Shown one piece after another: positions 1 to 64,000 of a stretch of DNA of 64,000 nucleotides. Numbering within the stretch: the stretch's first letter is position 1; each line of letters starts with the position of its first letter. The notes under the pieces are model-generated. The model was not told where the DNA came from, did not search any database, and worked only from the letters and a program-made list of their open reading frames with translations. Both the position numbers and the translations under genes were made by a program. The DNA comes from PVC group bacterium (GTDB taxonomy: Bacteria > Verrucomicrobiota > Kiritimatiellia > CAIKKV01 > CAITUY01), in assembly GCA_945870225.1 (NCBI GenBank), contig CAMBRF010000005.1:62001-126000 (forward strand), in the 5' to 3' direction.

Positions 1-1
1 C

Positions 2-664
2 CCCAGCCTCCTCAAAACCTTTGAGCTTCTGGCAGACCGCCCTGAGGTGAGACGTACGGGCATCAAACTGCCCCCCATCGCCCCTCTTAGAAAATATTGC
101 GACTCCGGCCTGGCACTGGGACATCCCACGCTTGAGCCCTATGTCCGGGATACCGGCGATCCGGAAATGGCGCGGGTCCTGAAGTGGAGCCTGGATGTCA
201 ACGCCCGGGTCGCCGCCATCGTGAAGAACATCAAACCGTTTCGCTGGGTGATCGAGAGCCTTCAGGACATCGCCGGAAACTCCGATGCCATCTGCGTCTC
301 ACAGACACCCACTGAAGCCCTGGTACGGGAATGGGAAGAGAACCATCTCCTGGGGTATGTCAGGGTGATTGCAGGACAGGAGTTGGGCACCAAAGCCGAG
401 CACCTCACCCTGGCCACCCAGGGCCGCTATCCGATCGACCGGGTGCTGATGATGGGCGATGCGCCAGGAGACCTGAAGGCGGCCCGCCAGGTTGGCGCCC
501 GGTTCTTTCCGATCAACCCCGGACAGGAAGAAGCCTCCTGGGAGCTCTTCCACAAGGACATTTACACCCGTTTTCTCAACGGCACGTACACCGCCAAAGC
601 CGAGACCGATCTGGTACACCGGTTCGAGGCGCTGCTGCCCGATACGCCACCCTGGAAAAAATAA
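2..664 (+). CDS. HAD-superfamily hydrolase, 5' end outside the window
   Basis: The reading frame is open from base 2 with no convincing start, so the N-terminus, including the nucleophile DxD motif, lies upstream of the window. A GTG at 47 is an internal possibility only. The visible part has HAD motif II (SQTPTEAL), a motif III lysine (GTKAEHL) and motif IV (MMGDAPGDLKAA), the acidic pair that binds Mg2+. It therefore probably acts as a phosphatase or related phosphotransferase, substrate unknown. It ends 24 bases before a uronate-isomerase-like gene on the same strand, which would fit a sugar-phosphate substrate, but that is inference from position alone. Confidence 0.8.
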   Translation, partial: PSLLKTFELLADRPEVRRTGIKLPPIAPLRKYCDSGLALGHPTLEPYVRDTGDPEMARVLKWSLDVNARVAAIVKNIKPFRWVIESLQDIAGNSDAICVSQTPTEALVREWEENHLLGYVRVIAGQELGTKAEHLTLATQGRYPIDRVLMMGDAPGDLKAARQVGARFFPINPGQEEASWELFHKDIYTRFLNGTYTAKAETDLVHRFEALLPDTPPWKK

Positions 665-688
665 CCGTTAAAACGAAAGGAACCCTCC

Positions 689-1924
689 ATGCCCCACGCC
701 CCCTCCCGCAAACAACTTCATACCCTTGTCAGCGGCGTGTTGAACAAGACGCCTCTCGTGGACCTCCACACCCATCTGTACGATCCCGCACTCGGCCCCG
801 TGTTGCTCTGGGGCATCGATGAGCTGGTGACCTACCACTACCTCGTCGCCGAGTTCTTCCGCGCCCGACCGGATTTCGGCTATGACGCCTTTTGGGCTCT
901 TTCAAAAACCGACCAGGCCGACCTGATCTGGCGCGAACTCTTTGTCCTGCGCTCCCCTCTTTCCGAAGCCTGCCGCGGCGTGCTGACGGTGTTGCACCGT
1001 CTCGGCCTTGACACCAAGACCAAAGACCTGAAGCAGGCCCGCCGGTATTTTCAGAAGCGCAAGGCTCGCGATTATGTGGATCAGGTTTTGAAAGAAGCCA
1101 ACATCAAGCGGCTTTATATGACCAACGACCCCATGGACCCGCTTGAGGCACCGGGCTGGGAAAAGGGATTTGACCGTGACCCCCGTTTCCTGGGCGTCCT
1201 TCGCCTCGACAGCGCCATCATGAACTGGCCGGACGGCGCCTCGCGCCTGCGGGCCATGGGCTATGCGGTTGATGACGGACTCACTGGCAACACCCTCAGC
1301 CAGATCCGCCGCTATCTCAACACCTGGTGTGATCGCTTTGACGCGCGTTACATGGCCATCAGCCTGCCGCCCACCTTCCGTTATCCCGATATCCACTCCC
1401 CCCTGACCACCCTCATCACCAAAACCGTGATCCCGGTGGCGGCCGAACGGGACATTCCCGTCGCCATGATGATCGGCGTGAAAAAGCTCGTGAATCCGGC
1501 CCTTCGACTGGCGGGTGATTCCGTCGGCAAATCCGACATCGATACGGTCGAGGCCCTCGCCCGCGATTTCGGGAACATCCGGTTCCTGCTGACCATGCTG
1601 GCGCGGGAAAACATGCATGAGCTGTGCATCGCCGCCCGCAAGTTCAAGAACATCACCCCCTTCGGGTGCTGGTGGTTCCTGAACAACCCCAGCCTGATCA
1701 ACGAAATCACCCGCATGCGCCTCGAAACCCTCGGTCTATCATTCGTGCCCCAGCATTCCGACGCCCGCGTTCTCGACCAGTTGATCTATAAATGGGCCCA
1801 TTCACGCACCATCATCGGCGAAGCCCTGACGGATAAGTATGCCGACCTCTGCGCCACCGGCTGGCTCCCCACCAAGTCGGAGATCGAACGTGACGTTAAA
1901 CAGCTTTTCGATATCGCACTGTGA
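689..1924 (+). CDS. Uronate isomerase-like amidohydrolase-superfamily protein
   Basis: This 411-residue protein has the metal-binding HxH of the amidohydrolase superfamily near the N-terminus (DLHTHLYDP). Its C-terminal stretch (PQHSDARVLDQLIYKW, then a region starting SRTIIGEAL) matches the uronate isomerase family, which interconverts glucuronate/galacturonate and fructuronate/tagaturonate. At 411 residues it is shorter than typical UxaC (about 470), so the substrate may differ from the classical enzyme. The start is supported by the purine-rich stretch AAAGGAACC before ATG. The stop overlaps the start of the next gene, suggesting translational coupling. I am sure of the superfamily and less sure of the substrate. 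Confidence 0.7.
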   Translation: MPHAPSRKQLHTLVSGVLNKTPLVDLHTHLYDPALGPVLLWGIDELVTYHYLVAEFFRARPDFGYDAFWALSKTDQADLIWRELFVLRSPLSEACRGVLTVLHRLGLDTKTKDLKQARRYFQKRKARDYVDQVLKEANIKRLYMTNDPMDPLEAPGWEKGFDRDPRFLGVLRLDSAIMNWPDGASRLRAMGYAVDDGLTGNTLSQIRRYLNTWCDRFDARYMAISLPPTFRYPDIHSPLTTLITKTVIPVAAERDIPVAMMIGVKKLVNPALRLAGDSVGKSDIDTVEALARDFGNIRFLLTMLARENMHELCIAARKFKNITPFGCWWFLNNPSLINEITRMRLETLGLSFVPQHSDARVLDQLIYKWAHSRTIIGEALTDKYADLCATGWLPTKSEIERDVKQLFDIAL

Positions 1925-2439
1925 TGAAAGGCTACATCCAAGTCTATACGGGCGACGGCAAATGCAAAACCACCGCCGCCCTCGGGCTGGCCTTGCGGTC
2001 GGTCGGAGCCGGCCTGCGTGTGTATCTGGGCCAGTTCATCAAGGGCGGCGAGTACAGCGAAATCAAAATCCTGCGTTCCCGCTTTCCTGAAGTTACCATC
2101 GAACAGTACGGCTCCGGCGGGTTCGTCCACCACCAGCCCACTCCCGGCCAGATCCAGGCGGCCCGCCAGGGATTGCAACAACTGGCCGCCGCCCTGCGGA
2201 GTGGAAACTACGATGTCGTCATCGCCGATGAGGCCAACACCGCCGTGGGGGCCGGACTCTTCACCGAGAAGGACCTTCTGGCGCTAATGGATGAAAAGCC
2301 TGATTCCGTGGAACTGATCCTTACCGGACGCGGAGCCGGAGCCGCCGTGCAAAATCGGGCGGACCTCGTCACCGAGATGAAATGCATCAAACATTATTAC
2401 GATGCCGGCGTTTCCGGCCGGCCGGGAATCGAATCTTAG
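1921..2439 (+). CDS. cobO: Cob(I)alamin (corrinoid) adenosyltransferase, CobO/BtuR type
   Basis: This family transfers the 5'-deoxyadenosyl group from ATP to cob(I)alamin, giving coenzyme B12. The 172-residue protein opens with the family P-loop (YTGDGKCKTTAALGLALRS) and has a Walker-B-like acidic stretch (DVVIADEANTAV) and the conserved LILTGRG segment, all as in CobO/BtuR and at the usual length. The P-loop has Cys where Gly is most common between the two lysines. The start is GTG at 1921 or ATG at 1924; both overlap the upstream stop, so expression is probably coupled to the uronate-isomerase-like gene. Confidence 0.88.
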   Translation: MMKGYIQVYTGDGKCKTTAALGLALRSVGAGLRVYLGQFIKGGEYSEIKILRSRFPEVTIEQYGSGGFVHHQPTPGQIQAARQGLQQLAAALRSGNYDVVIADEANTAVGAGLFTEKDLLALMDEKPDSVELILTGRGAGAAVQNRADLVTEMKCIKHYYDAGVSGRPGIES

Positions 2440-2464
2440 ACTTGATCGCCAACGGAGATACCCC

Positions 2465-4147
2465 ATGAGGACGCCCATCGAAAACATCAAACTGACCTTT
2501 GAAGACCGGCATGTCGTGGAATGTCCCGCACGGACGACCATCAAGCAAATCCTCCCTTCGCCCGTCGCCCCGTCAGGTCTCCCGTATATAGCGGCTTTGG
2601 TGAACAATGACCTCGCCTCCCTCAGTTACCCGCTCGATATGGACTGCGATGTCCGGTTGCTGACCATGACCGATCCCGAGGCGTGGCACGTTTTCCAGCG
2701 CTCCATCGCCTTTCTCGCCGCCAAAGCCGTAAAGGAACTCTTCCCCGCAGCCCTCTTCTCGGTCGATTATGCGGTGGGTAATGGCATCTATTGCAGTTTC
2801 GAGGAAACAGCAGGCTCGGTTAACGGCGGTATCCGGGCCGATCAGGTTCTGGCCATCCGGGACCGGATGCGGGCTCTGGTCGATCAGGACCTGGCCATTG
2901 AACGAAAGAAAATCTCATTCGCTGAGGCCACCCGCCGATGCACGGAAGCGGGTCAGACCGACAAGCTGAACCTGCTGCGATTCCGCAATCCGCCCCGCGT
3001 GGTCATCCATGTCTGCAGCGGCTTCTACGACCTCGCCCAGGGGCCTCTAGTCCCCTCCACCGGCACACTCGGCAGCTTCGATTTAATTCACTACCCGCCC
3101 GGACTGGTCCTGCAACTCCCAGCCCAGGGCAGCAGCCAGGTCGCCCCGTTCAAGGACCAGCCCCATCTTTTCAGGATCTTCCGCGAGCACAAGACCTGGG
3201 GCCGCACCATGGGTGTCAATACCGTCGGCCGGCTCAACGAAATTATTGTAAACGGCGACATCAGCGACTTTATCAAGGTGGCCGAAGCCCTGCATGAGAA
3301 GAACGTCGCCCGTATCGCAGACGAGATCCACCGCCGGCGGGAAGCCCTGCGACTCGTGATGGTGGCCGGGCCCTCCTCCGCCGGCAAAACCACGTTCTCA
3401 AAACGACTGGGCATCCAGTTGAGGGTCAACGGGATGCGGGTCTCCACCATCTCCCTGGACAACTACTTTCATGGTCCCGAGCGGACCCCGCGCGACGAGC
3501 AGGGCAACCCCGACTTCGAGCACATCGATTCCCTAGATCTTGAACTGTTCACCCGCCACATGAAAGAGATCATCAACGGCGGCGAAGTGGAACTGCCAGT
3601 GTTTGATTTCGAGACTAAACAGCGTCGCTATGAGGGAACCCGCATCAAGCTTGAGCGCGATGGCATTTTAATCATCGAGGGCATCCACGGTTTGAACCCC
3701 CGCCTCTCGGAATTGCTTCCCGCCGAAGCGAAGTTCGGCATCTACGTCAGCGCCCTGACTCAGCTGAGCCTGGACCGTAACAACCGCATTTCCACAACCG
3801 ACAATCGCCTCCTGCGGCGGATGGTCCGTGACCACAAGTATCGCGGTCACTCAGCCCTCAGAACCCTGCGCATGTGGGCCTCGGTCCGCCGCGGCGAAGA
3901 ACGCTGGATTTTCCCCTTTCAGGATCAGGCGAATGTGGCCTTCAACTCGGCACTGGACTATGAACTGGCCGTGCTAAAACCCATCGTTGAACCTCTCCTG
4001 ATGGAGGTGAAGCCGTTTGATCGTGAGTACTCCGAAGCCCGCCGACTGACGGCATTTCTCGTCAACTTCACGGGCTTATCCGACCGGGACGTTCCCCACA
4101 CCTCGATGCTGCGGGAATACATCGGCCGCAGCAGTTTCCGCTATTGA
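2465..4147 (+). CDS. Nucleoside (uridine-type) kinase with N-terminal TGS/ThrRS-like domains
   Basis: The protein combines a TGS-like domain (about residues 1-60) and a threonyl-tRNA-synthetase-like second domain (about 60-220) with a C-terminal P-loop kinase of the uridine kinase/phosphoribulokinase family. The P-loop GPSSAGKTTFSKRL is near residue 300, followed by the substrate segment ISLDNYF and a Walker B strand (GILIIEGIHGL). Such fusions phosphorylate nucleosides or related sugars and occur in many anaerobes and PVC bacteria. I chose ATG at 2465 over an upstream in-frame ATG at 2402 because AACGGAGATACCCC precedes it and the upstream option overlaps cobO. The length is 560 residues. 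Confidence 0.85.
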   Translation: MRTPIENIKLTFEDRHVVECPARTTIKQILPSPVAPSGLPYIAALVNNDLASLSYPLDMDCDVRLLTMTDPEAWHVFQRSIAFLAAKAVKELFPAALFSVDYAVGNGIYCSFEETAGSVNGGIRADQVLAIRDRMRALVDQDLAIERKKISFAEATRRCTEAGQTDKLNLLRFRNPPRVVIHVCSGFYDLAQGPLVPSTGTLGSFDLIHYPPGLVLQLPAQGSSQVAPFKDQPHLFRIFREHKTWGRTMGVNTVGRLNEIIVNGDISDFIKVAEALHEKNVARIADEIHRRREALRLVMVAGPSSAGKTTFSKRLGIQLRVNGMRVSTISLDNYFHGPERTPRDEQGNPDFEHIDSLDLELFTRHMKEIINGGEVELPVFDFETKQRRYEGTRIKLERDGILIIEGIHGLNPRLSELLPAEAKFGIYVSALTQLSLDRNNRISTTDNRLLRRMVRDHKYRGHSALRTLRMWASVRRGEERWIFPFQDQANVAFNSALDYELAVLKPIVEPLLMEVKPFDREYSEARRLTAFLVNFTGLSDRDVPHTSMLREYIGRSSFRY

Positions 4148-4219
4148 ACGGCTCGCTCCCGGGAACTCCTGACCGCACACCGTGCGTTCCTGCAGAAGAA
4201 TCACTCATTATTTAATACT

Positions 4220-4234
4220 TGCTATATTATAGCA
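4220..4234. promoter_or_regulatory. Perfect AT-rich dyad upstream of the DUF2851 gene
   Basis: TGCTATA-T-TATAGCA is a perfect 15-base palindrome in a short AT-rich island inside otherwise GC-rich sequence, 22 bases before the downstream start codon. It overlaps plausible -10-like hexamers (TATATT, TATTAT). It may be an operator and core promoter, but no strong -35 was found, so this is a candidate only. Confidence 0.4.
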
Positions 4235-4255
4235 TTAAGACAAGATTTCCCGCTT

Positions 4256-5794
4256 ATGTATGAGCGCTGGAAGCCTTTGTCCTGTTTCGCGGGTGCAGAG
4301 CCCTACGCAGCCCTGCGGTTGGGCTGCGCCACCACGGTCCGCGAAGGTGACAGCCCTGCCGGTCGTGATTTTCCCTGGTCTGAACGGCACCTGCGCTGCG
4401 TTTGGCTGGACCCCGCTTATCGCCCCGCCCCTTTGACCACCCATGACGGACAAACGGTGACTGTGGAAAATCCCGGCCGCTGGAATCTGGAGGCAGGACC
4501 TGACTTCCTGGATGCGGTCCTGAAAGTGGAGCCCGGCGAGCGGCGCATCAGGGGTGATGTTGAACTCCACATCCGGCCAGCTGACTGGCGGAACCACGGT
4601 CATACCGATGACCCGCGTTATCGTCGTGTAATTGCCCATGTCACCTATTTCGAAGGCACTATCCCGTCGTCCGAACTCCCCGGCGGCGCCATCCAAATCG
4701 CCTTTCAGAACGCGCTTAAACGCATTCCCTCTTTCTCCTTCGACAGCCTCGACGTCCTCGCCTATCCCTATGCCAGGGTTGAGTCGCGCCCGCCCTGTGC
4801 CGAGGTTTTGGCCCTATGGAACCCGGACCATGCGGGAGCCTTACTGGATGCGGCAGGTCTGGAGCGGATCCGGCACAAGACTGAACATTTGGCTCTTGCC
4901 ATCCGGGACAGGGGGCCCGAGCAGGCGCTTTACGAGGAAATCCTCCGTGCGTTGGGCTACAAAAACAATCGGGCCGCCTGCCGTACGCTCGCCTCCCGAA
5001 TCCCGGTCGAGGCGCTGAGAAATGCGGCTGATAACAATGTTCTATCCGCTTACGCGCTGCTTGGTGGAGTGGCGGGCCTCATACCGGATCGAAGTCGCCC
5101 CAATTGGGATCAGGAAACACGACAATTTCTACGCAACTTGTGGGACATATGGTGGAAGCAACAGTCTGCATGGGAGACACAGATTCTCAATCGAGAGCTT
5201 TGGATGTTGCATAACCTGCGCCCGCAGAATCATCCCCTGCGCCGCCTGATGGCCGCCGCCGAACTATTTTGCGGTCCTTCCCCCTTGATGAAACAACTGC
5301 AGGCGGTGGCCGGAGCGGCGAACCCCACCGCCGGGCCGATTATCGATCTTCTGACAGCAACAGGCCTGAACAGTCATTGGGCATGGCATCACAGCCTGTC
5401 CAGCCCACGCCTGGCGAAACCCCTGGCTCTCATCGGTCCGGGCCGTGCGGCCGCATTGCTCAACAATGTGATCGCGCCTTGGATGGCTGTCATGTATCCC
5501 GATGCGCCAAACATCACCGCCATCCTGCAAAACCTTCCCCCTGAGGACGACAACCGGTTCATCCGTCACACGGCGCATGCTTTGTTTGGGCACGATCACA
5601 ATCCCGCACTCTATCGCTCGGGATTACGCCAGCAGGGGCTCCTGCAAATCTTCCATGATTTCTGCCTTAACAGCCGGGAGGGCTGTGGAGCCTGCAGCCT
5701 TCCCCTTGCCTTGGAGCGCCAGCAACCGGGACAGATCAACCGGCCCGACCAAGCACCTCACCAGAAGAAATACGAGGCCGTGGCGAGCACATAG
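4256..5794 (+). CDS. DUF2851 family protein
   Basis: The 512-residue product matches the DUF2851 pattern: an N-terminal block with NPGRWNLEAGPDFLDAVL, GDVELHIRPADW and a following HGHTDDPRYRRVIAHVTYF region, then a helical central part and a C-terminal Cys pair (GCGACSLP). The family is common in Bacteroidetes and PVC bacteria and its function is unknown. There is no signal peptide or obvious membrane segment. The last 37 bases overlap the convergent CPBP protease gene. ATG at 4256 follows an AT-rich promoter-like island without a clear Shine-Dalgarno sequence, so the start is less certain than the frame. Confidence 0.8.
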   Translation: MYERWKPLSCFAGAEPYAALRLGCATTVREGDSPAGRDFPWSERHLRCVWLDPAYRPAPLTTHDGQTVTVENPGRWNLEAGPDFLDAVLKVEPGERRIRGDVELHIRPADWRNHGHTDDPRYRRVIAHVTYFEGTIPSSELPGGAIQIAFQNALKRIPSFSFDSLDVLAYPYARVESRPPCAEVLALWNPDHAGALLDAAGLERIRHKTEHLALAIRDRGPEQALYEEILRALGYKNNRAACRTLASRIPVEALRNAADNNVLSAYALLGGVAGLIPDRSRPNWDQETRQFLRNLWDIWWKQQSAWETQILNRELWMLHNLRPQNHPLRRLMAAAELFCGPSPLMKQLQAVAGAANPTAGPIIDLLTATGLNSHWAWHHSLSSPRLAKPLALIGPGRAAALLNNVIAPWMAVMYPDAPNITAILQNLPPEDDNRFIRHTAHALFGHDHNPALYRSGLRQQGLLQIFHDFCLNSREGCGACSLPLALERQQPGQINRPDQAPHQKKYEAVAST

Positions 5795-6456
5795 AGCCCC
5801 AGCAGAAAGTTCGTGACGACATGTGCAAATACCGCAGACCAGAGGTCGCCGGTACGGGTGTAGAGCCAGCCATAGGCAAGCCCGGCCGCCGTGCCTGCCA
5901 GCCATCGGTCATGCTCCATTCCGAACAGCAGGGCGGTTAGAATAAAGAATCCCTGATGGACTCGGGCAGGATCCACCCGGAGGAAGTCCCGCGCAATCAG
6001 CCACCGATAGAGAAATCCACGCCAGAAAAACTCTTCCGCCGTCGCAATAACCAGCGCCGATCCCGCCAATTTCATCAAGGCCAACCCCCAGCCGCATTGC
6101 TCGGGGGCGTAGGGGCTCGTGGCTTCACTCCCGGTAATCACACCCAGTGGCCGGACGCCAAATTTCAGATAGAGATCGTGCGCATAGGTGAAGTTGAACA
6201 TCCACGGCGACTCCGGAAGGACCCAGAGGACACATACCCCAGCGCCAACCGCCAAGGCCAAGGGAAGCTGCCTGATCTTGATCCGCGGGTAGAAGCCCCA
6301 GGGCTTGAGCCAGACAAGCAGTGCCCCGCAGACCAAAGCCTGGACGGCGTAACGCACGGCGGGATCTCCGAGCGGGACCGACATGATTACAATCCAGGCC
6401 ATGAACGGCAGAATGTGGGCTCTCAAGGCGTGTTTAGACTGAAGCGGAGTTTCCAT
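5758..6456 (-). CDS. CPBP (CAAX-like) intramembrane protease, exosortase-associated type
   Basis: This multi-pass membrane protein has the three CPBP motifs: EEFFWRGFLYR (EExxxR), FGMEHDRW (FxxxH-like) and HVVTNFLLG (HxxxN/B). These residues form the glutamic intramembrane protease site. The overall sequence resembles the CAAX-protease-related family seen near exosortase/PEP-CTERM loci. No exosortase is visible in the window, so any role in protein sorting is inference. The start was placed at the ATG preceded by GGGAGAGCT. An in-frame TTG at 6495 and ATG codons at 6477 and 6471 are alternatives. The 3' end overlaps the convergent DUF2851 gene by 37 bases. Confidence 0.8.
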   Translation of the reverse strand: METPLQSKHALRAHILPFMAWIVIMSVPLGDPAVRYAVQALVCGALLVWLKPWGFYPRIKIRQLPLALAVGAGVCVLWVLPESPWMFNFTYAHDLYLKFGVRPLGVITGSEATSPYAPEQCGWGLALMKLAGSALVIATAEEFFWRGFLYRWLIARDFLRVDPARVHQGFFILTALLFGMEHDRWLAGTAAGLAYGWLYTRTGDLWSAVFAHVVTNFLLGLYVLATASYFFW

Positions 6457-6537
6457 AGCTCTCCCAATCATGGCCATTTCAGGCTTGAATGACAAGCGGA
6501 CGTTGATCAGAAACCCGGCTCTTGATATGGTCCTCCC

Positions 6538-7506
6538 ATGAAACAGTTCGATCTCACCGACTGGCCGGATCTCTCATCCCGACTGCGCCGACCGCATCAG
6601 GCCAATTATTTCGCCATGTATTCCAGCGTGTACGACGGCATTGTTACCGATCCCGTCCTGATGATGCTACCCATCGACGATCACATGGTCCATCGTGGCG
6701 ATGGAATCTTTGAAGCCCTCAAGGCGGTCAACGGAAAGATCTACAACCTCAAGGGTCATCTTGAGCGGCTCGCCAGTTCCGCCCGCGGCCTCGCCCTGAC
6801 CATGCCGGAAAAGTTCAACCAGATTAACGATATTGTCACGGCTACCGTAAAAGCCGGTGGTCACCCTGACGTCATGATCCGGATTTTTGTCTCACGGGGT
6901 CCGGGCGGGTTCGCCGTGAATCCCTACGAGTGCCCGGCCTCCCAACTCTATATCGTGGTCAGCACTCTCGGCAGCCCCTTCATGAAACTCCATCCCAAGG
7001 GTGCCCAGGTGCGGACCAGCGCCATCGCAGCCAAAGCCGCCCATATGGCCAATATCAAAAACTGCAACTACGCCCCCAACGTCCTGATGAAAAAGGAAGC
7101 GGTTGATGCCGGAGTGGACTTCTCCGTCGGTTTCGATGAAAACGGTTTTCTGACAGAAGGCGCCACGGAAAACATGGGCATCGTCTCACAGGATAACCGG
7201 CTGCTCTTCCCCAAATTGGACCGCGTTCTCGCGGGGACGACCATGCTGCGCCTGATGGAGTTGGCCCGGGAAAGGTTAGGCGGTGATCAACTGTCTTCCG
7301 TCGGGTTTTCGGATATCACGCGCGCCGACATTCTGCAAGCCAGGGAATTTCTGGTGACCGGAACGACGATCAATGTTGCCGCCGCCGTGTCACTCGATGG
7401 CCACGCCATTGGGAGTGGCCACCCGGGCCTCATTTACCGGGAACTCAATACCCTGCTGGAACAGGACCTTCACGAGAACAAGGCGATGCTAACGCCCGTT
7501 TTGTGA
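6538..7506 (+). CDS. Class IV PLP-dependent aminotransferase (branched-chain / D-amino acid type)
   Basis: The 322-residue protein has the fold-type IV signatures. These are HRGDGIFEALKAVNGKIYNL near the N-terminus, the PLP lysine in NIKNCNYAPNVLMKKEA, and the phosphate-binding segment GFLTEGATENMGIV, followed by GTTINVAA. The family includes branched-chain aminotransferase, D-alanine aminotransferase and aminodeoxychorismate lyase, and the sequence alone does not separate these for me. Residues before about 35 (DLTDWPDLSSRLRR) form a longer N-terminus than usual. No ilv, dat or pab partner lies next to it. The start overlaps nothing and is the first in-frame ATG after the divergent protease. 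Confidence 0.8.
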   Translation: MKQFDLTDWPDLSSRLRRPHQANYFAMYSSVYDGIVTDPVLMMLPIDDHMVHRGDGIFEALKAVNGKIYNLKGHLERLASSARGLALTMPEKFNQINDIVTATVKAGGHPDVMIRIFVSRGPGGFAVNPYECPASQLYIVVSTLGSPFMKLHPKGAQVRTSAIAAKAAHMANIKNCNYAPNVLMKKEAVDAGVDFSVGFDENGFLTEGATENMGIVSQDNRLLFPKLDRVLAGTTMLRLMELARERLGGDQLSSVGFSDITRADILQAREFLVTGTTINVAAAVSLDGHAIGSGHPGLIYRELNTLLEQDLHENKAMLTPVL

Positions 7507-7533
7507 AGAGTCAGAACCGGGAGATTGCACAAA

Positions 7534-7594
7534 GAGGTGGACTCCGGTGTCCCTACCGGCGTCAAACCGCGCTGGGGACAGCGCGGTCCACCTC
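7534..7594. repeat. Palindromic repeat element with internal hairpin at the end of the GT9 gene
   Basis: GAGGTGGAC (7534-7542) pairs with GTCCACCTC (7586-7594). Inside lies a perfect hairpin CCGCGCT (7567-7573) / AGCGCGG (7580-7586). The element looks like a dispersed palindromic unit rather than a simple terminator, since it has no T-tract. Its right half encodes the last residues and stop of the glycosyltransferase. Confidence 0.55.
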
Positions 7595-8737
7595 AGTCCG
7601 CCCCGGAAAGGGCCTAACAGTCCGGCAAGCCTGCAAAACATCAGCGACGGGCAGTTCCCGGAGACAGGTCACAGGACGGCAGAGCTTGTGATAGCCGAAG
7701 ATGCAGCACGGTGAACAGACCAGTGGCTTTCTGACAACTGCCCGGTGCGGCCCGCGAGCACCCCATTTCTGGCTGTCGCTGGGACCAAACCAGATCACCG
7801 TTGGCGTGCCCAACGCCACCGCGACATGCGCCAACCCGGAATCCCCGCCCACATAAAGAACCGCCCGCCGGATCACCGCCGCCGACTGAGCCACCGTCAA
7901 CTGCCCGGTCAGGGATATGACACGCCCTCCCATCCCGGCAGCGGCAAGAACACGGTCAGCCAATTGCCGCTCGCTGCTATTTCCCAAAAGAACAAACGAG
8001 AGGGAGGTCTCATTCTGCCCCAGTTGTGTCATCAGCTCGGCGACCTTCTCCGGGGCCCAGTGCTTGTAACGGCTCGTAGAACCGGCATGCACCACCACGA
8101 ATCCGCCGGTCGATTCCAACCGTTCGATCCGGCGGAGGAGCCCCAATGGAACAGCGGCCATGTCGACAGTCAGACAACCCTCCACTTCCGCAGGCTCCAA
8201 AAGACCCAGCGGTCGCGTCAGGTTCATGAACTGATCCGCCTCGTAGCCTCCCAGATCGTAATTCACGAGGTGCGTGTAGAGCAGGTTGCGTCCGGGATTG
8301 ATCTTGAATCCAATCCGCACCGGGGCCCGACTGAGCAACGCCATCAGGGCCGAAAAATAGTGAAATTGCTCCGTATCAATCGCCACATCGTAAGGCGCTT
8401 GACGCAGACGTCGAAGCAAACTGAAGGGGTGGGCATCATACAACAACGCTCCATCTGAAAAACCGGCCAGCCGGAGAATGTCACGATTCCTTTTCTCGCA
8501 CACCAGATGGATGACGGCATGGGGGAAGTTCCGGCGCAGACTCTTCAAGACGGGAATCAACAGGACCATATCGCCCATCCCGCCGGGCCGGATCAACAGG
8601 ATGCGGTTAATAGCCGTCGGAACAACAGCCTCCGGACTTGGACCCTCCGTCCTGAGAAGAAAACGAAACCACCCCACCGCCCAGCACAGGACAAAACCCA
8701 GGGTCGAATCGAGCAACTTTAAAACCGCCACTTTCAT
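7562..8737 (-). CDS. Glycosyltransferase family 9 (heptosyltransferase-like)
   Basis: The 391-residue protein has both GT-B halves of the ADP-heptose:LPS heptosyltransferase family. The N-terminal motif is ILLIRPGGMGDMVLLIPVLK, and the C-terminal nucleotide-sugar site includes VVVHAGSTSRYKHW and VGGDSGLAHVAVALGTPTV. A family-typical cysteine cluster (CSPCCIFGYHKLC) follows. It probably adds a sugar to LPS core or a cell-surface glycan at the inner membrane face. ATG directly follows the stop of the upstream membrane-protein gene, so the two are probably co-translated. The final residues (from about EVDRAVPSAV) are encoded by a palindromic repeat, suggesting the natural C-terminus was altered. 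Confidence 0.85.
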   Translation of the reverse strand: MKVAVLKLLDSTLGFVLCWAVGWFRFLLRTEGPSPEAVVPTAINRILLIRPGGMGDMVLLIPVLKSLRRNFPHAVIHLVCEKRNRDILRLAGFSDGALLYDAHPFSLLRRLRQAPYDVAIDTEQFHYFSALMALLSRAPVRIGFKINPGRNLLYTHLVNYDLGGYEADQFMNLTRPLGLLEPAEVEGCLTVDMAAVPLGLLRRIERLESTGGFVVVHAGSTSRYKHWAPEKVAELMTQLGQNETSLSFVLLGNSSERQLADRVLAAAGMGGRVISLTGQLTVAQSAAVIRRAVLYVGGDSGLAHVAVALGTPTVIWFGPSDSQKWGARGPHRAVVRKPLVCSPCCIFGYHKLCRPVTCLRELPVADVLQACRTVRPFPGRTEVDRAVPSAV

Positions 8738-10867
8738 TCACGTTCCTCTCGCGATTCGCCTCGGCCATCCCACCAACCCCACCAAACAGCATCCCAACAG
8801 GGTTAATCCACGCCCCCATTTGTCGCTCCAGGTGGAGCCGTAAACCAGTTCTACCTGTTCCTGATCCGGAAAGACCAGCATAAAGGCTGGCGACACCATG
8901 AATACCTGTTTCGCGCCCCGCACCTTCCAGTTGGGGAAATAGGTGCATTTAATAATATGGGGGGCCCCCACCGCCTCTGTCTTGAACGCAATCCTGCGGT
9001 CCGTCACCACCTCATCCCATATGCGTCCTGCCTTAAGAGGGTTAGTCGTGGGTCGTAGGTCGTTGGTCGTTAGTCGTGGGTCATGGGTCCTCAATCCGGC
9101 CAAAGTGCTCCTGAAGTCGGTTTCGCTCAGTCGCGGTCCGGGAGGAAATCCGGCTGACTTTTCACCGGGCGCGATGAACACATAAGGCTGATCAATGACC
9201 GCCAGGGTGTATAGCCACTCCAGAGAGCACTCCTTCCAGCGCTTCGTCTCCACGGGCACAGGTTGATTTTGAGCAATATAGACATAGTGACCGTCGTGGC
9301 TCATGAGTTCATAGAGTTCCCATTCCTCTTCGCGATTGATGAAGCGCCAGCGCGGATCACGGCGCAAGGCCGTCCGGGTGAGCTCGGAACGCGCGATGAA
9401 ATGTTTGACGTTAAACAGCTCAAAATGCCGGGTGGCGTTTGTGAAATTAAAGGCGGCCGGCACGACCATGGGCGGATACCCCGCGCAGGAGGGCGAACTT
9501 TCGCTCTGAATATAGTAAGCGAACATTGACCCTGCCCCCGAGTTGACCAAACCGCCTTCAAGAATCGGTTTGCCCGCGAGATGCGGCGCCAGTTCAAAAA
9601 TCCGCGACGAGCCGAGCTGGTTGTTCTCCTCGCACAGATCGTTGGCCAGCCGTCCGGGTGTCCCCCGGAGCGGCAAGACCAGTTCATCAAACACTCCGCC
9701 CGAGGGTTTAATCTCCAGCCCCGAATAGTTCCAGGCCGCCCAGGAACGGCTCAGGCTGACGTCTGGACGCCCTGGCAGGCGATCACCCGCCGCAACCCCT
9801 GCCAGGACAGCCAGTGCGATGCCTGCTACCGCCCACGCCTCACCCCGCCGCCCTTCCAGCAGCAGACCCAGCCCGACGGCGCCCAGTGCCACAAGGGCGA
9901 AGAATATAAACGGCCAGAGACGCACGTTCACGAACACCGGGGAGAGTCCGAAACCAAACCAGAAAAGCGCCAAAGCCGCCCCCAGCATCCAGACCAGAAG
10001 CCAGACGGCAGGCATCTTCCGGCGCGCCCCCAGCGTGACAGCCAGAGCGGCCAGCGGGACCAATCCTGCCGCATACCCCGGAAAGTTCTTCCAGAGGGTC
10101 ATTCCCCAATTCACGCCGAATTCCATGCTGAACTCGGACTTGGCCGCGAGCGGGACCCACCACCAAGCCATCAACAGCAGAGCTAGCCCACCCTCCAACG
10201 CCAGGATCCGGCCGGCGGAGATCAGACGGCGGAAACGCGCCCCATGAAACTCGCCCGACCAGGCAACCACGACCGGGACCGCCAGCAACACGATCCCCGC
10301 CATTACGGAGGTAAAGAAATGCGAGGCCATGACCAGCACTAGGAGCAGCACGGTCCTCAGCCGGAAACGCTCATCCCTGACATCCCGATAGGCCGAGGCG
10401 ATTGCCGGCAGCATCAGGGCGAAGCTGAGACTGTTGGAGATCATGCCCGCCAGCGTGCTGGAGATATTCACGCCCCACATCGTATGGACCCGCGTAAACA
10501 GGAAGGGGGCCATGCCGATCGCCAGCAGAAGGGGCACCGGCCGGGGGAAGCGCCACAACCTCGCCGCCACATAGGCGCTGGCGGGAAGCGCCAGCAATCC
10601 CAGCACGCTAACCAGTTTGAAGGCGATGTTAAAGGGGATCGCCACACTCAGCAGGGCGATCAGCACATAGGGCAGGCAGAAGTAATACTGGAACATCGGG
10701 AAGCCGCACCACCACCCGCCTGCCCATGAAACGATCGATCCCTTCCCAAAAAGCTGTTCCTTGAGGTGGCTGGCCAGATAATTATGGGCGGGCGTATCGC
10801 CTCCGACCGTCGTGGTATCCCGAAGGATATCCAGCGGCGAAAGGTGCCACAGGATAAATCCCGTCAC
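8738..10867 (-). CDS. Large multi-pass membrane protein, PTPS-related / glycosyltransferase-like
   Basis: The N-terminal 370 residues contain about ten hydrophobic segments. The GGDTPAHNYLASHL region after the first segment resembles the membrane proteins carrying the 6-pyruvoyl-tetrahydropterin-synthase-related domain (PF10131) and GT-C-like enzymes. A soluble extracytoplasmic domain follows, then a final TM helix near the C-terminus. A surface-polysaccharide role is suggested by the coupled GT9 gene. GTG at 10867 cuts into the first hydrophobic segment: the frame stays open upstream to 10945 and encodes FDAVVLIAVTG before it, with only CTG or ATT as starts. The linker near residues 593-609 is encoded by a heptamer tandem repeat. 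Confidence 0.7.
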   Translation of the reverse strand: MTGFILWHLSPLDILRDTTTVGGDTPAHNYLASHLKEQLFGKGSIVSWAGGWWCGFPMFQYYFCLPYVLIALLSVAIPFNIAFKLVSVLGLLALPASAYVAARLWRFPRPVPLLLAIGMAPFLFTRVHTMWGVNISSTLAGMISNSLSFALMLPAIASAYRDVRDERFRLRTVLLLVLVMASHFFTSVMAGIVLLAVPVVVAWSGEFHGARFRRLISAGRILALEGGLALLLMAWWWVPLAAKSEFSMEFGVNWGMTLWKNFPGYAAGLVPLAALAVTLGARRKMPAVWLLVWMLGAALALFWFGFGLSPVFVNVRLWPFIFFALVALGAVGLGLLLEGRRGEAWAVAGIALAVLAGVAAGDRLPGRPDVSLSRSWAAWNYSGLEIKPSGGVFDELVLPLRGTPGRLANDLCEENNQLGSSRIFELAPHLAGKPILEGGLVNSGAGSMFAYYIQSESSPSCAGYPPMVVPAAFNFTNATRHFELFNVKHFIARSELTRTALRRDPRWRFINREEEWELYELMSHDGHYVYIAQNQPVPVETKRWKECSLEWLYTLAVIDQPYVFIAPGEKSAGFPPGPRLSETDFRSTLAGLRTHDPRLTTNDLRPTTNPLKAGRIWDEVVTDRRIAFKTEAVGAPHIIKCTYFPNWKVRGAKQVFMVSPAFMLVFPDQEQVELVYGSTWSDKWGRGLTLLGCCLVGLVGWPRRIARGT
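9045..9086. repeat. Heptamer minisatellite (GTCGTNN x6) inside a CDS
   Basis: Six tandem heptamers run GTCGTGG, GTCGTAG, GTCGTTG, GTCGTTA, GTCGTGG, GTCATGG. Six copies total 42 bases, a multiple of three, so the host membrane-protein gene stays in frame. On the coding strand they give the polar linker DPRLTTNDLRPTTN. Copy number may vary between strains. Confidence 0.8.
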
Positions 10868-10941
10868 GGCGATCAGAACGACCGCATCAAAACACGGCCG
10901 CTTCCACTCTGTCCTGAATGGGTAAATGGTAGGCTTCCGGA

Positions 10942-11991
10942 TCAGTTAATCAACCGGACTTTCCGATTGCCCTTCTCAACCCGGCCCACGATGACCGGCT
11001 TGCTGCCCGCGCGGCGAAGAACCGCCAGCGCGGCGTCGGCATCCTGCCGGCGGACCATGATGACCATTCCGATGCCCATATTGAACACCCGGTACATCTC
11101 ATCCCGGTCCACCCGTCCCTCGCGCTGGATAAAGTCAAAAACGGGAGGAAGGCGCCAGGAGGAACGGTCAATCACCGCATCCACACCAGCCGGCAGCACT
11201 CTGGGAATGTTGTCGGGGAAACCGCCCCCCGTAATATGCGCCATCCCCCGGATGGTGACCTGCCCCATCAGCGACACAATGGGCTTGAGGTAACTTTTAT
11301 GAACCGCCAGCAGCACCTCGCTGACCTTCTTTCCGGTCCCCGGCAGAACATCCGAGACCTTCAGACCGGCGGTTTCAAAAATGACCCGCCTGGCCAGCGA
11401 ATACCCGTTCGTGTGGAGCCCTGAGGAAGGCAAGCCGATGATCACGTCACCCGGGCAAACCGTCTTCCCCGTCACAATGGCGCGGCGATCCACCACCCCC
11501 ACGATCGTGCCGACCAGATCGTATTCCTTCGGCGGATAAAGACCGGGCATTTCAGCCGTCTCGCCGCCCAGCAGCGCGCACTTATTTTCCCGGCAGGCCT
11601 TGCACAAACCGCTGACCACCTGCTCGAAAATCCATCCCTCGAACCTCGCGATACCCACGTAGTCCATAAAGAACAACGGGACGGCGCCCTGCACGAGGAT
11701 GTCGTTGACGCAATGGTTGACGATATCCTGCCCCACAGTATCGTGCCGGCCCGCCATGGCGGCAATTTTCAGTTTCGTTCCCACCCCGTCCGTGCTGGCC
11801 ACCAGCACCTTATCCTTGCCCGGTGAGGCGAAAAATCCCCCGAAAGAACCGATCTCGTTCAAGACACCGGCCGTGCGGGTGGATTTCACCATTTTTTTAA
11901 TGGCGGCGATCCCGGCCATTTTCTGATCAATATCCACACCTGCCGCCGCATAGGCCGATTTAGCCCGCACGTTTTTTTTGATTTTCTTCAT
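10942..11991 (-). CDS. purM: Phosphoribosylformylglycinamidine cyclo-ligase (AIR synthetase)
   Basis: PurM catalyses the ATP-dependent closure of FGAM to 5-aminoimidazole ribonucleotide in purine synthesis. The family is recognisable from ASTDGVGTKLKIA, VNHCVNDILVQGA, LLGGETAEMPGLY, GLPSSGLHTNGYSLAR and HITGGGFPDNIPRVLP, in order and at normal length (349 residues). ATG at 11991 was chosen because CGGAGAGAAC precedes it; a longer ORF would run back into purB. The gene is 16 bases downstream of purB, forming a short purine operon. Confidence 0.95.
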   Translation of the reverse strand: MKKIKKNVRAKSAYAAAGVDIDQKMAGIAAIKKMVKSTRTAGVLNEIGSFGGFFASPGKDKVLVASTDGVGTKLKIAAMAGRHDTVGQDIVNHCVNDILVQGAVPLFFMDYVGIARFEGWIFEQVVSGLCKACRENKCALLGGETAEMPGLYPPKEYDLVGTIVGVVDRRAIVTGKTVCPGDVIIGLPSSGLHTNGYSLARRVIFETAGLKVSDVLPGTGKKVSEVLLAVHKSYLKPIVSLMGQVTIRGMAHITGGGFPDNIPRVLPAGVDAVIDRSSWRLPPVFDFIQREGRVDRDEMYRVFNMGIGMVIMVRRQDADAALAVLRRAGSKPVIVGRVEKGNRKVRLIN

Positions 11992-12007
11992 GTTCTCTCC
12001 GCTTGCC

Positions 12008-13300
12008 TCACAACCCCACAGCCTTGAAAGTCCGCCCAACATCTGTGAAATGGACGTTCAGATCGAAGACCTTGTCCAAATCTGCGGGCGCCACCTTCGC
12101 CATAATCTCGCGATCCGCCTCAATCAACCCGCGCAAAGCCTGCCGTGACTCCCAGGCATGCATGGCATGCCGCTGAACCATCCGGTAAGCCTGCTCACGG
12201 GTAAAGCCCTTCTGGGTCAGCATCAGGAGCACCTGCTGGGAATGAATCAATCCGTGCGTCATGTCCAGATTTTCCTGCATGCGATCCGGATAGACCACCA
12301 GATTGCGCACCAGCTTTTCGAGTTGCACCAGCATATGGTCCAACGCGATGGTGCTGTCAGGGATAATAATCCGTTCGACGGAGGAATGGGAAATATCCCG
12401 TTCATGCCACAGAGCCACGTTCTCCAGTGCCGCCACAAGATTGCCCCGGATCAACCGCGCCAATCCGCACAATTTTTCACCCGTGATGGGATTCTTCTTG
12501 TGCGGCATGGCCGACGACCCCTTCTGCTCACGCCCGAAAAACTCCTCCACTTCACGCACCTCGGTGCGTTGCAGGTGCCTGAATTCCGTGGCCCAGCGAT
12601 CCACCGAGGCCGCGACCAGCGCCACGGCCGACATGTACTCCGCATGCCGGTCGCGCTGTAGGATCTGGGTCGAAATCGCCGCCGGCCTGAGCTTGAGTTT
12701 CCGGCAGACATACTGCTCGACGAACGGCGAGATGTGCGCGTGCGTGCCGACCGCGCCGGAAAGCTGTCCCACGCAAATAATCGCCCGGGCCGCCTCCAGC
12801 CGTTTCAGGGCCCGGCCAAATTCATCGTACATCAGCGCCATCTTGAGCCCGAAGGTGATGGGTTCGGCGTGGATCCCGTGGGAGCGGCCGATCATGGGTG
12901 TGTATTTATACCGTCGCGCCTTGGCGGCGGCCGCCTTGCGAACCGCCTTGGTATCGGCGATCAGGATGTCGATGGCCTGCACCATTTGCACGGCCAGCGC
13001 GGTATCCAACACATCTGAGCTCGTCAGCCCGCGATGAATAAACCGCGAGGACGGCCCCACATGCTCGGCCACATTCGTAAGAAAGGCGATCACATCGTGA
13101 TTCACCTTCGCCTCAATCTGGTTGATGCGTTTGACGCTGAAGGCGGCCTTATCCTTGATGCGCTTCAGATCAGCGGCAGGCACAATGCCCAGCTTGTGCA
13201 TGGCTTCACATGCCAGAATTTCGATACTCAACCAGACGGCGAACTTATTCTCGTCCGCCCAGATATTTCCCATTTCAGGTCGCGTATAGCGCGGAATCAC
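12008..13300 (-). CDS. purB: Adenylosuccinate lyase
   Basis: PurB cleaves SAICAR and adenylosuccinate in purine synthesis, releasing fumarate. The 430-residue protein shows the fumarase/aspartase superfamily signature GSSAMPHKKNPITGEKLCGL. It also has TSSDVLDTALAVQ, MIGRSHGIHAEP with a catalytic histidine, and HERDISHSSVERIIIPDS, all typical of PurB. The start is GTG, supported by the strong AGAGGAGGGG sequence just upstream. It is the first gene of a - strand run with purM and two surface-glycan genes. Confidence 0.95.
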   Translation of the reverse strand: MIPRYTRPEMGNIWADENKFAVWLSIEILACEAMHKLGIVPAADLKRIKDKAAFSVKRINQIEAKVNHDVIAFLTNVAEHVGPSSRFIHRGLTSSDVLDTALAVQMVQAIDILIADTKAVRKAAAAKARRYKYTPMIGRSHGIHAEPITFGLKMALMYDEFGRALKRLEAARAIICVGQLSGAVGTHAHISPFVEQYVCRKLKLRPAAISTQILQRDRHAEYMSAVALVAASVDRWATEFRHLQRTEVREVEEFFGREQKGSSAMPHKKNPITGEKLCGLARLIRGNLVAALENVALWHERDISHSSVERIIIPDSTIALDHMLVQLEKLVRNLVVYPDRMQENLDMTHGLIHSQQVLLMLTQKGFTREQAYRMVQRHAMHAWESRQALRGLIEADREIMAKVAPADLDKVFDLNVHFTDVGRTFKAVGL

Positions 13301-13426
13301 GGTACCCCTCCTCTTTGCGGGATATTAAACATCACCGCTTGTAACAGCTGAGACTTCCAACCCCCATATTCCTACCCTGTCACCAGACGGACTGCAAGCC
13401 GCCACTCTGAGATTCTGGGCTATTTT

Positions 13427-14173
13427 TCAGGCGTTGCCACACAGAGGGCACTGCGGATTCCGGTGGAGTTGGATTTCCCGGAAACTCATCTTTAAAGCAT
13501 CCCAGGTCAGCAGGCGGTTGGTTAACGGTTCTCCAATCCCGAGCAGCACCTTGATCGCCTCCATGGCCTGAATGGATCCCATCACCCCCGGCACGGCCCC
13601 CACCGGACCGGCGGGCAAGCCTGACACCGCCGGCGGTGCCGCACTAAAAACGCAGCGGTAGCAGGTGGTTACACCCGGAATGACCGTCATCACCTGCCCC
13701 CCAAACCGGAGTATCCCGGCATGCACATAGGGTTTGTGGACCCCATGACAGGCATCGGCGATCAAAAACTTGGCCTGAAAATTATCGGTAGCATCCAGAA
13801 CCAGATCGTATTCCAGGAAGAGGCGGGAGGCATCTTCCGGCCCCAAGCGGAGCGGGTGACATCTGATTTCCACCTCGGGATTAATGGCATGCAGTTTGCG
13901 GGCCGCCGATTCGACTTTGCTATGCCCGATATCCTCTTCGGCATGCAGGATCTGCCGCTGGAGATTGCTCAGATCAACCACATCCGAATCCACCAATCCC
14001 ACCGTACCGACGCCAGCCGCCACGAGATAAAAAGCGGCCGGCGATCCCAACCCGCCTATTCCCACCACCAGAACTTTCGAAGTCCGGAGGCGTTCTTGTC
14101 CGGCCGGCCCGATTTCAGGCAGCGTCAGGTGGCGGACATAGCGCCCGGATTGGATGACAGAAGACGGCTCCAT
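13427..14173 (-). CDS. MoeB/ThiF/HesA-family adenylyltransferase
   Basis: This E1-like enzyme would adenylate the C-terminal Gly of a ubiquitin-like sulfur carrier (MoaD or ThiS). The evidence is the nucleotide-binding loop KVLVVGIGGLGSPAAFYL, DLSNLQRQILH, the metal/ATP aspartate in LVLDATDNFQAKFL, and two zinc cysteine pairs (CYRC, CPLCG). At 248 residues it is the single-domain form without a rhodanese tail. No sulfur-carrier gene is adjacent, so molybdopterin and thiamine roles cannot be told apart. It lies 24 bases downstream of the secretin gene and may be read through from the pilus operon. Confidence 0.85.
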   Translation of the reverse strand: MEPSSVIQSGRYVRHLTLPEIGPAGQERLRTSKVLVVGIGGLGSPAAFYLVAAGVGTVGLVDSDVVDLSNLQRQILHAEEDIGHSKVESAARKLHAINPEVEIRCHPLRLGPEDASRLFLEYDLVLDATDNFQAKFLIADACHGVHKPYVHAGILRFGGQVMTVIPGVTTCYRCVFSAAPPAVSGLPAGPVGAVPGVMGSIQAMEAIKVLLGIGEPLTNRLLTWDALKMSFREIQLHRNPQCPLCGNA

Positions 14174-14197
14174 GGTTTACCGGATACCCACCCCTCA

Positions 14198-16036
14198 TCA
14201 TTGCGGGGCAACAACTGCCTCAACGGCAGGCAACGGCTTCGCCATCTTGGCCGCCTTGGCGACTTTGGCATCCGCCTCGGCCTTTTCCTTGATCGCCTCG
14301 GCTTCGCGCATGGTCTTCGCGGCCTTCTTCGCCAGAATGAGTTTTTGAACCAGTTCCGTATCCTCGGGTAGTCCCTGATCCTTCTGGATGCTACCGGGGC
14401 TGGCTATCCCGACCGTGACGAAGATGATCGTTTCCTGCTGTGACTTCTGGGTGTGGGTATGGGAGAACAACCATTTCCCGATCAAGGGGATATCCCCCAG
14501 CAACGGGATCTTGGTGGTCACCTCGCGATCCTGGGTTTCGGTCAGACCGCCAATGGCGGCCGTCTTTCCGTTTTCCAAACTGAATACCGTCTTGATGGTC
14601 TTCGTGGCCTCAATAGGGAACGTGTTGTTATCCGGGGCCACCTTGTTTTTCACAAACCGGCTGAGGGTCGGTTCAATCCTCACCGTGATATTGCTCGCGT
14701 TGTTGATGGTGGGCGTGACCAGCAGCGAAATGCCGAATTCAAAATACGGCTTGATGGCATCCAGACTATAGGTCGTGGTATTGGCTTGTCCCTGTTGTCC
14801 GGCGGTAACAGTACCCCGGATGTTCGGCTCGTTTTCCCCGATATGAATCGAAGCCGTCTCCTCGTTCGCCACGATAATCTTGGGATTTGAAACGATACTG
14901 ACCCCGTTATTCTGTTTCAAGGCACTGAGCATGATCTTGAATTCGTCGGCGTTCAGGACAGCCGTCCGAATGTCCGACAGGCTTTTGGAATAGGAGTCCT
15001 CGACATTACGGGTGACGTCACGGGACTGATCAATGGTATCACTCACCGAGCGTGTCGGCGTCGTGACCGATCGTGAGGCAAATATACCCGATCCCGGGGG
15101 TTGTTCTTCGGTGATCGTCGTGGTTTCATTATACTGGTTGCCGGCGCTGTCAAACCGCGTGTTGAACTGATCTACCCGACTGCGCTGATCCGCCTGACTG
15201 AGCTTGTCCGAGCGGCTTTGAAGCTTTTGACGACCCTCCTCCACCGACCACTGCATGCTGCCCACTCCGACGCCATAGCTCTCCAAAACCTGCCAGTTGA
15301 TTCCGAGATCCTTGATGGCCTCGTCCGTGAGTTCCATGAACTTAGCCTCGATATATACCTGTCTGCGGGGTGTATCGATTTCTGAAATCACCTTGCGGAT
15401 GTCGACCAAGTTGGCCGCCGAAGCCCGCACCACCAGCGCATTGGCATTGATAAAGGGCGATACACTCCCACCGACCCCCAGCATCGGATGGACCACCGTA
15501 ATCACATTCGATACCGAGGCAAAATTCAGGAAAATGGTTTGAGCAATCATGGGCTCGCTCAGTTTCGGCTGAATACTGTAAATACCGGAACCGGGGATCT
15601 TTTCGGCGATCATCATGCTGTACATGTCCAGAATGGATCCCAGTGCCGGCTTCCATTCGACATCCTGAAGATTTACCGTCACTTTCCCCTGCAAATTCGT
15701 GGAGGTGGCAATGATATTGGCCCCCGAAATTCGCGTAAAGAGCCGGACCACATCCTGTAGCGGCACATCATCCAATGACACGGAAATAAGGTTCTTCCCG
15801 TCACCCTCGGGGCCAAAGTTCGGCACCGCCAAGGTTTCGATTTCCGGCACAACCGCCACGGCCTTAGTCACTTCTGCCGTTTCCACAGTCGTGATGACGA
15901 CGGAATCCGCCTTCACCCCTTCCGACTCCACGGCTGAGGCCGAGACCGGCAGATTTGTCGTTACAACAGGGACCGTTTCTTCCGCCAGTGCCACAACGCC
16001 AAGGCAGATAAACAGGGTCAGGAGTGTCTTATACAT
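14198..16036 (-). CDS. pilQ: Secretin of a type IV pilus / type II-like system (PilQ/GspD family)
   Basis: The protein begins with a signal peptide (MYKTLLTLFICLGVVALAEE). An STN/secretin-N region (about residues 75-220, including VSLDDVPLQDVVRLFTRISG) and an N1-like domain follow. The C-terminal secretin barrel is recognised from VSIVSNPKIIVANEETASIH, ISLLVTPTINNASNITVRIE and the IPLLGDIPLIGKWLF signature. It should form the outer-membrane channel for the pilus or secreted pseudopilus. The Ala/Lys-rich tail (KAAKTMREAEAIKEKAEADA) looks helical and is unusual. ATG at 16036 is preceded by AAAGGAAAA. It closes the pilM-N-O-P cluster, which argues for PilQ over GspD. Confidence 0.88.
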   Translation of the reverse strand: MYKTLLTLFICLGVVALAEETVPVVTTNLPVSASAVESEGVKADSVVITTVETAEVTKAVAVVPEIETLAVPNFGPEGDGKNLISVSLDDVPLQDVVRLFTRISGANIIATSTNLQGKVTVNLQDVEWKPALGSILDMYSMMIAEKIPGSGIYSIQPKLSEPMIAQTIFLNFASVSNVITVVHPMLGVGGSVSPFINANALVVRASAANLVDIRKVISEIDTPRRQVYIEAKFMELTDEAIKDLGINWQVLESYGVGVGSMQWSVEEGRQKLQSRSDKLSQADQRSRVDQFNTRFDSAGNQYNETTTITEEQPPGSGIFASRSVTTPTRSVSDTIDQSRDVTRNVEDSYSKSLSDIRTAVLNADEFKIMLSALKQNNGVSIVSNPKIIVANEETASIHIGENEPNIRGTVTAGQQGQANTTTYSLDAIKPYFEFGISLLVTPTINNASNITVRIEPTLSRFVKNKVAPDNNTFPIEATKTIKTVFSLENGKTAAIGGLTETQDREVTTKIPLLGDIPLIGKWLFSHTHTQKSQQETIIFVTVGIASPGSIQKDQGLPEDTELVQKLILAKKAAKTMREAEAIKEKAEADAKVAKAAKMAKPLPAVEAVVAPQ

Positions 16037-16070
16037 GTCTGTTTTCCTTTGCTCTACTTCAACGGCACAA

Positions 16071-19000
16071 TCAATAAGCGATAATCCGATAGAACCGGTT
16101 GATCGCCCCGCCAACCGTGTTATCCGTACAATTGGTAGCCGCGCCCCGGCCGAGAATGTTCGTGCAACCCGGAACACCCAGCCAGGCACTGGAGCCCAGG
16201 CTGTCAACATACTGGACCGCATAGTACCAGTTAAGCCGTGCAAACCAGGAAATGACAACACTATTGCTGTCGGAGGACGTCATCTGGGTGAATTGCACCG
16301 GCACATTGGTGGCTCCATCCACAATGGGCAGTGAAATGATGCGATGATTCAGTGTATCCGCGATGTACAGGACGCCGCGCGGATCCCATACTACATCCTG
16401 CGGACCGCGCAAGCTGCCGTTTCCAATCAGGGTTGTCCAGGCCGCATTCGAAACAGCCGAGACCGCGACGCGATGATTGCCGCTATCCGCCACATAGAGA
16501 TTTCCATTACCAAGGGTCATCCCGGCAGGCCACATCAGGCCTCCTTCCGCGGGGAGATCCCCCCCGAACACGGAGACAAACTGGCTGTTGGTCGAGAACT
16601 TCTGGACCCGACTCCGGCCCCCGGGCAGGGTGTTGGCGTCGGATACGTAAATGACATTCGAGTTTACCAATATCCCCTTGGGTCCCGTCAAATGCCCCGT
16701 CATCATGTCGTTCGTGATAAACACCGACCACGTTTCGGCGGCACTCATCTTCTGCACGCGATCATTGTACAGGTCCGTCACATACAAGTTCGTCCGCGAA
16801 TCCAGATCCACATCCGAGGGGGTTTCAAATTGTCCCGGCCCGCTGCCATAGACACCCCATGCCCGCCACTGTCCGTTCGTGGCGGAGCGTTTCTGGATCC
16901 GGTTGTTATTCGAATCCGCCACAAAGACGTTGCCCTGGGCATCCACCACCAAACCGCCGGGTCTATTGAACTCGCCGAAATTGGTCCCCGACTGGCCGGC
17001 ATTGGTGTGGCCCCACACCGTCCATGAACCGTCGTAGGGATCATATCTCTGGATCCGGTTGTTCAGTGTATCCGCGACATAGAGCCGGTGCAGCGAGTCC
17101 AACGCCAATCCCGAAGGTTGCCAGAACTGGCCCGGGGCAAGACCCGCCGACCCGCCAAAAACCGCCGCATTGACGTAGAAGCCCGTCACGGTGGTCACCT
17201 GCTGGGTCAGAACCACGGCCGCCAGACTCCCCGGAGCCAACCAACTCGCCACATCCTTGAATTCCACCGTATAGGAGCCGGGCGACAAATCAACCTGAAC
17301 GCCACTATTGGTCCAATCACCGCCCGACAGCCTCCATTGCGCGCCCGACGCCACGGCCGAAGCCGGCTGGATGTTAACGATCAGTCCGGGTATGCGCCTG
17401 TAGGTTCCGCTCAGCACAACCGTCTGTTGATTCGTCACGGAGGCGGTGACACTTCCGGGAGCGATCCATTGGGGAATGGCCCTGAATTCAATGGTGTAAT
17501 CGCTCATGGCCAGATTCCCCACCTGAGCCCCGCTGTCCTGCCAGGTCCCGCCGTTGATGCGCCACTGCGCCCCGGCGGCGACCGCCTCGTCGGGGTGAAT
17601 CACCACGGAGACCGAACCAAACATCCTTGCATAAGCCCGGGTCACCGTGGTCGCCTGCCCCGCAATCAGGACCAAGGTCTCGAGACCGGGCTCCGTCCAC
17701 CCGGGAATCACGGAGAACGTCAGGGAATGGGCTCCGGCATTGAGGTTGGACATCGTTGCGCCGCTGCTCAGCCCGGCCCCGCCATCCAATCGCCACGCGG
17801 CATCCAGGGCCCGCGCCTCCAGCGGTTCAATATTCACGGTCAGGCTGGCCTTCGGCTCGTAAGCGCGAGTGATGGTTGTGGCCACGCCGTTGAAGAGCGT
17901 GATGGTCTCACTGGCCGGCTCCGTCCATCCGTCGATGGACTTGAACAAAAGCACATGATCACCGGGCGTCAATCCCTGAAGACTGGTGCCGCTATTCTGC
18001 CAGACACCATCATCCAAAACCATCCATTGGGCCCCGGCAATCCTGGCCTCATCAGGCGTCAGCATGACGCGCAACGAAGGCGGAGCCACAATCGCCGCGG
18101 ACTCAGCCAGGACCGTTGCCCCGCGCCGTCGGGCCGCGTGCCGCCACTGCTCGTTCCAGTCACGGGTATAAGTGAAATCCTGAAGACCGCCGGACTGATG
18201 GAATTCGCTCCACGCCAAAGTATTGGTATCCGCCTCCCCATCATCAAACCGGAAATAATGAATCAATCCGGAGTAATCGTTTCCTGACACGACATGGCTC
18301 ATATTGGCACGGATCTCAGCCGGCGTGCGGACCCGGTTCCAGATCCGGACCTCATCAATCCCCCCTGCAAAGTCTTCACCCATCCGGAGGAATGTTTCCC
18401 CGCCCGGCCCATCCATCGGCGGTGTCGAGGCGAGAGGGAAATTGGTGGCAACCAACAGCGTGCCGTTGGTATAGAGGCTCAAGGTCCGGCTGGTGCCGGA
18501 ATAGGAGGCTGCCACATGGGTCCAGGCGGTCCCCACCGGGACAAGCCCGCCCCGCACCATGCAGTTGGTTCCGTTGTATTTCACGAAGCCGGCATAGACC
18601 CTCAACCCGCCACTCCCGTTGGTCTCCAGGCCCACCACATAATTCACCGCATACGCACCACCCGCCAGATTCGCCACCGTGCGGCGCACAATGACTCCAG
18701 AACCCTCCGCTGAATTGGTGGGACTCACCCATGCCTCCAGCGTCCAGTCTTTCAACTTTTGTTTCAGCGCCGTCGGCACCTCCAGATAATCAGCCCGACT
18801 GCCGCCAAAAACCACGGCCAGGGACTTTGACGGATCGGTCGGGTCCGCAGGACTGGTCCCATCGGCCGCCTCGTCGCTATCGATCACGCCATCATCATCC
18901 GTGTCGGCCATATCGGGGCGGCTTTGGAGTTCCTGCTCAATGACGTTCTCCAAGCCGTCTCCATCGCGATCCTCTTCCACGTCATAGTACCAGTTGCCGT

Positions 19001-22000
19001 CGGAGTCCTCCTGCCGGGGATTGGTCCCCGACCAGAACTCGTAGAGGTTAACGAGACCGTCACCATCCGGATCGCCTTGCGGCCCGCCAAAACCATCCCG
19101 TGCGCCCACGTAGGATTCGTTAATAACCCCGCTGTCCCACGGATCGAGGGCATTGATCAATTCCCAGCCGTCGGGCATCCCGTCACCGTCAGCATCATCC
19201 GCGCCACGCTTGTCCACGCCATAAGCCAGAGCCGCCCCATTGGTAACCCAGCTGAAATTATTCGTGGGTAACGCATAACCATGGTCGCCGAACCCGTATT
19301 CCTCGTGCGTGGCCCCGATCAAACCGGTCTTGGCGCGCCGGGCAAAATCCTCGGCCGTGGAGCCACCATCATCGAACCGGTAATAGGCCAGCAGGCTGTT
19401 ACGCGAATACACCCCGTCACCATCCTTATCATTCCACTGCACGTTGGAAATAGGCGTGCCGATCAAGCCTTCCTTCAGCGTTTTATCGCGCTTCAGCAGC
19501 ACATCGCGGGCGGCATTGTATTGCTTGTCGCCATTATCGATCCAGAAGTTGGCCAAGTTCACCGACTGGCACACGTTGGTCAACGCCACGCCGGGCTCCC
19601 CGTCGAACAACGAGCCGCCGTTGACGATTACAAAATCCGCGTGGCTGTAATAGGAGGGAGAGTCTTTATCCAGCCAGACGTCATCTCCATTGGAGGGAGG
19701 CGTCAGTTTATGGGCATACTCCGAGATCTGCGCCTGGGTGCGCGCCACTCCCCAGATCCGGACCTCGTCGAGCATCAGGCGATTGGTGAACGAGCCATCG
19801 GGCGACGCCGCCAACGCCAGCACATTGGTGGCCGGGAACATCAGCATTGACGATGACTCCGCTCTCTGGGCAAGCGCAGCATACAGCACGCCGTCGATGT
19901 AGAGACCGGACCCGTTGTTCACATGATCCCAAACGACGGCGAGGTGGACCCATTGATTCGTTGGCAGGGCGTTCGCCTGAACCTTGTACAACACCGGCAA
20001 GGAACCGGGACTGTGCTGAATGATAACCGGAATGTTATTGGATAACGAAAGCTGGTAGACGGTCAGCCCCACGCCTTCGGCAACCGTCTGATAACGGAAT
20101 AGATTTCCATTAAGGTTGTTGGCCAACAACTTGACCTGGCATTCCAACGTCCAATCACGCCGTTGCATATCCTCGCGAACTCCCGCCGGGGAATACTTCC
20201 CCTCATCCACCTCCGCCGGCTCAGGATCGGGGATCAGGATGCCCTCGGGTCGAGTAATCAGGATCGATTTTGGAAGAAAAGGATCGCACGAGGATACGGG
20301 GCTTGAGGCGGCGCCGACTGCAGCATGGATCTCCTGCCAATCGGTTAATCCATCATCGTCGGAGTCGTCACCCGGATCCGATCCAATGCTGGTGGTGGGC
20401 AACGCTGAGCCCATCGTTTCCGCCCGGCTAATCCCCGTTCCGTCACGGGGATCCGTCTGGGCTTCACCGGTGACCGAATTGGTGGGGAACCACCGCCAGA
20501 AATAAGTAGAATCCGGACGCCAGTTGTGCTGATTCGGATTGGTTTCATCCCCTGTGCCGTTTACATATTCCCGTGTCGTGAAACGATAACCATCCTGTCC
20601 CAGGTATTCGAAATAGTTCCATATCCCATCATGGTCAGGATCACCGAAGGGGCCTTGATCAGGATCCCCAAAGCCATCGTCCCGGGGATCCAGGTTAAAC
20701 TCCACTTCCCAGCCGTCCGGCAACCAGTCGCCATCGGTATCATGCCCCGGATTGGGAGAAATGGTATCCTCATCAACATAGTCGTATCCCGTCCCCTCCG
20801 TGGGATCAGTCCATTCATTCCATTCTTGATTGCGGAGCTGAAAACGGTTGATTGAGTCCGGAATGGTATTGGTCGAGGCCAATCCGAGAATCAAAGGAGG
20901 ATTATTGGTGCAAATGCGGACAGGGGTCCCATTATCGCGATAGGAGATGGTAAACGGGAAAGGAACCCGTCCCGACCAAACCCACTTGCTGCCGTTTGGA
21001 CCCGCCTCCCGCATCTCCATCAGCAGGCATTGCTCGCGGTAATTACTGAGCCCATCCTGATCCGGGTCGGCCTCGGCAATCTCCGTATTGACATTTGTCG
21101 CGCCTGAACTAGCAAGGCTGCCCACGTGGGGATCGATACCCGCCTCCGGGTCATACCAAGCGGACTCGAAACTATCGATGAGCATGTCCAAGTCTGTATC
21201 GATATCGAGCGGATTAAGAGAATCGGAAGGCAAAGCGCTGGCGAGTCCTTTGTCGGTCCCGTTAACCCGCTGCCCGGCAGTCATGGGAGGATACCCATCC
21301 ACGCCGCAGTACTCCTGCCAGTCCGAAAGACCATCACCATCGAAATCCTCGGTCTTATTGGTTCGGCACGGGTTCATGCCTATCGCGTACTGGGCCGAAT
21401 AGTGTTCCCATTCCCATTTATCATCCATATCGTCGCCATCTGTATCCCAGTGGTTCGGATTCAGATATTCCAACCCGGGATTCATGATGCTGATGCGCGC
21501 CTCGTCCCTGTTAAGCAACCCGTCAGCATCGGTATCCATATCGCCTGTTTGGCTCCGCCAGTCGGGCGTGAAACGGAACCAGTGGTATTCCCACCAGTCC
21601 GGCAGTTGGTCTTCATCCACGTCATCCGAAAGCGGTATCGTGAGGCCAATCACGGCATTGCTGCCGTCAAGGGTGACCACCACGCTGCCCCAGGGTTCGC
21701 CGGTGTTGTAATCCCCATCCTCGTTGCCATCCACCCAGGCCAACACGGTATATTCCCCCGCCGGCAGGGCGCCACCCAGGGTGAAGCCATAGGGACCATA
21801 GGGAAAGGGAAGTGTCCCATTCGTCGCCACGCCCATATCCATCGCCGTCCCTTTTAGCACGGCCGCATAAAGAAGCTGCCCTTGCCCGTCGTTGTTTCCC
21901 GGCGGGCCAGCAATGCTTTCGCGCCACTCGGAACTGTTGAAGATCGAACCAGAAATACTGCTCTGGGCCAACGCCGGCGCCAGACCGTTCAGCCAAGCCA

Positions 22001-22049
22001 GCGCCGTAATCCACGCCGTAAGTCCGATTCGCAGGGTCCTGGTTTTCAT
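16071..22049 (-). CDS. Giant secreted modular protein: TSP3 calcium repeats, two LamG, four beta-sandwich repeats, NHL propeller
   Basis: This protein of about 1,990 residues starts with a signal peptide ending ALAQS. A beta-domain follows, then many thrombospondin type 3 DxDxDG loops (about residues 145-570 and 960-1060) that should bind Ca2+. There are two LamG/concanavalin-like domains (about 635-780 and 1105-1250), each ending in a VRIW motif. Four repeats of about 75 residues (1325-1630) share the pattern AGAQWR..GG.W..SG, and a six-bladed NHL-type propeller spans about 1640-1910. The end (RFYRIIAY) carries no PEP-CTERM or LPXTG signal. ATG at 22049 has GAAGG upstream; a TTG at 22061 overlaps the previous stop. 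It sits between pilP-like and the secretin, so it may be an adhesin or cargo of that machine; function unproven. Confidence 0.85.
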   Translation of the reverse strand: MKTRTLRIGLTAWITALAWLNGLAPALAQSSISGSIFNSSEWRESIAGPPGNNDGQGQLLYAAVLKGTAMDMGVATNGTLPFPYGPYGFTLGGALPAGEYTVLAWVDGNEDGDYNTGEPWGSVVVTLDGSNAVIGLTIPLSDDVDEDQLPDWWEYHWFRFTPDWRSQTGDMDTDADGLLNRDEARISIMNPGLEYLNPNHWDTDGDDMDDKWEWEHYSAQYAIGMNPCRTNKTEDFDGDGLSDWQEYCGVDGYPPMTAGQRVNGTDKGLASALPSDSLNPLDIDTDLDMLIDSFESAWYDPEAGIDPHVGSLASSGATNVNTEIAEADPDQDGLSNYREQCLLMEMREAGPNGSKWVWSGRVPFPFTISYRDNGTPVRICTNNPPLILGLASTNTIPDSINRFQLRNQEWNEWTDPTEGTGYDYVDEDTISPNPGHDTDGDWLPDGWEVEFNLDPRDDGFGDPDQGPFGDPDHDGIWNYFEYLGQDGYRFTTREYVNGTGDETNPNQHNWRPDSTYFWRWFPTNSVTGEAQTDPRDGTGISRAETMGSALPTTSIGSDPGDDSDDDGLTDWQEIHAAVGAASSPVSSCDPFLPKSILITRPEGILIPDPEPAEVDEGKYSPAGVREDMQRRDWTLECQVKLLANNLNGNLFRYQTVAEGVGLTVYQLSLSNNIPVIIQHSPGSLPVLYKVQANALPTNQWVHLAVVWDHVNNGSGLYIDGVLYAALAQRAESSSMLMFPATNVLALAASPDGSFTNRLMLDEVRIWGVARTQAQISEYAHKLTPPSNGDDVWLDKDSPSYYSHADFVIVNGGSLFDGEPGVALTNVCQSVNLANFWIDNGDKQYNAARDVLLKRDKTLKEGLIGTPISNVQWNDKDGDGVYSRNSLLAYYRFDDGGSTAEDFARRAKTGLIGATHEEYGFGDHGYALPTNNFSWVTNGAALAYGVDKRGADDADGDGMPDGWELINALDPWDSGVINESYVGARDGFGGPQGDPDGDGLVNLYEFWSGTNPRQEDSDGNWYYDVEEDRDGDGLENVIEQELQSRPDMADTDDDGVIDSDEAADGTSPADPTDPSKSLAVVFGGSRADYLEVPTALKQKLKDWTLEAWVSPTNSAEGSGVIVRRTVANLAGGAYAVNYVVGLETNGSGGLRVYAGFVKYNGTNCMVRGGLVPVGTAWTHVAASYSGTSRTLSLYTNGTLLVATNFPLASTPPMDGPGGETFLRMGEDFAGGIDEVRIWNRVRTPAEIRANMSHVVSGNDYSGLIHYFRFDDGEADTNTLAWSEFHQSGGLQDFTYTRDWNEQWRHAARRRGATVLAESAAIVAPPSLRVMLTPDEARIAGAQWMVLDDGVWQNSGTSLQGLTPGDHVLLFKSIDGWTEPASETITLFNGVATTITRAYEPKASLTVNIEPLEARALDAAWRLDGGAGLSSGATMSNLNAGAHSLTFSVIPGWTEPGLETLVLIAGQATTVTRAYARMFGSVSVVIHPDEAVAAGAQWRINGGTWQDSGAQVGNLAMSDYTIEFRAIPQWIAPGSVTASVTNQQTVVLSGTYRRIPGLIVNIQPASAVASGAQWRLSGGDWTNSGVQVDLSPGSYTVEFKDVASWLAPGSLAAVVLTQQVTTVTGFYVNAAVFGGSAGLAPGQFWQPSGLALDSLHRLYVADTLNNRIQRYDPYDGSWTVWGHTNAGQSGTNFGEFNRPGGLVVDAQGNVFVADSNNNRIQKRSATNGQWRAWGVYGSGPGQFETPSDVDLDSRTNLYVTDLYNDRVQKMSAAETWSVFITNDMMTGHLTGPKGILVNSNVIYVSDANTLPGGRSRVQKFSTNSQFVSVFGGDLPAEGGLMWPAGMTLGNGNLYVADSGNHRVAVSAVSNAAWTTLIGNGSLRGPQDVVWDPRGVLYIADTLNHRIISLPIVDGATNVPVQFTQMTSSDSNSVVISWFARLNWYYAVQYVDSLGSSAWLGVPGCTNILGRGAATNCTDNTVGGAINRFYRIIAY

Positions 22050-22057
22050 AAGTGCCT

Positions 22058-22717
22058 TCAAGGCTGATTGATGACCCGACTCGTCCGATTACCATTGCCA
22101 TCTGTAACCGAAACCACGTTATCCCCAACCAATCGACGCTGATAGATCACCGACCGGCCGGTATTTCCGCCCTGGAAATTCCCCAAAGCCGGGTCCGCCA
22201 CTGACCAGGTGAACGTTGCCGTCCCGCCGCTCACGGTCACCACGGCATAGGCCGTATTCGTGGTCAAAGTCGAAGGAGAGGCTGAAATCACCATATCCGC
22301 AGGGCCCGCCGCCGGCGTCCCGGAAATCCGGCCAAGCGCCGCATTGCCATCCTGATCGTACACAATAATGTCGTTGGCACCGATCGCACTGGCTGTATAA
22401 ACCCCCTGCGCCTCTCCACTGGCGGCAATGGAGCCCAGCGACCCGTTCGAAACATCCCACCGATAAGGAGCTTGTCCGCCACTCGCCGTAAAAACCACGC
22501 GGCCCCCGATCGCGTTGACCGTCGCGGAATCAGGCGAGAGGCTGACAATCTTGGTTGAACTTGAACGCGGGTCGGAAACGTAGGGATGACTTTCAAAATA
22601 CCCATCCAGGTCGCCGGTCGTATCCTGATCGTCATCATTACAGGCGGTTAAAAATAAAGCCGTCAGCGCCATCGCACCCAACACCCCCACGATCCGCCAG
22701 CTATTTCGCATTGTCAT
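22058..22717 (-). CDS. Lipoprotein with Ig-like repeats
   Basis: The N-terminus is a type II signal peptide with lipobox LTAC, followed by an Asp-rich segment (NDDDQDTTGDLDG) that argues for release from the inner membrane. Two Ig-like beta-sandwich units follow (IVSLSPDSATVNAIGGRVVF and DMVISASPSTLTTNTAYAVV starts). It is 219 residues from ATG at 22717, which has GAGAGGAACCT upstream. It is coupled to the giant protein behind it and the pilP-like gene ahead, so it may anchor or chaperone that protein, or act as a pilotin-like partner of the secretin. Both roles are inferred from position only. Confidence 0.75.
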   Translation of the reverse strand: MTMRNSWRIVGVLGAMALTALFLTACNDDDQDTTGDLDGYFESHPYVSDPRSSSTKIVSLSPDSATVNAIGGRVVFTASGGQAPYRWDVSNGSLGSIAASGEAQGVYTASAIGANDIIVYDQDGNAALGRISGTPAAGPADMVISASPSTLTTNTAYAVVTVSGGTATFTWSVADPALGNFQGGNTGRSVIYQRRLVGDNVVSVTDGNGNRTSRVINQP

Positions 22718-22730
22718 AGGTTCCTCTCGC

Positions 22731-23264
22731 TTATTCTGCACGAACATCCAGTTTAATCATTTGTACTCCGGTCGCGCTGACTGAAACCGCCTTCCATCGA
22801 TAGACCTGTCCCTCAAAGGCAATCGAAATCGAATCCCCTTCTTCGACGAGTTTCCCCGCCATCACCGCCACAAATCGAGGCTTTCCCGTGGTCTTATCGC
22901 GCCCGAGACTGCTGACTCCGCGCAAATTCAACCGAGCCCACGCCTGATCCCATGCCACCACCTTATCCTCCGACCTCTGATCCGGCGCCTTTATGCCACC
23001 CGATCCAGTCATCTCAACGGGCGGTAGTTTCTCAGGCTTGCGAGGAACGTACCCCACCGGCCAGAATGGATCCCGCCGCAGCGGCCGCCCCTCCTCCATC
23101 AGACTGACGGGAACATCAATCTGTTCCGGTTGTTGGACCGGCGCATCCGTCCGGCTCTCGGCCCCCCCCCTCATTGGGACAGGCAATGATTGCGCCCATG
23201 CAAACGCCCCCGTCGTCAGAAAGAGGACACAGGCAACTGATATGACTCCGGATAGCCCCCTCAC
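22731..23264 (-). CDS. PilP-like periplasmic assembly protein
   Basis: The 177-residue protein has a signal peptide (FLTTGAFAWAQS), a proline-rich linker, the motif RRDPFWPVGYVP and a compact C-terminal beta domain (KLVEEGDSISIAFEGQVYRW). This fits the HR/PilP-like domain that touches the secretin N-terminal rings. Sequence similarity to classical PilP is weak, and position after pilM-N-O is the main argument. GTG at 23264 gives a GTGA overlap with the pilO-like stop. A longer ORF upstream in this frame is not credible. Confidence 0.65.
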   Translation of the reverse strand: MRGLSGVISVACVLFLTTGAFAWAQSLPVPMRGGAESRTDAPVQQPEQIDVPVSLMEEGRPLRRDPFWPVGYVPRKPEKLPPVEMTGSGGIKAPDQRSEDKVVAWDQAWARLNLRGVSSLGRDKTTGKPRFVAVMAGKLVEEGDSISIAFEGQVYRWKAVSVSATGVQMIKLDVRAE

Positions 23265-23899
23265 GGATTGCCTCCCTTGCCATCCGCCCCATTGCCCCGG
23301 CCCTCCTGCGGAACCGCCTCGATCGGCCATTCCACACGAACATTTAACTGGTGCCGCTCGGGTTTGTCGGAGCGTCCAACAATCCGAATCTCCGTCACGC
23401 ATAAAAATGGATTATCGTTCTCAATCTTGTCCAGGAACGCGCGCACCTGATCAAAAGAGCCGTCACCGGCCAATTGCACAGCATACGATTTAAAAACACC
23501 CACCGTCTTGTCCGTTTTGCTTCGAGGCAATTCCCGTATGCCGACTTCCTGAATCTCATTCAAATTCAAACCGACCCCATGGGCGGCACTTTCGAGCATT
23601 TCCGTCACCCCGACCAAGTAAGATCCCAAAATTGAACGTAGCACATTTGATGCCATGATTTTGTCGATTTCGACCGACACAACGTCGTACTCCGCCTTCA
23701 CAGCCCTGCCATACGACAGCTCCCTATTGGCCTTCCCTATTTTCCCTTCCAACTCCCCCTGAATGACTTTCCACTTCTGCCGACTCGCGTTGAACGGCAC
23801 AACCAAAAGCTGAATCAGGGTAAAGAGCAGCAAGGCGACGCCAATGCCGATCAGCACGAAAACCTGAATTCGTTCTTTTTTGTTTTCCGGCAGTTTCAT
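23261..23899 (-). CDS. pilO: PilO-like inner-membrane alignment protein
   Basis: A short cytoplasmic start (KLPENKKERIQ), one TM helix (VFVLIGIGVALLLFTLIQLL), a coiled-coil stretch and a periplasmic ferredoxin-like domain give the PilO/GspM architecture. Its partner is the PilN-like protein, with which it should form the heterodimer linking the cytoplasmic PilM ring to the secretin. ATG at 23899 overlaps the pilN-like stop as ATGA, so the two are translationally coupled. It has 212 residues. Primary-sequence similarity in this family is low, so gene order carries much of the call. Confidence 0.75.
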   Translation of the reverse strand: MKLPENKKERIQVFVLIGIGVALLLFTLIQLLVVPFNASRQKWKVIQGELEGKIGKANRELSYGRAVKAEYDVVSVEIDKIMASNVLRSILGSYLVGVTEMLESAAHGVGLNLNEIQEVGIRELPRSKTDKTVGVFKSYAVQLAGDGSFDQVRAFLDKIENDNPFLCVTEIRIVGRSDKPERHQLNVRVEWPIEAVPQEGRGNGADGKGGNP

Positions 23900-24504
23900 T
23901 GGAATAACTTGGGGCGGCACTTGCACACAATCTCGAAGACCCGATCCGCCTTATTCACCGGGTCCTGACGAAAGGAACCGGGAGGAATGCTGGCGGTTTC
24001 GATCAGCGTGTCGAAAGGGGGCTGCCCGGCCAACACGGACTGAAGTTCACTGACGTTCTCCTCAGACCGAATCGCGCCCGTACGGCCAACAAGCCGGAGC
24101 TCAAAGACACGGGCCGGAATATTGTTTGATGTCAGCAGCAATTCCTGAGCAACACGCAACTCGGTCAACTGGACCATGGAGGGAACCACAGCCTCGATAT
24201 TTTCCAATTCCTTTCCCCACGCGACCCGGGTTTTACGCCAGCCCTGAATCTCGTTGAGCGTCGTGATTTTATAAGTCAGGTTACTTCGGAGTTGCAAGGC
24301 CGCGAGATACTTCGGCTGAGTCTGTTTCCAGGCCGCATCCGCGTAGCTAACGTTTTTCTGAAGCGCACGGTAGGACGTGAACAATGCGGTCACCAGCAGC
24401 AGGGCAACAAGGATGAGGGTCCCCACCAACGTTCGAATAACCATTACCAAAGAGACGGGACTGGCGCTTCTCTGTTCCACGTCGAGCATGAGGTTCACGC
24501 GCAT
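23896..24504 (-). CDS. pilN: PilN-like inner-membrane assembly protein
   Basis: The N-terminus MRVNLMLDVEQR resembles the short cytoplasmic PilN peptide (INLLP-type) that docks in the PilM groove. A TM helix (VGTLILVALLLVTALFTSY), a coiled coil and a periplasmic alpha/beta domain follow, totalling 202 residues. It lies 3 bases after pilM-like and overlaps pilO-like by 4 bases. The role is inner-membrane scaffold of the type IV pilus or type II-like secretion machine. Confidence 0.75.
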   Translation of the reverse strand: MRVNLMLDVEQRSASPVSLVMVIRTLVGTLILVALLLVTALFTSYRALQKNVSYADAAWKQTQPKYLAALQLRSNLTYKITTLNEIQGWRKTRVAWGKELENIEAVVPSMVQLTELRVAQELLLTSNNIPARVFELRLVGRTGAIRSEENVSELQSVLAGQPPFDTLIETASIPPGSFRQDPVNKADRVFEIVCKCRPKLFQ

Positions 24505-24507
24505 GGG

Positions 24508-25506
24508 TTATCTTGCCTCCATCGCGCCCAGTGCCGCGCCAATCGCGGCGGAAAAACGCGACTCCTGCCCCTTCCACTTGGCCAACCCGCCTTCAAAGGA
24601 CACATTCATTCCCTCAAAGGGGCTCCACAATACCGGTTCTTGTCCGGTTGCCGCATGAACTTCACGCGCCCAGCAGCCGATAGAGGCCCCGCCGCCGCAG
24701 GCATATAACCGGACAATTCGGGTGGCCTCCCGGCGCTCCACGAAATCCCACGAAATGATCAACTGCTGAAGAAAGGATTCCATCGCCTGGTGCACAATCT
24801 GACTGATATCAAACGAGCCATCGTTGAGAATTCCCATGGCCACATCGCTGTCCACGCCTAGATTATCCTGTAATCGCTTCAGAATATTAACCGCGCCCAC
24901 ATCAAACTTTCGAATCATGGCCATGGTTCCCTTGTGAAAAAAGGCCACCAGGGTCGTTCGGGCCCCAAAGTCCACCACCGCCACACAATCCTCCAGATGA
25001 TTCTGTCCCGGCCCCCTTGCATAGGTCGTCATGGAGGCCAATCCGGACAACTCGATCGAACAGGGCGCAGGAACGCCAACAGGAAAAAGCCCACTCAACG
25101 ACGCGACCGTCTGGGTTAACATGCCAACCGCCAGAACTTTGACCTCCGCCCTTGAAGCCGCCATCTCCTCGTAGGACAGGCGATAGTCGGTGCTGTCAAC
25201 CATTCCCATCAGTTCCTGCACATGGACATCCATCGACTTCTCGGAGTGGGCGGGAATCGTCAGTAGTTTGACAACCGTCCCCGGCTCGGAAGAGGCCAGT
25301 GCCACATAGCGGGCACGCAGAGGCTTGGGCAATACCAGCGGGACCCCAACTGACGGCAAAGGCAGAATATCGGCAGCAAGCACGTTGAAATCCTCACGGC
25401 TTCGCTTGATCCGCACGGCCTTGATCCCGCTGCCCGCCACATCCAGACCCAGCACATCCGTATAGCTGCGCTGAAACAGTTTGAGATAATCGGCTATTTT
25501 CTTCAT
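24508..25506 (-). CDS. pilM: PilM-like actin-fold pilus assembly ATPase
   Basis: The 332-residue protein has the actin/FtsA-like nucleotide-binding pattern of PilM: LGLDVAGSGIKAVRIKR at the N-terminus, CVAVVDFGARTTLVAFF in the middle and LYACGGGAS near the C-terminus, ending with an AAIGAALGAM helix. It is cytoplasmic and should recruit the PilN tail. It opens the - strand operon that runs through pilN, pilO, pilP-like, the lipoprotein, the giant protein and the secretin. No pilB/pilT motor is present in the window. Confidence 0.82.
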   Translation of the reverse strand: MKKIADYLKLFQRSYTDVLGLDVAGSGIKAVRIKRSREDFNVLAADILPLPSVGVPLVLPKPLRARYVALASSEPGTVVKLLTIPAHSEKSMDVHVQELMGMVDSTDYRLSYEEMAASRAEVKVLAVGMLTQTVASLSGLFPVGVPAPCSIELSGLASMTTYARGPGQNHLEDCVAVVDFGARTTLVAFFHKGTMAMIRKFDVGAVNILKRLQDNLGVDSDVAMGILNDGSFDISQIVHQAMESFLQQLIISWDFVERREATRIVRLYACGGGASIGCWAREVHAATGQEPVLWSPFEGMNVSFEGGLAKWKGQESRFSAAIGAALGAMEAR

Positions 25507-25717
25507 TCAGGACACACCCACACGCCCTACCCGAGACCGTCCGTCGTCTACACCGGAAAACCGGCACGCTACAACGGCTGAAATTAACCAAAAACCATAT
25601 TGAGGCGCAAGCTATACATGACGGCCCAAGAACGTGGGCTTGTCAAAAGCCTTTACTTCTCGCTTCCCTTTGGCAACCCAACAGGTAACATGCCCCCACG
25701 CCATTCAGGACGGAACC

Positions 25718-26515
25718 ATGCGTTTTTTTGATGCCCATTGTCATTTACAGGACGAACGACTCCTGCCGATTCTCGACGCCGTAATGGAGCGGGCCCGTCA
25801 GGCAGGCGTGACAGACATGATGTGTTGCGGCTGTGAGGAACGCGACTGGCCCCTGGTCGGCAATCTGGCACGGCGGTTCCCTCAGGTGCGGGCCTCGTTT
25901 GGCCTCCATCCGTGGCATGTCAGTACCCGCGGTCCGGATTGGATGGAGACGTTGCGACGATTCTTGTCGGACGTCCCCTCGGCCATAGGGGAGATCGGGC
26001 TGGATCACACCTTGGACCGCACACGCTTCGAAGAGCAGGAAACGGTGCTGATCGCCCAACTCCAGCTCGCCCGCGAACTGCATCGTCCAGTATCCATCCA
26101 TTGTCGCCAGGCCTGGGGTCGCCTGTTGGAACTGCTCGACCACCATGGATGGCCCGAGAATGGACTGATGTTTCACTCATTTTCCGGACCAAAGGAACTG
26201 GTTCCCTCCCTGACCAGGCACGGCGCGTATTGCTCGTTCTCGGGATCCATCACCCACCCCCGGAACATCCGTGGTCGAAAAGCCCTTGCCGCTGTCCCTC
26301 TGGACCGACTACTGATCGAAACCGACGCCCCCGATCTCCTCCCCTCCCTGCCGCCCGAGGCGCTTGCGCCGGGAGTGAACCGGGATCTTCCCGTCAATGA
26401 GCCGGCCTATCTCCCGCTCATCCTAGGGGTGGCGGCGGAAATCAGAACCACTTTACCGGAAACCCTGGCGGAGGCCACCCGGGCCAACGCCCTGTCGTTG
26501 TGGCACTTAAGCTGA
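25718..26515 (+). CDS. TatD-family metal-dependent hydrolase (DNase)
   Basis: The TatD metal ligands are all present: the HxH in FFDAHCHLQD, GEIGLDH with the bridging Glu, SIHCRQAW, MFHSFSG, and the aspartate in LLIETDAPDLLP. TatD proteins are 3'-5' exonucleases or related phosphodiesterases. The start was moved from 25634 to the ATG at 25718, where similarity begins directly with the metal motif. The 84 bases between these have no family match. The product is 265 residues. It is divergent from the pilus operon, with about 210 bases between the two starts. Confidence 0.88.
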   Translation: MRFFDAHCHLQDERLLPILDAVMERARQAGVTDMMCCGCEERDWPLVGNLARRFPQVRASFGLHPWHVSTRGPDWMETLRRFLSDVPSAIGEIGLDHTLDRTRFEEQETVLIAQLQLARELHRPVSIHCRQAWGRLLELLDHHGWPENGLMFHSFSGPKELVPSLTRHGAYCSFSGSITHPRNIRGRKALAAVPLDRLLIETDAPDLLPSLPPEALAPGVNRDLPVNEPAYLPLILGVAAEIRTTLPETLAEATRANALSLWHLS

Positions 26516-26535
26516 ATCGAAACTTTTCATGGCAC

Positions 26536-26604
26536 CCCCGTGACCTTGCGATCCCCGTGACCTTGCGCCCCCCGTGACCTTGCGTCCGCCCCCGTGACCT
26601 TGCG
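26536..26604. repeat. Four tandem copies of CCCCGTGACCTTGCG
   Basis: Exact 15-base units start at 26536, 26553, 26570 and 26590, giving periods of 17, 17 and 20 bases. The last copy continues into TCACGGG, so CCCGTGA/TCACGGG (26591-26611) can form a hairpin. The block starts about 20 bases after the tatD stop and is not coding. Confidence 0.85.
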
Positions 26605-26609
26605 TCACG

Positions 26610-26661
26610 GGAGCGGAAGATTGGCCGGGAAAACTTGCTTTTCCTGGCAATCTTCCGCTCC
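26610..26661. repeat. Long imperfect hairpin in the tatD-FHA gap
   Basis: GGAGCGGAAGATTGGC... (26610-26633) pairs with ...CAATCTTCCGCTCC (26639-26661). The stem is about 23 base pairs with one bulge and one G:T-type mismatch, closed by a 5-base loop. The stem lacks a trailing T-run, so it is more like a mobile palindromic element than a simple terminator, although it could stop transcription of tatD. Confidence 0.75.
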
Positions 26662-26720
26662 TGCCGGACAAGCCGGCAGGTGGCGAGCCAATCTCCCGCG
26701 CCTGACGGACAAGCCGGCAG
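26661..26720. repeat. Two copies of a CTGNCGG-ACAAG-CCGGCAG hairpin unit
   Basis: CTGCCGGACAAGCCGGCAG (26661-26679) is a perfect hairpin. A second copy, with A for C at the fourth base, sits at 26702-26720. Both are followed by GGNGGCG. With the tandem repeats and the long hairpin they fill most of the 26516-26827 gap. The remaining bases to 26827 hold only the FHA gene's leader. Confidence 0.75.
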
Positions 26721-26827
26721 GCGGCGTGTCCGTCATTCCAATTCCTGCCTGAGGCCAGCGGTTTGTTGACAGCAAACCGCAGTCCTGACAGTATGTAGTC
26801 CGCTGCATGGCAGAAAGGATTTTCCCC

Positions 26828-27328
26828 ATGGCTGTTCTGATTGGAATGTCAAATACGGTTAAAGGTCGCAAGTTTGAACTCGACCGGGATGAAATCTTCA
26901 TCGGCCGAAACCCCCAGAACCAAGTCCCCCTTGATGATGCGTCCATTTCCGGCCGCCACTGCAGTATTACCCGCGATCAACGAAAGTATTTTCTCGTCGA
27001 CCTTGGATCAACCAATGGCACACGCCTGAACGGCGCATCCGTCACCAAAGCCGCCTTGCGGCCCAAGGACATCATCCAGGTCGGTTCCATCGAATTGATG
27101 TTCAACGGTCAGGATGTCGACATCGCCGCAGCGGCCAGTCATGAAACGGCCGAAATTGAGGAAGTGACAGCCGACGTGGGGACCGTTCCCCCTACATTTC
27201 GAACGGCCTCGCCGTTCGGGTCGCGGCGCGACAGCCGCAAACCCTGGGCCATCGTGACGGCCATTCTGATCCTGATCGTTCTGGGCGCGCTGGCCTATTT
27301 CATCGTGAATCTTTTTGGAAACGGCTGA
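26828..27328 (+). CDS. FHA-domain protein with C-terminal membrane anchor
   Basis: Residues 1-95 form a canonical FHA phosphothreonine-binding domain: FIGRNPQNQVPLDDASISGR, the HCSI stretch, and VDLGSTNGTRLNG. A Thr/Glu-rich linker follows, then one TM helix at the C-terminus (AIVTAILILIVLGALAYFIV), so the FHA domain should face the cytoplasm. It would read Ser/Thr-kinase signals, but no kinase is present here. ATG at 26828 follows GAAAGGATTTTCCCC; an upstream ATG at 26807 is also in frame. It is 14 bases ahead of a pseudopilin gene and near the pilus operon, hinting at a shared system. Confidence 0.88.
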   Translation: MAVLIGMSNTVKGRKFELDRDEIFIGRNPQNQVPLDDASISGRHCSITRDQRKYFLVDLGSTNGTRLNGASVTKAALRPKDIIQVGSIELMFNGQDVDIAAAASHETAEIEEVTADVGTVPPTFRTASPFGSRRDSRKPWAIVTAILILIVLGALAYFIVNLFGNG

Positions 27329-27342
27329 TCGTCTTGTTGAAC

Positions 27343-28017
27343 ATGTCCCGCGACCTCACTAGACAGGGCGGACCGACGGGCATGACCCTGATTGAAATTC
27401 TCGTCGCGATTTCCATATCCACTATCATTGTGGGCGTTGCCCTCTCGGCCTACCTGACCCTCTCGGCCTCTCTGCGACGCCAGGCCGACACCCGTCTCGA
27501 TGACGCCCTCACCGCGCTGGACAACCTGCGTCACGATCTCGTCTCGTGCTCACAGGTCACGTTCAGCAACACCCCCGCGTTTGAAGTCCGGACAACCGGT
27601 AATACCGATGAGACCCCTGCACTCTCAACACTGGCCTTCTGCAGCGGGAACCTGCCGACGAAAGCCAATGATTTTTCCCGCATGGACGTGCAACGCATCC
27701 GCTACACGCTGCAACCTGACACCGATCCCGGTGGCGCTCAAACCCTCATGAGGGAAGCTCTCACCCTCTGGGGATCCGAAGCCCTCGCCGCGCCCCTGTC
27801 CAATGCCGTCTTGAAAAACGTCAGCCGCTTCGAAATGCAGGTGCTGGAGGGATCTGGATGGACCAACCAGTGGACGTCGCGCCTGAATCGCCCGTTCCCC
27901 CGCGCGGCGCGGGTCCGGCTGGACTGGAAATCAGCTCGCACCACGGAGACCGCGTCGATTGTAATTTTCATCCCGGCCGGAAACACCCTGTCGCCGCAGG
28001 CGAAAGCCGCCCCTTGA
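27343..28017 (+). CDS. Pseudopilin / prepilin-like protein (GspJ-like)
   Basis: The N-terminus has a type III prepilin peptidase site, GPTGM|TLIEILVA, with Glu at position +5 and a following hydrophobic helix (ISISTIIVGVALSAYLTLSA). The C-terminal 180 residues form a beta-rich globular domain with GspJ-like size. It probably sits at the tip of a pseudopilus or minor pilus. ATG at 27343 is likely; TTG at 27334 is in frame. The stop codon directly abuts the stop codon of the convergent PP-loop gene with no spacer. Confidence 0.82.
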   Translation: MSRDLTRQGGPTGMTLIEILVAISISTIIVGVALSAYLTLSASLRRQADTRLDDALTALDNLRHDLVSCSQVTFSNTPAFEVRTTGNTDETPALSTLAFCSGNLPTKANDFSRMDVQRIRYTLQPDTDPGGAQTLMREALTLWGSEALAAPLSNAVLKNVSRFEMQVLEGSGWTNQWTSRLNRPFPRAARVRLDWKSARTTETASIVIFIPAGNTLSPQAKAAP

Positions 28018-29016
28018 TCACTTGATCCGCAACCGTTCGACTTCCATCTCATCGGCCCGCGTCACCCTCAGATGCCCCGCTCCGGAGGCGGACCGGATGG
28101 ACACATCCACCTCCTGCCCCGGCATGGCGTCACTGTATCGGGCACAGAGCGTGGCCGCCAGATGAAGATCAGCCTCGCTGGGCTTCCCCGTCACCAGCGC
28201 CGATGGCCCGGGAATACTCTCAAACCTGAACAGAACATCCTCCGGCTGCGCCAACGCCTCAATCGCCCCGTTATCCGCCGCATCCCGTCCGATCACCACC
28301 TTGACGGCGGAATTCAGACGGAATTGACGGCCCACCCGCAGCAGTTGAATCGCGTGAAGATCGCGGAGTTGCTTGTGGGCACGTAAGTCCCGCAATCGCG
28401 CCGCATAATTCGGCTCGGTCAAGCGACAGCCACCGGCCGCCTTGGGATAATCCGTGATGCCATACTCCTCGGCCAACCGGGTTTGAGGCTTACGACTCCG
28501 CCCGTTGAGATCGAGCAAGCGGCCCCGATCCACCCAGCCCCGCCGCTCCGGCTCGGTTTCAGGAAGCAGCTTGGCGCTGAGCGGGCGCAGGATCCAATCC
28601 TTGTAACCCGACTCGGAAGCCACCACCGCCAGATTGCGGCGCGTCTGGGACATCGGCCGCTGGTTCAAGACCTCGCCGGTGGCCACCAGATGGAACCCCT
28701 CACGCTCCATCCTCTGTCCGGCATATCTCAACATGGCCGTGTGGCAGTCAATACAGGGATTGATACATGACCCAAACCCGTGGCGCGGATGCTCAATGAT
28801 CCCCAACAACGTCTCCGTGTAGTCCTCAACAATGAGCGGAACATTCAACTGCGCCGCCGCCTCGCGGCCCCGATCCGCGCTGAAAAAAGGAGTCTCAAAG
28901 GTGATGCCCGTCACCTGAACCCCCTGAGCCTTTAAAAGGATCGCCGCCAGACGGCTGTCCAATCCGCCTGACAACAACACCAGTGCGGCAATCGGTTTTC
29001 CGTTATGTTCCACCAT
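28018..29016 (-). CDS. PP-loop ATPase, tRNA-thiolation-like (MnmA/ThiI-related) with C-terminal RNA-binding-like domain
   Basis: The 332-residue protein carries the PP-loop SGGLDSRLAAILL that adenylates a substrate carbonyl. A cysteine cluster CINPCIDCHTAML follows, as in enzymes that move sulfur onto tRNA, and further on VATGEVLNQRPMSQ. The C-terminal third (QFRLNSAVKVVIGRDAADN and onward) resembles the NFACT-R/DUF814 RNA-binding module often fused to these proteins. A tRNA 2-thiouridine or 4-thiouridine role is inferred. ATG at 29016 was chosen with GGGAGAGG upstream; in-frame codons run to 29085. Confidence 0.75.
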   Translation of the reverse strand: MVEHNGKPIAALVLLSGGLDSRLAAILLKAQGVQVTGITFETPFFSADRGREAAAQLNVPLIVEDYTETLLGIIEHPRHGFGSCINPCIDCHTAMLRYAGQRMEREGFHLVATGEVLNQRPMSQTRRNLAVVASESGYKDWILRPLSAKLLPETEPERRGWVDRGRLLDLNGRSRKPQTRLAEEYGITDYPKAAGGCRLTEPNYAARLRDLRAHKQLRDLHAIQLLRVGRQFRLNSAVKVVIGRDAADNGAIEALAQPEDVLFRFESIPGPSALVTGKPSEADLHLAATLCARYSDAMPGQEVDVSIRSASGAGHLRVTRADEMEVERLRIK

Positions 29017-29353
29017 GTCCCGGGCCTCTCCCGTGTTCCGTCGTTTTTCGACCGCCCCATAAAGGACGCTCGGCGATATGACCATGCAGGCGCCTCCGTG
29101 TCAACGCCACAACAGGATGAGGCTTTACAGAATGAGGCTGTTCGACTACAGGTTCTTACATGAACCGGCCTAACAAAAAAGCGTTTTTGGTCATTCCCAT
29201 CCTTCTGGTCCTCGCGGGCGGGATATCCCTCCACCTCGGCCGCGCGAAATTGGCCTGTTCTGCATGATCCTGGCTGGCCGCCTATTCCGCCGCCGGATGT
29301 ACTAAAAAGAGCACAGGGCCATTCATTATTCAGATGGAACCTGCACGGGGCTT
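29017..29353. other. Gap of about 340 bases between the PP-loop gene and the 4-TM protein gene
   Basis: The stretch lies upstream of the PP-loop gene and downstream of the 4-TM protein gene. It holds the short + strand ORF noted separately and a small direct repeat (GGATGAGGCT / GAATGAGGCT near 29116 and 29130). No convincing RNA gene or strong terminator was seen. Confidence 0.4.
29160..29267 (+). CDS. Possible 35-residue single-TM peptide
   Basis: ATG at 29160 opens a short frame with a basic start (MNRPNKKAF), a hydrophobic helix (LVIPILLVLAGGISLHL) and a short tail ending LACSA. An AGG lies 9 bases upstream. It could be a real small membrane peptide or the decayed start of a larger gene. 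There is no homology that I recognise and it is isolated on its strand. Confidence 0.25.
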   Translation: MNRPNKKAFLVIPILLVLAGGISLHLGRAKLACSA

Positions 29354-29677
29354 TTACAGGGCGAGCAGGAAAATGCCGGCAGTTATGCCAGACACGCTCA
29401 TAATCGTTCGGCCTTTGAAGTCTTCTTTCAAGAACACGACGCTATAAACATAGAACAACACGACGCAAATCCCGATGGCTGCGGGATAGACCATTCCGAT
29501 CCGACCGAGCTTTCCGAATGCGTCCAGGCTTCGATAGAGGCAATACTGGCCCAGGAACGTGACCACTGAATAGGTTAATCCCAAGGCAAAGGTCCGGCGC
29601 GTCAAGAACCGCTTCCCCTTGGCGATGATTTGAGGAAGGAAATAGAGAAGGGTCGCCGCGAACAACGACAGGATCAT
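29354..29677 (-). CDS. Small 4-TM transporter, SMR/EamA-like
   Basis: At 107 residues the protein has four predicted TM helices, the size and topology of small multidrug resistance proteins and of one EamA half (starts MILSLFAATLLYFL; GLTYSVVTFLGQYCLYRSL; GMVYPAAIGICVVLFYVYSV; SVSGITAGIFLLAL). The conserved Glu expected in helix 1 of classical EmrE is absent, so EamA-like is the better guess. The gene follows the Gfo/Idh oxidoreductase gene on the same strand by 51 bases. A metabolite exporter linked to it is possible but unproven. Confidence 0.7.
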   Translation of the reverse strand: MILSLFAATLLYFLPQIIAKGKRFLTRRTFALGLTYSVVTFLGQYCLYRSLDAFGKLGRIGMVYPAAIGICVVLFYVYSVVFLKEDFKGRTIMSVSGITAGIFLLAL

Positions 29678-29728
29678 GGCCGATTGTCTTACCGTCCAGA
29701 TGTACCTTCAGCAACGATTCCCATCGGA

Positions 29729-30982
29729 TTATTGCCCTGGCGCGTCGCCCCAATCCGGCACCTTCAGCAGTTCACCGTCCTTCAAGACTGATTCGTGTGC
29801 CATGATGCCCATGGCCATGTAACGCGCGGCCTCCCAGGCGTTGATGGTCGGCATCCGGTTTTCAACCACTGCGCTGACAAACTCATGCACGAGATAAGGG
29901 TGCGAGCCGCCATGGCCATGAGGCGTGAAATCCATGTTCTCAACTTTCTCCGCAGTCAGTGACTGATCCTGAGCCAGAATGAACGCCTTCTGAACATCCC
30001 GCGGCAGGGGATCACGCATTTCCGCCGCGGTAGGTTCTTCCACGCCATGCGCCGGGATCTGGTCGACCGTGGTATTGTACTCACGCTTGGTCCAAAGCCA
30101 TTTGCCGTTGCGCCAGGTGCCGCAGGTGCCGTAGATGCTATTGCCGCCGCTTTCCCCGGTGACCTCGCGGTATTCGCGGGCCGAGAACACCGCTCCGTTG
30201 CTCATGTGGAAAAAAGCGGTTTCATTGGAAAATCCGCCGCCGCTCATTTCAAAATAGTCATCGTAACCGGTCGGTTTGGTTCCAATGGCCGACACCTTCA
30301 ACGCATGTGCGTTCATGATCGAAACCGGTCCGACCATGGAATGCGTGGGATAATGCATCGGCCCGTAGAGGATTCCCTGGCTGAAGTATTTCTGACGCAT
30401 GATTTTAATACTCGCGATACCTGCCTGACTGGCGTCACGAGAGAGTTGCACCTTGCGCAAGCTGCATCCATGGGCCCCGCTGTAATCGTGCGAGTATTCG
30501 TCGACCGCGCTGATGAAACGTCCAAAAGCGCCTTCCTTCTGTTTCCGCCGCAGGAACATTGCCTCCGGCACATAGTAGGAGGTCTCGCCGAGCATATAAC
30601 GTTGACCGGTGGACTTCACGGTGGCGATCATCTTATCGCACCACTCCAGCATCTCGTTGCCATCGGGAAGGTAGATGATCGGCACGGCGCTGAAGACATG
30701 CTTCCCGCTTTTCATCGCCTGGATGCACTGCGGAGCGTGCAGCTGCGGCTGGGTGATGATCACCAGCGCATCAAGGTCCGACTTGCAGATTTCGTCCAGC
30801 GTGGAATACGCGTCCTTCGCCTGAAACTTGTGCTTCATAAAAGGGTCATCGGCCCACTTTTTGATGCGGTCTGGCTCCATATCGCAGAAAGCAATCCTGT
30901 CCACCATGGGATGGGCTTTGAAAAGATTCACAAAGCCCCTTCCAAACTGGCCAAGCCCTACCATGCCGATGCTGATGCCCAT
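29729..30982 (-). CDS. Gfo/Idh/MocA-family oxidoreductase
   Basis: The 417-residue protein has an N-terminal Rossmann fold (IGMVGLGQFGRGFVNLF), the family's nucleotide-edge segment ALVIITQPQLHAPQCIQAMK, and GKHVFSAVPIIY where EKP is usual. The C-terminal alpha/beta domain is long. NAD(P)-dependent oxidation or isomerisation of a sugar or polyol is likely, with the substrate unknown. The EKP lysine is replaced, so catalysis may be altered. ATG at 30982 was preferred over 30997 because GGGAGTACGGATT precedes it. It is divergent from an AraC activator, which probably controls it. Confidence 0.82.
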   Translation of the reverse strand: MGISIGMVGLGQFGRGFVNLFKAHPMVDRIAFCDMEPDRIKKWADDPFMKHKFQAKDAYSTLDEICKSDLDALVIITQPQLHAPQCIQAMKSGKHVFSAVPIIYLPDGNEMLEWCDKMIATVKSTGQRYMLGETSYYVPEAMFLRRKQKEGAFGRFISAVDEYSHDYSGAHGCSLRKVQLSRDASQAGIASIKIMRQKYFSQGILYGPMHYPTHSMVGPVSIMNAHALKVSAIGTKPTGYDDYFEMSGGGFSNETAFFHMSNGAVFSAREYREVTGESGGNSIYGTCGTWRNGKWLWTKREYNTTVDQIPAHGVEEPTAAEMRDPLPRDVQKAFILAQDQSLTAEKVENMDFTPHGHGGSHPYLVHEFVSAVVENRMPTINAWEAARYMAMGIMAHESVLKDGELLKVPDWGDAPGQ

Positions 30983-31055
30983 AATCCGTACTCCCATTGA
31001 TTTGTTGATTCTTGATCAAAACCAATCTCAACTATGTTCGAAAGATTAGATCATA

Positions 31056-31108
31056 TTGCTTATTAAGCAAATGAACAGTGTTGACATTTCCATGTCAATA
31101 ATTGACAT
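31056..31108. promoter_or_regulatory. Divergent-promoter operator candidates (two palindromes)
   Basis: TTGCTTA-T-TAAGCAA (31056-31070) is a perfect 15-base palindrome. TTGACAT-TTCC-ATGTCAA (31081-31098) is a second dyad, and a third TTGACAT follows at 31102-31108. They lie in an AT-rich 156-base region between the Gfo/Idh gene and the araC-like gene. TTGACA also matches a -35 hexamer. Operators for the AraC protein are likely but not proven. Confidence 0.5.
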
Positions 31109-31138
31109 TTTAATTACCCCGCCATTCGAAAGCGCATT

Positions 31139-31933
31139 ATGAAAATAACGGGAGTGACATTATATCTCACCACGGAAGCGGGACGGCTTTATCATTCTCA
31201 CGCCCACTATCAGCTTCATTTTGTGGTGTCCGGGTCAGGCGCCTACGAGGTCAAAGGCCGCCGACCGATTGGCATTCAAGCGGGGACCTTGTTTGTCATC
31301 CCGCCCAATCTGGCTCACCGGACATCCCTGCCATGTAATATTTCCCTGCTTGAATACCTGATTGACATGGCGATTGAAGACGAGAGCGATCCGGTTAAGA
31401 AATTGCTGGACAACGAGTTAGGCGACTTGCGGACGTTCGCCGGGATTTCAATGAACCGCAAGTTCTTCGAATCCAAGCGAGAACAGTTCAATGGCGACAA
31501 TCCCTACGAGCGTCAGGTGGCGGTGCTCGGGCTGCTCAGCTGGCTCTACAGCTTCTGCTCCCGGCATTTCGGGGCCAAATATCTGGAGACCGATGAAAGA
31601 CTAGATGAGGTGGAGCTAGCCCTGGAGATTTTGCAGAACCATGTCGAGAAAGACATGAACTTGGAGACGCTTGCCCGACAGGTTGGAATCAACCGTTTTT
31701 CGCTGGTCCGTAAATTTTCCCGCCAGGTGGGCGTTTCGCCCATGAAGTACTTCGCGCGCCTCAAGCTGGAAGGCGCCGCCAGGCTTCTGCAGGGAAGCGA
31801 GCTGAGCGTGGCCGAAGTCGCGGAGAAGCTATGTTTCTCCGATCAGTTTCACTTCAGCAAGAGGTTCAAAGCGGCTTATGCAATGAGCCCCACGCGCTAC
31901 CGTGAACATGCGCGAACATCTGGCAGCCGTTAA
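31139..31933 (+). CDS. AraC-family transcriptional regulator (cupin sensor)
   Basis: The N-terminal cupin domain carries the HxH-type motif HSHAHYQLHFVVSG and would bind a small effector, probably a sugar. The C-terminal region (about residues 165-264) has two helix-turn-helix units with the AraC signature (VAEVAEKLCFSDQFHFSKRF, then GMSPTRYR-like AMSPTRYRE). At 264 residues it has a normal size. It is divergent from the Gfo/Idh oxidoreductase and is the natural candidate to regulate it and itself. ATG at 31139 is the only sensible start. Confidence 0.92.
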   Translation: MKITGVTLYLTTEAGRLYHSHAHYQLHFVVSGSGAYEVKGRRPIGIQAGTLFVIPPNLAHRTSLPCNISLLEYLIDMAIEDESDPVKKLLDNELGDLRTFAGISMNRKFFESKREQFNGDNPYERQVAVLGLLSWLYSFCSRHFGAKYLETDERLDEVELALEILQNHVEKDMNLETLARQVGINRFSLVRKFSRQVGVSPMKYFARLKLEGAARLLQGSELSVAEVAEKLCFSDQFHFSKRFKAAYAMSPTRYREHARTSGSR

Positions 31934-31999
31934 AAGCCCGACCCATCCTGCCCCGGTCGCACTCCAGAGAAGGGCGGGCGCTATCCCGTCTTTACCTGT

Positions 32000-32188
32000 T
32001 CATCCTTCCAGCGGCATCGGATTACAGAGGTTGCCCTCGTGATCTGCCACGCGTCCGCAGTTGAAGCAGATGAACTTCGGGTCCTTGACATCGGCCTTGA
32101 TCTCATCGAAACGGCCCTGACTCGCCAGAACACACAAATGCCCCGGATGACCATGTTCGTGTTTGCAGTCTTTTTTCTTGTCGATCAT
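32000..32188 (-). CDS. Small zinc-ribbon-like protein of unknown function
   Basis: The 62-residue product is rich in Cys and His (KDCKHEHGHPGHLCVLAS, then FICFNCGRVADHEGNLC), consistent with binding Zn or Fe. The start has a strong GGAGAGGAAGG upstream. It is the last gene of the - strand run with pgl and zwf, 43 bases after pgl. I know of no function. It is one of several tiny metal-binding candidates in this island. Confidence 0.75.
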   Translation of the reverse strand: MIDKKKDCKHEHGHPGHLCVLASQGRFDEIKADVKDPKFICFNCGRVADHEGNLCNPMPLEG

Positions 32189-32231
32189 GAGAAACCTTCC
32201 TCTCCATTTTCAGCCTGACCGTCAGAGCGGT

Positions 32232-32906
32232 TCAGGCCTGCCATACCTGCACGCACGGAGCCTCCTGCACGGCCAACCCCGCCGTCACCCGTGTCGGATC
32301 CTTCAACAGGCGGTTCACGATTTCCCGCTTCCCGTCGCCGACTGCCAGAAAGATAAGCGTTTCGAAGCGCTTTAACAAGTCGGGTGTGACGGATATCCGG
32401 TCCGGCTTTTCTTTCCTGGGGATGGCGACGGCGTAAGCCCCCTTCCCCCGCATGAGATCCTTCTCGCTAAACAGTGAAGCAGTATGCCCGTCGGCCCCCA
32501 ACCCCAATAATCCCAAGGTCAACCGACCACCACTCTTGATGAATTGTTTCAGCGCCCGATCGTATTGCCCTGCCGAGGCCTTCAGCTCGCCTTCAAACTT
32601 CCCCCTGATCGTCCGCTCAGGCGGGAGATGCAGGGCATCAAGAACGGGACCGATACGACCGAAATTACTCTCCGGCGAATCCTCCGGAACAAACCGTTCG
32701 TCAGAGAAACAAACATAACCATCCTCGGAGGCCCGGCAGCGTCGGCGCATCAACTCCTGATAGGCAGGAAATGGCGTATCGCCACCGGACAGCATCACCG
32801 CATGCGGCCTTCCAAATGACCGGGCCAAATTTTGCTGAAGGACCTCAGCAACCGCCGTCGCCAAATCGTCTGCCGTCCTGAACGGCCTTAGCCTGATCGT
32901 TCCCAT
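32232..32906 (-). CDS. pgl: 6-phosphogluconolactonase
   Basis: Pgl hydrolyses 6-phosphogluconolactone, the second step of the oxidative pentose phosphate pathway. The family motifs are the SGGDTP phosphate loop (VMLSGGDTPFPAY), the segment CFSDERFVPEDSPESNFG, and LLGLGADGHTASLF, giving a full-length 224-residue enzyme. It is 42 bases downstream of zwf. The third oxidative step, gluconate-6-phosphate dehydrogenase (gnd), is not in the window. Confidence 0.93.
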   Translation of the reverse strand: MGTIRLRPFRTADDLATAVAEVLQQNLARSFGRPHAVMLSGGDTPFPAYQELMRRRCRASEDGYVCFSDERFVPEDSPESNFGRIGPVLDALHLPPERTIRGKFEGELKASAGQYDRALKQFIKSGGRLTLGLLGLGADGHTASLFSEKDLMRGKGAYAVAIPRKEKPDRISVTPDLLKRFETLIFLAVGDGKREIVNRLLKDPTRVTAGLAVQEAPCVQVWQA

Positions 32907-32948
32907 GATTCCTCCTGTGCCGCATCACGCGGCCCATACCACGCCCCG

Positions 32949-34433
32949 CTACATCATATCCGCACCGCTGAACCCCCATTTCCTGGCCAGGCCGAGGGCA
33001 TTCTCCGGACCGGAACAACTAAACGGGTACCGCATGGGCACGACCTTTTGCGTTTCAATCTCATTCAAAACCGGCGAAAACACATTCCAAGCTGCCGCCA
33101 ACTCGTCTGCGCGAATGAACAAACTGCGATCGCCCTCGATCACGTCCATCAAAAGGCATTCGTAAGCGTCCGGAATCAGGGTGTCGAAAGCCGCCTTATA
33201 GTGCAGGTCCAGCTCCGTGTGCTGCAGCGCCATATTCAAACCGGGAACCTTGTTCATGATCTTCAACTCAATCGCCTCGTCCGGCTGAATGCGGATCACC
33301 ATCTCATTCGCCTGAAGCATTCCGCTTGAAGCGGCGAAAATATCATTTTCCACGGGGCGAAAACGGATACGAACCTCGTTAACCTGACTGTCCAAGGCCT
33401 TGCCCGCCCCCAAAAAGAACGGCACCCCTTTCCAGCGGGGATTGTCAATTTCCAGCACTGCGGCCGCATAGGTGGAGGCGAGCGAATCGGACGGCACAGT
33501 CGGCTCCTCGACATAAGCCCGCTGCTTCCCCGACTCAGACGGCCCATACTGTCCAGTCGCCACATTGGCCAGCGCAAGAGGGGGAACGCACCGCAGTAGC
33601 CGGACTTTCTCATCCCGAACCGCCTGCGCATCGAATCGGGCAGGTCGTTCCATAGCGAGAAGCGCCAGAATCTGCAAGAGATGGTTTTGCATCACATCCC
33701 GGACAATTCCAAACCCGTCGAAATACCCGCCACGCTGCCCCACGCCCTGGGGCTCTTTCCAGATGATGCTCACTCTCTCGATGAACTGACGATTCCAGAT
33801 CGGCTCAAACACCAGGTTCGCAAACCTCAGCACCATAAGGTTCTGGACGATTTCCTTGCCGAGATAGTGATCAATTCGATAAGTCGACTCCTCAGTGAAC
33901 ACTTTATGCATCTCGCGGACCAACCCATCCGACGAGGCACGATCGCGGCCGAACGGTTTTTCCACCACAATGCGGGACCATTCCCGGCTTGAGCCGCAGG
34001 CTACCAGTCCTGAATTTCCAAGCGCGTTGGCGGCCTCCAGGAATATTGTCGGCGGAACCGCCATGTAAAATAGGCGATTCACAGGACCTTCGCCCTCGAC
34101 CATGCGCATGAATTGGAACAGGTCGAGAAAGGAGTCCGTTGAGGAATACTGGCCCGCCAGATAATGGCATCTCTTGAGAAATGCGGCTTCAAATTCGGCA
34201 CAGGAGACGCCCGGCACATACCGGCATGTGAGATTCTGCTCGATCTTCGTCCGAAAACCCGGCTGATCCATCGCCGATCTGGCCATGCCAAAAACCTGAA
34301 AATTGGCCGGCAGCAGCCCCTGACAGAAAAGCGCAAACAAAGCGGGGTATATTTTCCGCTGCGCGAGATCCCCGGAGGCACCCACCACCACAATACTAAG
34401 CGGCAGATCGCCACCCGGTTCAGTCTTTGGCAT
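32949..34433 (-). CDS. zwf: Glucose-6-phosphate 1-dehydrogenase
   Basis: This NADP-linked enzyme makes 6-phosphogluconolactone and NADPH. The N-terminal nucleotide motif is VVVGASGDLAQRKIYPALF. The catalytic peptide is RIDHYLGKEIVQNLMVLRF, and VVEKPFGRD is also conserved, all at the family spacing and a full-length 494 residues. ATG at 34433 was chosen with GGGAAGG upstream. The 14 bases 34420-34433 overlap the 3' end of the tiny Cys-rich gene in another frame, so zwf translation may be coupled to it. Confidence 0.95.
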   Translation of the reverse strand: MPKTEPGGDLPLSIVVVGASGDLAQRKIYPALFALFCQGLLPANFQVFGMARSAMDQPGFRTKIEQNLTCRYVPGVSCAEFEAAFLKRCHYLAGQYSSTDSFLDLFQFMRMVEGEGPVNRLFYMAVPPTIFLEAANALGNSGLVACGSSREWSRIVVEKPFGRDRASSDGLVREMHKVFTEESTYRIDHYLGKEIVQNLMVLRFANLVFEPIWNRQFIERVSIIWKEPQGVGQRGGYFDGFGIVRDVMQNHLLQILALLAMERPARFDAQAVRDEKVRLLRCVPPLALANVATGQYGPSESGKQRAYVEEPTVPSDSLASTYAAAVLEIDNPRWKGVPFFLGAGKALDSQVNEVRIRFRPVENDIFAASSGMLQANEMVIRIQPDEAIELKIMNKVPGLNMALQHTELDLHYKAAFDTLIPDAYECLLMDVIEGDRSLFIRADELAAAWNVFSPVLNEIETQKVVPMRYPFSCSGPENALGLARKWGFSGADMM

Positions 34434-34599
34434 GGGACACCTTCCCGCCTGCCCCTGCCCCCCGACATGAACTGCAGCGGGAACCTGACACGGGCTTGAC
34501 GAGCCACCCTTGACAGGCCGCGCATTTTGCATCCGAACACCATTGGCACATGTGACAGTCGGGACAAGGATGCTTCTTGTCTTTTTTGACCGCTTTCAC
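34420..34599 (-). CDS. Tiny cysteine-rich metal-binding protein coupled to dsbD and zwf
   Basis: The 59-residue product, from GTG at 34599, reads MKAVKKDKKHPCPDCHMCQW and continues with CSDAKCAACQGW and CSSC. It has eight cysteines in stacked CxxC units, typical of zinc knuckles or small Fe-S carriers. GGAGGTAAA precedes the start. The start overlaps the dsbD stop as GTGA and the stop overlaps the zwf start by 14 bases, so it is locked into this operon. Its place between a thiol reductase and an NADPH source suggests a redox or metal-handling role, which is inference. Confidence 0.7.
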   Translation of the reverse strand: MKAVKKDKKHPCPDCHMCQWCSDAKCAACQGWLVKPVSGSRCSSCRGAGAGGKVSHAKD

Positions 34600-36251
34600 T
34601 TTACCTCCGGGGGCGGAGTCAGAACGACATACGTCGGCAAACCCTTGACCCCGTAGTAGTCCAAAATCTCCTTTGTGGCCGGATCGTTTGGATTCTCGGC
34701 CTGAACCTTTACCACCCGATATCCGGACAACCGCTGACGGACCGTATCCGCCCGGAAGGTTGTGGCCTCCATGGCCTCACAGTTCTTGCACCAGGTCGCC
34801 CAGAAATCCACGAACACCGGTACGCCAGCACCCCGGGCGGACATCAGGGACGCCTCCCATTCGCCGCCGTGTTCCGCGGAAACCTGAACCGTTCCATCAG
34901 CGACGGTCTCCGTCCGGACTGATCCCGTCCAGCCGTGATAAGCCAACAAGGCATAGTGCAGGGCGAACAGAAGAATGAACACCCCAAAACCGTATTTAAC
35001 CCGGGTCATCCAGACACCCGGCTTAGGCAAGCGGGCCAACCCGCCGCCAACAAGTGGCCAGGGCAGAGCCATTCCCACGCCGAGCATGAAGGGCAAAACC
35101 AATCCAACCGCTGCGCCCTGCGCGTAGAGGGCGCTGGACAATATCAACACCGCAATCACCACGGGGGCCACACACGCACCCGCCAGAAGAGCCGCCACAC
35201 TACCCATCGCCAGAGCCGCCATGATACTTCCGCGCTTGAACACCTGCTCACGTCCGGCCCCACTCTGGAAACGGGAAAAATCAATATTGATCACGTCAAA
35301 CATGGCCAGCCCTAACATCACAAACAAAACAGCGATGGCCAGATTGAATCCTGGCATGGAATTTAATGACCCAAACTGCGCGCCCGTGAGCACCACCGTC
35401 AAACCCAGAACGCCGTAGATAAACGCCATCCCCACGCCATACGCCCCACCCAAGGCAACCCCCCTGCCCCGTGAAGATCCTTGAGTTCCCACGCCCAGAA
35501 TTGCCAGGTTAACCGGTATCATCGGCAAAACACACGGCGTCAGGTTCAGAAGCAACCCTCCGATCAGAATTGTCAGGACAGTCCAACCCACGCCAAACTG
35601 CCTCAGGAATTCCACCGGGTCTGCACCAAAGAGGGCATAACCGCTCCCCATCCGTTCCCGCCAGCCTTTAGCTTTTCCCTCTCGACCGGCGTCGCGACCT
35701 TCGCATTGATCGAGAAATCTCAGGAACTCGCCCATCCTCAAGTAGCCAGACGTTTTCCCCGCCACATGAAACCCGTCTGCCAGATTCCGCCAGGCCGCGT
35801 CCGCGTTACGTGCCCCCGGGGGACGCATACCCCCCGCAGGCTGTGCCGCGGCCTTCAACTGGAACCTACGGGATTGAGGAAAAAAACAGAGGTCCTCATT
35901 GCAGCCCTGATAATGGACCTCCACGTCGGTTTCCGGGGTGCCGGATGAAGGCATCAAGTAGACGATGGTGAAATCATTCGTGAAGGAATCGCGGGCTGAT
36001 GCAGAAAATGAGTCGCGGAGGGAAACCGGCGGTGTCCGACCCCATTCTCTCAACCCCGCCCCTCCCCCCGCCACGGCGGCTCCAAGGGTATCGGCATAAA
36101 GGTGATGTCCCGGTGGAACATGGAACGTCACCTCCGCCACGGCATTTGACCCCCGCCAGGCCAACTGTGCGTTGACCTCAAACGGATCGGCCGCCATACC
36201 GGTCCCAGCCAGCAACAGCAAAAAAGCCGCGATTATTTTTTCGGCACGCAT
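34596..36251 (-). CDS. dsbD: Thiol:disulfide interchange protein DsbD-type
   Basis: This protein carries electrons across the inner membrane to periplasmic thiol proteins. There is a signal peptide (IIAAFLLLLAGTGMA), an N-terminal DsbD-alpha-like domain (about residues 20-140, with QGCNEDLCFFPQ), and an eight-TM CcdA/DsbD core (NLTPCVLPMIPVNLAILG, GACVAPVVIAVLIL). A C-terminal thioredoxin domain has WATWCKNCEAMEATTF. All three redox cysteine pairs are present. ATG at 36251 is preceded by GCGGGAGCG. It is translationally coupled to the Cys-rich peptide and links the oxygen-defence genes to zwf. Confidence 0.9.
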   Translation of the reverse strand: MRAEKIIAAFLLLLAGTGMAADPFEVNAQLAWRGSNAVAEVTFHVPPGHHLYADTLGAAVAGGGAGLREWGRTPPVSLRDSFSASARDSFTNDFTIVYLMPSSGTPETDVEVHYQGCNEDLCFFPQSRRFQLKAAAQPAGGMRPPGARNADAAWRNLADGFHVAGKTSGYLRMGEFLRFLDQCEGRDAGREGKAKGWRERMGSGYALFGADPVEFLRQFGVGWTVLTILIGGLLLNLTPCVLPMIPVNLAILGVGTQGSSRGRGVALGGAYGVGMAFIYGVLGLTVVLTGAQFGSLNSMPGFNLAIAVLFVMLGLAMFDVINIDFSRFQSGAGREQVFKRGSIMAALAMGSVAALLAGACVAPVVIAVLILSSALYAQGAAVGLVLPFMLGVGMALPWPLVGGGLARLPKPGVWMTRVKYGFGVFILLFALHYALLAYHGWTGSVRTETVADGTVQVSAEHGGEWEASLMSARGAGVPVFVDFWATWCKNCEAMEATTFRADTVRQRLSGYRVVKVQAENPNDPATKEILDYYGVKGLPTYVVLTPPPEVK

Positions 36252-36274
36252 GGCACGCTCCCGCATCAACAACC

Positions 36275-36631
36275 TTATGCGGCTCTCTTGGCCCACTTGA
36301 TGATGGTCTGGAGGATATCCCGAACAAAATTGCACTCACACTGCGTAGGACAGGACCGCATCTCCTCCTTGTGCAGGCAATACCCCGGACAGGCGGGTGG
36401 ACTGACCGTCTTCCGCTCAAAGAGCGGTCCTTCGAATAAATCAAAAAACACCTCAGCCGGGACCGAGACCGTAGTCCGGCAGTTCTTTCGAGTGTGATTA
36501 AAAAGGAAGAAGCCGGATTTCAGCCACTCAAAGTTGGCCTGATACCCGATCGCCACAACCTCCGGATCTCCCAGGAAATCCTCCCGGGAGATCCACTCCT
36601 TCTTGCACTGTGAACACGTTTTGAAGGCCAT
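36275..36631 (-). CDS. Cysteine-rich protein of unknown function
   Basis: The 118-residue product has an N-terminal rubredoxin-like CSQCKKEW pair and a C-terminal cluster (CPGYCLHKEEMRSCPTQCEC), nine cysteines in total. It may bind Zn or an Fe-S centre. The first 35 residues (FKTCSQCKKEW to DPEVVAIGYQ) resemble short proteins found near ferritins, but I cannot name a family. It starts 6 bases after the ferritin stop, so co-transcription is likely, although no strong ribosome site was seen. Confidence 0.72.
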   Translation of the reverse strand: MAFKTCSQCKKEWISREDFLGDPEVVAIGYQANFEWLKSGFFLFNHTRKNCRTTVSVPAEVFFDLFEGPLFERKTVSPPACPGYCLHKEEMRSCPTQCECNFVRDILQTIIKWAKRAA

Positions 36632-36637
36632 AATTGG

Positions 36638-37135
36638 TCAGGATTTGGTGCCGCGCTTGCCCAACTGCTTATCGATCATCAGCAGGGACCCCGTCGAATT
36701 CCCCGCCATCTTGAGCATACCGATAATCTCGTTATCGTTCGCCTCTTCCTCCACCTGCTCCGACACATACCACTGCAGAAGGATCTGGGTGGCATAGTCT
36801 TTCTCAGCCACCGCCAGATCCATCAGCCCGTTGATGCTCTTGGTGATGAATCGTTCATGCTTGATGGTCGCCTCGAACATTTCCAGGAGCGACTTAAAGC
36901 CGATCTTCGGCTTCGCAATCGCCTCGAGCTCCACTTCCGCGCCCTGCTCCAGCAGGTATTTGTAGAACTTCATGGCGTGGCCCGTTTCCTCCTGGTACTG
37001 AACCTGGAACCACGTCCCGGCCCCCTTCAGGCCTTTGCTCGTGGCATCGGCCGAAATGGCGAGGTACAAATAGGCGGAATAGATCTCTTTGTTGATCTGA
37101 TTGTTAATGGCATTCTGTATTTTTTTACTGATCAT
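36638..37135 (-). CDS. ftnA: Ferritin (FtnA type)
   Basis: The 165-residue protein has the ferroxidase centre residues in the usual places: the N-terminal helix NKEIYSAYLYLAISA, EETGHAMKFYKYLLEQGAE in helix B, and downstream acids in SEQVEEEAND. It oxidises Fe2+ and stores it as ferric mineral, removing the Fenton partner of peroxide. ATG at 37135 follows AAGGAGATAAG. It is in the operon with superoxide reductase and rubrerythrin. Confidence 0.93.
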   Translation of the reverse strand: MISKKIQNAINNQINKEIYSAYLYLAISADATSKGLKGAGTWFQVQYQEETGHAMKFYKYLLEQGAEVELEAIAKPKIGFKSLLEMFEATIKHERFITKSINGLMDLAVAEKDYATQILLQWYVSEQVEEEANDNEIIGMLKMAGNSTGSLLMIDKQLGKRGTKS

Positions 37136-37162
37136 CTTATCTCCTTTTCCACGTATCAAGAC

Positions 37163-37540
37163 TCAGGCCTTCCAAAGCCCATGTAAATTGCAATATTCGC
37201 GGGCCACCACATCGGCTGCGGTGACGCCTTCAAAAATGGCCGCCGGCTCCTGGCCCGGTTTCAGATGCTGCCGCAGGACCTTATCGCTCACCAGCAACTC
37301 GATCCATTCGATGGAATGCTTTTCTTCCATCGGATGGAGCACACTGCCGACCGTCACCTTGATCCCGTTCGGAAGGCGGGTGATCACCGGCACATGCTTT
37401 TCCTTCGAGGCGTCCACCGTGTTCTCAACAATCAACTTCATCGGCTTTCCGCAGCAGAAGAGTTCACCGGCCCCGGCATGCAACACCTCAACAATATTAC
37501 CGCAGGATTCGCACTTGAATACGTTCATTTTAACCGTCAT
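37163..37540 (-). CDS. dfx: Desulfoferrodoxin (superoxide reductase)
   Basis: This two-domain superoxide reductase reduces superoxide to peroxide without forming oxygen. The N-terminal FeCys4 centre is [10 protein letters not shown] with FCCGKPM. The C-terminal catalytic FeHis4Cys centre uses [19 protein letters not shown] and CNLHGLW, which carry the ligands and the active-site Glu-Lys. The length is 125 residues. ATG is preceded by AAGGAGATCTT. Electrons probably come from the rubredoxin encoded two genes upstream. Confidence 0.94.
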
Positions 37541-37569
37541 AAGATCTCCTTATCCCTCTGATTTTCGAG

Positions 37570-38148
37570 TTACCAGTTTTCGCCCAGAATTTCGAAGTGA
37601 GCACGCGGGTGCGCACAGGCGGGGCAAACATCCGGGGCCGATTTGCCGGTGTGGAGGTAACCGCAATGACGGCACCGCCAAACCACTTCCTGATCCCGCT
37701 GAAAAACCTTACCCGCTTCAATGTTCGCCGCGAGATCCCGGTACCTCTTGGCGTGCTGTTTCTCGGCAACCGCAATCGCCTCGAAGACCTTGGCTACATC
37801 GTCCAAACCCTCCGCCCGGGCGGTTTTGGCAAAGCCGGGATACATCTCCTTCCACTCATACTCCTCGCCCGCCACGCCGGCCTTCAGGTTATCGACGGTA
37901 TCGCCCACAACACCGGCGGGAAACGTGGCACGGATCTCCAACTCGCCACCTTGCAGGAACTTGAACAAGCGGTGCGCATGCTCCTTTTCCTGATTGGCGG
38001 TCTCGTCAAAAATATCGGCAATCTGAATAAACCCTTCCTTGCGGGCTTTCCCGGCAAAGAACGTATATCGATTCCGGGCCTGGGATTCCCCCGCAAAAGC
38101 GGTCAGGATATTCCGTTCGGTTTGAGTTCCCTTCAACTTCATCGCCAT
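37570..38148 (-). CDS. rbr: Rubrerythrin
   Basis: This non-haem di-iron peroxidase reduces hydrogen peroxide to water in anaerobes. The ferritin-like domain (residues 1-145) holds the paired EExxR/ExxH iron ligands (ESQARNRYTFFAGKA, EKEHAHRLFKFLQ, EKQHAKRY). The C-terminal rubredoxin-type centre is CRHCGYLHTG with CPACAHP. It has 192 residues and a perfect AGGAGGAGTGA site. It is 16 bases after rubredoxin, its usual electron donor. Confidence 0.95.
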   Translation of the reverse strand: MAMKLKGTQTERNILTAFAGESQARNRYTFFAGKARKEGFIQIADIFDETANQEKEHAHRLFKFLQGGELEIRATFPAGVVGDTVDNLKAGVAGEEYEWKEMYPGFAKTARAEGLDDVAKVFEAIAVAEKQHAKRYRDLAANIEAGKVFQRDQEVVWRCRHCGYLHTGKSAPDVCPACAHPRAHFEILGENW

Positions 38149-38164
38149 CGTTCACTCCTCCTGC

Positions 38165-38323
38165 TTAGTTCTGGGCTGAAAAATCACTCTTCGCGACGCC
38201 ACAATCGGGACACACCCAATCATCCGGAATATCGGCAAAAGCCGTCCCGGGAGCAATGCCATGATCCGGGTCGCCCAGTTTGGGATCGTACACATAACCG
38301 CACACATTACACACGAACTTCAT
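38165..38323 (-). CDS. rd: Rubredoxin
   Basis: The 52-residue protein is a textbook rubredoxin: [20 protein letters not shown] with the first CxxC, and [16 protein letters not shown] with the second, binding one Fe. It transfers single electrons to rubrerythrin and superoxide reductase. It is the first gene of the operon leading into rubrerythrin, desulfoferrodoxin and ferritin; GGAGGATGA lies upstream of ATG. Confidence 0.95.
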
Positions 38324-38348
38324 AACTATTCATCCTCCCTCTGTTCGG

Positions 38349-38354
38349 ATTATA
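38349..38354 (-). promoter_or_regulatory. Candidate -10 box of the rubredoxin operon
   Basis: On the - strand this reads TATAAT within GGATATAATCC, about 26 bases before the rubredoxin start. The -35 side is weak (TTCGAA at a spacing of 16). No clear PerR or OxyR site was recognised. Confidence 0.4.
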
Positions 38355-38389
38355 TCCACCCGACCGCAGTTTCGAATTGGAGCGGCCGT

Positions 38390-38872
38390 TTACTTCTTCA
38401 ACAACACTTTCAAATGTTTGACATAGGCTTCAGGTCCGCCGGCCTGGTACCCGGTACGGGCCAGTTCCTTGCCCTCGGCACTGAGCAACAACACGGCGGG
38501 GAAACCCCTCACGTTGAATTGCTCGGCCAAAGCCCGGTTGACCTTCTTGATCTCATCGCTTTGAGAGTCACGCTGAGGAAAATCAATCAACAACAAAACA
38601 AGGTTGTCTTTGGCGTAATCCTTAAAGGCCGGCTTGGAAAACACTTCCTTATCCAGGCGGATACACCAGCCGCACCAATCGGATCCTGAAAAATCGACAA
38701 GGATCGGAAGCTTTTTTGCAGCCGCTTCGGTCTTGGCCGTCTCCAACGAGGTCAGCCACACGAGTTTGCTGTCGCCGCCCGGTTCCGCCGCCTCTTTTTT
38801 GTCCTCTGCCCTACACGACATCAAAGCCACTGATGCCAGAATAACCGCCCACGCCACTGTTTTCTTCAACAT
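38390..38872 (-). CDS. Thioredoxin-fold lipoprotein
   Basis: A lipoprotein signal (AVILASVALMSC) with Cys at the cleavage site is followed by a Glu/Lys linker and a thioredoxin domain whose motif is WCGWC (SGSDWCGWCIRLDKEVF). The cis-Pro is in RGFPAVLLL. Attached to a membrane in the periplasm, it should be reduced by DsbD and act on protein thiols. It is 160 residues from ATG at 38872, which has AAAGGAGTTGGG upstream. It lies just upstream of the rubredoxin operon on the same strand. Confidence 0.87.
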   Translation of the reverse strand: MLKKTVAWAVILASVALMSCRAEDKKEAAEPGGDSKLVWLTSLETAKTEAAAKKLPILVDFSGSDWCGWCIRLDKEVFSKPAFKDYAKDNLVLLLIDFPQRDSQSDEIKKVNRALAEQFNVRGFPAVLLLSAEGKELARTGYQAGGPEAYVKHLKVLLKK

Positions 38873-38906
38873 ACCCAACTCCTTTCGGTCATAATTGCCC
38901 CGGTCC

Positions 38907-39122
38907 TTACAGGCCTGCTGCCTTGTCCCGGCGCTCCCGGGCCTGATGCAACAAATGTTCGCGCTGCGCTTCTACTTTTATCCGATAAGCACAGTCTTTC
39001 ACAAGCCCAAACAAACACACACACCCATCATCCCGCGCTTCCCCGTTGGCCATGTCAGCAAACGATATGAGGTCCTTGGACAAGCCCATCAACTGCTCAA
39101 TTCTGTCAACGTCATCATTCAT
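38907..39122 (-). CDS. Small protein of unknown function with a CxC motif
   Basis: The 71-residue product from ATG at 39122 (MNDDVDRIEQLMGLSKD) is predicted helical. It has a central GCVCLFGLVKDCAYRIK with three cysteines and a charged C-terminal helix. GGGGGTCTATC lies upstream of the start; an ORF extending to 39239 is less likely. I do not recognise the family with confidence. It is transcribed into the thioredoxin lipoprotein gene 34 bases further on. Confidence 0.6.
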   Translation of the reverse strand: MNDDVDRIEQLMGLSKDLISFADMANGEARDDGCVCLFGLVKDCAYRIKVEAQREHLLHQARERRDKAAGL

Positions 39123-39493
39123 GATAGACCCCCAGCCCCCTTGGAACACCTGGAACAAACTTAATAATAGGTTGTCCTGTAGCGCAAGATGCGTGCCTGA
39201 AAAGAGGTGATTTAACATTCTACGCTGCAACATACTCACAAATAACAGGTTACGAAATTAACGGTGATACGGAACTTAAGAACTGTCTCATGATAAACGC
39301 TTCAACTGTCTCTCATGGCTGTAGCGGTCGCCTATCCGGACACAATCCGCCTCAGGAGGCGCGCCGCTATTGTCATGATTGATTTTCAAGGTAAGGCCTG
39401 CAGTCCCTATGGGGCGCCAGTGTTTCGATTCGACTTCCTTTTCGGCTCCGGGTTGATAGACTGCCCCTCCATCTACGCGGAGGAGTCGTACAT
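39123..39493. other. 371-base divergent gap between the 71-aa gene and fabI
   Basis: It should hold promoters in both directions. A short direct repeat, AACTGTCTCATG (39281-39292) and AACTGTCTCTCATG (39304-39317), was seen. No strong -10/-35 pair, hairpin terminator or RNA gene was recognised. The fabI leader ends with GGAGGAGTCG. Confidence 0.4.
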
Positions 39494-40300
39494 ATGATCG
39501 AAGTCGGAAAAACATATCTTGTCATGGGCTTGTTGGATCCGGACTCCATTGCCTATGCCATCGGACGAACTATCCAGCGCCTTGGCGGGAAGGTGATCTA
39601 CACCATTCAAAACGAGGTTTTGAAGCGTCGGTTTCTTGACAGCCGCAAGACCATGACTGACGCTGAGAAAGCCGGACTGGATTACCGGTTCTGCGACGTC
39701 TCCAAAACCGATGAAATTCAAGCTCTTTTCGCTGCACTTCCTCCGCTGGCGGGGGTCGTTCACTCCGTGGCATTCGCCAACCCGAAAACCTGTATGGGGC
39801 AGGAGTTTCACACCGACGCTTTCGAGGACATCCAGAAGTCGTACCGCATCAGCTGCTTATCATTTGCAGAGATAGCGAAGTATGCCGTTCCGCGCATGCC
39901 GGATGGCGGTGCGCTCGTGGCCCTTTCCTTCGATACGCAGCATGTCTACCCGCTGTACAACTGGATGGGCGTTCACAAGGCGGCCCTTGAGGCCTTGACC
40001 CGTGCCCTGGCACGCCGCCATGGGCGCGATCTTGTGCGTGTCAACGTTGTATCCGCTGGCCCGCTGGTCACCACCGCCGCCAGTAAAATACCGGATTTCG
40101 AGCATATCGGAAAAATCTGGATGCAGACCAGTCCCCTCCCGTGGGACCCGGTCAAGGACAAGCAGGCTGTGGCGGAGACCGTCGCGTTCCTGCTCAGCCC
40201 CATGGCCCGAATGATTACAGGGCATGTTCTCCCCGTGGATGGCGGAGCCGCCATCATGGGTGGTCCGTTGATGGATTTCGAGAAGCCGGCCAACGCCTAG
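39494..40300 (+). CDS. fabI: Enoyl-[acyl-carrier-protein] reductase FabI type
   Basis: FabI reduces trans-2-enoyl-ACP with NAD(P)H in fatty acid elongation. The protein is a short-chain-dehydrogenase fold with the FabI-type Tyr-x6-Lys (LYNWMGVHKAALEAL), the N-terminal nucleotide region GKTYLVMGLLDPDSIAYAIG and the C-terminal segment FLLSPMARMITGHVLPVDGG. A strong GGAGGAGT precedes the start. The length is 268 residues. There is no neighbouring fatty-acid gene. Confidence 0.9.
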   Translation: MIEVGKTYLVMGLLDPDSIAYAIGRTIQRLGGKVIYTIQNEVLKRRFLDSRKTMTDAEKAGLDYRFCDVSKTDEIQALFAALPPLAGVVHSVAFANPKTCMGQEFHTDAFEDIQKSYRISCLSFAEIAKYAVPRMPDGGALVALSFDTQHVYPLYNWMGVHKAALEALTRALARRHGRDLVRVNVVSAGPLVTTAASKIPDFEHIGKIWMQTSPLPWDPVKDKQAVAETVAFLLSPMARMITGHVLPVDGGAAIMGGPLMDFEKPANA

Positions 40301-40320
40301 CAATCCATTCAATTTAAGAC

Positions 40321-40393
40321 GGCTCGGCGAGACGCCTCGCCCTACCGAAATACAAGGAATTTCCCACGGTGGGGCGAAGCCTCCGGCTGAGCC
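40321..40393. repeat. Imperfect inverted repeat after fabI
   Basis: GGCTCGGCGAGACGCCTCGC (from 40321) and GCGAAGCCTCCGGCTGAGCC (to 40393) form imperfect arms around about 20 bases. The left arm itself contains the hairpin GGCGAG-ACGC-CTCGCC. It may help terminate fabI but resembles a dispersed palindromic repeat. Confidence 0.5.
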
Positions 40394-40452
40394 GGTTTTT
40401 CAACAGGCTGCCGGCACGGTCCCGAAACTCACCCGCCGAGGTCTATACTCAG

Positions 40453-40502
40453 GGGAGGGACGGCGTGTCGCCGTCCGCGGCGCGCATCATGCGCGCCCTC
40501 CC
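40453..40502. repeat. Two-hairpin palindromic element, copy A (complete)
   Basis: Outer arms GGGAGGG (40453-40459) and CCCTCCC (40496-40502) enclose two hairpins, GGACGGCG-TGT-CGCCGTCC (40458-40476) and GCGCGCA-TCA-TGCGCGC (40480-40496). Related copies lie at 47106-47129 and 48227-48277 on the opposite strand. Confidence 0.8.
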
Positions 40503-40519
40503 GAAAGCCATGCCCGGAC

Positions 40520-41716
40520 TCACACCTTCATCTGGCCAGGGCGGAGCGTCTTGACGACCCAAGGCAGACCGTGGGCATTGAGTTTTTCCATAAAGGGGTC
40601 GGGGTCGAACTCTTCAACGTTGTGCACCCCTTCCTTACGCCAGGCACCGGTCAGCATCATCATCGCACCAATCATGGCCGGGACGCCGGTCGTATAGGAG
40701 ATGGCCTGCGCCTTGACTTCCTTCCAGCATTCCGCGTGGTCGCAGACATTGTAGATATAAATCTTGCGCGGCTTCCCGTTCTTGACGCCCTCGATCATGC
40801 ACCCGATGTTCGTCTTGCCCGTATAATTCTTGCCCAATGACGATGGCTCCGGTAGCAGGGCCTTCAGGAATTTCAGCGGCACGACCTCTCGCCCCTCATA
40901 CATCACGGGGTCAATACGGGTCATCCCCACGTTCTCCAGCACGCGCAGGTGGGTCAGGTATTGTTCGCCAAAGGTCATCCAGAAACGAATCCGCTTGAGC
41001 CCCTTGATGTTCTTCACAAGCGACTCGAGCTCCTCGTGATACATCAGATACATTTCCTTCGGCCCCACCTCGGGGAAGTCAAAGGTCTGGTGAACGGATA
41101 GCGGATCGGTTTCCTTCCACTTCCCCCGTTCCCAGTATTTGCCGCGCTGGGTGATTTCGCGAATATTGATTTCCGGATTGAAATTCGTCGCGAACGCCTT
41201 GCCGTGAGAACCGGCGTTGCAGTCCAGGATGTCAACCGTGTGAATTTCGTCAAAGTAATGCTTTTGGGCGTAGGCGCAGAAGATATTGCTGACACCGGGA
41301 TCGAATCCACACCCCAGCAGCCCCATGAGGCCCGCCTGCTTGAAACGTGCCCGATACGCCCATTGCCATTTGTACTCAAACTTGGCTTTGTTCGGCGGCT
41401 CGTAGTTGGCGGTGTCCAGATAGTTCACCCCGGTGGCCAGACAGGCATCCATGATCGCCAGATCCTGATACGGCAGGGCCACATTCACGACCAGATCCGG
41501 CTTGAACTTCCGGATAAGACGGATGACGTTGGCCGGCTCATCAGCATCCACCCCGGCCGTTTGGATCTTTCGCTTCAACTGGCCGGCGATCGCCTTGCAC
41601 TTGGATTCCGTGCGGCTGGCCAGACAGATTTCCGTAAACACCTTGGGGTTCTGAGCACACTTATGTGTCACCACACCGCCCACACCGCCCGCACCGATAA
41701 TCAAGACTCTGCTCAT
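40520..41716 (-). CDS. Carboxynorspermidine dehydrogenase (saccharopine dehydrogenase family)
   Basis: This NADPH-dependent enzyme joins aspartate semialdehyde to diaminopropane or putrescine, giving carboxynorspermidine or carboxyspermidine, an alternative polyamine route. Motifs include RVLIIGAGGVGGVVTHKCAQ, NVALPYQDLAIMDACLATGV, GCGFDPGVSNIFCAYA and ILDCNAGSHGKAFATNFNPE. The length is 398 residues. ATG at 41716 has GAGGGAGTGA upstream. The decarboxylase partner nspC is not next to it, so it is a lone gene here. Confidence 0.87.
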   Translation of the reverse strand: MSRVLIIGAGGVGGVVTHKCAQNPKVFTEICLASRTESKCKAIAGQLKRKIQTAGVDADEPANVIRLIRKFKPDLVVNVALPYQDLAIMDACLATGVNYLDTANYEPPNKAKFEYKWQWAYRARFKQAGLMGLLGCGFDPGVSNIFCAYAQKHYFDEIHTVDILDCNAGSHGKAFATNFNPEINIREITQRGKYWERGKWKETDPLSVHQTFDFPEVGPKEMYLMYHEELESLVKNIKGLKRIRFWMTFGEQYLTHLRVLENVGMTRIDPVMYEGREVVPLKFLKALLPEPSSLGKNYTGKTNIGCMIEGVKNGKPRKIYIYNVCDHAECWKEVKAQAISYTTGVPAMIGAMMMLTGAWRKEGVHNVEEFDPDPFMEKLNAHGLPWVVKTLRPGQMKV

Positions 41717-41820
41717 TGGGTTCACTCCCTCACCATTCGTGGTTCCAAGTAAAATCGCCCCGCATCGTAATGGGTTCCCTGATGAACGTCAAACAGTTGA
41801 AAAAACACGGAAGCGATCTC

Positions 41821-42744
41821 TCAATGAAGCGCTTGACCGGGTTGCAGCAGCCGAAACCGGGAGGGCGAGACGCCCGTAACGGCCTTGAAGTTCCGGGATA
41901 AGTGATATTCGCTGGAATGCCCCGTCAGAACGGCAATGCTCTTCAGTTTCTCGCCTTTCATCAGCAGGCTCCTGGCGTGCTCAATCCTGATCTCAATGAG
42001 CCTGGCCATCGGCGAACGACCCGTCTCCGCCTTGAACTTATGGCTCAGCAGCGAGGGGCTGATCCGCATGTGGCGTGCAATATCAGCCAAACCAATGGAT
42101 TCCGAAAAATTCCTGCGCAAATACTGTTCCACCCGGAACCCAAAACTCTGCCGCGGTTCGGATGACGAAACCAAATAATCAAACGCCCCCGTCTCATGGC
42201 TCCCCGATAATTGAAAAAGCGCGGCCGCAAAAAGACTCTGAGCCATCCAGAAAGCCCCCTGCCCACGGTCGTTACAGAAACGGGCCGATTCCAACATCAG
42301 TTTCCCGACCAGATTTTCAGGGTCGAAAAAACGGGCAAACCGCTCCGGGTTGTTTACAAACCGTTCCAACCCCGCCCCCTCCCCGCCCGAAAAGAGCCAG
42401 TAGGTCTCCTGCACCGGAAGATCCGCCTCATGACTGTCCTCCCAATAGTCACAGCCGGGCGCATAGAGATGCACCGTCCCCGGCTCCCGGTAGAGGGGTG
42501 TGCCGGAAAGCGAACCCAAATAGAGTTTCCCCGCATTCCTTGAATGGTACTCCAGCGCCCATGTCGGAATCCGGCGGCAATGCCCGACCCGCCGCGCATG
42601 AAGAGGAAAACAGCAGACGGTGGAAAGGAGGGGGCTAACCTTCCCGCGCCACTCGTCCAAAAACGAAAAGCTTACCTTGAGCCCGGGATCCACCGCCCCC
42701 GCTGACCCTGCAAGATTCGATATGTTATTTGCAATCCGCGCCAT
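41821..42744 (-). CDS. AraC-family transcriptional regulator
   Basis: The protein has an N-terminal beta sensor region (about residues 20-160) and two C-terminal HTH units, including IGLADIARHMRISPSLLSHK and IAVLTGHSSEYHLSRNFKAV, then GVSPSRFRLL. The 307-residue length from ATG at 42744 is normal. The same frame runs far upstream antisense to the DegT gene, which is not real coding. A TATAAT at 42763-42768 lies just ahead of the start. It is divergent from the DegT aminotransferase gene, its probable target. Confidence 0.88.
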   Translation of the reverse strand: MARIANNISNLAGSAGAVDPGLKVSFSFLDEWRGKVSPLLSTVCCFPLHARRVGHCRRIPTWALEYHSRNAGKLYLGSLSGTPLYREPGTVHLYAPGCDYWEDSHEADLPVQETYWLFSGGEGAGLERFVNNPERFARFFDPENLVGKLMLESARFCNDRGQGAFWMAQSLFAAALFQLSGSHETGAFDYLVSSSEPRQSFGFRVEQYLRRNFSESIGLADIARHMRISPSLLSHKFKAETGRSPMARLIEIRIEHARSLLMKGEKLKSIAVLTGHSSEYHLSRNFKAVTGVSPSRFRLLQPGQALH

Positions 42745-42762
42745 TGGCTTTACCTGCTTTTC

Positions 42763-42768
42763 ATTATA
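42763..42768 (-). promoter_or_regulatory. Candidate -10 box of the second araC-like gene
   Basis: On the - strand this reads TATAAT, ending 18 bases before the ATG at 42744, so the leader would be short. The half site TAAGCAA (42783-42789) is also seen in the palindrome at 31056-31070. This is the 78-base divergent region shared with the DegT gene. Confidence 0.4.
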
Positions 42769-42822
42769 ACTTCTCACCCCACTAAGCAATTTGTTTCGCA
42801 ACCCAAGACAAGGATACAGGAT

Positions 42823-44094
42823 ATGAAGGACTACACTTACAAGAAATACACGACCGAAGAACTGATGGAAGTCATTGACGTTTTCAACGTCAGCCCGGAC
42901 AGCCTGTCCAAGATCCGGACGATCCTCGCCAATGACCCGGTGAAACCCGACGCCGGTAATTTCTTCCGTTACTACAACCCGAACAGCCGGGGCGACCGTT
43001 TCGAGAAGATGGTCTGCGAAAAGACCGGCTCGAAGTATGCCTTGGCCGTGAACTCCGGAACCAGCGCCCTGGTGGCGGCCATGGTGGCGGCGGAAGTCGG
43101 CCCCGGCGATGAAGTCATTGTTCCGGCCTACACGTTTTTTGCCAGCCCCTCGGCCGTGGTCGTGGCCAAGGCCATTCCGGTGATCACGGAGATCGATGAA
43201 ACCCTGACGCTTGATCCCGCCGCCGTCGAAAAGAATATCACCTCCAAAACCAAGGCCATCCTGCCGGTTCACATGCTCGGACTTCCCGCCAAGATGGACG
43301 AGATCCGCGCCATCGCCGCCAAACACAAGATCAAGGTCATCGAGGATAGCGCCCAGGCTTTCGGCGGCAAGTACAAGGGCAAGTACCTTGGCACCGTGGG
43401 CGACATCGGGTGCGTCAGTCTCGACGCCTACAAAGTCATTGGCACGGGCGAAGGCGGACTGGTGCTCACCGACGATGAATGGTGCTACACCCGCGCCCAG
43501 AGCTTCCACGATGCCGCCGCCTGCTGGCGTCCGGACCGTTACGCCCGCGAGCGCAAGCCGGGTGAACTCTTCTGCGGTGAGAACTATCGCATGCCGGAAA
43601 TGTGCGCCGCCGTCGGCATTGCCCAGCTGCGGAAACTGGACTGGATCAATGAGCGGACCCGCGCCGTCTGGAAACAGCTCCGCGCCGAAGTCAAACTCCC
43701 CTCCTGCGCCAAGTGGGTCGAAAGCAATGACGACGCCGGCGTCTGCGGCTACACCCTCGGCATGCTGTTTGAAACCCAAGCTCAGGCTGTTTCCGCCATC
43801 ACGGCGAAAACCGGACTGGGCGGACTGGCCGCAGGCGATACCCGCGGCGTCCGCGACTGGCATGTTTATTGGAACTGGGAACACATCCTCGAGCAGAAGA
43901 CGGTCACCCGCGAAGGTTGCCCGTTCACATGTCCGCACGTCGGCAAGCTGCCGGCCTATTCCCCCAACATGTGCCCCAAGACCCGGGACATTATGTGCCG
44001 CCTGGCCACGTTGGCGATCAGCCCCGCATTCGACGCCGAATGGGCGTCCCAGTATGCGGCGAAATTGACCGCCGATCTCAAGAAACTCTTCTAA
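42823..44094 (+). CDS. DegT/DnrJ/EryC1/StrS-family aminotransferase
   Basis: The PLP fold-type I sugar aminotransferase signature is present: ALAVNSGTSALVAAMVAAE, VPAYTFFASPSAV, VIEDSAQAFGGKYKG, and the PLP lysine in LDAYKVIGTGEGGLVLTDD. It would transfer an amino group from Glu to a keto-sugar, or act as an oxidoreductase-like dehydratase if the Lys were missing, which it is not. The length is 423 residues. The N-terminal 40 residues (KDYTYKKYTTEELMEVID) are an unusual extension. It is followed 11 bases later by a hydroxypyruvate-isomerase-like gene. Confidence 0.87.
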   Translation: MKDYTYKKYTTEELMEVIDVFNVSPDSLSKIRTILANDPVKPDAGNFFRYYNPNSRGDRFEKMVCEKTGSKYALAVNSGTSALVAAMVAAEVGPGDEVIVPAYTFFASPSAVVVAKAIPVITEIDETLTLDPAAVEKNITSKTKAILPVHMLGLPAKMDEIRAIAAKHKIKVIEDSAQAFGGKYKGKYLGTVGDIGCVSLDAYKVIGTGEGGLVLTDDEWCYTRAQSFHDAAACWRPDRYARERKPGELFCGENYRMPEMCAAVGIAQLRKLDWINERTRAVWKQLRAEVKLPSCAKWVESNDDAGVCGYTLGMLFETQAQAVSAITAKTGLGGLAAGDTRGVRDWHVYWNWEHILEQKTVTREGCPFTCPHVGKLPAYSPNMCPKTRDIMCRLATLAISPAFDAEWASQYAAKLTADLKKLF

Positions 44095-44105
44095 GGAAAC
44101 GACCC

Positions 44106-44885
44106 ATGTTAAAGAACACCGATGTCTTGATTGACGTATTTTACAGTGAGATCCCGCTGGAGCAGCGGGTTCAAAAAGCGGCGGCCCTCGGCTATACGGC
44201 CATCGAAACCTGGCAGGGCGGCGATGCCGCCCTCGTCAAAAAGATCGGCGACGCCTGCATCTCGTCGGGCGTCCGCTTCGTGAGCATTGTCATGAACGGC
44301 CCGGCCGACATGACCGTCGCCCCGGTCAAGAACGGGAACCGTAAGGCCTTCATCGAACAGGTCGACCGGTTCTCCGACAATGCCCTGGCGGCGGGGTGTC
44401 GCTCAGGCATCATCACCACGGGCAATCACGTCCCCGGCCAGACCCCGGCGGAACATCGCAAGAACCTGGTGGATAATCTGACGGAGGCCGGGAAACTGGT
44501 GGCGAAGAAGGGATTCGCGCTGAATCTCGAGCCGCTCAATACCCTGGTCGATCACGAAGGTTATTACCTGGAATCCCGCGAAGCCTCCCTGGAGATCGTG
44601 AAGGAAATCAACCTGGCGAACGTGAGGATGCTCTACGATCTGTACCACATGCAGATCATGGGCGGAAACCACCTGCCGTTTGTCCTCCCCAATCTCTCAT
44701 GGATCGGTCACTTCCATACGGCGGGGGTCCCCGGCCGGCACGAGCTTGCCGACGGCGAAATGAACTACCCGTTCGTGATGAAGAAGATCCTCACTGCCGG
44801 ATACAAGGGCTTTTTCGGCTTGGAATACATGCCGTTACTGCCCAGCGACGAATCCTTGAGACAGACCGCCCAGTTGCTCAAGTAG
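44106..44885 (+). CDS. Hydroxypyruvate isomerase-like TIM-barrel protein
   Basis: The 259-residue protein belongs to the AP-endonuclease-2/xylose isomerase TIM-barrel superfamily. The metal-site residues appear in ALNLEPLNTLVDHEGYYL, MLYDLYHMQIMGGN, and IGHFHTAGVPGRHELADGE with its conserved His. The last motif is characteristic of Hyi-type hydroxypyruvate isomerases and related tautomerases. AAGGAAACGACCC precedes ATG. It is in a two-gene unit with the DegT aminotransferase, so an aminosugar or ketose pathway is possible. Confidence 0.8.
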   Translation: MLKNTDVLIDVFYSEIPLEQRVQKAAALGYTAIETWQGGDAALVKKIGDACISSGVRFVSIVMNGPADMTVAPVKNGNRKAFIEQVDRFSDNALAAGCRSGIITTGNHVPGQTPAEHRKNLVDNLTEAGKLVAKKGFALNLEPLNTLVDHEGYYLESREASLEIVKEINLANVRMLYDLYHMQIMGGNHLPFVLPNLSWIGHFHTAGVPGRHELADGEMNYPFVMKKILTAGYKGFFGLEYMPLLPSDESLRQTAQLLK

Positions 44886-44915
44886 CCGCACGCCGCCTGG
44901 TGTGCCGCGACAAAA

Positions 44916-44951
44916 AAACAGGCGATCCCGTTTTACCGGGATCGCCTGTTT
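44916..44951. terminator. Bidirectional rho-independent terminator
   Basis: AAACAGGCGATCCCG (44916-44930) pairs perfectly with CGGGATCGCCTGTTT (44937-44951) around a 6-base loop. The A-tract on the left and T-rich right side suit both the + strand isomerase gene and the convergent - strand gene ending at 44991. Confidence 0.9.
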
Positions 44952-44990
44952 CTCTATCTACCGATCACAGAGGAAGGCGTTCGCCGCCTC

Positions 44991-46022
44991 TTACCCGATC
45001 AAGCCCTTGATGATGATCCCCTCAAGCTCTTCGTAATCACGGGCCTCGACGCAGCGCGCAATCGCCTTGTCGTCCATGGCACGGCTGAGTTCCAGAAGCC
45101 GCAGGAAGATCGAGCGGCTATTCCGCAGGTGCTTCGTGGAGTCCTCAATCCGCTGGGTACGCATGGCTTTGACGTCCAGCCCGACCCACTCGCCCTCGTT
45201 TCCGAAGCCGTGACGGTCGAGAATGCGGACCTGGTTGAAGGCGCGCCGAAGATCAACGGCACCAAACGACTTATCCTGATCGAACTTCAGGCCGTTCTGG
45301 TCGTTAAGATGCACGCTCCAAAGCTTGCGATGAGCCATGGCGTACCCCATCTCATCGGAGGGGTCTAATCCGGCCAGGATGGCGTGGGCACTTTCAATCA
45401 GACAGCCAACGCGTGCCGGATCGTTCGTCAGGAGCCCCAACCCGATGGCATGGCCGATCGTGGGGATATAGGTGTGATCCATCGGCTCGTTCGGCTTCGA
45501 CTCAATCATCACGCGAATGTTCTTGTCGTAGTCGAGCATCATCTGGATCGCATCGGCAATCCGCTTCGCGGCCTCGACGGAATCCTTGGCCTCACGGATA
45601 TACGTCCCTTCGCGCGCCAACCAGAGAACGATGTTCCGCGTGCCCAGCTCGCGGGCAATATCAATGGTCCGCTTCGAGCGATCCAGCGCATACTTCCGGT
45701 CTGCGGCGCTGTTCGACGTATAGGCCCCATCGACTGTCCTGGGGTCCTCCCAAAGGCGGGGTGCCACAAACTCGGGGACCAGACCGTGCCGATCAAGAAT
45801 CTTCTTCACTTTGCCGGCCTCGGCGATGATCGCCGCGGGCGTCAGCTCGTTCATGTTGGGCACAACATCATCGTCATGAAACTGAATGCCGTCGAATCCT
45901 AGACTCTTGTACATGTCGAGTTTCTTGGCAAACGGCAGGCTCTCCCGCACGGTGGGACCGAACGGATCGGCTCCTTCGCTGATGTTCCACGGACCAAACG
46001 AAAATCTGAATGTTCCTTGCAT
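44991..46022 (-). CDS. Xylose isomerase-like TIM-barrel protein
   Basis: The 343-residue protein resembles XylA: the active-site His-containing GFDGIQFHDDDVVP, FVAPRLWEDPRTVDG, the metal-binding Glu in RVMIESKPNEPMDHTY, and WSVHLNDQNGLKFDQDKSFG. It is probably a metal-dependent sugar isomerase or epimerase of the Planctomycete/Verrucomicrobia type; the true substrate is unknown. ATG at 46022 has AAGGAGTTTTTG upstream. It converges on the Hyi-like gene across the terminator at 44916. Confidence 0.83.
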   Translation of the reverse strand: MQGTFRFSFGPWNISEGADPFGPTVRESLPFAKKLDMYKSLGFDGIQFHDDDVVPNMNELTPAAIIAEAGKVKKILDRHGLVPEFVAPRLWEDPRTVDGAYTSNSAADRKYALDRSKRTIDIARELGTRNIVLWLAREGTYIREAKDSVEAAKRIADAIQMMLDYDKNIRVMIESKPNEPMDHTYIPTIGHAIGLGLLTNDPARVGCLIESAHAILAGLDPSDEMGYAMAHRKLWSVHLNDQNGLKFDQDKSFGAVDLRRAFNQVRILDRHGFGNEGEWVGLDVKAMRTQRIEDSTKHLRNSRSIFLRLLELSRAMDDKAIARCVEARDYEELEGIIIKGLIG

Positions 46023-46090
46023 ACAAAAACTCCTTATTTGTTGAATTCGCGGGGGATTATGCACAAACGGGCACATCCGCGCAAGCCCGG

Positions 46091-47086
46091 TTAAGGCGAA
46101 ACATAGACACCATCCAGAATGTTTCCGGCCCAGATCCTGCCCTTGGCATCAACCCGGACGGCGATGAACATGGTGGGAACATCGACGACCTTATTCCAGC
46201 CTGATCCTGTCCATTCACGCAAGCTGCATTCCGATTGGCTGCTCACGAACACTCTGCCATCCGATGTTGATTCCAGAAGATTGATCGTGCCTTCTTCATT
46301 GAGGTGATTGACCCAGTTGGCCCCGTCATACTGCCACAAGCCATGCGCATTGGTGGCCGCCCACATCTGACCTTTTCTGTCCTGGCGAATGGCCGTGATA
46401 ACGGCATCTTCTTCGGTCAGCAGGCGTTTCCATTCGCCCTTTTCTAAAACCATGATCCCGCGATCCCAGGTTCCGCACCAGATCTGCCCCTGCTTGTCTT
46501 CGCAAAAGGCGGTCATGTTCACCCCCATCTGATGATGCTTCCACTGGTCCGGCGCCTGCCCGGGATCCGCCGCCAGCATTCCGTTGGCCTCAAGCAGCAC
46601 CCAGACCACCCCCGTCCGGGTCACAAACAACTCCCTTGGTTTCTCTTTCTCGAAGCGCTTGACTGGCCGCCATTTTCCGTCCGAGTATTCCATCAGTCGG
46701 GATTGATCGCTCTTTTTACATAACGCCCAGACCGTATGAGGCCCGAAGGCGACGATACGCCCGATTGACTCGCCTTGCAGACTGCGCTCAGACGCAGCCC
46801 CTTTTTGACGTATAATCCCTTTCTCAGTCCCGATCCATAAATAGCCATCGGCGTCGGTCAGAACATCCCATACCGGTTCACCTGCGAGCACGGTTTCCGG
46901 TTTGTCTTTCCGGAATGCGGTCAAGCCCTTGAGGGTCCCCACCCATACTTCGGCTCCCAGCATTTTAATAAACTGAATCTCCCGCGCCGGCAGCCCCTGG
47001 TCTTCCGTCAAATGCCTCCAGGAAGCCGCCTGCAAGACGTTCGCCGCCATCACCACGACACCTGCCGCCATTATTATCCGCTTCAT
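46091..47086 (-). CDS. Secreted beta-propeller protein (two-component-regulator propeller type)
   Basis: A signal peptide (IIMAAGVVVMAANVLQA) is followed by repeated blades with Trp-rich consensus, for example EVWVGTLKGLTAF, YLWIGTEKGIIRQ, QIWCGTWDRGIMVLE, QMWAATNAHGLWQYDGANW and RIWAGNILDGVYVSP. This is the Reg_prop type otherwise found as the sensor of hybrid two-component systems. Here it stands alone at 331 residues without kinase domains. ATG at 47086 has AAGGAGCTTCG upstream; the longer frame begins in a repeat element. It is close behind the squalene-cyclase-fold gene. Confidence 0.75.
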   Translation of the reverse strand: MKRIIMAAGVVVMAANVLQAASWRHLTEDQGLPAREIQFIKMLGAEVWVGTLKGLTAFRKDKPETVLAGEPVWDVLTDADGYLWIGTEKGIIRQKGAASERSLQGESIGRIVAFGPHTVWALCKKSDQSRLMEYSDGKWRPVKRFEKEKPRELFVTRTGVVWVLLEANGMLAADPGQAPDQWKHHQMGVNMTAFCEDKQGQIWCGTWDRGIMVLEKGEWKRLLTEEDAVITAIRQDRKGQMWAATNAHGLWQYDGANWVNHLNEEGTINLLESTSDGRVFVSSQSECSLREWTGSGWNKVVDVPTMFIAVRVDAKGRIWAGNILDGVYVSP

Positions 47087-47105
47087 CGAAGCTCCTTCTT
47101 CGTCT

Positions 47106-47129
47106 GCGGACGGCGACACGCCGTCCCTC
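47106..47129. repeat. Palindromic element, partial copy B
   Basis: GCGGACGGCGACACGCCGTC and the following CCTC match, on the opposite strand, the first hairpin of the complete element at 40453-40502. The second hairpin is missing. It fills the gap between the cyclase-fold gene and the propeller gene. Confidence 0.75.
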
Positions 47130-47139
47130 TCAAAACGAT

Positions 47140-48219
47140 TTAGTACAGTCGCATCTGCCGCTGATACATGGGCAGATACTGTTTATCCAAAGACAACATC
47201 AGAACGGCCATCGCCGTAGCGTAGGCCTGTCCCACGCCCTCCTCACTCTCGATGGGCCGGTTATCCGAAGGGAACTGCCAGTGCCCGTCCCCGTCCTGAT
47301 GTTCCAACAGGATTTTTTGGAGCACGGTGGAATAGGACGCCCACTCCGCCCCACCCTGCTGCAACATCCCCTGCGCCAGATAGAATGAGACAAAATAGAA
47401 ATACCCGTTGTAATGCGGACCGCCCCATGCTGGAGGGAACTGGCGCAAAAAGGCACGCGTCTTCCCGACATCCACATCCGGCTCGAGCAAACTTTTGATA
47501 AATATGGCCGCCCCGGAAATGCCCGCTTCCGGGTCCTTGCTGACCCCGGGCCTGTACACAAACCCACCTACTCCCCCTCCAAGATCTTTCCAACCGCTTT
47601 CGATATAGCGCAGCCCTTCCTGCAGGCAGGTCGGATCGATCGGATACCCGCACTGCCGGGCCGAGTGTAACGCCAGCATCTGCCAGGACGTCACCGATAG
47701 ATCACTTTCCCCCGTCACCGGTAAATACCGCCACCCGCCCTGTTCTCCGCTCCGTTTCGGAACTTTCTGCGCCTGGACGATCACCTTCAAGCTCTTACGG
47801 CACCAGTCCGCCAGTTCCTTCTCGTCCTTCGTATCCGGCAGCATTCCGAGACAGGATAGGCCGAACAACGTACAGATGGCATGCACGTACATGGAGTTCC
47901 CCTGGGTTCCAAGATAGCCATCCGGGGTCATTCCAGCTTTCACATAGTTCAGGGCCCGTGCCACCTCATTGCTGTACACTCCCCTGCCGGGCATATGCCC
48001 GTTGGCCAAAAAAGCCAACCCGGCGAAACTTGCGACCGCCGAAGGGTATTGGCGGCACTCCCAACTACCGGCCTCCGACCCCTCTTTGATCTGGTGATCG
48101 GCCAGCCATTTCAATCCCCCCGCCACCGCCGCCTGAACCCGGGCAGGCTCAACCGGAACAAAAGCCTCTTCCGCGTTGGACAGGTCACCCACCACAAGAA
48201 GTGCCAATAAAGAGATCAT
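47140..48219 (-). CDS. Secreted squalene-cyclase/prenyltransferase-fold protein
   Basis: The 359-residue product has a short hydrophobic signal (MISLLALLVVGDLSNAEE) and an alpha/alpha toroid built from repeats of the prenyltransferase/squalene cyclase type (GLKWLADHQIKEGSEAGSW, GGWRYLP, DLSVTSWQMLALHSAR, GDGHWQFPSDNRP). It lacks an obvious DDTAD-type catalytic motif, so it is more likely a binding or scaffold protein, as proposed for related PVC proteins. The start is uncertain: a longer frame to 48348 would read through a palindromic repeat and overlap the DUF4175 gene, so 48219 is preferred. Confidence 0.7.
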   Translation of the reverse strand: MISLLALLVVGDLSNAEEAFVPVEPARVQAAVAGGLKWLADHQIKEGSEAGSWECRQYPSAVASFAGLAFLANGHMPGRGVYSNEVARALNYVKAGMTPDGYLGTQGNSMYVHAICTLFGLSCLGMLPDTKDEKELADWCRKSLKVIVQAQKVPKRSGEQGGWRYLPVTGESDLSVTSWQMLALHSARQCGYPIDPTCLQEGLRYIESGWKDLGGGVGGFVYRPGVSKDPEAGISGAAIFIKSLLEPDVDVGKTRAFLRQFPPAWGGPHYNGYFYFVSFYLAQGMLQQGGAEWASYSTVLQKILLEHQDGDGHWQFPSDNRPIESEEGVGQAYATAMAVLMLSLDKQYLPMYQRQMRLY

Positions 48220-48226
48220 CTGCAAA

Positions 48227-48277
48227 GGAGAGGGCGCGCATGCTGCGCGCCGCGGACGGTGACAAGCCGGCCCTTCC
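48227..48277. repeat. Palindromic element, copy C (complete, diverged)
   Basis: It contains the hairpin GCGCGCA-TGC-TGCGCGC and the segment CGCGGACGGTGACAAGCCGG, matching the two hairpins of copy A (40453-40502) in reverse orientation with a few changes. Lying between the DUF4175 and cyclase-fold genes, it gives the longer cyclase-fold ORF a spurious N-terminal extension. Confidence 0.8.
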
Positions 48278-48289
48278 AAGCCTCCAAAT

Positions 48290-51200
48290 TTAATAGCGCA
48301 GGTAATCATAGAGTGCATCCAGATAAGGCCCGACAACTTCGGCGCCATGTTTCAGCCCCGGCATCTGCCTTGCCTTTTGAATCTCGTCACGCAGATACTT
48401 CACCAGCAGATTCGCTTCTTCATCCGCCCCTGAAGATCCCAACCTGATGCCTTGGGAAGGATTTAGTTCCGACCGGTCCACAGCAAAAATCAGAGACGCC
48501 CAGGACGCGGCGCCGCCTATCAAGGCCGTTCCTTCAGATGTCCCCGCCTCCAGAATCCCCCTGTTCCCCATGCGCTCGGCCAGTTCAATCTGCTGGCTGA
48601 GCCGCCGCCGGGAACGTTCAGCCGCCGCACGGTAGGCCGCCTCCCAGATGCCGTCTGGCCCTCCGCTCAAGGTCATTCTCTGAGTCGAAGTCTGCGAGGC
48701 CGCCTTAAGGTCAATCCTGAGGGCAATCAGACCCTGCCTCACCTCTCCTATCGTGAACATCAGCCGGCTGACCGTCTCCGCCTCCTTGTGATCCGCCTCT
48801 GGCTTCATCATCCCAATCTGGCGCAAGAGATCATCCGCAACACGCCTCATCCTCGTCTGAGTCTCGCCGGTCCCCGCCCGTTCCACGTGTTGCTGGAACA
48901 GGGTCAGCGCACCCCGGCAGGACATCAGTTGCGCCACGGCCGGAGCCAGCGAGGGAGGGGCCCGCCTGAGATCGGCCTCAGCATCCCGGGTGAACTCCAG
49001 CGCCGCATCGACAAAACGCAAACCCTCCGCCAGGTAACCCAGCGCCAGATCGGGATAGCGATCCCGCATCATCCGGGAAAGCTCGACTGGATTTGCATCC
49101 GCCTCCCGCATTTTCAAAAGCGCCCGGCAGATGTCCCGGGAGCGGTCGAAGTTTACGAGAATGGGGTACTTGGTTCTTTCCATCTCATCCAGTTTCCCTC
49201 CGCTCGCCAGGACAGTCCCCCAGGCATCAATGGCTTTCCCGATCGACTCCCGCACGGCCAGATAATTATCCAACGGCAAGGCAACGGCGCCAATATCCGC
49301 TTCACCCGCATGTGCGGTACCCAACCTGCGAAGGGCGAAAAGGGCCGGGCGGGTGGTCACCGCCAGGCGATGACGCTGTTCGCGAACCGTGATGAGCAAC
49401 CATTCCAGTCGGCCGGATTCCCGGGCCGGCCCCTCGATGCGCAAGGTCAGCTCCAGAGCATCAGCTAATTCCTCAAGCGCCCGGTTTTCCCAGATCAGGA
49501 TATCAGCCGCCTGCCGGCCGCTGACCCCGTTTATCGTTTCGCGTGCCCGGAAGAGGGACTCCAATTTTGCAGTATTGGGCCCAAATCGTTCACTCAAGCG
49601 CCGCTGAAAAACCAATGGGGCGGGCAACAGCTTGTTCGCCCCGATATACTCCGGCATAAGGTCGGGATCCACAGTGGCCATCATGCTGGATAAAGCCGAG
49701 GCATCCCTGAAGCCAAAACTTGCGATCACGGACTCTCCACCATTCGTCAAGCCCGCCAGACGGTTGAGCCGCCCCACAGCCAATCCCCACTCTTCGGCAT
49801 TAGCGGCGGCCTCCTCCATTTCTGAGAGGGAAAGTTGGAGAACTTTTTCCAGAGCAACAACAGGCTCGGCCAGAACCGTCCGGTTCTCCCACTCAAAGGC
49901 CATCCTCTGCAGACGGCGGCGATCACGTTCAATCCGGTCTCCGGCCGCTACGGGGTCCAACAGTAGCGCAGCAGCCTGGCGCCGCCCGGCCTCGGCCGCT
50001 TTCGCTGGTTCCAACCCCATCCCGCCGCCAACCTCCTCCAGTCCATTCAACAAAGCCAGATTGAGACAACGGGGCCACAGGGGCAGGAACGGGTTGCTGG
50101 CCATCAGGCGACCATCCTCTTCCAGCCACGCCGCCGCCTCGCCATAATCCGCCTTCGTCAGGTCACCCGTTGGCTTGACTGATCCGATCAGGCATTTCTG
50201 GTACAGGGTTACCAACCGGGAGCGGGAAAGAATCTCGTCCTTCAGCAACCGCGCATACGCCGGTCGGAGTCCCTCCAGCATGCCCCCCAATCCTTCCGCT
50301 ACCTGGCGACAGGCAGCCGCCCGGCGACGGCTGGCGGATCCCCGCATGACCGAGTAAGCGGCCGTGTTCAGCTCGGACACCTGCTGCTTCAGGATCTCCG
50401 GCGCAACCCACTTGGCGGTCTGGTTCAACACCATTAGCTCCTCGCCCAGATCCTGAATCGCCGCCAGATATAGCTGTAACCGGCGCTCAAGGGAACGGGC
50501 GGCCGGCGACGGGGACTCCACCGGGCGATTGAGATCGACGGCGATGCGCTCCGTCTCCTGCAGCATGCCGAACATTCGCCAGGTGAGATTCTTAGCCTGC
50601 CGTAGCCGGCATAACCCCGGCAGGACCGCCGTATACAACCGGCGGAGCTCACCTGCACGCACATCACCGGAAGCCGCGGTTCCCTTAACGGGCAACATCC
50701 CCATCGTTTTCCACAGGATGGCGCGCAGCATACGGACGTCATCCTTGTGACGCGGGCGATCCGTAAAGTGATGCTCACGTTCAAGCAATTCAAATAGCGG
50801 CCCCCAGGTATTGCCATCGGGCACCTTGAGGCCGGCCTTCCTAGCCGCCCCCTTGACAACCTCGGCGGCCCGGTCACTCATCGGCACCGTCAGAATATCG
50901 CCTCCGGAAAACGACGGGAGACCCGCGTCGAGATTGGCACCCAGAACATCCTGCACGAAAAGAAGCGCACGCAGGCGCATCCGCTCGTTCTCGTCACGCG
51001 TAAAAGGCAACACCCGAACTTTGGTTTCGCGCGAAAACCCGTCATTACCAGCCGTATCACGCGCCCGCAATTGCAACAGCACAAGATCGCCTGGAGCCGC
51101 TCCGATCTGTTCCAGATCGAAATCGACAACCACGTTGGTCGTCTTCATGGCTGTCAGACCGGTCGCGACCGGTAACTCTTTCATGGGAAGCTCTTCGTCC

Positions 51201-52591
51201 GGATCGGGGTTCAGCAGATAGCGCATGGCGACCTCCTGAAGGCCCAGATCGTCGGCGATCCCGGCCCGGAAGGTAATCAGCTCTCCCGCCACCTTCTCCA
51301 CATCGGTGGAAGGGTCCTCCAGCTGCACGGTCGGAGGAAGGTCGTCACGCAGGTTGATGAGCGCGCGGACCCGCTCACGATTGGCATACCCATGACGGTT
51401 CTGGACCACGATCTCAAAGACGACCCGATTCTTGAGGATGAACTCAAAACGACCCGTCCGCGAGACCTCATCCCAGGTATGAGCCTGCGGCCGGAGAACT
51501 TTCTCAAACCTCACGTCTCGCTTCGGAACCGGCTGGTCCGTCCGGAAGGTAACCGCGATCCGGGATCCCGGCAGAAATTGCATCACCTGGGTCAGATTGG
51601 TCACCGTTTGCCTCGGAAGCCCTGAATAGGCCGGCGGCGTGACCTCAAGCATCACATCCGTTACGACCGGCTGGGTGACCACCTCAACCTTCTGCACCGC
51701 CGTCTGGGCATCGCCGCAACGGACGACAAAACTGAAGTTTGAAACCATGTCGGCCTTCGAATACAAAAATAAATCACGATTGACCCGGCTCAGGTCCACT
51801 TGGGCCCCGTCATCAAACCGGAAATCCGGGGAACAGTCAGGCGCGATTGCCATGACGCACCGCGACGAACTATGTCCAGCCCTTCGATACAACCATTCAA
51901 AAAACTTCGGCATGGATCCTTTTACCGTCACCTGCAGAGCCAAATCCTCTCCTTTGCCCACAACGGGCTCGGAGGGCGACACCTCAATCTGAAGAAAACT
52001 CGGTTTCGGCAACGCCGCATCCGGACGATAAAAGCGGTGAAGCATAAGCCCGAACCGGTAGCCCGGGATCGCCAGCAAGCCCCCCATGGTCAAGGCGATC
52101 CCCACCACGATCGACCCGAAACAACGGAGCAACCGGTCCCGCGAGGGAACCATGCGAAGAGGCTGTCTGGCATGCTCAACCGCCCCGTGAGCCAATTGCC
52201 CGATCAATTCTTGCCGGGTCCCCGTGGTATCCCCGCCCCCGCGGCTCATGACGTCATCGAGGGTTACATAATGCTCGTCCGCCTTCTGCTTGACTGACGA
52301 TTCGAAGGCATACGCCACCTCCCGTGACGTATGCCGGCGCAGGATCAAAGCCGCCAATCCGACCAGCCCCACCCCGGCCGCCAGTCCATGCACAACCCAC
52401 CACAACCCCATGCGAAAGCTCTTGTCCAGAAACAGGAACCTGTCCAACTGCACGGATATAAGCAGCAGAACCCCATAGAGAGCGAGCTCGGCGAGTCCCC
52501 AGCGGACCACCCGCCGAAGTTGCTGCACCAGATGAAATCGTCGCAGGCGGTCGGCCACAGGCTTGGGTAAATGTTGGAGGTTCAGTCTCAT
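48290..52591 (-). CDS. Large DUF4175-type membrane protein
   Basis: The 1,433-residue protein begins with hydrophobic segments (LYGVLLLISVQL, GLAAGVGLVGLAALILRR, VVGIALTMGGLLAIPGYRFG) and then has a long extracytoplasmic region. That region carries beta-type domains (SFLQIEVSPSEPVVGKGEDL and onward) and extended helical stretches. This matches the DUF4175 family found next to MoxR-DUF58-VWA genes in PVC and alphaproteobacteria. The function is unknown; cell-envelope or chaperone-type assembly has been suggested for the cluster. The gene is 4 bases after the VWA protein gene. Confidence 0.78.
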   Translation of the reverse strand: MRLNLQHLPKPVADRLRRFHLVQQLRRVVRWGLAELALYGVLLLISVQLDRFLFLDKSFRMGLWWVVHGLAAGVGLVGLAALILRRHTSREVAYAFESSVKQKADEHYVTLDDVMSRGGGDTTGTRQELIGQLAHGAVEHARQPLRMVPSRDRLLRCFGSIVVGIALTMGGLLAIPGYRFGLMLHRFYRPDAALPKPSFLQIEVSPSEPVVGKGEDLALQVTVKGSMPKFFEWLYRRAGHSSSRCVMAIAPDCSPDFRFDDGAQVDLSRVNRDLFLYSKADMVSNFSFVVRCGDAQTAVQKVEVVTQPVVTDVMLEVTPPAYSGLPRQTVTNLTQVMQFLPGSRIAVTFRTDQPVPKRDVRFEKVLRPQAHTWDEVSRTGRFEFILKNRVVFEIVVQNRHGYANRERVRALINLRDDLPPTVQLEDPSTDVEKVAGELITFRAGIADDLGLQEVAMRYLLNPDPDEELPMKELPVATGLTAMKTTNVVVDFDLEQIGAAPGDLVLLQLRARDTAGNDGFSRETKVRVLPFTRDENERMRLRALLFVQDVLGANLDAGLPSFSGGDILTVPMSDRAAEVVKGAARKAGLKVPDGNTWGPLFELLEREHHFTDRPRHKDDVRMLRAILWKTMGMLPVKGTAASGDVRAGELRRLYTAVLPGLCRLRQAKNLTWRMFGMLQETERIAVDLNRPVESPSPAARSLERRLQLYLAAIQDLGEELMVLNQTAKWVAPEILKQQVSELNTAAYSVMRGSASRRRAAACRQVAEGLGGMLEGLRPAYARLLKDEILSRSRLVTLYQKCLIGSVKPTGDLTKADYGEAAAWLEEDGRLMASNPFLPLWPRCLNLALLNGLEEVGGGMGLEPAKAAEAGRRQAAALLLDPVAAGDRIERDRRRLQRMAFEWENRTVLAEPVVALEKVLQLSLSEMEEAAANAEEWGLAVGRLNRLAGLTNGGESVIASFGFRDASALSSMMATVDPDLMPEYIGANKLLPAPLVFQRRLSERFGPNTAKLESLFRARETINGVSGRQAADILIWENRALEELADALELTLRIEGPARESGRLEWLLITVREQRHRLAVTTRPALFALRRLGTAHAGEADIGAVALPLDNYLAVRESIGKAIDAWGTVLASGGKLDEMERTKYPILVNFDRSRDICRALLKMREADANPVELSRMMRDRYPDLALGYLAEGLRFVDAALEFTRDAEADLRRAPPSLAPAVAQLMSCRGALTLFQQHVERAGTGETQTRMRRVADDLLRQIGMMKPEADHKEAETVSRLMFTIGEVRQGLIALRIDLKAASQTSTQRMTLSGGPDGIWEAAYRAAAERSRRRLSQQIELAERMGNRGILEAGTSEGTALIGGAASWASLIFAVDRSELNPSQGIRLGSSGADEEANLLVKYLRDEIQKARQMPGLKHGAEVVGPYLDALYDYLRY

Positions 52592-52595
52592 AGCT

Positions 52596-55253
52596 TCACA
52601 CCAGTCCCACCCACTTGCGCCAGATCCACTGCGCGGTCATCGCCAGAATCAGCACTCCCAACAGCGGCCCCCAACCCCACAATCGCCAGACGCGCTCACG
52701 CGTCTCGATCCGTTCCTTGGGCGCAATTGTTTGAAAACATTTCTCCACCTCACTGAACTCCACGTGGCGCGCGCCCGTCGAGACCGCCGCCTCCCGGAGG
52801 AAAGGCGTGTCCCGGGCGATCGAGATCCGTTCCCGCTTGTCGGCAAAGACCTCGATTCGCTCGCTCTGCGTTTTAGACTGACCCCGCACCTTGAATACGA
52901 CCTCACCCGGAGAAAGGTTCGGGAAGAAGGCGCAAGCCGGTACTCCAGTCCCCATCGAGGCCGCTTCGCTCGAGGCGATCACGTCATTCCCGCGAACCGC
53001 CTCAATGACGGCGCTCTTTGAGCCGCCGCGCAGCCAGACCTGGACGGCGGACCCGGGAGGGAAACGACGGGCATCCACCGCGAGCTCAACCTTCGACTCA
53101 CCTGCCGCCTGAGTCTTGAAGCCGCCTTCCACGGCCCAGGTCACCAGACCGGCATAGAGTTCCGTGTGCGCCTCCAAAGCCAGCGGATGCAGTTGCCGCC
53201 ACAGGTCATCATTGAAAAGCCCCAGGAGCTTGCCGGTCTCCGAGTACCTAACCATCATCAACGGCAACGCAGGATTGCCCTCCCCGGCCAGAACCATGCT
53301 GCCGTTCAAAGCCATGTCCACCGTATTGGTCCGATCCCTGAAAAGCGACGATTCCGCCAGGGCGCGGCTCAGCACATGCGCGCGCCCGACCGGAGTCAGT
53401 TGCAGATCACCCGGCACCACCCCCTCGGTGCGCGTCACACTCCCCGTACCCGGGAACAAAGGCACCCCGAGTGGATCGGTCATTCCGGATCCAGTCCCTA
53501 CCCGGCTCGACGGGCCCGATCCAATCCAACACAAGGTCTTTCCCTTCTGCTCCACCCATTTCTTGACCGCCTCCAGTTCCGGCGGATTCAACAGGTTATC
53601 CGGCAGATCGCCCAGAATGACCAAATCGTACATCTGCAGGGCCTCCGCCGTTTCCGGCCAGGTTCCCTTGATCAATCCACGCGGCAATTGGGCCCCCTCC
53701 TGCACCAGGGCTATGATCGCGTTCAAGTCGACATAGGGAAGCCGCTGCAGGATGTTTAGGGCAAAGCGGGTCTCCCATCTCGGCTTCCAGTCCAGAAACA
53801 GAACGCGAATCTTGTCGTCACGTATGTTTGTGATGAAGTCCAGACTGTTGTTTTCCACCGGGAAGACTTCTCCCGGAACACTGTCGATCCTGACCGTATA
53901 CTTGAAATAACCGGTGTCGGCGGGCGTAAACTCCAGCAGGGCCGTCTGGACACCCGGGGCCAGGTTGACCGAATCGGAAACCACCGGGACCCCGCCGAGA
54001 GAAACCTGCAGGCGGCCCACATCCGTTGTGGCCATGGAATTCCGAATCTCCACTTTGATCCGCATGGGATCACCTTTTACAGCGAATGCCGGAGAACGGA
54101 CCGAAACGAGGGCCAGATCATTGGGTTCCCGCTCACTCCCTACCCCGGCCGTGAACAGCGGCACCTGCCTGGAAACCGATTCCTGGATCACTTTCCGGAG
54201 CGGAAACTCGCTCAAATTCCGGCCATCACTGATCAGCATCAGGGCGGACAGAGGAAACTCGGAGGGCTCCGCGAGAAGCGCGCTCAAGCTGCCTGTGATA
54301 TCCGTGGGGCCCTCCCTGACTTGCAGCTCCGCGGGCGGGAAGTCCTTTCCCGACCACCGTCGAAGCGTCATCAGCGACACCATCTGGACGTTCTGCCCCG
54401 GCGCCAGTTTCGACAGGCTGGGTTGAAGCCGGGCCAGTTTGGCTCGCACCAGATCCATCCTGGGTGTGGCGCGAACCGCCGCCGCCGCGGCTTTCAGGAC
54501 CAGGTTACCTGAGGCGATCGCCCGATCATCCCAAACCGCCTGCAGGGTCAGGAATTCCTGAGAGAGGGCGGTCACTCGCCGCTCGAAGTCATCATAGGCG
54601 CTGACGCCAGGGTCACGATCCCCGGAAAAGAACACCTCCAAACTTCCCTTTAATTCCAAGAGCGACCGCTGCCGATTCTCCAGGCGGCTCTTTTCATCGG
54701 CCTTCATGCCGGGGAGCGCCGCCATATCACGAGCCACGCCATCGAGAAGGGTAACCAGATGACGGCGGACAAGCCCGGCGTGATCCCAAAAATTATCCTT
54801 CTTCCGGTCTGCGCTACGGGAATAGATTTCGAAGGCGCGTAACGAGGCGATCGCCTCGTTCAGATTTTGAGCCAAGGTATCCGGAGCGGATTCAGGACCG
54901 ACGGAAAGTTTTCCCAGCCGGCGGGCGAGGAACAAGGCCTCGGCATCGGACAGGGCTGTATCGCGAGCCGTCATACTCGCGGAATCATCCAACACCATAA
55001 GAATGCGGCCCGGATAAGTCAGAATGCGGCGCAGGATGAGGCTCGGTTTGAATGCAATGAAAATCAGGACCAGCAAGATCATGACCCGCAATGCCTTAAG
55101 TCCTGACTGCTGCCAGAACGACAGGCCCTGACATTGATCCCGATATAACCAAAGCGCACCCGCCACGGCTAAAAGCATGGCCGGCAACATCCACGCGGGC
55201 GAGACCAGCCCGGCGAACTTAACCGACCACTCTATTGTCTGTTGAACCTGCAA
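52596..55253 (-). CDS. VWA-domain membrane protein with glutamine-amidotransferase-like fold
   Basis: The 885-residue product starts with TM helices (PAMLLAVAGALWLY, VMILLVLIFIAF). A VWA-like region carries the MIDAS-like motif LMVLDDSASMT, a CARDB-like beta region contains VSLGGVPVV, and a GATase1-like segment includes VRVLFLDWKPRWETRFAL to LVILGDLPDN. A TM helix closes it (LLGVLILAMTAQWIW). TTG at 55253 was chosen because AGGGGTACAGGA precedes it and the upstream codons overlap the BatA gene. It belongs to the MoxR-DUF58-BatA-DUF4175 set. No enzymatic activity is expected. Confidence 0.75.
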   Translation of the reverse strand: MQVQQTIEWSVKFAGLVSPAWMLPAMLLAVAGALWLYRDQCQGLSFWQQSGLKALRVMILLVLIFIAFKPSLILRRILTYPGRILMVLDDSASMTARDTALSDAEALFLARRLGKLSVGPESAPDTLAQNLNEAIASLRAFEIYSRSADRKKDNFWDHAGLVRRHLVTLLDGVARDMAALPGMKADEKSRLENRQRSLLELKGSLEVFFSGDRDPGVSAYDDFERRVTALSQEFLTLQAVWDDRAIASGNLVLKAAAAAVRATPRMDLVRAKLARLQPSLSKLAPGQNVQMVSLMTLRRWSGKDFPPAELQVREGPTDITGSLSALLAEPSEFPLSALMLISDGRNLSEFPLRKVIQESVSRQVPLFTAGVGSEREPNDLALVSVRSPAFAVKGDPMRIKVEIRNSMATTDVGRLQVSLGGVPVVSDSVNLAPGVQTALLEFTPADTGYFKYTVRIDSVPGEVFPVENNSLDFITNIRDDKIRVLFLDWKPRWETRFALNILQRLPYVDLNAIIALVQEGAQLPRGLIKGTWPETAEALQMYDLVILGDLPDNLLNPPELEAVKKWVEQKGKTLCWIGSGPSSRVGTGSGMTDPLGVPLFPGTGSVTRTEGVVPGDLQLTPVGRAHVLSRALAESSLFRDRTNTVDMALNGSMVLAGEGNPALPLMMVRYSETGKLLGLFNDDLWRQLHPLALEAHTELYAGLVTWAVEGGFKTQAAGESKVELAVDARRFPPGSAVQVWLRGGSKSAVIEAVRGNDVIASSEAASMGTGVPACAFFPNLSPGEVVFKVRGQSKTQSERIEVFADKRERISIARDTPFLREAAVSTGARHVEFSEVEKCFQTIAPKERIETRERVWRLWGWGPLLGVLILAMTAQWIWRKWVGLV

Positions 55254-55263
55254 TCCTGTACCC

Positions 55264-57411
55264 CTAGATAAAACGCCGCTCCAACACCATCTCACCCACC
55301 AGACACGCCAGCAGGGCAAGAATCACCCAGTGATGATACTCACCTCCGATCCGAACGGCCTTGAGTTGCTCTTCCAGTTGCGGCCAGTCGTTCACCTCAA
55401 CCAGAGGACACGGCAGCTTAATCCGTTTCTTGCCGTCCTGGTTCAGAGGCCGCAGGTCCGAATCCTCGCGCTCACCCTGAACACCCACCCAGACACGATT
55501 GACCCCTCTCTCCCGTAACACCAGAAAGGCACCCAGCCCCCAGACACCGGCGGGTACCGGCGCCGTGGCGATCATCCCCGCTTTGACGCGCGAGGGCGTC
55601 AACCCCACCGGCAGACCGGCATCAAGCTGAAAAGCGGCACCTTTGAAATCCGGCGGCGGGCGGAAAAAGAGGTTGGCCGCCTCACCATTAACCACCACCC
55701 GCGGCAAGACGGCCCCCGACGCCGCATCCGTCAATAACCGCATTAGATAAGGCAGACAAAACTCACGAGCCATAAGGTTGCCGGCTCCTCCACTCAGTCC
55801 ACCCGCCAGCAGCAACACCGCGCCTGGCCGATCATCCTGACGCACCAGAAAAGGTGTCCTGTCAGCGAACGTCTTGACCACCTGCGCCCCCGTATTCGGT
55901 TTTCCAAACTCGCACCAGGAATAGAACCGAACATGACCAATATCCCCCTCCTCATCCGTCTCAAAAATACGCATCGCCGAGAGCGGCCAATCGGAGCGGG
56001 TCAGGGTCTGAAATCGGTCGCCGGCTAACCGCTCCGTGCGGCAACGAATCAGGGGGGCGGGAAGCAATCGTTTCTCGGCAAGAATCCGGTTCCATGACTG
56101 AATATCCGTGGCTCCATCCGGTGCCAGGATCAGCGCACCGCCGGACGAGACATAGTCGCGCAACATCCCGCCCAACTCAGGCGTCAACGTACGTCCGCCA
56201 TCAAGCACCACGACATCGGCCCCGGCCAGGTATCCATCCCTAAGCTCGCCCTCTTTGAGCTGCGGCATGATGGGCCCAGCGCCCATGGAGGGGCCCTGCG
56301 AATCCCGGGAAACCCGGCTCTTGCCCGCCTCGCCCCGCAGGGCCCGTGCCGAGAGTTCAAGCAACGGCCACGCGGAATCGAATTTGCCGCTCCGGCCCGG
56401 GTCACGTAGCAAAACCACCTTGACGGCCGGCCGTATATCGATCCCGGCATACGCCATATTGTCAGAGCCCAGCATGTCCTTGCCCAACCGAACCGTTGCA
56501 TAATGCGAGCCGGGTTCGTCAAAGATAACGTCGAAAGAAAGGGTTCGAGACTGGCCGGGGAGCAGGGAAACCAGCTCACGCGCATAGAACGCTCCATCAC
56601 GCAGCACTTCCAGTGGCAGACCCTCGACCGGTTCCGATCCATAATGCCGGACCTCAATGTAAATCCGACAGGGTTGCCCGGCCACCCCAAGGCTGCTCCC
56701 GAACCGGGCCTGAAGAACGGCACTATTCTCGTAATCGGCACGGGCGGTATTGACCCAATATCCGGACAGCGCGCCAACCCCGGCCACGCCAGGTTTTTCA
56801 ACCCCTTCCCAGGCGATCGCCTGGTCATCTGAAATCAACACCAACTCCACCCCCGGCCCGCTCAGTTTGTCGCGGATCAGCGGCAGAGTCCGGGCCCACG
56901 AGACCATGCCCTCTCCCGGCTTCACTCCGTTCAGGATCGCCTTGGTCCGGGCAGGATCCAGATGAGTTTCGCCATCCACCTGCCACACAGGCTTTTCGCC
57001 GACCACACAAAGCGACCAGCGTTCCCCACGACCCCAGGAGGCCACGTACCGGCTTAGAACCTCCTGAGCGCGATCCCAGCGTGTATTACCGGGTTCCCCA
57101 GCCTGCATACTGGCGGACCTATCCACGACCAGAACGTGATGGACCCCGGCATTCGCGGTCGCTGCGCTTTTTTGCCTGGAGACGGGACGGGCAAAGGCCA
57201 GCACGATCGCCAAAGCCGCGAGAGTGCGGAGGACGATCAAAAGGATCTGTTCCAGATAGACTTTTTTCTGCAACCGGGCCAGAGCGCGCTCCAGAACGTA
57301 ATTCGCACCCCAGGCCACGCGCAGCGAACGGTAGCGCATGAGGAAGTAAATCACAAGGGGCGCCAACGCGAACGGAAGCGCCCACAAAAGACCTGGTTGA
57401 AGAAACATCAT
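55264..57411 (-). CDS. BatA-type VWA membrane protein
   Basis: The N-terminal aerotolerance-regulator domain (residues 1-90, starting MMFLQPGLLWALPFALAPLV with two TM helices) is followed by a VWA domain with the MIDAS motif VLVVDRSASMQAG. A long extracytoplasmic region (GATase1-like around GADVVVLDGGRTL) and a C-terminal TM helix (WVILALLACLVGEMVL) complete its 715 residues. It would work with MoxR and DUF58 as a metal-dependent protein-interaction module at the membrane. Start ATG at 57411 or 57408. Confidence 0.82.
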   Translation of the reverse strand: MMFLQPGLLWALPFALAPLVIYFLMRYRSLRVAWGANYVLERALARLQKKVYLEQILLIVLRTLAALAIVLAFARPVSRQKSAATANAGVHHVLVVDRSASMQAGEPGNTRWDRAQEVLSRYVASWGRGERWSLCVVGEKPVWQVDGETHLDPARTKAILNGVKPGEGMVSWARTLPLIRDKLSGPGVELVLISDDQAIAWEGVEKPGVAGVGALSGYWVNTARADYENSAVLQARFGSSLGVAGQPCRIYIEVRHYGSEPVEGLPLEVLRDGAFYARELVSLLPGQSRTLSFDVIFDEPGSHYATVRLGKDMLGSDNMAYAGIDIRPAVKVVLLRDPGRSGKFDSAWPLLELSARALRGEAGKSRVSRDSQGPSMGAGPIMPQLKEGELRDGYLAGADVVVLDGGRTLTPELGGMLRDYVSSGGALILAPDGATDIQSWNRILAEKRLLPAPLIRCRTERLAGDRFQTLTRSDWPLSAMRIFETDEEGDIGHVRFYSWCEFGKPNTGAQVVKTFADRTPFLVRQDDRPGAVLLLAGGLSGGAGNLMAREFCLPYLMRLLTDAASGAVLPRVVVNGEAANLFFRPPPDFKGAAFQLDAGLPVGLTPSRVKAGMIATAPVPAGVWGLGAFLVLRERGVNRVWVGVQGEREDSDLRPLNQDGKKRIKLPCPLVEVNDWPQLEEQLKAVRIGGEYHHWVILALLACLVGEMVLERRFI

Positions 57412-57432
57412 AACGATCCGGAACTCACTGAA

Positions 57433-58362
57433 TTATATCTCGCGCCCCATCCGGGCGCGAACGGCAAGATAAGAGGTCAACACCGCCACAGCATCCTCTT
57501 CATTGCGGAATGACACATAGTGCATCCCGAACTTCCGGGCCCACACACGCCAATCAAGAAGCAGGGCTTGGTACTCCTCACGATATATCCGCTTCAACAA
57601 CACGGCATCCAACCGGTGCTGCACGCCCTTGTTCTCTAGGTCGGAAAACTGCACCCAGCGGTTGAAGGGGAAATCCTCCTCCATGACATCGCGGGCCTGA
57701 ATCAGCAACACTTCATGACCCTGGGCGTGAAGCCGGCCCAATTCCAGCCGAACCGGATCCGGGTCGTACATCAGGTCAGTCACCACCACCACAATCCCGC
57801 GCGTTTCGTGGCGGTCCAGAATCACCCGAAGCCCGTCAGCCAGACTGTCCTGAGCTTGAGCCTGTGTGCCCGCCAAAGTCTGCAAGATCTGCAACATGTG
57901 ATTGGGGCGGGAACTGACGGGGACCCAGGCGGTCGCCGCCGAGGAGGTCACGGACAAACCGACGGCATCCCGTTCCTTCAGCACCAGATAACCCAGACAC
58001 GCGGCGATCCGGGCCCCCTGCCGGTATTTTCCCGGAAGACCGCCTGAGGCCTGCAACATGGAGGCGCTCCCATCCAACACGATGCGCACCGCCAGAGACC
58101 GGTCCTCGATATAGCGCTTGACGTAAAAGCGGTCATGCCGGGCAGAAGCTTTCCAGTCAATGTGTTTCAAGGCATCGCCGGTCGCGTACAACTTGTGATG
58201 GTTGAAGTCCGTGCTGATCCCCACCATGCGACTGCGGTGGAGGCCATGGCGCAACCCGCTCACCATCCTGCGGGCCAACAATTCCATATGCCGAAGTTCC
58301 TCCTGGGCGGAAGCCGGAAGAACCTCATTCCATGCAGTGGCTGGATTTGCAGACTCAGACAT
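57433..58362 (-). CDS. DUF58 family protein (VWA-like)
   Basis: The DUF58 signature is clear: YATGDALKHIDWKASARHDR followed by a VWA-like fold with LDGSASMLQ and IVVVVTDLMYDPD. The 309-residue protein is soluble, without TM helices. DUF58 proteins are encoded with MoxR ATPases and are presumed to be their membrane-complex partners or substrates. It is 21 bases upstream of the BatA-like gene. Confidence 0.88.
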   Translation of the reverse strand: MSESANPATAWNEVLPASAQEELRHMELLARRMVSGLRHGLHRSRMVGISTDFNHHKLYATGDALKHIDWKASARHDRFYVKRYIEDRSLAVRIVLDGSASMLQASGGLPGKYRQGARIAACLGYLVLKERDAVGLSVTSSAATAWVPVSSRPNHMLQILQTLAGTQAQAQDSLADGLRVILDRHETRGIVVVVTDLMYDPDPVRLELGRLHAQGHEVLLIQARDVMEEDFPFNRWVQFSDLENKGVQHRLDAVLLKRIYREEYQALLLDWRVWARKFGMHYVSFRNEEDAVAVLTSYLAVRARMGREI

Positions 58363-58385
58363 ATTCCAGGCCTGTCAACCTTCCC

Positions 58386-59399
58386 TCAGCCCCTCACGCT
58401 GTCCGCCGGTGGCGGAACGTTTTCGAGAATCTTTTCCACCACCTTATCCGGGGTGACGCCTTCAGCGATGGCGGCGTAATTCAGGATGATACGATGCCGC
58501 AGCACAGGCTTGGCCACCTCACGGATATCCTCGGTGATAATATGGGCACGGCCATGGAAAAAGGCGCGCGCCTTGGCTCCCAACAGCAAGTTCTGACAGG
58601 CCCTCGGACCGGCGCCCCACGCCAGCCATTGCTTGGCGAACGGCAGCGCATGGCCAGTGCTGATCCGGGTGGCTTGGACCAGCTTGAGTACATAGTCATA
58701 GAGATCGTCGCGCACCAGCACCTCGCGTATGATCTGCTGATACTTCATAATGGTCTCGCCATCCATCACCTGCTGCGGCGACCCTTTATAATTGGTCGTG
58801 GTCCGCTTGAGCACTTCGATCTCATCCTTCGTCTCGGGATAGTCCACCACGATCAGATACATGAAACGGTCCAACTGGGCTTCCGGCAGATTATAGGTGC
58901 CTTCCTGCTCGATCGGGTTCTGGGTGGCCAGCACAAAAAACGGGTGAGTCAGGGTGTACTTGTGGTTTCCGGCGCTGATCTGCCGTTCCTGCATGGCCTC
59001 AAGGAGCGCAGCCTGTGTCTTGGGCGGCGTCCGGTTGATCTCATCGGCCAAAACCATATTGGCAAAAATGGGACCCGGCACGAACTTGAACTCCTTCTGA
59101 CCGGTGACCTTATCCTCCTGAATCACCTCGGTTCCGGTAATGTCGGAGGGCATCAGGTCGGGAGTAAACTGGATGCGCTTGGTGGTCATGCCGATCACCT
59201 GTCCCACGGTGGTGACCAACAGGGTTTTGGCCAGGCCCGGCACACCCATGAGCAGGGCATGCTGGTGGGAAAAAATGCACTGGAGCACCAGGTCAATCAG
59301 TTGATCCTGTCCCACGATCACCTTGTGAATCTCACTTTTGACCGAGTCGATCAACTGCCTGAATTCAGCGGCTACCGCCGGCGTGATGTCATTTGCCAT
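58386..59399 (-). CDS. moxR: MoxR-family AAA+ ATPase
   Basis: The Walker A site is GVPGLAKTLLVTTVG, Walker B and following residues are NMVLADEINRTPPKTQAAL, and the sensor region is FFVLATQNPIEQEGTY with the polar NPIE motif, all as in MoxR. It is 337 residues, with the lid domain at the C-terminus. These chaperone ATPases act with VWA proteins to mature or activate partner enzymes. It is 23 bases upstream of DUF58. The target of this cluster is unknown. Confidence 0.92.
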   Translation of the reverse strand: MANDITPAVAAEFRQLIDSVKSEIHKVIVGQDQLIDLVLQCIFSHQHALLMGVPGLAKTLLVTTVGQVIGMTTKRIQFTPDLMPSDITGTEVIQEDKVTGQKEFKFVPGPIFANMVLADEINRTPPKTQAALLEAMQERQISAGNHKYTLTHPFFVLATQNPIEQEGTYNLPEAQLDRFMYLIVVDYPETKDEIEVLKRTTTNYKGSPQQVMDGETIMKYQQIIREVLVRDDLYDYVLKLVQATRISTGHALPFAKQWLAWGAGPRACQNLLLGAKARAFFHGRAHIITEDIREVAKPVLRHRIILNYAAIAEGVTPDKVVEKILENVPPPADSVRG

Positions 59400-59431
59400 C
59401 GTTCTCCCTTTCCTGATATTTCCGTTGAGGC

Positions 59432-60292
59432 TTACTTTCCTTTGCCTTCAAACACATCCTTGGTCACAACGTCCCCGTTCATCCAGTAGCGGGTCTGCGT
59501 CAATTGTCCGGCCTCATTGTACAAGCGATCTTCACCCTGATAGGCCTCGTCCTTCATGGCCACCTCGCGTTTGAGTTTGCCGCCCAGATAATATTCCCTG
59601 ACCATCCCGGTCACGAGCCCATTCCGATACACAACCACCCGCTTGGCCTGCCTGGCGCCGGGCCAGTATTCGGTCATGGTGCCATCGCGCTTCCCCTGCT
59701 TCAGACTGCCTTCCCGGATCAAACTGCCATCGGCGGCGTAAGCCCGGGTGGGACCGTTGGCAACCCCGTTGTCATACTGAGATTCAATTTCAACCTGACC
59801 ATCCGCAAAGAAAGACCGCCGCAATCCCTCAATTTTACCGTTTTTCCAGGGCAGTTCCTCCCGCAACCGGCCGCCGAGAAACGTTTTTTCGGTCCCCTCC
59901 TTGACCCCGTTCTTCCAGGGAATCAGACGATATCCTGTCACCGTCACCCCCTGGCTGATGATGTATTTTTCCTCGCCGTCCAGACGTCCCTGGGCATCAA
60001 GCAGCACAATGGATTTCAGGTACGTCACCTGCCATCGGCTTGAACCTTCCGTAAGCGTCCCAAGAATGATACTGGCACGGGTCCCGTCAGGCTTTCCTGC
60101 CAGCGTCGCGGCAATGGTCCTTTTAATTTCAGGCGCCCCCACCCCTGACACGGCAAGGGAGTCGACCGTGTCCGCCGTCACCGTCTGGCGCTCCTCCTCC
60201 CCCACATCAAAGGAGGGCTCTCCGGCGATCACCGCCCCAGCCAGCAGCAACATTAACCAGAATGGAAAGTGGCGTTTCATATAAGGTTTCAT
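59432..60292 (-). CDS. YwqK/MORN-variant repeat protein
   Basis: A signal peptide (FWLMLLLAGAVIAGE) precedes at least six repeats of the type W.NG...G....F/Y..GG.L..E (PWKNGVKEGTEKTFLGGRLR, RLYNEAGQLTQTRYW). They form a MORN-like beta sheet seen in YwqK-family proteins. The first 100 residues are a separate beta region (VGEEERQTVTADTVD). ATG at 60292 was chosen; it starts 20 bases after the upstream DUF6067-type stop. Toxin-antitoxin naming of this family is not supported by anything here. Confidence 0.75.
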   Translation of the reverse strand: MKPYMKRHFPFWLMLLLAGAVIAGEPSFDVGEEERQTVTADTVDSLAVSGVGAPEIKRTIAATLAGKPDGTRASIILGTLTEGSSRWQVTYLKSIVLLDAQGRLDGEEKYIISQGVTVTGYRLIPWKNGVKEGTEKTFLGGRLREELPWKNGKIEGLRRSFFADGQVEIESQYDNGVANGPTRAYAADGSLIREGSLKQGKRDGTMTEYWPGARQAKRVVVYRNGLVTGMVREYYLGGKLKREVAMKDEAYQGEDRLYNEAGQLTQTRYWMNGDVVTKDVFEGKGK

Positions 60293-60312
60293 ATTCCCGA
60301 CGTCTTGCGCCC

Positions 60313-62136
60313 TCACTTCGCCTTGAGGGATTTGGGGGACACGGCACTGCCCCATAACAACCGGAACCCTTTGGCAGGGATAAAGGTGCGGCCGTACACC
60401 TCCATGCCTCCCTTGTTGGAGACCTCCCTTGTCCCGCCCTGGTCTTCCAGATCGAGCAGGAACTTATCGTTCGAAACCAATTCGGACTTCTTGATGCCCG
60501 CCCAGTCGCTATCGGCCGGAATGCTCGAAAGGTCCCATTGTCTCGTGCAGTCTGCATAGCGCAGCGCATTCGGCCGGCCAAACAGCCGCAGGGGATTCAG
60601 GAGGTACAACTGCTCGCGGACGGGCACGTCCCCTTCATTGATCAACAAGATCAATGCTTTGGCTCCGCGCCCCCCTTCCGCCGGCCGCCGCCAGATGGAA
60701 ACCTTCACCCGGCTCATGGGGTCACTCGTATATTCCTCGAAAACATTTTTCCCGGAGTGAGCCTCCCCATAGCGCACAACCGTCCGGCTCCGCCAATAGG
60801 GAATGTACTCGGTCTGCCCATCCGCCTCGAAGTAACCAAACTCACTCAACGCCCCGATCAATCTGGCCATCAAGGCCAGATGCGTCACGCCGGCGGGATC
60901 GACCCCGACATCGTGCAGCAAGGCACGGCCCAGGGCCATCCGGTCGCAGTCCGGACTTTGACCGGGCCGGACCAGCCTGGGCGAGTTGGCTAATAGCCGC
61001 CCACCCACCCCCGTGTGCGTTCCGGCAAGGTAGCGGAACAGGGTCAGGGGAAAAGTGTCGGCCAGCGTCCTGGCCGCCGAAACGGCCTCACCGCCGGCGG
61101 GACCTTCAAGCAGCACCGCCGCGGCTTGCGCCTCAACCACGGATCCGGCATCCGCCCGGACCAGCCCGGAAAAACCGGCGCGGGCTTTGGCGCTCAGGGG
61201 TGGCGTCTGGGGCGCCTTGCCGGAAAAAGGCCAGTCCAACCAGACCGACTTGCGGAAACCCGCCGCTCGCATGATCGCCGGATGGGTTAAAAGAGTAAAT
61301 TCAACCGACTTGTCACCCTTCAGGCTTGCCGGCTGATTAACCAACAGTACCCGCCAGACAACCGTCCCGGTCTTATCGCGCGTCAAGGTCATGGTTGGCG
61401 CGGCGGGCATAACCATCCACCCGTTGTTACCCTCCGTCAACCAGGTCCAGCCGCGGTCCCCGCTCCCCCAGAACAGGTGCGGGACAACACCGGAAGGTCC
61501 ACGATTCGCTTCCGTCAGGGCGGCGCCAGCCACAGGGGCGGCGTTGCCCCACAGCAACCCCTCCGCCTCGGCAAGGGTGAAGTCCTTGGACGTGAACGGG
61601 GCCCCGCCGCAGACCACCGTATCCACCGGTCCGTTGATTTCCATCGCCAGGGCCAGGGACTCCACCTTGGCCCCGCCACCGTAGGTGACCTTGACGGCCA
61701 GCGACCCCTCGCGCCCGACGCCCGACTCCACAGTGGCATTCACTCCGCCTCCAGTCAGTCTGGCCTTGCTGGTCACCGTCCCGCCGATCAACACCGGAGG
61801 GGAAAATTCCACCGGAACCAGCGGCACCGTTTTCCCGCCCATCGTGGCTTCCAGTCGCAGAGGCGCCTTCAACTGCGGCCCGCGGCCCAGTTCCGCCCAT
61901 TCCTGATCGGACACCTTGGCCCCCGGCGCACGCCTTTCCAGCGGCAGCTCATTCGTAGCGCCCGTAATCCAGATCTGAGCCGGCAGGCTGTTGGAGCCCA
62001 TCTGGAAGGTCAGCCGCCCGGCCACGATCTGATGACCGGTCACGGACAACCCATTGGTTGCAGCGGAAGCGGCCAGGATACTGGCGAACAGAGGAAAAAC
62101 AAATTTCATTGGTCCGCGGCCCAGGTGTACGCTCAT
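60313..62136 (-). CDS. DUF6067-type glycoside-hydrolase-like protein lacking the central barrel part
   Basis: The 607-residue protein has a signal peptide (FVFPLFASILAASAA). It shares the beta-sandwich half of the neighbouring paralogue: HLFWGSGDRGWTWLTEGNNG, VWRVLLVNQPASLKGDKSVE and FTLLTHP. It also shares the C-terminal region (LGRALLHDVGVDP and FGYFEADGQTEYIPYWRSRT). Between them it has only about 65 residues where the paralogue has about 200, including the paralogue's probable catalytic HMDEYW. It is likely non-catalytic. AGGAGGGGAAG lies upstream of ATG, 2 bases after the paralogue stop. Confidence 0.72.
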   Translation of the reverse strand: MSVHLGRGPMKFVFPLFASILAASAATNGLSVTGHQIVAGRLTFQMGSNSLPAQIWITGATNELPLERRAPGAKVSDQEWAELGRGPQLKAPLRLEATMGGKTVPLVPVEFSPPVLIGGTVTSKARLTGGGVNATVESGVGREGSLAVKVTYGGGAKVESLALAMEINGPVDTVVCGGAPFTSKDFTLAEAEGLLWGNAAPVAGAALTEANRGPSGVVPHLFWGSGDRGWTWLTEGNNGWMVMPAAPTMTLTRDKTGTVVWRVLLVNQPASLKGDKSVEFTLLTHPAIMRAAGFRKSVWLDWPFSGKAPQTPPLSAKARAGFSGLVRADAGSVVEAQAAAVLLEGPAGGEAVSAARTLADTFPLTLFRYLAGTHTGVGGRLLANSPRLVRPGQSPDCDRMALGRALLHDVGVDPAGVTHLALMARLIGALSEFGYFEADGQTEYIPYWRSRTVVRYGEAHSGKNVFEEYTSDPMSRVKVSIWRRPAEGGRGAKALILLINEGDVPVREQLYLLNPLRLFGRPNALRYADCTRQWDLSSIPADSDWAGIKKSELVSNDKFLLDLEDQGGTREVSNKGGMEVYGRTFIPAKGFRLLWGSAVSPKSLKAK

Positions 62137-62138
62137 CT

Positions 62139-64000
62139 TTACTTCCCCTCCTCATGCTGCGCCAAGAACACTCGAAAATCATGGTATGGAATATAAACCG
62201 GGCCGTAGGTCTCGTTCCGATCCGGCAACCGCGTCACCACGTCTCCCGTTTCCAGATCCATCAGCACGGGGGCTTGGGCCTCCCGGTCCTTGACCCCGGC
62301 CCACCAGCCTTTGAGTTCGTCCGGAACCTGCGTGCGCCTTCGCACATCGCCCGCCGTAAGCGTATTGGCCCCGCCCAGCAGTCGCATGGTATCCACCAGC
62401 TGCAGCGGCAATTCCACGGGCTTGAGACTTTCATTCATCACCACCAACAGCACCTGATAGCCCTTGCCCTGCTTCAGCGGCCGGCGGTAGGCGGTCACAT
62501 ACACTTCGCTCTCCGTCGAGGGCTTCTCCCCGATCCGGACGGTTTTCGCGTTGCGCCAGAAGGGGAGAGGCTCAAGGCTTTGATCCTCGAAAAATCCGAA
62601 CGCCGTCAGGCCCGCAAACAGCCGCACCATATCCTCCCGATGGTAGATGATCCCATGCGGTCCTTTGGGAGTGAGGCCGATATCATTCAGCAATGCACGC
62701 CCCATCAGCTGGCGATCCAATCTCTTGTCGTCGCCGAACTCCGCTTCCGTGGTATCCGCGAGAATGGCCGTCACCAGGCCGGACCAGTTATGCGCCAGGT
62801 AACGGTACAGCGAATTCGGGAACTGGGTGACCACATCCACGTCATACGACCGGTGCCCCGCCCCGCACTCCTCCACCAGGAAGCAACTCCACCAGAAGGA
62901 CTCCAGCATGGTGGCCTCGTTATTAGCCCAGGATTGGTGTCGTTGCGGCACATTGTTGATTTTCGAAATACGGGCCAGACGCTTGTAGAGGTTACGCATA
63001 TTGCGCGTCGTGTAGCCGGCTTCCCACGGCAGCGGAGCATTCGTGGTCACCGTGGCGGGATCACGGAGATACCCGTTGCCCATGGCCAGGTTGTCAGATT
63101 GGCCGAACTGGACGGGCCAGTACTCATCCATATGCCAGCCCACGCGGCGCCCCACCCGGATCTGGCGTTCGAACAGGTAGGTGGCTTTGTCTTCCCACAT
63201 TCGATCCATATCCGGCGCTTCCGCCCCGAAGCCGAGTTGCGCGTTCCGCCATTTTCCATAGCGGAAGAACGGCGGCTCATCCTTGCGATACGTTGTGATC
63301 TGGGTGTCCGGAATCGCCCCGGGAGCGGACGCCGCTTCACGCCAGCGCGCTTTCAGAAACGACTCCGACAGGTCGTATGGCTCCATCCAGTACCCGGCCG
63401 CCCAGGCCGGACCCAGCGTGTAGTGCCAGGCCGCCGAGCGGAAATTCCGGGGCTTGCTCTTGGCCGGTGAAGTGAGCAGGGTAAATTCAATCTTGCGTTT
63501 GCCCTGGATCACGGCGGGATGGTTGACAAAGAGGACCCGCATCGTGACCTTCCCGGCCTTGTCCCGCTCCAGCTGGAGGGTATCGCCGTCAGCATCCATG
63601 ACCCAGCCTTCCGAACTGTCGCAGAACCATGTCCAACCGCGATCCGCGCTGCCAAACCAGAACCAGGGAATGAACCGTCCATACGCCAGCTCACGCACCG
63701 CCGTCTTGCAATTCCAGACAATGCCCTCGCGCTCAGGAAGGGAGCATTCCCAGGTGTCGGCGGCGGCCATGCTGCCCTTGCCGGTTTCGGAAAAGGCCAG
63801 ATCCACCTGGCCATCGACCGGCATGAGCAATTCGAACCGGTCAATCTTCTGCGGTGTGGCGGTGCTGTACTCCAGCCTGCAATGCAGGGATCCGTCGCAG
63901 TCATAGCGGCTGTTCAGGGTCACATCCAGAGGGCCGACCTTGAGCGTCGAGGCGTATTCCACCTCGCTCTTTCCCGTTCGGACCAGTACCGCCGGTTTGA
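62139..64000 (-). CDS. DUF6067 family glycoside-hydrolase-like protein, 5' end outside the window
   Basis: The frame is open to the window edge, so the N-terminus is missing; GTG at 63962 is not a credible start. The visible 620 residues hold the family's WFWFGSADRGWTWF and GWVMDADGDTLQLERDKAG. A barrel-like middle contains YWMEPYDLSESFL, MGNGYLRDP and HMDEYWPVQFGQSDN, where acidic residues could be catalytic. The C-terminal beta region starts LPFWRNAKTVRIG. DUF6067 proteins are related to GH123-like enzymes and are abundant in Kiritimatiellota and Lentisphaerae. Activity on a sulfated or host glycan is a guess. Confidence 0.75.
   Translation of the reverse strand, partial: KPAVLVRTGKSEVEYASTLKVGPLDVTLNSRYDCDGSLHCRLEYSTATPQKIDRFELLMPVDGQVDLAFSETGKGSMAAADTWECSLPEREGIVWNCKTAVRELAYGRFIPWFWFGSADRGWTWFCDSSEGWVMDADGDTLQLERDKAGKVTMRVLFVNHPAVIQGKRKIEFTLLTSPAKSKPRNFRSAAWHYTLGPAWAAGYWMEPYDLSESFLKARWREAASAPGAIPDTQITTYRKDEPPFFRYGKWRNAQLGFGAEAPDMDRMWEDKATYLFERQIRVGRRVGWHMDEYWPVQFGQSDNLAMGNGYLRDPATVTTNAPLPWEAGYTTRNMRNLYKRLARISKINNVPQRHQSWANNEATMLESFWWSCFLVEECGAGHRSYDVDVVTQFPNSLYRYLAHNWSGLVTAILADTTEAEFGDDKRLDRQLMGRALLNDIGLTPKGPHGIIYHREDMVRLFAGLTAFGFFEDQSLEPLPFWRNAKTVRIGEKPSTESEVYVTAYRRPLKQGKGYQVLLVVMNESLKPVELPLQLVDTMRLLGGANTLTAGDVRRRTQVPDELKGWWAGVKDREAQAPVLMDLETGDVVTRLPDRNETYGPVYIPYHDFRVFLAQHEEGK

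Follow-up and report, generated by a model that had tools for sequence, protein, structure and literature searches.

What does a very short, cysteine-rich reading frame do between dsbD and zwf, and is it a gene at all? The question was raised by an earlier note on the window (the whole stretch of 64,000 nucleotides that was analysed, from a PVC group bacterium). To our knowledge, little is known of how NADPH production is linked to the removal of peroxide and superoxide in strict anaerobes. The frame, designated gene X, occupies positions 34420-34599 of the minus strand and encodes a cysteine-rich protein of 59 amino acids with a GTG start and six conserved cysteines (MKAVKKDKKHPCPDCHMCQWCSDAKCAACQGWLVKPVSGSRCSSCRGAGAGGKVSHAKD). 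Direct reading of the DNA confirmed the 59-residue, eight-cysteine frame of the earlier note and supplied the strand, which the note had not given: the GTG start is at 34599-34597 and the stop codon ends at 34420. A Shine-Dalgarno-like GGAGG (34604-34608, minus strand) is located 4 nt before the GTG, within the 3' end of dsbD. Both overlaps that had been claimed were also found: the sequence GTGA is common to the start of X and the stop of dsbD (4-nt overlap), and the final 14 nt of X overlap the start of zwf (ATG at 34433). The product is small, basic and lysine-rich, with a conserved core from K9 to C29 (34513-34575, minus strand; KHPCPDCHMCQWCSDAKCAAC) that was delimited by alignments and codon analysis, followed by a hydrophilic tail that varies among relatives. 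Reading the 64-kb window in all six frames gave a single copy of the six-cysteine core, and 40 simulated windows (Markov, generated from the window's own dinucleotide frequencies) gave none, which is beyond chance.

Relatives of X were collected by several searches. A single-sequence search found homologous frames in 26 of 146 related genomes, and a profile search found X in 31 of the 346 genomes of the window's class; among 388 genomes sampled over the phylum, the profile matched 17, all within the same class. A scan of named genomes yielded at least 255 relatives in Desulfuromonadia, Nitrospirota, Fibrobacterota, Planctomycetota and other groups, of which 80 loci were kept for analysis. The plasmid records contained no relative of X. 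The conserved motif is KKHPCPDCxxCQWCSDxRCxxC, and C12, C15, C18, C21, C26 and C29 were invariant in 65 aligned members; four of the six cysteines were fixed by the search pattern of the named-genome scan, and none by the single-sequence and class profile searches. All eight cysteines are present in the window copy, but only these six are conserved, C42 and C45 showing no conservation in the alignments of relatives. H10 was likewise invariant in the 65 members, and was rejected as an invariant residue: several relatives from Nitrospirota (L046, L064, L098 and L105) have Asn in its place, so it is only nearly invariant and was not counted as a required ligand.

The frame is kept in relatives, and the median dN/dS of the core was ~0.11, not near 1 (24-codon core of the operonic group, in which 21 of 120 pairs were unsaturated). 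Differences in the core at codon positions 1, 2 and 3 numbered 678, 435 and 1620, respectively, an excess at the third position, and every invariant cysteine showed synonymous exchange between TGC and TGT. These patterns indicate that X is a genuine coding gene under strong purifying selection. It might be supposed that a frame so short, overlapping both neighbours, is spurious or serves zwf merely as a translational-coupling leader; the low dN/dS, the TGC/TGT exchange at every invariant cysteine, and homologues that lie at a distance from zwf or form part of fusion proteins argue against this. On these sequence data such a reading appears already contradicted, and we consider it extremely improbable.

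The family is missing from the collections that were searched, and the earlier note's suggestion of novelty stands in that no Pfam, NCBIfam or PHROGs model covers it. X itself matched no Pfam family at E≤1, and the 65 members gave no consistent match to Pfam, NCBIfam or PHROGs (threshold E≤0.01, with Pfam scanned to 0.1). No rubredoxin or zinc-ribbon Pfam match was obtained for the 65 members at E≤0.1. One relative matched the NCBIfam model YgiQ (E 0.003), which was judged to be a chance match. Profile searches of the PDB with X returned nothing significant and no related solved structure (TRABID, E 0.12; Nup153, E 5.6). AlphaFold2 models were of low confidence (mean pLDDT 56 for the short form with 65 rows and 64 for the long form with 24 rows). 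Literature searches with X motif strings and with the zwf/superoxide reductase/rubrerythrin operon found no relevant paper. X is thus an uncatalogued small-protein family without a curated model, with a genomic setting that is recurrent and physiologically coherent.

That setting is larger than dsbD and zwf, which the earlier note had treated as a unit with X. All members of the window cluster are on the minus strand, in the following order: a thioredoxin-like lipoprotein containing DWCGWC (38390-38878; ORF identified by inspection); a rubredoxin of 52 amino acids (38165-38323; ORF with a PF00301 match at G000:C5:100180-100320); a rubrerythrin (37570-38148; ORF inspected against the Pfam-confirmed rubrerythrin of L031); a desulfoferrodoxin or two-iron superoxide reductase (37163-37540; PF01880 and PF06397); a ferritin (36638-37147; PF00210); p118, a conserved cysteine-rich protein of 118 amino acids without a Pfam family (36275-36631; MAFKTCSQCKKEW...); dsbD, with DsbD_N, DsbD_TM and a C-terminal thioredoxin domain by Pfam (34596-36335, as the longest ORF); X; zwf, encoding glucose-6-phosphate dehydrogenase (32949-34433; TIGR00871, 541 bits); pgl, encoding 6-phosphogluconolactonase (32232-32906; Pfam Glucosamine_iso family); and s62, a conserved Cys/His-rich ORF of 62 amino acids without a Pfam family (32000-32188; MIDKKKDCKHEHGHPGH...). 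The matches bear out the names that the earlier note gave to dsbD and zwf. From rubredoxin through s62 the genes overlap or are separated by a few tens of bases. The functional unit around X is the whole anaerobic oxidative-stress cluster. Two of the less familiar members recur elsewhere: many genomes of the class keep p118 between ferritin or rubrerythrin on one side and dsbD on the other, and s62, which closes the zwf/pgl cluster, shares 84-89% identity with its counterparts in two relatives and 60-72% with those of other relatives. No regulator of the FUR/PerR family was found in the window genome (~84% complete), despite the full superoxide reductase/rubrerythrin cluster.

Within the class, the dsbD-X-zwf order, which the earlier note proposed to look for in PVC genomes, was kept in nine genomes, all of the window's family and order; it holds in part of one class and is not a general trait of the PVC group, X itself having been found in 17 of the 388 genomes sampled over the phylum, all of this class. 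Much of the cluster recurs in eight genomes (G001-G005, G008, G013 and G014), always with X between dsbD and zwf, and G067 has the order rubrerythrin-dsbD-X-pgl. In four genomes (G011, G019, G107 and G335) dsbD adjoins zwf without X, and a longer X is encoded elsewhere; this longer form carries an MPFxxxPGVxGLVYVP extension and lies within a few kb of zwf in G090 and G335. In the class as a whole, zwf was present in 28 of 31 genomes with X versus 141 of 315 without it, superoxide reductase in 27 of 31 versus 89 of 315, and both genes together in 26 of 31 versus 50 of 315 (Fisher p ~1e-14, uncorrected for phylogeny). G006 and G007, members of a genus that otherwise carries X, jointly lack X, zwf and superoxide reductase.

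The cysteines of Zwf were considered as a signature of dependence on X and were rejected, since the five class-wide cysteines are present with or without an adjacent X. Within the class, 8 of 9 X-linked Zwf enzymes carry Cys426, as against 1 of 8 unlinked ones, a difference that is probably phylogenetic; because of this confounding, it was not used as evidence on X.

Outside the class, X was again found beside zwf or beside genes of oxidative-stress defence. In one planctomycete (L029) superoxide reductase is followed by X directly upstream of zwf, and in another (L034) superoxide reductase is followed by X, a ferredoxin-like gene, an AhpD-like gene (both named by inspection) and zwf. Three Fibrobacterota loci (L053, L060 and L070) have X directly upstream of zwf, with rubrerythrin or ferritin, and in one Auribacterota genome (L031) X follows rubrerythrin. 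X therefore adjoins zwf and/or superoxide reductase, rubrerythrin or ferritin in the window's class, in Planctomycetota and in Fibrobacterota. In most X-zwf loci, Fibrobacterota included, the distance from the X stop to the zwf start is -4, -8, -14, +3 or +12 nt, which indicates that the X frame is coupled to zwf; the translational coupling of X between dsbD and zwf that the earlier note described is supported for the window. As a fixed partner dsbD did not hold up, being the least constant neighbour: loci of Planctomycetota, Fibrobacterota and Auribacterota place X near zwf and/or superoxide reductase, rubrerythrin or ferritin with no dsbD. In a tree of Zwf proteins the X-linked enzymes fell into three deep lineages, which makes a single recently spread cassette unlikely.

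The association is a property of one branch. When the window's branch was defined by a GW signature after the last cysteine plus four near relatives (an outline that is partly the analyst's choice), zwf, superoxide reductase, rubrerythrin, ferritin or dsbD lay within 3 kb in 13 of its 15 loci versus 0 of the 65 other loci. The Desulfuromonadia relatives combine the core with a KKLSxAEQIALYExLN tail and are located away from zwf, many of them adjoining a polysaccharide-deacetylase-like gene (named by inspection). In five Geobacter-related loci (L044, L045, L059, L067 and L080) the core also forms the N-terminal part of a fusion with a TrmN6-like methyltransferase, and in two loci of Desulfuromonadales (L072 and L087) it is joined to a low-molecular-weight phosphotyrosine-phosphatase-like domain. 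From these tails, neighbours and fusions it follows that the X core is a mobile mini-domain. The tie to oxidative stress and Zwf is limited to a single branch, and, since most relatives (Desulfuromonadia and Nitrospirota) lie away from zwf and some occur as methyltransferase fusions, the core as such has no specificity for Zwf.

The existence of X and its setting in the oxidative-stress cluster are well supported, and from them we infer a likely metal, partner and mechanism. X probably helps to run the oxygen defence of these anaerobes in a way that has not been described. Our leading reading, to which we give a probability of roughly 0.4, is that X is a cytosolic metal-thiolate protein (the metal probably being zinc) that assists the anaerobic oxidative-stress system, most likely by acting as a redox switch on Zwf and the NADPH supply. 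In its favour are the conserved coding frame, the coupling to zwf, the neighbours shared by 13 of the 15 loci of the window's branch, the three deep Zwf lineages, the co-occurrence with zwf and superoxide reductase (including their joint absence with X from G006 and G007), the gene order in L034, and the analogues described below. Under reducing, anoxic conditions the cysteine cluster would hold a soft metal, most likely Zn(II), with the outer pairs C12/C15 and C26/C29 as a structural site and the inner C18-Q-W-C21 pair as a reactive dithiol. Oxygen, peroxide or disulfide stress would oxidise the thiols, and the metal would be lost or moved; the oxidised protein would then bind differently and could act as a redox switch or a protective holdase. 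The most probable client would be Zwf, as the source of the NADPH that feeds thioredoxin/DsbD and the reduction of peroxide or superoxide. A switch acting on Zwf is made weaker by the unconfident AlphaFold2 fold and the lack of a solved relative, by the X-carrying genomes that have dsbD directly beside zwf and encode a longer X at another site, and by the independence of the class-wide Zwf cysteines from an adjacent X.

Two known systems offer analogies. Ruc (Rv0991c) of mycobacteria is a small zinc/cysteine protein whose tail is disordered and which turns into a chaperone when it is oxidised (PMC7448276). X is likewise small, with compact CxxC pairs followed by a hydrophilic, variable tail, in a setting linked to stress defence. 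Ruc differs in having four cysteines (C8, C11, C29 and C32) that form a zinc ribbon of spacing CxxC-x17-CxxC, whereas the six cysteines of X are spaced CxxC-x2-CxxC-x4-CxxC and none of the 65 members matches a zinc-ribbon Pfam family; Ruc is encoded beside chaperone and protease genes, and X beside superoxide reductase, rubrerythrin and zwf. The search showed no relation between the two in sequence; the likeness is one of analogy, and metal binding by X is predicted. OpcA is a redox-sensitive protein that switches cyanobacterial glucose-6-phosphate dehydrogenase (PMC13071761), and X would resemble it in manner of working, as a thiol protein linked to this enzyme and tuning the NADPH supply to the redox state. 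The two belong to unrelated families and different lifestyles; for X the connection is gene linkage to zwf, and an action on Zwf is hypothetical.

Other roles were weighed against the same evidence. The earlier note had suggested a carrier of zinc or Fe-S, of which thiol/metal chemistry remains the best guess. X could be a small electron carrier, of the rubredoxin-like Fe(Cys)4 or Fe-S type, between NADPH-linked reductases and rubrerythrin or superoxide reductase: it is a small cytosolic cysteine protein in the cluster of those two enzymes, its CPDC resembles the CPxC knuckle of rubredoxin, and in D. vulgaris sor is clustered with genes for rubredoxin (PMC3116461). The case for an Fe-S protein or electron carrier is nevertheless weakened because a genuine rubredoxin is encoded in the same cluster, and rubredoxin was found in 14 of 14 X-carrying genomes checked. 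Rubredoxin binds one Fe with two CxxCG knuckles, whereas X has the array CxxCxxCxxCx4CxxC, with six rather than four invariant cysteines and no glycine directly after the knuckles, and matches neither PF00301 nor a ferredoxin family. We hold this role to be quite unlikely. A metallothionein-like buffer or donor, capturing Zn, Fe or Cu from oxidatively damaged proteins and helping to remetallate the enzymes of the cluster, would suit a lysine-rich protein with six invariant cysteines and a nearly invariant histidine in ~20 residues, encoded among iron enzymes and ferritin; but the strong conservation of residues that are not ligands (P, D, Q, W, S, D and R) points to a specific surface more than to a simple chelator, and no metal-responsive or metal-transport genes were noticed in the recurrent neighbour clusters, which are partly annotated. 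Such a buffer is regarded as unlikely.

The fusions of the core to the methyltransferase and phosphatase-like domains bear on another possibility, that X is a general zinc-finger-like adaptor for RNA or protein, co-opted into different pathways, with an incidental linkage to zwf in this branch. C12-C15 and C26-C29 fit the CxxC-x10-CxxC spacing of RanBP2/NZF fingers, and such fingers (TRABID and Nup153) are among the insignificant PDB matches, which amounts to no more than a lead; X differs from these fingers in its two extra invariant cysteines and in having no Pfam match. The recurrence of the zwf/superoxide reductase/rubrerythrin/ferritin link in several phyla within the window's branch, and the class-wide co-occurrence of X with zwf and superoxide reductase, speak against an incidental linkage, and we regard such an adaptor as unlikely.

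Overall, the interpretation of X in the earlier note was partly supported, being partly right and too narrow. X is a concrete candidate for the link between NADPH supply and oxidant removal: a conserved thiol protein, coupled to glucose-6-phosphate dehydrogenase, in an operon with rubredoxin, rubrerythrin, superoxide reductase and ferritin. Since the 22-residue core recurs over several phyla and is partly fused, a curated model would put a name to a few hundred or more small proteins that are unclassified, and would open the function to tests in a Geobacter/Geomonas relative that can be cultured. A stronger proposal, which on present evidence we judge improbable, is that X is the founding member of an undescribed family of metal-thiolate microproteins with six cysteines, which in anaerobes sense oxidation and exert direct control over glucose-6-phosphate dehydrogenase. 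OpcA is far larger than X. If the proposal were true, X would match the supply of NADPH to the demand of superoxide reductase, rubrerythrin and DsbD, and would be an OpcA-like switch of independent origin in only ~50 residues.
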